Both the position numbers and the translations under genes were made by a program. DNA of 18,094 nt from Candidatus Coatesiibacteriota bacterium (lineage in GTDB: Bacteria; RBG-13-66-14; B26-G2; JAUVZD01), in assembly GCA_030602715.1 (NCBI GenBank), contig JAUVZD010000016.1, positions 1 to 18,094 of the forward strand, given 5' to 3'. The notes beneath the pieces were generated by a model. It made no database searches. It saw only the letters and a list, made by a program, of their open reading frames with translations, and was not told where the DNA came from. Shown piece by piece: positions 1 to 18,094 of the stretch. How positions within the stretch are numbered: position 1 is the first letter of the stretch; every line of letters begins with the position of its first letter.

Positions 1-300
1 ATCGGCGGAAACCGTCCAGCTCACTCCATCATCGGTTGATGTGGCATAGTATATCCGGCTGTTTTCGCCGGATGCGGTGGCGGAAAACCACATCTTATAT
101 ACCCCCTCCTCATAGACCACCGCCGGGTCCTGCTTCCATCTAGTATCCTCGCCGGGCAGTCCACTGGGCAGGACCGGATTGGAACCACTCTTGACCCACC
201 CATAGGGCCAATCCCCTCCGCCGAGGAAATCGCAGGAAGGGGCGGAGAGAAGAACGATGATGACCGATAGAACAAATGCTCGGAAAAAAATAAACCTCAT
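1..300 (-). CDS. Secreted beta-propeller lipoprotein, glycoside hydrolase-like (N-terminal part)
   Basis: The gene starts at the ATG whose complement is 298-300 and runs open for 100 codons to the window edge, so only its N-terminus is present. A hydrophobic signal (FVLSVIIVLLSAPSC) ends in a cysteine at residue 24, suggesting a lipoprotein, although the lipobox (APSC) is weak. The following residues (KQDPAVVYEEGVYKMWFSA, then IYYATSTDDGVSW) have the pattern of one blade of the five-bladed propellers of GH43, GH32, GH130 and related proteins: a 'DP-V...G-Y-MWF-A' strand, then 'I-YATS-DG--W'. The likely role is binding or cutting an extracellular glycan, but related propellers are often non-enzymatic and the catalytic residues lie outside the window. 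It is separated from the next minus-strand operon by that operon's terminator. Confidence 0.7.
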   Translation of the reverse strand, partial: MRFIFFRAFVLSVIIVLLSAPSCDFLGGGDWPYGWVKSGSNPVLPSGLPGEDTRWKQDPAVVYEEGVYKMWFSATASGENSRIYYATSTDDGVSWTVSAD

Positions 301-502
301 CGGCAAACCCCCATTCTGTCCCCCATATTATGCCATAAGAGAGGGAAAAAAACAGTAATTTCATACAACAAATCGTTATGCGGTAAAGAAGCATTTCCAC
401 ATCTTTCCGTCAGGCCCTTCGTTAACCATTGCATAAAACAATAAGGACCTTCCTCCCATCAAATACATAAATCCTGGCGAGACCACTAGGGGGGAGTAGA
501 GC

Positions 503-538
503 ACAAAACCAAAGCTCCACGCCGAAACGGCGTGGAGC
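503..538 (-). terminator. Rho-independent terminator of the kbl operon
   Basis: A perfect 11-bp inverted repeat (514-524 with 528-538, loop of 3) is followed, on the minus strand, by a broken T tract (TTTGGTTTTG). It lies about 45 bp downstream of the kbl stop codon. Confidence 0.85.
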
Positions 539-581
539 ATATAATCAGTTCTCTTTGGGGAAAGCACCCGGTCGTTTAAAA

Positions 582-1829
582 CTACATCCCATACTTTTCA
601 ATTATCTCCTCTTTGCTCTTGTGCAGGATGTCGTATTTCTTCCCCACCTTGATGAAGGCGGATATCGCTTTGTCAAGGTGCTTCTGCTTATGACCTGCGG
701 AGAGCTGGACCCGTATGCGAGCCTGCCCCTTGGGCACTACGGGGAAGGAGAAACCGATCACATATATTCCCTCGGCATACATATCCCGAGCCACATCCTG
801 AGCCAGCTTGGCGTTATACAGCATAATGGGCACGATGGGATGCACCCCGGGACGGATATCAAAGCCGGCGGAGGTCATCTTCTCCCTGAAGTATCTGGTG
901 TTCTCCTCCAGCTGGTCCCGCCGTTCGGTGGTCCTGGAGAGCAAATCTATCACCCTGCCGGCGGCGGAGATGATCACCGGGGGCACCGAATTGGAGAAGA
1001 GATAGGGACGACCCCGCTGGCGATACATCTCAATCAGCTCCTTGCGCCCGCTGATACAGCCCCCGCTCGCTCCCCCCAAAGCCTTGCCCAGCGTGGTGGT
1101 GAGCAGGTCAATACGCCCCATCACTCCGCAGTGCTCGTGGCTGCCCCGACCGGTCCTGCCCATAAAGCCGGTGGCGTGGGAATCGTCCAGCATTACCATC
1201 GCATCATATTTATCCGCCAGGTCGCAGATTGCATCCAGAGGGGCAATATCACCGTCCATGGAGAAAACGCCGTCTGTAGCTATGACCCTAAAGCGCTTGT
1301 CCTGATGAAGCTGTAGCTTCTTCTCCAGGTGCTTCATATCCAGATGTTTATAGGAATCCTGCTGGGAGGAGGCAAGGCGGATGCCGTCAATTATGGAGGC
1401 ATGGTTGAGCCTGTCGCAGATGACGATATCCTCTTTACCAAGTATAGCCTCAAAGACGGCGGCGTTGGCGTCCATACAGGAGGAGAAGAGGATGGTGTCC
1501 TCGGTACCCAGAAAATCGCTCAGCTTCTCCTCCAGCTCACGGTGTATGTCCTGCGTCCCGCAGATGAAGCGCACTGAGCTCATGCCGTAGCCCCGCTCCT
1601 CCAGACCGTCGTGAGCGGCTTGTAGCACCTCCGGGTGGCTGGACAGCCCCAGATAGTTGTTGGCGCACATATTGATGACCGCGGAAAGCTCGGCGCCTGC
1701 GGGATACTCCACCTCTATATCCGCAGACTGGGGAGAGTGAATATAGCGCTCTTCCTTAAATAAACCCTGCTCTTCTATCTCCTTCAGTTCTTTGGAGAAA
1801 AATTCCTGGGCTTCTTTGCTGTAAACCAT
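582..1829 (-). CDS. kbl: 2-amino-3-ketobutyrate CoA ligase (glycine C-acetyltransferase)
   Basis: This is a PLP-dependent alpha-oxoamine synthase of 415 residues, slightly longer than E. coli KBL (about 398). KBL cleaves 2-amino-3-ketobutyrate with CoA to glycine and acetyl-CoA, or runs the reverse condensation. Visible family signatures are [11 protein letters not shown] (52-62), [14 protein letters not shown] (81-94), LNHASIIDG with the PLP-stacking His143, DDSHATGF with Asp215 and His218, and the Schiff-base lysine Lys249 in [20 protein letters not shown] and [10 protein letters not shown] further on are also KBL-like. The ATG at 1829 is preferred because GGAGG lies 6 nt upstream; an in-frame TTG at 1832 is too close. 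It is the last gene of an operon with an acyl carrier protein and an acetyl-CoA synthetase-like ligase. No threonine dehydrogenase gene, the usual partner, is nearby. Serine palmitoyltransferase is a relative but the sequence is much closer to KBL. Confidence 0.9.
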
Positions 1830-1860
1830 CAATTTCCTCCTTCATTCCCGAAAGCTGAAC

Positions 1861-1879
1861 CATCCTCCGACGGAGGATG
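1861..1879 (-). other. Intercistronic hairpin between the ACP gene and kbl
   Basis: A perfect 8-bp inverted repeat (1861-1868 with 1872-1879, loop of 3) sits in the 79-bp gap upstream of the kbl ribosome binding site. No T tract follows on the minus strand, so it is not a classical terminator. It could be an RNA-processing or stability element that sets kbl expression apart from the upstream genes. Confidence 0.45.
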
Positions 1880-1908
1880 AAAATGGATAATTCCGAGATG
1901 CTCCTTAT

Positions 1909-2166
1909 TTACTTGTCCTGGCGATATCTCTCCACCAGCTTCATTATGTTGGTCACCGTGTCAAAGGTTTCGGGTATAGCCTCCTGGTCGGGGATATTGG
2001 CGTTGTATTTCTGGCGCAGGAACATCAACAGGGAGACCAAAGAGAAAGAATCCACCAACCCGCCGGTTATCAACGGCGTGTTCTCGTCAACCTCTATCCC
2101 CGAATCCTCATCCAGATATTCTTCCCGCACATATTCCAGAATTACATCCTTCATTTCCGCATCCAT
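1909..2166 (-). CDS. Acyl carrier protein-like phosphopantetheine protein
   Basis: This 85-residue acidic protein has the size and helix pattern of an acyl carrier protein. The motif GGLVDSFSLVSLL (35-47) carries the expected phosphopantetheine serine, Ser40, in a D-S-F-S-L variant of the canonical DSL motif, as seen in stand-alone carrier proteins of specialised pathways rather than in the FabF-linked AcpP. The start was set at the ATG at 2166 because AAAGGAGG lies 6-7 nt upstream; an upstream in-frame ATG would add nine residues and has no such site. It lies 36 bp downstream of the adenylate-forming ligase gene and 79 bp upstream of kbl on the same strand. That suggests the ligase loads, or KBL unloads, a thioester carried on this protein, but the cargo cannot be read from the sequence. 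Confidence 0.85.
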   Translation of the reverse strand: MDAEMKDVILEYVREEYLDEDSGIEVDENTPLITGGLVDSFSLVSLLMFLRQKYNANIPDQEAIPETFDTVTNIMKLVERYRQDK

Positions 2167-2202
2167 CGTTCCTCCTTTCAGATTATCCAACAACCGTCAG
2201 TT

Positions 2203-3903
<1,701 letters not shown>

Positions 3904-3977
3904 TCTAAGCCAGAACTCCTTTTAAGATCATCGTTTGACCCACAATTATCTTACAGCAGAACCTGGAACGGATGCCC

Positions 3978-4006
3978 ATTTTACAATCCCCACTGAAATT
4001 AGGCAA
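3978..4006 (-). promoter_or_regulatory. Probable sigma70-type promoter of the acsA-ACP-kbl operon
   Basis: On the minus strand TTGCCT (4001-4006) is followed after 17 bp by TAAAAT (3978-3983). It lies about 75 bp upstream of the ligase start codon. The assignment rests only on the match to the consensus and the position. Confidence 0.5.
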
Positions 4007-4065
4007 GGGGAAAAAGCCTTGATGATTGACTACCTATAAAATTTGATTAATAGAAGGAGATGATT

Positions 4066-4527
4066 ATGTTTCGGAAAACATTACTGGTACTATCCGCTTT
4101 AACGCTGTTGTTCGGAGTTGCTTTTTCTGAAACTGAGGAATTGCAACCTGAGAAGGATGCAGGCATCTTTGAAGGTACACCTACAGGTCAATACGGTTCA
4201 ATGGATTTCTGCTGGATAGGCTACGACTCTGGACGATGCGATACACTTATTCACTTCCCACTGGATGATTACATCGGGGTTGAGTTGTATAGTGCAACAC
4301 TAGAAGTATATGTTTTTCACTTCTGGGGAACTATACCCAGCGATAACTGGATGGCACGGGTGGCTGACGATTGGGTGGAGACCATCGTCTGCTGGTAATA
4401 CACCCCCGGCTGGGACGACGGGATAGTATTGGATTTCGGTCCACCCACCCGGACAAACACCGACCAGATTGCCGACCCCCACTGGATATTCCCCGGTCAG
4501 GTGTTTGTCATTCCCCCCGCTCCTTAA
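4066..4527 (+). pseudogene. Decayed secreted DNRLRE-domain protein with LysM-like tail
   Basis: Reading starts at the ATG at 4066 (AAGGAG 6 nt upstream). A clear signal peptide (MFRKTLLVLSALTLLFGVAFS) is followed by a region matching the DNRLRE extracellular domain: DAGIFEGTPTGQYGS, DTLIHFPLDDYIG, SATLEVYVF, VADDWVETIVCW. A TAA stop at 4396-4398 falls where that domain normally continues. The same frame then stays open for 42 codons to 4527 and encodes TNTDQIADPHWIFPGQVFVIP, which resembles the second half of a LysM repeat (usually 'I-DPHWIYPGQVLVIP'). The simplest reading is a nonsense change plus a deletion that joined pieces of a longer secreted protein. Alternatively the 110-residue product up to the TAA is still made. 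A terminator follows immediately. Confidence 0.6.
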
Positions 4528-4549
4528 GAACACCGTAATAAACAAGATT

Positions 4550-4583
4550 GAGGAGATGGCTCAAATGCCGTCTCCTCTTTCTT
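4550..4583 (+). terminator. Rho-independent terminator
   Basis: An 11-bp stem with one G-T wobble (4550-4560 with 4567-4577, loop of 6) is followed by TTTCTT. It closes the DNRLRE pseudogene transcript. Confidence 0.85.
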
Positions 4584-4624
4584 ATCTAGTTGGCAGGGGA
4601 ATATAAGAGAGATATAAACTTCGC

Positions 4625-4654
4625 TTGACATACCAGTGCTGCACTTTGTATACT
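4625..4654 (+). promoter_or_regulatory. Sigma70-type promoter for the hemerythrin gene
   Basis: A perfect -35 box TTGACA (4625-4630) is followed after 18 bp by TATACT (4649-4654). It lies just after the upstream terminator and implies a leader of about 190 nt before the start codon at 4854. Confidence 0.7.
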
Positions 4655-4746
4655 ACAAACAAGACCACCTGTAACTTTTCGCAAGTTTTCGGAACAATTA
4701 GGGGTAACATCCAGTTTATTACAGAAATATAATATCGCTTCGCCCG

Positions 4747-4797
4747 CCATATGCCAAAAGCCCAAAGGGCACAATCAATTTGGGATTAAACATATGG
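4747..4797 (+). other. Possible structured leader RNA upstream of the hemerythrin gene
   Basis: Three nested complementary pairs can be drawn by eye: CCATATG (4747-4753) with CATATGG (4791-4797), CCAAA (4754-4758) with TTTGG (4779-4783), and GCCC (4760-4763) with GGGC (4767-4770). There is a 7-nt bulge on the 3' side. No known riboswitch class was recognised. Confidence 0.3.
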
Positions 4798-4853
4798 ACC
4801 ACCATGGAAGAAGATAAGCACTAATCAAAAAATATGTCAATAGGAGGAAGACC

Positions 4854-6074
4854 ATGGGCAAACCCTCTGGAAAGGATGCACAGAAAAAAGAAATCCTAAA
4901 ACAGGTCATCAAGGAACTCCATCAGGGCGCAGAACCCGAAAAGGTAAAAGAGAGATTCAAAGAGGTGATCGCGGACACCACACCGATCGAACTCGCCCAC
5001 ATAGAGGAGGAACTGATAAAAGAGGGAATACCTCAAGAGGAGATCCACAGGCTTTGCGATATTCACCTGGCGGTATTTGAGGAATCGCTTGAAAGGGAGA
5101 AAGCGCAAGCACCACCGGGACACCCCATCCATATACTCACCGAGGAACACAAAATGGTCCTGAACTTCGCCGATGGGTTACAGGATGTCGCCAAGGAGAT
5201 AAAGAGGGCGGGCGATTATGAATCCGCCGGTGAGCAGATGAGACAATTGGACCATGCGGTAAAACATTTCAAGGAATCGGAAAGTCATTACCTACGGGAG
5301 GAGAACGTCCTCTTCCCATATCTTGAGAAACACGGAATAACCCAGCCCCCGGCGATTATGTGGATAGAGCACGACAAGATAAGGGAGATGGAGAAGGGTC
5401 TATATGAGCTCATTGATGCACACAAAAGCATAGAATTTAAGGACTTCGTAAAGCAACTGGAGGAAACTTCACTAGCCTTGGCGGAGATGCTGGCAAGCCA
5501 CTTTCCCAAGGAGAACAACATCCTCTTCCCCTCCGCTCTGAAGGTCATCGGTGAGGATGAATTTAAGGAGATAAGGCACCAATTTGATGAAATCGGCTAC
5601 TGCTGCTTCACCCCCAAACCGGCAACGATAAGCGGCGAGGAATACGAGGAACAAACTACCAAGCACGAAGTAGTGGACCAGGTTTCCTTCCCCACCGGCT
5701 CATTATCAAAAGAGGAGCTGAAAGCCATCTTCAACTCTCTGCCGGTGGATATCACCTTCGTTGGTGCCGACGACACCGTCCGCTTCTTCAGCGAGAGCAA
5801 GGAGAGGATCTTTGTCAGAACTAAAGCGATTATCGGCAGAGAAGTCCAGAAGTGCCATCCCCAAAAGAGCATCCATGTGGTGGAAGGGATACTGGAGGAT
5901 TTCAAATCCGGCAAGAAAGATGTTGCCGAGTTCTGGCTTAATCTTGAGGGCAGGTTAATCTATATCCGCTACTTCCCGGTTCGCAGCGAAGACGGGAGTT
6001 ATCTGGGATGCCTGGAGGTATCCCAGGACACAACCGATATAAAGAAGATTGAAGGTGAGAAGAGACTGCTTTAA
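4854..6074 (+). CDS. DUF438-hemerythrin-PAS protein
   Basis: This 406-residue soluble protein has the three-part architecture of DUF438 proteins from anaerobes: a helical DUF438 region (about 12-80), a hemerythrin-like HHE domain (about 90-240) and a C-terminal PAS domain (about 285-400). Candidate diiron ligands are His99 (EEHK), His145 and Glu149/150 (SHYLREENVLFPYLEKH), His173 (IEHD), and His216 and Glu220 (SHFPKENNILFP). The PAS region contains GREVQKCHPQKSIHVVE and FWLNLEGRLIYIRYF, typical of this subfamily. Such proteins are thought to sense or buffer oxygen, NO or redox state, but the exact function is unsettled. There is no membrane segment and no output domain, so any signal would pass through protein contacts. 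AGGAGG stands 6 nt before the ATG. cutA follows 51 bp downstream and may be cotranscribed. Confidence 0.88.
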   Translation: MGKPSGKDAQKKEILKQVIKELHQGAEPEKVKERFKEVIADTTPIELAHIEEELIKEGIPQEEIHRLCDIHLAVFEESLEREKAQAPPGHPIHILTEEHKMVLNFADGLQDVAKEIKRAGDYESAGEQMRQLDHAVKHFKESESHYLREENVLFPYLEKHGITQPPAIMWIEHDKIREMEKGLYELIDAHKSIEFKDFVKQLEETSLALAEMLASHFPKENNILFPSALKVIGEDEFKEIRHQFDEIGYCCFTPKPATISGEEYEEQTTKHEVVDQVSFPTGSLSKEELKAIFNSLPVDITFVGADDTVRFFSESKERIFVRTKAIIGREVQKCHPQKSIHVVEGILEDFKSGKKDVAEFWLNLEGRLIYIRYFPVRSEDGSYLGCLEVSQDTTDIKKIEGEKRLL

Positions 6075-6125
6075 GCCCACAAAACCTGGGGGTGTAAATG
6101 TGATTAGCAAAAGAGCGGGTGACCT

Positions 6126-6452
6126 ATGACCGAGGAATATATCCAGGTCTCCACCACCACCGAGAAAAAAGAGGACGCCGAAAAGATTGCCCGGGCACTG
6201 GTGGAGAGAAGGCTTGCCGCATGCACCCAGATAGTGGGACCGATAGAGAGCACCTATTGGTGGAAGGGCAATGTGGAGAGGGCGGAAGAATGGCTCTGCA
6301 CAATCAAGAGCAGTAGAAGCCTCTACGCCCAAGTTGAGCGGGAGATAAGCCGGCTTCACCCTTACCAGACGCCCCAGATAATCGCCACCCCCATCGTCTG
6401 CGGGAGCGAGGACTACTTAAAGTGGCTTTCAGACGAGCTTGCGCAGGAGTAG
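6126..6452 (+). CDS. cutA: CutA divalent-cation tolerance protein
   Basis: This 108-residue protein matches CutA1 along its full length: the N-terminal QVSTTTEKKEDAEKIARALVE, RRLAACTQIVGPIESTYWWKG (29-49), EEWLCTIKSS, and HPYQTPQIIATPIVCGSEDYLKWL near the end. CutA proteins are small ferredoxin-fold trimers. They are linked genetically to copper tolerance in E. coli, though the biochemical role is unclear. The aromatic and charged residues conserved at the trimer surface (YWWKG, HPYQTP) are intact. The ribosome binding site before the ATG is weak (GGGTG). It lies downstream of the hemerythrin gene and upstream of a glutaredoxin/YHS/copper-ATPase operon, so a metal-handling role fits its neighbours. 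Confidence 0.95.
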   Translation: MTEEYIQVSTTTEKKEDAEKIARALVERRLAACTQIVGPIESTYWWKGNVERAEEWLCTIKSSRSLYAQVEREISRLHPYQTPQIIATPIVCGSEDYLKWLSDELAQE

Positions 6453-6611
6453 AGTCAGAGTTCCAGGACCGAATGAAAAGACAAAGGTTGAGCTTATCCT
6501 CTCAACTCAATCACCACCACTGCCAGCAAAACCTTTTCCGGGATTCTTTCAAGCCCCGCAAATGTTAATATAGATATGATTTTGAATGGCAAAAAACCAG
6601 AGGAGAAATCT

Positions 6612-6857
6612 ATGACTAACCCCAGCATAACCATCTACTCCGGCGCCACCTGAGCGGACTGCCAAGCGGCAAAGGGTTTCTTTGCCGCCCACAACCTTCC
6701 CTTTACCGACAAGCCGGTGGAGGAGGAAGCCAACCTGAACGAACTGCAGGAGAAGTTCGGACGCCTAGCCACCCCGACCATCATCATAGACGACGAGGTC
6801 ATCGTCGGCTTCCAGGACAATATTGAACAGATCTCCGCTCTAATCCATCACCATTAA
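6612..6857 (+). CDS. Selenocysteine-containing glutaredoxin-like protein (UxxC)
   Basis: The reading frame from the ATG at 6612 (GAGGAG 6 nt upstream) is open to the TAA at 6855-6857 except for one TGA at 6651-6653. Read through, it gives 81 residues with the glutaredoxin/thioredoxin fold pattern: SITIYSGAT, then Sec14-Ala-Asp-Cys17, QAAKGFFAAHNLPF, RLATPTIIIDDEVIVGF with the cis-Pro motif TPT, and a C-terminal helix ending in three histidines. The TGA falls exactly at the nucleophilic cysteine of the CxxC site, and a SECIS-like hairpin follows at the correct distance. Family knowledge says Sec-for-Cys replacement at this position occurs in bacterial glutaredoxins and thioredoxins. The role is probably thiol-disulfide or metal-related reduction in the cytoplasm. 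It heads an operon with a YHS protein and CopA. A conventional caller would miss it or start downstream of the TGA. Confidence 0.88.
6651..6688 (+). promoter_or_regulatory. Bacterial SECIS element with its UGA codon
   Basis: The TGA (6651-6653) is followed after 12 nt by a perfect 9-bp stem (6666-6674 GCGGCAAAG with 6680-6688 CTTTGCCGC). The 5-nt apical loop GGTTT begins 21 nt after the TGA. This fits the bacterial SECIS model: a stem-loop just downstream of the UGA with G in the first apical-loop positions. It should direct SelB-dependent selenocysteine insertion. Confidence 0.85.
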
Positions 6858-6873
6858 ATGAAAGGAGCGAAAT

Positions 6874-7041
6874 ATGCCCTGCGGTAAAGAGACTCACGAG
6901 CATATAGACCCGGTATGCAAAATGAAAGTTGAACACACCGACGACGCTGTTCACAGCGAATACGAGGGAGAGGTCTATCTCTTCTGCTGCCAAACTTGTA
7001 AGGATGAGTTTGACAAAGACCCCACAAAATATCTGGAATGA
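6874..7041 (+). CDS. YHS-domain metal-binding protein, 55 residues
   Basis: This small gene encodes a stand-alone YHS domain: [38 protein letters not shown]. The conserved cysteines (DPVC, FCC, TC) are expected to bind a transition metal; YHS domains occur alone or fused to copper/heavy-metal ATPases. An extra N-terminal [10 protein letters not shown] adds a cysteine and two histidines. The start at 6874 has AAGGAG 6 nt upstream, and the stop TGA (7039-7041) overlaps the CopA start (ATGA), so the two are translationally coupled. CopA begins with a second, similar YHS domain, so this protein may be a separate copy of that metal-loading module. A role as metal chaperone to the ATPase is an inference. 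Confidence 0.9.
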
Positions 7042-9716
7042 GCTCTAAAAAGCCCGCATCGGAAGAGCCGGTCACCATTGACCCGGTATGCGGGATGACC
7101 GTAGAGCCGGGGAGGGAAGCCGCCCGAAGCGTCTATGCGGGCAAGACCTACCTCTTCTGCTCAACCGCCTGCAAGCAAAAGTTTGACGCCGACCCTAAGA
7201 CCTACCTGCGCCCAAAAGAGGAAGCACAGAAGTCTGCGGACCATCCGACTAAGACAGCCCCCACTTTGAATGCCACTCAACGCCTCACCTTCACCGTTCT
7301 GGGGATGACCTGCGCCTCCTGCGTGAAGAAGATAGAGGGGACTGTGGGGGCTATGAAGGGCGTCCTCAGAGCGGAGGTTAACTTCGCCTCCGAGACGCTC
7401 TCCGTGGACTTTATTCCCCCCAAAACCACCTTGCAGGACATCATCGCCACGATAGAGTCCCTGGATTACCAGGTGCCCGTCGGCAAGATGGACCTGCCGG
7501 TGGGGGGGATGACTTGCGCCTCCTGCGTAAAAGCCATTGAGGACGCCCTGAGCGCCCTGCCGGGCGTGGTGGAAGCGTCCGCCAACTTCGCCAGCGAAAG
7601 GGTCACAGTAAGTATCCTTTCCGGCACGGTGGGGATAAAGGAGATAAAAAAGGCTGTTGAAGGTGCCGGTTACACCCTCCTCTCCACAAAGCTCGGTGAG
7701 GAAGCGGAAGATGAGGAGCAGGCTCTTCGCAAAAGAAGCTACCATACACTACGGCGCCGTTTCCTCGTCTCCGCAGTCCTCACCATCCCCATCCTCCTGC
7801 TCACCTTCTCCAAATTTCTGCCCGTTCTATCCAACATCCCCCGAACCCCCATCTCCTATCTCCTCTTCGCATTGACCGCACCGGTGCTCTTCTACTGCGG
7901 ACTGCAGTTCTTCGTCGGTGCCTGGGCAAAGCTCAAGCGCGCCGGCGCGGACATGAACACCCTGGTGGCGGTGGGCACCGCCTCAGCCTTTCTATACAGC
8001 ACCATAGCCACCTTCTACCCCGCCTTCTTCACCGCCATCGGTCAAAGCCCCGCCCTCTATTTCGACACCACAGCGGTGATCATCACCCTCATCCTGCTGG
8101 GACGCCTGCTGGAAGCCCGCGCCAAGGGAAAAGCTACCGAGGCAATCAAGAAGTTGGCCGGGCTGGCGGCTAGGACCGCCCGGGTGCTCAGAGACGACAA
8201 GGAGGTGGCGGTGGCGGTTGAGGATGTTCTGGTGGGGGACATAATAATCGTGCGCCCGGGAGAGAAGGTGCCCGTTGACGGGGTCATGGTTGAGGGTTAT
8301 AGCGCCGTTGACCAATCAATGCTCACCGGCGAGCCTCTTCCAGTGGAGAAGAAGGTTGGTGATGATATTATCGGCGCCACAATCAACAAGACCGGCACCT
8401 TCCGCTTTCGGGCTACCAAGGTCGGCAGGGAGACCGCTCTGGCACAGATAATCAAGCTGGTGGCTGAGGCTCAGGGGAGTAAAGCCCCGGTTCAGCGCTT
8501 GGTGGACCGCATCGCCGCCGTCTTCGTCCCCCTAGTAATCGCCTCAGCCATCATAACCCTCATGGTGTGGCTCATCGCCGGTCCCTCCCCCAGCCTGACC
8601 TATGCCCTGGTCAACTTCGTCGCCGTGCTAATCATCGCCTGCCCCTGCGCCCTGGGCTTGGCAACTCCCACGGCAATCATCGTGGGCACCGGACGGGGGG
8701 CGCAGTTGGGCATACTCATCAAGGACGCCCAAGCTCTGGAGCGCAGTGCTTCCCTTAATACGGTGGTGATGGACAAGACCGGCACCCTGACCAGGGGCGA
8801 GCCCATCATAAGCGACATGGTCCCCGCCGAGGGTGAGGATAAGACTTCAGTTCTCACCCTTGCCGCCGCCCTGGAGCACGGCTCCGAACACCCTCTGGGA
8901 GAGGCGGTGATGCGCAGGGCGGAGAAGCAGGGCCTGGATTTCCCCACAGCGGAGAATTTCTCAGCCCTGGAAGGGATGGGGGTAAGAGGGGAAGTGGAGG
9001 GCAGGACTTGCCACCTGGGAAACGAACGACTGATGGTTTCACTGGGCATAGATATAGCCCCCCTGAAGGCGACTGCGGAGAAACTCCACAATGAAGGCAA
9101 GACGGTATTCTATCTCGCTTCCGGTGAAAAGCTGGTCGGATTGCTTTCGGCAAGCGACACCGTGAAGGAGAGTGCAAGCCCCACGGTCGCCCGGCTCAAG
9201 GAGATGGGCATGGAGGTGATAATGCTTACCGGGGACAATCCCCGAAGCGCCGGGGCGGTGGCTTCCAAGCTGGGCATCGGGCGGGTGCTTGCCGAGGTCC
9301 TGCCGGCGGACAAAGCCCAGGTGATAGCCGACCTGCAGGGCGAAGGGCGAGTAGTAGCTATGGTTGGCGACGGGATAAACGACGCCATAGCCCTGGCACA
9401 GGCTGATGTGGGCATAGCCCTGGGGAGCGGGACCGACATTGCCCGGGAGGCGAGCGAGATAACCATAGTAGGGGACAACCTCAGCGGGGTCCCCAACGCC
9501 GTGGCTCTCTCCCGGCGGACGATGGCAACCATCAAGGGCAATCTCTTCTGGGCTTTCATCTACAACATCATCGGCATCCCCATCGCCGCCGGTCTGCTCT
9601 ATCCCTTCATAGGTCTCCTGCTTAACCCCATGATAGCCGCCGGCGCAATGGCGGCGAGCTCGGTCTTCGTGGTCACCAATAGTCTGAGATTGCGGAGATT
9701 CAAAGGTGTAAGATAA
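7038..9716 (+). CDS. copA: Copper-exporting P1B-type ATPase with YHS and two HMA domains
   Basis: This 892-residue membrane pump has, in order, a YHS domain (about 12-57), two heavy-metal-associated domains with the Cu-binding motifs GMTCASC (89-95 and 157-163), membrane helices, and a complete P-type ATPase core. The core shows TGEP (430-433), the transmembrane metal site CPC (535-537), DKTGT with phosphorylated Asp579, SEHPLG with His618, and GDGIND (777-782). Tyr842-Asn843 and the MxxSS motif (871-875) in the last two helices indicate Cu(I)-ATPase (P1B-1) specificity. The likely role is ATP-driven Cu(I) export. The usual GDGINDAPA reads GDGINDAIA here. The start ATG overlaps the upstream YHS stop. 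It is last in the Sec-glutaredoxin/YHS/copA operon and ends 21 bp before a strong terminator. Confidence 0.95.
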
Positions 9717-9737
9717 GGGATACTTTCCCGCCAATTC

Positions 9738-9765
9738 AACCGCCCGTCTATCGGGCGGTTTTTTT
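9738..9765 (+). terminator. Rho-independent terminator of the copA operon
   Basis: A GC-rich perfect stem (9738-9746 with 9752-9760, loop of 5) runs into seven consecutive T. It is one of the clearest terminators in the window. Confidence 0.95.
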
Positions 9766-9853
9766 GATGGAGATTGGGTTTATGTTTCGTTGTTTTTAAA
9801 GTCCCTCCTTTTTTTCCTTTCTCCGCCGTGTGTATTTTGTTACTATTGTAAAA

Positions 9854-10375
9854 ATGGACGCTGCACAAAGCGCATATTGGGACAAAATAAGCTCCACCGC
9901 TCTAACCTCGGCTATGGACGATGAGCAGGTGCGGTTATCCGACATTAAGGGCAAATACATACTCGCCGCCCTGGTGGACCAGAAGGGAGCCCTCTCCCTG
10001 GAGAAGCTGGAGGGCAAAGGTCTGACCGATTTCCTGCTCAACCCCCGACTGGTGGTGGCGGTGGTCATCTCCCTGGAGGAGATGGGAGCTCTCCTGCGCC
10101 CCTTAGCGATAGGAATGATACGCACCATCCTGCGAGAGAGGCTCTCCTCCATGACAGAGAAAATCCGGGAGAAGGGGAAAGACCCACCCCAGGACTTGAG
10201 CGAGAGATTTCTGGTTCTGCTCGCCCCGGAACTTTCAGGCGTCGCCCAACACCCGGAAGAGGGGATGGCTTACCTCTGGCTCATCTCGCCCCAAGGTGAG
10301 ATTCTGGGCGGTTTCAGCGGCGCGGAGGGTCTGGAGGAGGTCAAAAAATTACTGAGCGAGGTGCTGGATGGGTAA
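9854..10375 (+). CDS. Hypothetical protein, 173 residues
   Basis: I do not recognise this protein. It has no signal peptide; a hydrophobic stretch (GLTDFLLNPRLVVAVVISL) is short and probably buried. The C-terminal part (MAYLWLISPQGEILGGFSG, then LEEVKKLLSEVL) resembles the last strands and helix of thioredoxin-fold proteins, but no CxxC is present, so this is only a hint. The start is uncertain. The ATG at 9854 has no Shine-Dalgarno site, and an in-frame GTG at 9830 has none either. TACTAT stands 7 nt before the ATG, so a leaderless mRNA is possible. The gene overlaps the next one by 8 bp, implying an operon and translational coupling. Confidence 0.7.
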   Translation: MDAAQSAYWDKISSTALTSAMDDEQVRLSDIKGKYILAALVDQKGALSLEKLEGKGLTDFLLNPRLVVAVVISLEEMGALLRPLAIGMIRTILRERLSSMTEKIREKGKDPPQDLSERFLVLLAPELSGVAQHPEEGMAYLWLISPQGEILGGFSGAEGLEEVKKLLSEVLDG

Positions 10376-10808
10376 TGACAAAGTGATGGACGGGAAGAGA
10401 TTGTTATGCCCACACTGCGGAGCCACACTGGATGATTCAGGAGGTGAGATAGTCTGCAAAGTCTGCTCTGCAACCTGGCAGGGGCTGGAGAGCTTACGTT
10501 CGGAGATGGTGCAGAAGGCTCAGGCGGTCAGCCCCCTCATCTCCCGCCTGAAACTGCGAATAATCTTCCAGATTGTGCTGGTCGCTTTGAGCCTGGCGGT
10601 GACCGCCCTGGCGTTTATTTATATCATCCCCGTATTCCCTCAGCTCAACGCTTCCACCGTCCCCCTCTACGAGCGGATTCTTCTGTGGTCTTTCATCGTC
10701 GCCATCTGCCTGATACCCCTCATATTCGCCTTCGCCACTGTGCAGACTATTCTATTACTGCGCAGGATGCTTAAGATGGAGAAATCCCTGCGGCAAAATC
10801 CGTTATAG
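10368..10808 (+). CDS. Zinc-ribbon protein with two membrane segments
   Basis: The 146-residue product begins with a cytoplasmic zinc ribbon, Cys14-x2-Cys17 (CPHCG) and Cys30-x2-Cys33 (CKVC). An amphipathic linker follows, then two hydrophobic segments (about 65-90, starting at IIFQIVLVALSLAVTALAF, and about 108-133, around WSFIVAICLIPLIFAFA), and a basic tail. Such small zinc-ribbon/two-TM proteins are common but have no established function. The start overlaps the end of the upstream gene by 8 bp, with GAGG 6 nt upstream, so the two are probably cotranslated. No enzymatic motif is visible. Confidence 0.8.
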   Translation: MGNDKVMDGKRLLCPHCGATLDDSGGEIVCKVCSATWQGLESLRSEMVQKAQAVSPLISRLKLRIIFQIVLVALSLAVTALAFIYIIPVFPQLNASTVPLYERILLWSFIVAICLIPLIFAFATVQTILLLRRMLKMEKSLRQNPL

Positions 10809-10833
10809 TAGTCTTTAAATTCTTGATTAATAT

Positions 10834-10860
10834 TAAAAACCCACCCCGAACGAGGTGGGT
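10834..10860 (-). terminator. Terminator between convergent genes
   Basis: A 7-bp perfect stem (10839-10845 with 10854-10860) has TTTTT on its minus-strand 3' side (10834-10838). It serves the minus gene ending at 10885; the stem alone may also act on the plus-strand genes. Confidence 0.75.
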
Positions 10861-10884
10861 CATAATTATAGACTCCCCGAATTC

Positions 10885-11256
10885 TTATCTCGGAAAATTC
10901 TGCCCCCCGATGTCCACGATGGTCTCCACCTCAATAACCCCCATTATCCCCATTCCAGTGGGGAGATAATCGGCAGCCTTTGAGTAATAAGAATGTTCCT
11001 TGACCGGCGTAGCCTTTCCGCTCACCTCCACAAACCTGCGGGAAAACTTCTCCAGCTCCCGGTCCCATTCCCACAGATTCTGTTTATTCTTGTGCAGGAT
11101 ATAGAACTCCCTATCGGAAACCTGCAAGAGATAATGCGGTCCTTCCGACTTGGTCCCAATGGCAGCATAGACCACCAGCACCAATCCCTTATATCCTTCG
11201 CCTTTATACACCCCTCCTTTCGCCACTCCTTCTCCTGCCCTCTTTGCCTGAACCAT
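10885..11256 (-). CDS. Hypothetical protein, 123 residues
   Basis: The start is placed at the ATG at 11256 because AGGAGG lies just upstream; the frame extends further but that extension is AT-rich upstream DNA. The N-terminus is rich in Lys and Gly (MVQAKRAGEGVAKGGVYKG). The central part has alternating strands (LVLVVYAAIG, HYLLQVSDREFYILHKN). The C-terminal half (RRFVEVSGKATPVKE, MGIMGVIEVETIVDIG) has the strand spacing of a small OB-fold barrel, but I cannot assign a family. No signal peptide, membrane helix or catalytic motif is visible. It stands alone on the minus strand with its own terminator, about 120 bp from the repeat-bounded DUF262 island. Confidence 0.7.
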   Translation of the reverse strand: MVQAKRAGEGVAKGGVYKGEGYKGLVLVVYAAIGTKSEGPHYLLQVSDREFYILHKNKQNLWEWDRELEKFSRRFVEVSGKATPVKEHSYYSKAADYLPTGMGIMGVIEVETIVDIGGQNFPR

Positions 11257-11374
11257 CTTTCTACCTCCTAAAGACAATGGTATTGATATTAAAAAAGCGA
11301 TAAACTCCGCACAAAAGTCTCTGCATTGAGGGTTAATCCAAAAAAATACTAACATAATTACTTGAAAAAGCAAC

Positions 11375-11431
11375 CCCCCCCTACGCCGGTCTGCTGAACT
11401 GATGTATCTTATTAAAAAAGCGCCGGCGATA
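11375..11431. repeat. 57-bp direct repeat, left copy (displaced fetB 3' end)
   Basis: This copy matches 13257-13313 at 56 of 57 positions, differing only at 11385. It contains, on the minus strand, the last 16 codons and stop of the fetB-like gene, without the rest of that gene. It sits about 40 bp downstream of the DUF262 stop codon. Confidence 0.95.
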
Positions 11432-11470
11432 TAATAAAATGATTTTGCTACCTATAAGTATCATCTTAAA

Positions 11471-13153
11471 TTACTTTAGCTCTAGTTGATACTTTTCTTT
11501 GAAATAATTAACCATAATTTCTCTTCTTATTTTGATAAATTCTTTTGGGTCATCCCAAATTTTATCATTCAAGTCGAGTGTAGGTAAAAAATCATAATGA
11601 TCCAAGTACTTCTTACCTTCCCTACTACTAAAGAACTCTTTTGGAAATTTCCCTAATTTTAGATTATTAACTTCCCATTTTATCGGCTGCATATTCCATA
11701 TTGAATCTATTTGCTTTTCCAACGATTTATTCTTTTTTATCATTCTTTGCGGAAATATGTGATCAATTTCAGGATTGAACCTTCCTCTAACATCTGGGTC
11801 AAATTGGAATAACCTATTAGGACTCATAATCTTCAATGAAAACCATTTGTAATCAGTAAAATTGACCTCATAGAGCTCCGTATTTCGCTTTTTTGATTCT
11901 TCCAGCGACGAAATAAATTCGTCAAGTGGAAATTTGTTTGTCTTTTTAGTATTTCTTTTTAAAATCCTTGTGAAATTGTCAACAATACTTTGTAATCTCC
12001 AATCGTTTATTTGTGATAATATAAAGTACTGTTTTAACTTCAATACATCATCTTGACTAAAGTCCCTATATTTTATTCCTTTTTCACGCAAAAGATAAAA
12101 ATATACAGCCATTGGCAGAAGAGCAAGTTTTTTTGGAATTACTGAGTTATGATTGATTTTAAACTCCACCCACATAAAATCGCATAAAAATTCTCTAAGT
12201 GGTGCTTTTAGATCTCTCCAAATCTTATTGAATTCTTTCAATTCAGTTTTAGTATCAATCTTTTTCGGGTCTACTCTTACTCTTCCTACTATCAACAAAT
12301 GCAATAATTGAAGTATGCTGTATGAATCAAATTGATATCCGTTACTGGTCTTATTGTATACATCCCTTGAAAAAAGCTGTAATTTCTCTTCAAAAGTAGG
12401 ATAATACTCTTTGATCCTTGTGAATAATGAATCAGCTAATGATAACGTCACACCGGTCATATTCAATCTTTGGAATATTTCATTTACTATACTTTCATCA
12501 ACTTGTGAGATGGGGAAATATGCCAGTGATTTCTTATCCATTTCTACAAAAACTTTCCATAAATTATCTATATTATTTTCTACTCGAATACTTTCATCAT
12601 CTGATATTCCATTAAGATTTCTTAGAATTTCTTTCCTAAATTTAAACTTTTCTTCTGGCTTCTTTGAAAACAATTCGTTTAATCTAATGTAACTTACACG
12701 TATTGGGGATTGCTTTTCAACAAAACTAAAACCAGTTTCATCAAGTTCAAGCTCTTCATCATCCATATCAAACAAAAGGTCAAAAACTAATACCTTACCA
12801 TTAAATGTATATTTTAAACATGAATATAAAGTCTGCAATCTTTGTTGATCATCATAAACCAGTGATTTATCTTCTCTCTCCCATAATCCTTTATCTACAA
12901 TTTTTACAATTTCACCATCCTCGTAATCATTTATGAATTCTCTATATGGAATATTTTCTTTAGTACTCCATAAAAGCAACCCGCCAATTGGATAACCCCG
13001 TAATAGTGAATCAAATAATTTACAGATGTAAAACTCACTTTCATATCTACTCCCCCAAACATAGGGTCTTTGAACGGCAGGAAGAAACCAGCCGCCATAT
13101 GTAGCATTAATCTTGTTTATTACCTCTTTTATTGAAATGCTCTGGTATGACAT
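11471..13153 (-). CDS. DUF262/HNH protein, GmrSD-like putative defence nuclease
   Basis: The 560-residue protein starts with a DUF262 (GmrS/ParB-like) domain: LPAVQRPYVWG (24-34), SLLRGYPIGGLLLW (49-62) and YDDQQRLQTLY (100-110). The last is a variant of the family's DGQQR nucleotide-binding motif with Asp102 for Gly. The C-terminus carries a DUF1524-type HNH nuclease motif, NPEIDHIFPQRM with Asp464-His465, followed by Asn487 and NNLKLGK (496-502). In the GmrSD type IV restriction family these parts give NTP-dependent cutting of modified phage DNA; similar single-chain fusions occur in many defence islands. Codon use is strongly AT-biased compared with neighbours, indicating recent transfer. 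Intergenic DNA upstream (13154-13256) is also AT-rich. GAGGGGG precedes the ATG. Its target is unknown. Confidence 0.88.
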   Translation of the reverse strand: MSYQSISIKEVINKINATYGGWFLPAVQRPYVWGSRYESEFYICKLFDSLLRGYPIGGLLLWSTKENIPYREFINDYEDGEIVKIVDKGLWEREDKSLVYDDQQRLQTLYSCLKYTFNGKVLVFDLLFDMDDEELELDETGFSFVEKQSPIRVSYIRLNELFSKKPEEKFKFRKEILRNLNGISDDESIRVENNIDNLWKVFVEMDKKSLAYFPISQVDESIVNEIFQRLNMTGVTLSLADSLFTRIKEYYPTFEEKLQLFSRDVYNKTSNGYQFDSYSILQLLHLLIVGRVRVDPKKIDTKTELKEFNKIWRDLKAPLREFLCDFMWVEFKINHNSVIPKKLALLPMAVYFYLLREKGIKYRDFSQDDVLKLKQYFILSQINDWRLQSIVDNFTRILKRNTKKTNKFPLDEFISSLEESKKRNTELYEVNFTDYKWFSLKIMSPNRLFQFDPDVRGRFNPEIDHIFPQRMIKKNKSLEKQIDSIWNMQPIKWEVNNLKLGKFPKEFFSSREGKKYLDHYDFLPTLDLNDKIWDDPKEFIKIRREIMVNYFKEKYQLELK

Positions 13154-13256
13154 TTCCCCCTCTTTTCTAATTTATTTTAATTCTAACACGTATTTGAAGA
13201 AATTGAATTACAAAAATAATAGCATAAAAATTCCAAAAAATACTGTTTTTCGTTAT

Positions 13257-13313
13257 CCCCCCCTACCCCGGTCTGCTGAACTGATGTATCTTATTAAAAA
13301 AGCGCCGGCGATA
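13257..13313. repeat. 57-bp direct repeat, right copy (3' end of fetB)
   Basis: This is the in-gene copy of the repeat. It comprises the final 16 codons of the fetB-like gene, its TAG and six further C residues on the plus strand. The left copy at 11375-11431 would change the last residue from Gly to Ala but keeps the stop. Confidence 0.95.
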
Positions 13314-14042
13314 CATCTTCACCCCGATGATTGCGGAGAGGGATACCGACGCCGCCAGCATATAATAGACCACAATCTGATAAAGCACCGCCAGGCGGGG
13401 GTCCACCCCGGCTACAATCTGACCGGTCATCATCCCCGGCAACTGCACGATGCCGGCGGTCATAAGACCGTTGATGGTGGGGATGAGCGCCTTCTTCAGC
13501 GACTCCCGCACCATAGGCGCAGACGCCTGAGCGGAACTTGCCCCCAAGGAGAGGGCGCCTAAAACCGCATCGGAGCGGTCTTTCAGTTGAGTGCGCAGAG
13601 TTGCCATGCCGATGGAGACGCCGTTCATGGCTCCATTTATGATCATCCCGGAGATGGGGATGACATAGCGAGGGTCATACCAGGGATCCAGCGGAATCAC
13701 CAGGGAGAAGACCACCATTATCACCGAGAAGGAGGCGGCCATCACCGCAAAGCTTGCCACCACGATACGCTTCTCGCCCCGTCCCTCCACCCGCCGAGAG
13801 GCGCTGTAGCCGGCGATTAACATCATCACCAAAAGCATCGCCAAGACCGCATACCAGTGCTCCAGACCAAAGACCCAGTTCAGGATGTAGCCGACGATCA
13901 CCAGCTGGATGAAACAGCGCACAGTGCCGATGAGCAGGTCTTTTTCCAGAAAAAGCCTGCTCAACAGGGATATGGCTAAGACCACGGCGATGAGCCCCAG
14001 GGAAATAGCTACATCTATGTAATCTATCTGGATGATGCTCAC
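13263..14042 (-). CDS. fetB: FetB-like (UPF0014) ABC transporter permease
   Basis: This 259-residue integral membrane protein has about seven hydrophobic segments and the UPF0014 signatures: RCFIQLVIVGYIL (42-54), PISGMIINGAMNG, and the highly conserved KKALIPTINGLMTAGIV with LPGMMTGQIVAGVDPRLAV and LYQIV. In E. coli FetB pairs with the ATPase FetA and is implicated in iron export and oxidative-stress resistance. The GTG start at 14042 has GGAG 5 nt upstream and overlaps the FetA stop (GTGA), so translation is coupled. The final 16 codons lie within the 57-bp repeat that bounds the DUF262 island, meaning the C-terminus may have been restored by the inserted DNA. Length is typical of the family, so function is probably intact. 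Confidence 0.92.
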   Translation of the reverse strand: MSIIQIDYIDVAISLGLIAVVLAISLLSRLFLEKDLLIGTVRCFIQLVIVGYILNWVFGLEHWYAVLAMLLVMMLIAGYSASRRVEGRGEKRIVVASFAVMAASFSVIMVVFSLVIPLDPWYDPRYVIPISGMIINGAMNGVSIGMATLRTQLKDRSDAVLGALSLGASSAQASAPMVRESLKKALIPTINGLMTAGIVQLPGMMTGQIVAGVDPRLAVLYQIVVYYMLAASVSLSAIIGVKMYRRRFFNKIHQFSRPG

Positions 14043-14800
14043 TTCAGCTCCCCCAAAAAGTCCCTCATCCGAGTTGTTCTGGGATTGGTCAATAAGGACT
14101 TGGCATCACCCTCCTCCACCGCCCCGCCGTCGGTGAGGAAGATGATACGGTGGGCTAACTTCAGCTTGGGTATCTCGTGGGTTACATGGATGACGGTCAA
14201 GCCGGTCTCCCTCTGCAGTTCAGCAAGGTTGGCAAGCACCTTACGGGCTACCGGTGGGTCAAGATATGAGGTGCTCTCATCCAGCATGAGCAGTTGGGGA
14301 GAGAGCCAGAGAGCCCGCGCCAGACAGACCCGCTGCTCCTCCCCACCGGAGAGGTCGCCCTTGCGCTCAAGAAGCTCCTCGGGAAGTCCCACCACAGCCA
14401 GAAGCTCGCCGAACCGCTCGCCATCATCCCCCTTTGCAGAACCGCCGGAAAAACGAGAACCATAGGTGATATTTTCCCGCACCGTGCCCTCAAATAGCAG
14501 GGGCTTCTGGGGCAGAAGCAGTGCCAGGCGCCGCAGGCTCAAGACCTCCAGGCTCTCTACATCCTTCCCGGCAAAGGTTATCCTGCCCCCATCGGCGCTT
14601 TCCAGCCGGTTTATCAAGCGAAGCAGAGTGGTCTTCCCCGAGCCCGAGGGTCCGATGAGTGCGGTGGTCTTTCCCCGGGCGATGGATAGGTCTAATTCCG
14701 AAAAGATGACATTCCTTTCCACACCCTTCTTCCCCTCATCCTGTTGGGACTTGAAGGATTTAACCACACCTGAGAACTCAACCAGGCTTTCATCGCTCAC
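14039..14800 (-). CDS. fetA: FetA-like ABC transporter ATP-binding protein
   Basis: The 253-residue ATPase has all ABC motifs: Walker A GPSGSGKTT (50-58), Q-loop Gln98, signature LSGGEEQR (150-157), Walker B LLMLDE with catalytic Glu175, D-loop YLDP, and an H-loop histidine in VIHVTHE. It should power the adjacent FetB-like permease. Start choice: the frame extends 51 codons upstream, but that part is AT-rich and reads like non-coding promoter DNA. The GTG at 14800, encoding (M)SDESLVEFSG, has GGTGG 5 nt upstream and gives a length near the family norm. A Ser/Gly-rich insertion (about 115-127) precedes the helical subdomain. The stop overlaps the fetB start. Metal specificity (iron in E. coli) is inferred from homology only. 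Confidence 0.9.
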   Translation of the reverse strand: MSDESLVEFSGVVKSFKSQQDEGKKGVERNVIFSELDLSIARGKTTALIGPSGSGKTTLLRLINRLESADGGRITFAGKDVESLEVLSLRRLALLLPQKPLLFEGTVRENITYGSRFSGGSAKGDDGERFGELLAVVGLPEELLERKGDLSGGEEQRVCLARALWLSPQLLMLDESTSYLDPPVARKVLANLAELQRETGLTVIHVTHEIPKLKLAHRIIFLTDGGAVEEGDAKSLLTNPRTTRMRDFLGELK

Positions 14801-14877
14801 GGTAACCACCCCGGGGTAGTTGATAAAATAAATCAAACAAATATTAACATTAAAACCAAACCCACAGGATAAAGTAT

Positions 14878-14907
14878 TTGACCATAGCTCGTCCTTAGTT
14901 ATATAAT
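14878..14907 (+). promoter_or_regulatory. Sigma70-type promoter for the C25-like lipoprotein gene
   Basis: TTGACC (14878-14883), an 18-bp spacer and a perfect TATAAT (14902-14907) stand 49 bp before the start codon at 14957. The position in the divergent intergenic region supports it. No equally good minus-strand promoter for fetAB was seen there. Confidence 0.75.
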
Positions 14908-14956
14908 CTATCTTCAACACTAAGAATGTTAGCCGTTCCCACCCGGAGGACAATAT

Positions 14957-16426
14957 ATGAGGCTGAAACGGTCTCTTTTAATCATCTGCGCAGTTATACT
15001 CGTCAGTTGCCTGCTCCATTGTGATTCCCCCGGGGGTAAGGGCTATCGCCTGTTGATCATCACCCCGGAAAAGTTCCTCACCCAAGCCAACCGTCTGGCT
15101 CAACACAAGAACGAAGGTGAACTGCCCACCCGGGTGGTCACCGTGGAATATATCGCCGAAAACTCCCCCTTCGGGGACGACCTGCCTGAGAAGATTCGCA
15201 CCTACATCCGCAAACAATACGAACTTCTGGGAATTGAGTATGTCCTGCTCGCTGGAGGACATGAATATATCCCCGGACGCTACATCTACAACCCACCGAT
15301 GGAGTATGTTGAGGGCGCCCCCACCATTGCCACCGAGCCCATCTTTCATAGCAATAGTCTGGACAACAACTACACGCTCACAGACTGGTATTACGCCGAC
15401 CTCTACTCCGACTGGGACATGAACAATAACAACATCTTCGGCGAGACCCGACTATACAATGATGTGGGGAAGGATGAAGGGGGCTTCTGCGCCGACGTCT
15501 ATGTCGGTCGTCTGCCAGCCCGCGGTGAGGACGAACTGAACCTGATGGTGGAAAAGGTCATTAATTTCCAACCACTTGAGCTAAGAAAAAACAGCGTGTG
15601 CATATTTGGGTCTGCATCCGATACCTCCTCCAACCCCTCCATAAACGGTTACCTTCTGGGGAAGAGATATATCGGCGAAATCTGCCAGGATGATATCCCT
15701 TACACATTTTTAAGCAACCATGAGGGCACCCTCAACTATCTCCAGGCGATGGAGGAGTTGGAGAGCGGGCGCTATTCGCTCATAACCATCATCGGCAACG
15801 GCATGCCCTGCGGGGTGTGTATAGATGTGAGCGCCTACGAGACCTTCTACGGTCGGCTGGGTGAGGACGAAAAAAGGTTAGCGTCCAGTTACCTGGGGAA
15901 GTTTGCCTCGGACATCTCCGTGCGCAACGAGGGTTTACTTTTGACAGATTCCCTTATCAAGTCCCTGTGGGCGACGATAAGCGACGACGAAAAACCCTTG
16001 ATAACCTGCGCGGACGTCGCCCATCTGAACAATCACCAGCCGTTTGTGTGCATAATCTGCGCCTCACTCTGCGGTAAATTTGACTACTCCCAACCCTGCC
16101 TTGCCGAGGTGCTGGTCACCCAGGAGCATAGCGCCGTCGCCGTAATCGCCCTAAGCAGGCTAAGTTATTACCCAGAGGCGATAAGCGAACGAGCTTTAAA
16201 GAAGGTGGGCGGTGGTTTCCTGGAGGCGGCGGAATACATCATGGTCAGATTGGTGGACGAAAATCAAACCCTGGGGGAGGCGTTCTACGAGGGAAAACGG
16301 GACTATGTGAAACTTCATCCCGAACTTACCGGCACAGTAGCCCACCAACGAAACGCCCTATTTGGCTACAACCTCTTCGGAGACCCGTCTCTCAGCATAT
16401 TCTCGGAGAACACCACAGAGCGATAA
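14957..16426 (+). CDS. Gingipain-like (C25) lipoprotein, probably catalytically inactive
   Basis: This 489-residue protein begins with a lipoprotein signal (MRLKRSLLIICAVILVSC; lipobox LVSC, Cys18), with GGAGG 7 nt before the ATG. The body follows the caspase-like C25 fold: YRLLIITPEKF, YVLLAGGHEYIPG (95-107), YYADLYSDWD, ADVYVGRLPAR (179-189), then YSLITIIGNG and QPFVCIICASLCGKFD with PCLAEVLV. In active gingipains the first site is GHG with the catalytic His and the second is a Cys about two to three residues before the G-x-F. Here these are Asn281 and, by my alignment, Ser370. Nearby Cys364, Cys368 and Cys372 leave some doubt about the second. It is probably exported and membrane-anchored, with a binding or structural role if the catalytic loss is real. 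There is no C-terminal sorting domain. Confidence 0.82.
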   Translation: MRLKRSLLIICAVILVSCLLHCDSPGGKGYRLLIITPEKFLTQANRLAQHKNEGELPTRVVTVEYIAENSPFGDDLPEKIRTYIRKQYELLGIEYVLLAGGHEYIPGRYIYNPPMEYVEGAPTIATEPIFHSNSLDNNYTLTDWYYADLYSDWDMNNNNIFGETRLYNDVGKDEGGFCADVYVGRLPARGEDELNLMVEKVINFQPLELRKNSVCIFGSASDTSSNPSINGYLLGKRYIGEICQDDIPYTFLSNHEGTLNYLQAMEELESGRYSLITIIGNGMPCGVCIDVSAYETFYGRLGEDEKRLASSYLGKFASDISVRNEGLLLTDSLIKSLWATISDDEKPLITCADVAHLNNHQPFVCIICASLCGKFDYSQPCLAEVLVTQEHSAVAVIALSRLSYYPEAISERALKKVGGGFLEAAEYIMVRLVDENQTLGEAFYEGKRDYVKLHPELTGTVAHQRNALFGYNLFGDPSLSIFSENTTER

Positions 16427-16505
16427 TCGGTCACCTACTAATCCAGGACGAATACATGCTAGGTGAGGTGAGGAAGATAATCCGAAGCCTATCACCACTA
16501 AAAAT

Positions 16506-16536
16506 TATTAAAAAGGGCTGGCAAGAACGCCAGCCC
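16506..16536 (-). terminator. Rho-independent terminator of the GIDE-like gene
   Basis: A perfect 8-bp GC-rich stem (16515-16522 with 16529-16536, loop of 6) is followed on the minus strand by TTTTT and further AT-rich sequence. It may also stop plus-strand transcripts from the C25-like gene. Confidence 0.9.
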
Positions 16537-16558
16537 CCACGCCTTGCAGACGAAATGT

Positions 16559-17191
16559 CTACTTGAAGTAAAAGTGATAGTAGGTCTCGTAGATGGGTTC
16601 CCCTTCGGGCTCCTCCGGCGGCAGGGCACTGCCGGTTCTGTAAATAGTCAGAGTATATTCCTTATCCGGCAAAAGCACCCATTCATAGACCGTGAACTCA
16701 GGATAACTCTTAGCCGCACCCCACCAACCTAATGCCACCAAAGCCTCCCTGATATTCTCCGGTTCCTCCCCCACTTTATAGGTCTCCTTGAGCGTTGGAG
16801 GAAAGTCAACGACCGCCTGTTCCACAGAGACCAACTTGTCCAACACCCGAGCGTAGAAATCCTCGTCAGCCAACTTGGTGCCGATGTGGTAGTTGGTCCC
16901 CGGGGTCTGGTAATAAGCCTCAATGTGCCAGAAGGCGCACTCCCTTCCGCTGAAGGGGGCTTTCAAGAGCTCGCTCTCCTTATATAGTGCAGTAAGGAAC
17001 TCGGTTTTGCCGTCAAAGATTAGGGCTTCGTCAAAGTCCTCGCCCTCAGCCAGTTCATCAAGCCCTTCTGGAGGAATCCTGGGTAAGGAGGATAGACCCT
17101 CGCCCTTATCACCGCCCCTGGCGGAGCAGAAAAGAAAGGTGGGTGCGGTCAAAAGCAATAAAACCATGGTGGTGAACATCAGCCGTTCCAT
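16559..17191 (-). CDS. Exported protein with GIDE-like region
   Basis: The 210-residue protein has an N-terminal hydrophobic signal (about 5-24, MFTTMVLLLLTAPTFLFCSA). There is a cysteine at 22, but the residue before it is Phe, so a lipobox is unlikely. After a Pro/Gly-rich linker comes FDGKTEFLTALYKESELLKA (59-78), then PFSGRECAFWHIEAYY (79-94). That 'PxSGxxC-x-x-x-x-E' pattern resembles the GIDE domain of MUL1-like proteins and bacterial homologues. The rest (VLDKLVSVEQAVVDFPPTL, YTLTIYRTGSALPP) is beta-rich and ends with YHFYFK. The function is unknown and the GIDE assignment rests on this motif alone. AAGGGAG stands 6 nt before the ATG at 17191. The upstream membrane-protein gene ends 34 bp away on the same strand, so they are probably cotranscribed. 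Confidence 0.75.
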   Translation of the reverse strand: MERLMFTTMVLLLLTAPTFLFCSARGGDKGEGLSSLPRIPPEGLDELAEGEDFDEALIFDGKTEFLTALYKESELLKAPFSGRECAFWHIEAYYQTPGTNYHIGTKLADEDFYARVLDKLVSVEQAVVDFPPTLKETYKVGEEPENIREALVALGWWGAAKSYPEFTVYEWVLLPDKEYTLTIYRTGSALPPEEPEGEPIYETYYHFYFK

Positions 17192-17225
17192 AAATAACTC
17201 CCTTATACTGAATAGGGTAATCGTC

Positions 17226-18094
17226 TCATATATTTCCTGAAAAATAGTCCTCCAAATCTAAACAGTATATCCTGGTCTCTCTACCTTTAAACCAGAAGGT
17301 ATATCCAGTATCTGAAATATAAACACCATATTTCACCAAAAAGGGCTCAATGTAGATATTATGGGATTTTAAAGGATAAAATATGATGGGATTATATTGG
17401 GTAATCTGGTCCTCGGTGATGAAGACCCGTCTGCCGGAAAGCCAGGCTCGGCGGAAACACTGCTCAATGTAAACCGCATTCTCCTCCCAGCTTTTCTCAA
17501 AATCTATCATAGCATCCATCGGAAGGGAGAAGGGGTTGACTTTCAGGTCGGTGAGATACAATACCTCCAGATCTGCCCCCCAGGCTCCGGTAAAGATAGT
17601 ATCCCCATCCCCCACACCTATCTCTAAAAGGGCGTTAGCCAGCTCTTTCTGTGGTGGTGAATGTCTGCCAAAACGGGAGTTGGGGTATATCTCACCCGAG
17701 AAGTTTGCCAAAAAGATAACGGCGATTAAACCATATGTCAACCGCCGACCGAAGCTCCGCTTGTGTGTGGAGAGCATATCACCTGCAAGAATCGTAAAAG
17801 GTGCCAGGGCAAAGACCCAGAAGTCCATATCTATGGGTCTCCACCAGGTGGCGAGTCCGCTGAAAAGAACCAACGCACTAACCAGCAGGAAGGGTTTATC
17901 CTCCCTCCAAATCCTGTTCCGTAAAAACCTACGGACCATCAGCACCACCAGAGAGACAGTTCCCAGTCCAATAGCCACAAAGAAGGCTAGAAAGATGGGC
18001 GAATACCACTCAAAGACCCTGTAGGTAAGAAAATCTCGCACATAGGAGCCGAAATAGAGCGCCCGCAACAGACCGACCAGGGTATGAGGGATGG
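17226..18094 (-). CDS. Multi-pass membrane protein, possible glycosyltransferase (C-terminal part)
   Basis: The frame is open from the window edge to the TGA at 17226-17228, so the N-terminus is missing. The visible part has membrane helices (for example IFLAFFVAIGLGTVSLVVLM, FLLVSALVLFSGLATWW, DFWVFALAPFTILAGDM, YGLIAVIFLANFSG). An extracytoplasmic domain of about 150 residues follows (IGVGDGDTIFTGAWGADLEV, WLSGRRVFITEDQI, TGYTFWFKG). Helices followed by a soluble tail with a 'GD-I-TGAWGADLEVLYL' segment are typical of PMT/ArnT-like and DUF2723-type glycosyltransferase membrane proteins. The catalytic N-terminal loop is not in the window, so this remains a guess. The gene lies directly upstream of the exported GIDE-like gene. 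Confidence 0.75.
   Translation of the reverse strand, partial: IPHTLVGLLRALYFGSYVRDFLTYRVFEWYSPIFLAFFVAIGLGTVSLVVLMVRRFLRNRIWREDKPFLLVSALVLFSGLATWWRPIDMDFWVFALAPFTILAGDMLSTHKRSFGRRLTYGLIAVIFLANFSGEIYPNSRFGRHSPPQKELANALLEIGVGDGDTIFTGAWGADLEVLYLTDLKVNPFSLPMDAMIDFEKSWEENAVYIEQCFRRAWLSGRRVFITEDQITQYNPIIFYPLKSHNIYIEPFLVKYGVYISDTGYTFWFKGRETRIYCLDLEDYFSGNI

Follow-up and report, generated by a model that had tools for sequence, protein, structure and literature searches.

The stretch between positions 6612 and 6857 of the forward strand of the 18,094-nt DNA analysed here (hereafter, the window, at its full length) almost certainly encodes a selenocysteine-containing glutaredoxin, a confidence that concerns the identity of the protein as a Sec-glutaredoxin, not its substrates, and that derives from the comparison of sequences. 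Translated with TGA as U, the frame reads MTNPSITIYSGAT-U-ADCQAAKGFFAAHNLPFTDKPVEEEANLNELQEKFGRLATPTIIIDDEVIVGFQDNIEQISALIHHH, the TGA of codon 14 being its sole internal stop, and in the resulting active site, T-U-A-D-C, this codon takes the place of the first of the two Cys in the glutaredoxin motif CxxC. The original prediction had described here a start with a good Shine-Dalgarno site, the TGA at codon 14, a cis-Pro motif and a TAA closing a product of 81 residues, and this anatomy proved to be correct, the Shine-Dalgarno site being GAGGAG and the start the ATG at 6612 (Table 1). It had also foreseen that standard annotation would lose the gene, and the frame is indeed missing from the mechanically produced list of open reading frames of the window. 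The gene is real and easily missed, a concrete example of a gene broken by ordinary gene calling, and it joins the known Sec-glutaredoxin family as a divergent addition, within a lineage in which nearly all relatives carry SelB (above cut-off in 14 of the 15 genomes of the close-relative set).

Table 1. Features of the window and selenocysteine machinery of the host genome.
Feature	Position	Strand	Evidence or score
CutA1, upstream neighbour (gap ~160 nt; operon membership unsure)	6126..6452	+	PF03091, 123.6 bits
Shine-Dalgarno site GAGGAG	6600..6605	+	read from sequence; 6-nt spacer to ATG 6612
Sec-glutaredoxin gene (predicted), 81 residues plus TAA (6855-6857)	6612..6857	+	translation with TGA as U; PF00462; PDB 7c10
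UGA as predicted Sec, residue 14, first position of UxxC	6651..6653	+	alignment to the catalytic Cys, or the TGA, in homologues
Resolving Cys17 of UxxC (putative), codon TGC	6660..6662	+	invariant in alignment A1
SECIS hairpin (predicted), 9-bp stem, loop GGUUU 6675-6679	6666..6688	+	fits bSECIS model; counterparts in 9/9 TGA homologues
cis-Pro codon, Pro55	6774..6776	+	invariant in alignment A1
Stand-alone YHS-domain protein, 55 aa	6874..7041	+	PF04945, 60.2 bits; sequence
YHS-HMA-HMA P1B ATPase, copper-type, ACPCA motif	7038..9716	+	TIGR01511, 603.6 bits, over cut-off
selA	C3:335792-336874		396 bits
tRNA-Sec (selC), anticodon UCA	C3:336968-337061		71.3 bits
selB	C3:338074-339957		317.8 bits
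selD	C11:106248-107171 (G000, L019)		355.9 bits

At the protein level, the Pfam profile PF00462 (Glutaredoxin) recognizes the product with 37.2 bits, above its curated cut-off of 22.9, and in the PDB it matches best the glutaredoxin 7c10 (54.2 bits, residues 5-81), whose CxxC is aligned on U14-C17; the last few residues matched in 7c10 are probably its His tag, set against the natural HHH of the window protein. The entries 7c10, 7c12 and 7c13, the best solved match, in which the deposited chain has Cys where the window has U, we take to be Cys forms of the Sec-glutaredoxin of Alkaliphilus oremlandii. Residues U14, C17, P55 and G66-F67 are all invariant in alignment A1, so that the C/U-x-x-C/S active site and the cis-Pro loop are both present. 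None of the NCBIfam subfamily models scored above its cut-off for the window protein: the best, TIGR02196 (GlrX_YruB), reached 55.8 against 88.55 bits, and NF041212, the model of the Uxx-star family of glutaredoxin-like (seleno)proteins, gave 34.1 bits for residues 6-68, where its cut-off lies at 66. Sec-containing glutaredoxins (Grx, PF00462, UxxC) figure in a list of prokaryotic selenoproteins (PMC13188914), and ten such sequences come from the Sargasso Sea (PMC1088965); with this known family the window gene shares the Grx profile, the predicted Sec in first place of UxxC and a predicted SECIS right after the UGA, but it is divergent, and its operon-like context includes the genes of a YHS protein and of a Cu ATPase.

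The original prediction depended on the presence of selA, selB, selC and selD, and all four were found in the same host genome (2,313,722 bases, 2.31 Mb, estimated to be 100% complete), the first three grouped inside 4.2 kb (C3:335792-339957) and selD on C11. The host SelD is a predicted selenoprotein too, with an in-frame TGA in AAG-U-AAKLE, at the usual Sec site, which is given as UxxK for Sec-SelD in PMC13188914. That UGA could have been reassigned in the host, or be read through as Trp or Cys, would account for an intact gene with an in-frame TGA, but this is so improbable that it can be rejected, firstly, because the YHS gene ends normally in TGA (7039-7041), in agreement with the earlier statement that TGA serves as a normal stop in the window, and secondly, because the genome contains a tRNA-Sec with a UCA anticodon together with selA, selB and selD, the other in-frame TGA examined being the known Sec site of SelD.

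Downstream of the TGA, the perfect 9-bp hairpin with a GG-starting loop that had been described was verified in its arms (6666-6674 and 6680-6688, 100% complementary) and in its loop, GGTTT; the stem lies 12 nt and the loop 21 nt from the TGA, and the folding energy is -14.3 to -15.3 kcal/mol. The bacterial SECIS model sets a series of constraints (PMC13188914): (i) a loop of 3-9 nt; (ii) a stem of 4-16 bp; (iii) a G in the first two positions of the loop; (iv) a distance from UGA to loop of 16-37 nt; (v) and finally, a minimum free energy of at most -7.5 kcal/mol; the window hairpin satisfies them all. Taken alone, however, the hairpin exceeds chance only modestly and is suggestive, not extreme given the peptide: synonymous-codon resampling of the same peptide yields an equally stable hairpin in 254 of 5000 trials (5%), equal stability is found at 10 of the 3123 codon positions of the window genes (0.3%), and, against dinucleotide shuffles, z is -3.0 for the 31-nt core but weakens to between -1.3 and -1.8 when 45-47 nt are considered. 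It goes beyond chance because the TGA falls on the catalytic Cys and because TGA and hairpin are conserved across phyla. Rfam, at gathering thresholds, has no match anywhere in the window, and therefore the SECIS assignment relies on the constraints of the model and on comparison.

A protein search over 98 genomes gave 27 matches, and close TGA-containing homologues are found in three unrelated genomes (G061, G086 and G044), with the TGA at the same codon and a hairpin loop of the same type. As had been anticipated for residue 14, the homologues carry either Cys or Sec there, and the frame in the window is free of other disabling mutations. When homologues are picked by protein alone, a hairpin accompanies 9 of the 9 TGA forms, at -6.4 to -14.3 kcal/mol, two of them (-6.4 and -7.2) falling short of the -7.5 kcal/mol limit beyond rounding error; the 24 Cys forms average -1.7 kcal/mol, and 15 of them have no hairpin. 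The difference in energy corresponds to a Mann-Whitney p of 1.2e-5 (9 vs 24, some of the TGA forms being near relatives), in a comparison that is small because the phylum of G086 was represented by only 3 genomes, and p-values here and in the covariation tests are too strong because the sequences are related.

On a wider scale, the species genomes were scanned for the DNA pattern UGA-N6-UGY-N8/9-AAAGRGUUYCUUU, and from the genome and viral scans at least 111 loci were retained in which a glutaredoxin-like frame continues past the TGA, a few of them being ArsC/Spx-like or ended by a contig edge. This set, with the same type of loop, adds at least about 110 TGA-containing glutaredoxin-like frames to the homologues above, from many phyla, the listed loci including Bacillota, Chloroflexota, Rokuibacteriota, Acidobacteriota, Pseudomonadota and others. 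The outer stem pairs, which the search pattern leaves unconstrained, covary: with kinship ignored, pair 2 is formed in 81% of the loci vs 60% in shuffles (reached by 0 of 2000), and pair 3 in 67% vs 59% (reached by 1 of 2000). Pair 1 is C-G in the window and G-C in nearly all the other loci listed. The same hairpin pattern and a TGA also appear in three frames that look to be of the ArsC/Spx type (L049, L134 and L139; WSK-U-TACRKAKEFLLQKK), a different family of the thioredoxin fold.

The nearest relative among the matches listed belongs to Dethiobacter sp. CROMO_A_105 (L122, Bacillota), with 50% identity over 74 columns, and the fork that joins it to the window gene has a support of 100/98 in a tree of few columns and many weak forks. 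The two genes share the TGA and a hairpin that lies one base closer to the UGA than in the other pattern matches listed, but differ in their gene neighbourhood. After the TGA, 33 of 66 residues are kept between them, and the differences at codon positions 1, 2 and 3 number 28, 20 and 40, a comparison in which the downstream frame is constrained at the level of protein. The contig itself is, to judge from its KBL gene, native to its lineage: this gene is 85% identical within the taxonomic order and 73-75% identical in most genomes of the class. A contamination of the bin was considered, and this neighbouring gene shows the kinship expected of a native contig.

A search of 13 further genomes from the phylum gave no match, so that no close orthologue is available there, and this, together with the one in-frame stop, is what could be adduced for a pseudogene, that is, a Cys glutaredoxin whose TGC or TGT mutated to TGA and whose product ends after 13 residues. 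Such an origin is very unlikely and was rejected, since the genome has the machinery to read UGA as Sec and a further in-frame TGA in its SelD, since the TGA is located at the single residue where Sec is useful, since the rest of the frame is intact and conserved as protein past the TGA, and since TGA and hairpin are found together in relatives. The original reading, a glutaredoxin with Sec at the nucleophilic position, is in turn supported by the sel machinery and the homologues.

If the biology of Sec and of the glutaredoxin family applies here, the ribosome would pause at the UGA at 6651, SelB charged with Sec-tRNA(Sec) would bind the hairpin just 3′ of it, and Sec would be placed at residue 14, creating the active site U-A-D-C. 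The selenolate would then act as the attacking nucleophile of thiol-disulfide exchange, and Cys17 would resolve the selenenylsulfide. The likely substrates, more speculatively, could be the thiols of the adjacent metal-handling proteins, such as the cysteines of YHS, of HMA and of the CPC of the Cu ATPase.

The gene context is what makes the case mildly new: a Sec-glutaredoxin in an operon-like cluster that also encodes a YHS protein and a P1B ATPase of the Cu(I) type, in which the TGA stop of the YHS gene overlaps the start of the ATPase (7038), itself composed, according to Pfam, of a PF04945 and two PF00403 stretches. A P-type ATPase is present in 11 of the 111 listed Sec-glutaredoxin loci, always on the same strand and mostly with the ACPCA motif, a proportion that led us to reject a family-wide synteny rule. 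In Chloroflexota, one locus (L132) has the Sec-glutaredoxin beside a YHS-fused Cu ATPase of the type seen in the window, and another (L131) has a small YHS gene directly after it. In five loci of Bacillus type (L077, L085, L093, L103 and L114), a Sec-glutaredoxin-like gene, with TRPT-U-TDCQAGKEFLS as an example sequence, lies about 0.3-1 kb from a copper-type P1B ATPase on the same strand. The ATPase motif was found in none of 23 loci with Cys glutaredoxins (71 kb) and none of 25 other loci (82 kb), against 6 Sec loci at comparable radius, the control being small and several of the positives being related Bacillus-type genomes. For these reasons, selenolate-based thiol-disulfide exchange is retained as the proposed mechanism, and the copper-handling proteins as its possible clients.

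A role of the Sec-glutaredoxin in copper handling may be envisaged from this context. That it serves Cu(I) P1B ATPases and YHS metal-binding proteins as a dedicated partner, recurring in several phyla, is a doubtful though possible extension; if true, copper export would include a redox or metal-relay step based on selenium. The link with Cu ATPases across several phyla provides a testable idea of why a small redoxin uses selenium. Somewhat less probable still, and rather unlikely, is that the protein uses its selenolate and thiolate mainly to bind or transfer a soft metal, Cu(I) or another, instead of reducing disulfides, a reading that competes on function only and leaves the Sec identity untouched. 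The adjoining YHS protein and P1B-1 ATPase would fit it, as would the same-strand P-type ATPases of the 11 loci (that of L132 bearing a YHS domain) and the suggestion of a review that Sec acts as a metal ligand in the related UXX-star proteins (PMC13188914); however, most of the listed Sec-glutaredoxin loci have no ATPase nearby, the nearest relative (L122) among them, and UxxC with cis-Pro is a general redox active site.

Further upstream in the window, CutA1 is preceded by a DUF438-hemerythrin-PAS protein (4854-6074), and a short ORF of 112 aa (4060-4398), with a signal-like start and an early end, may encode a secreted protein in truncated form or be a further case of an interrupted frame.
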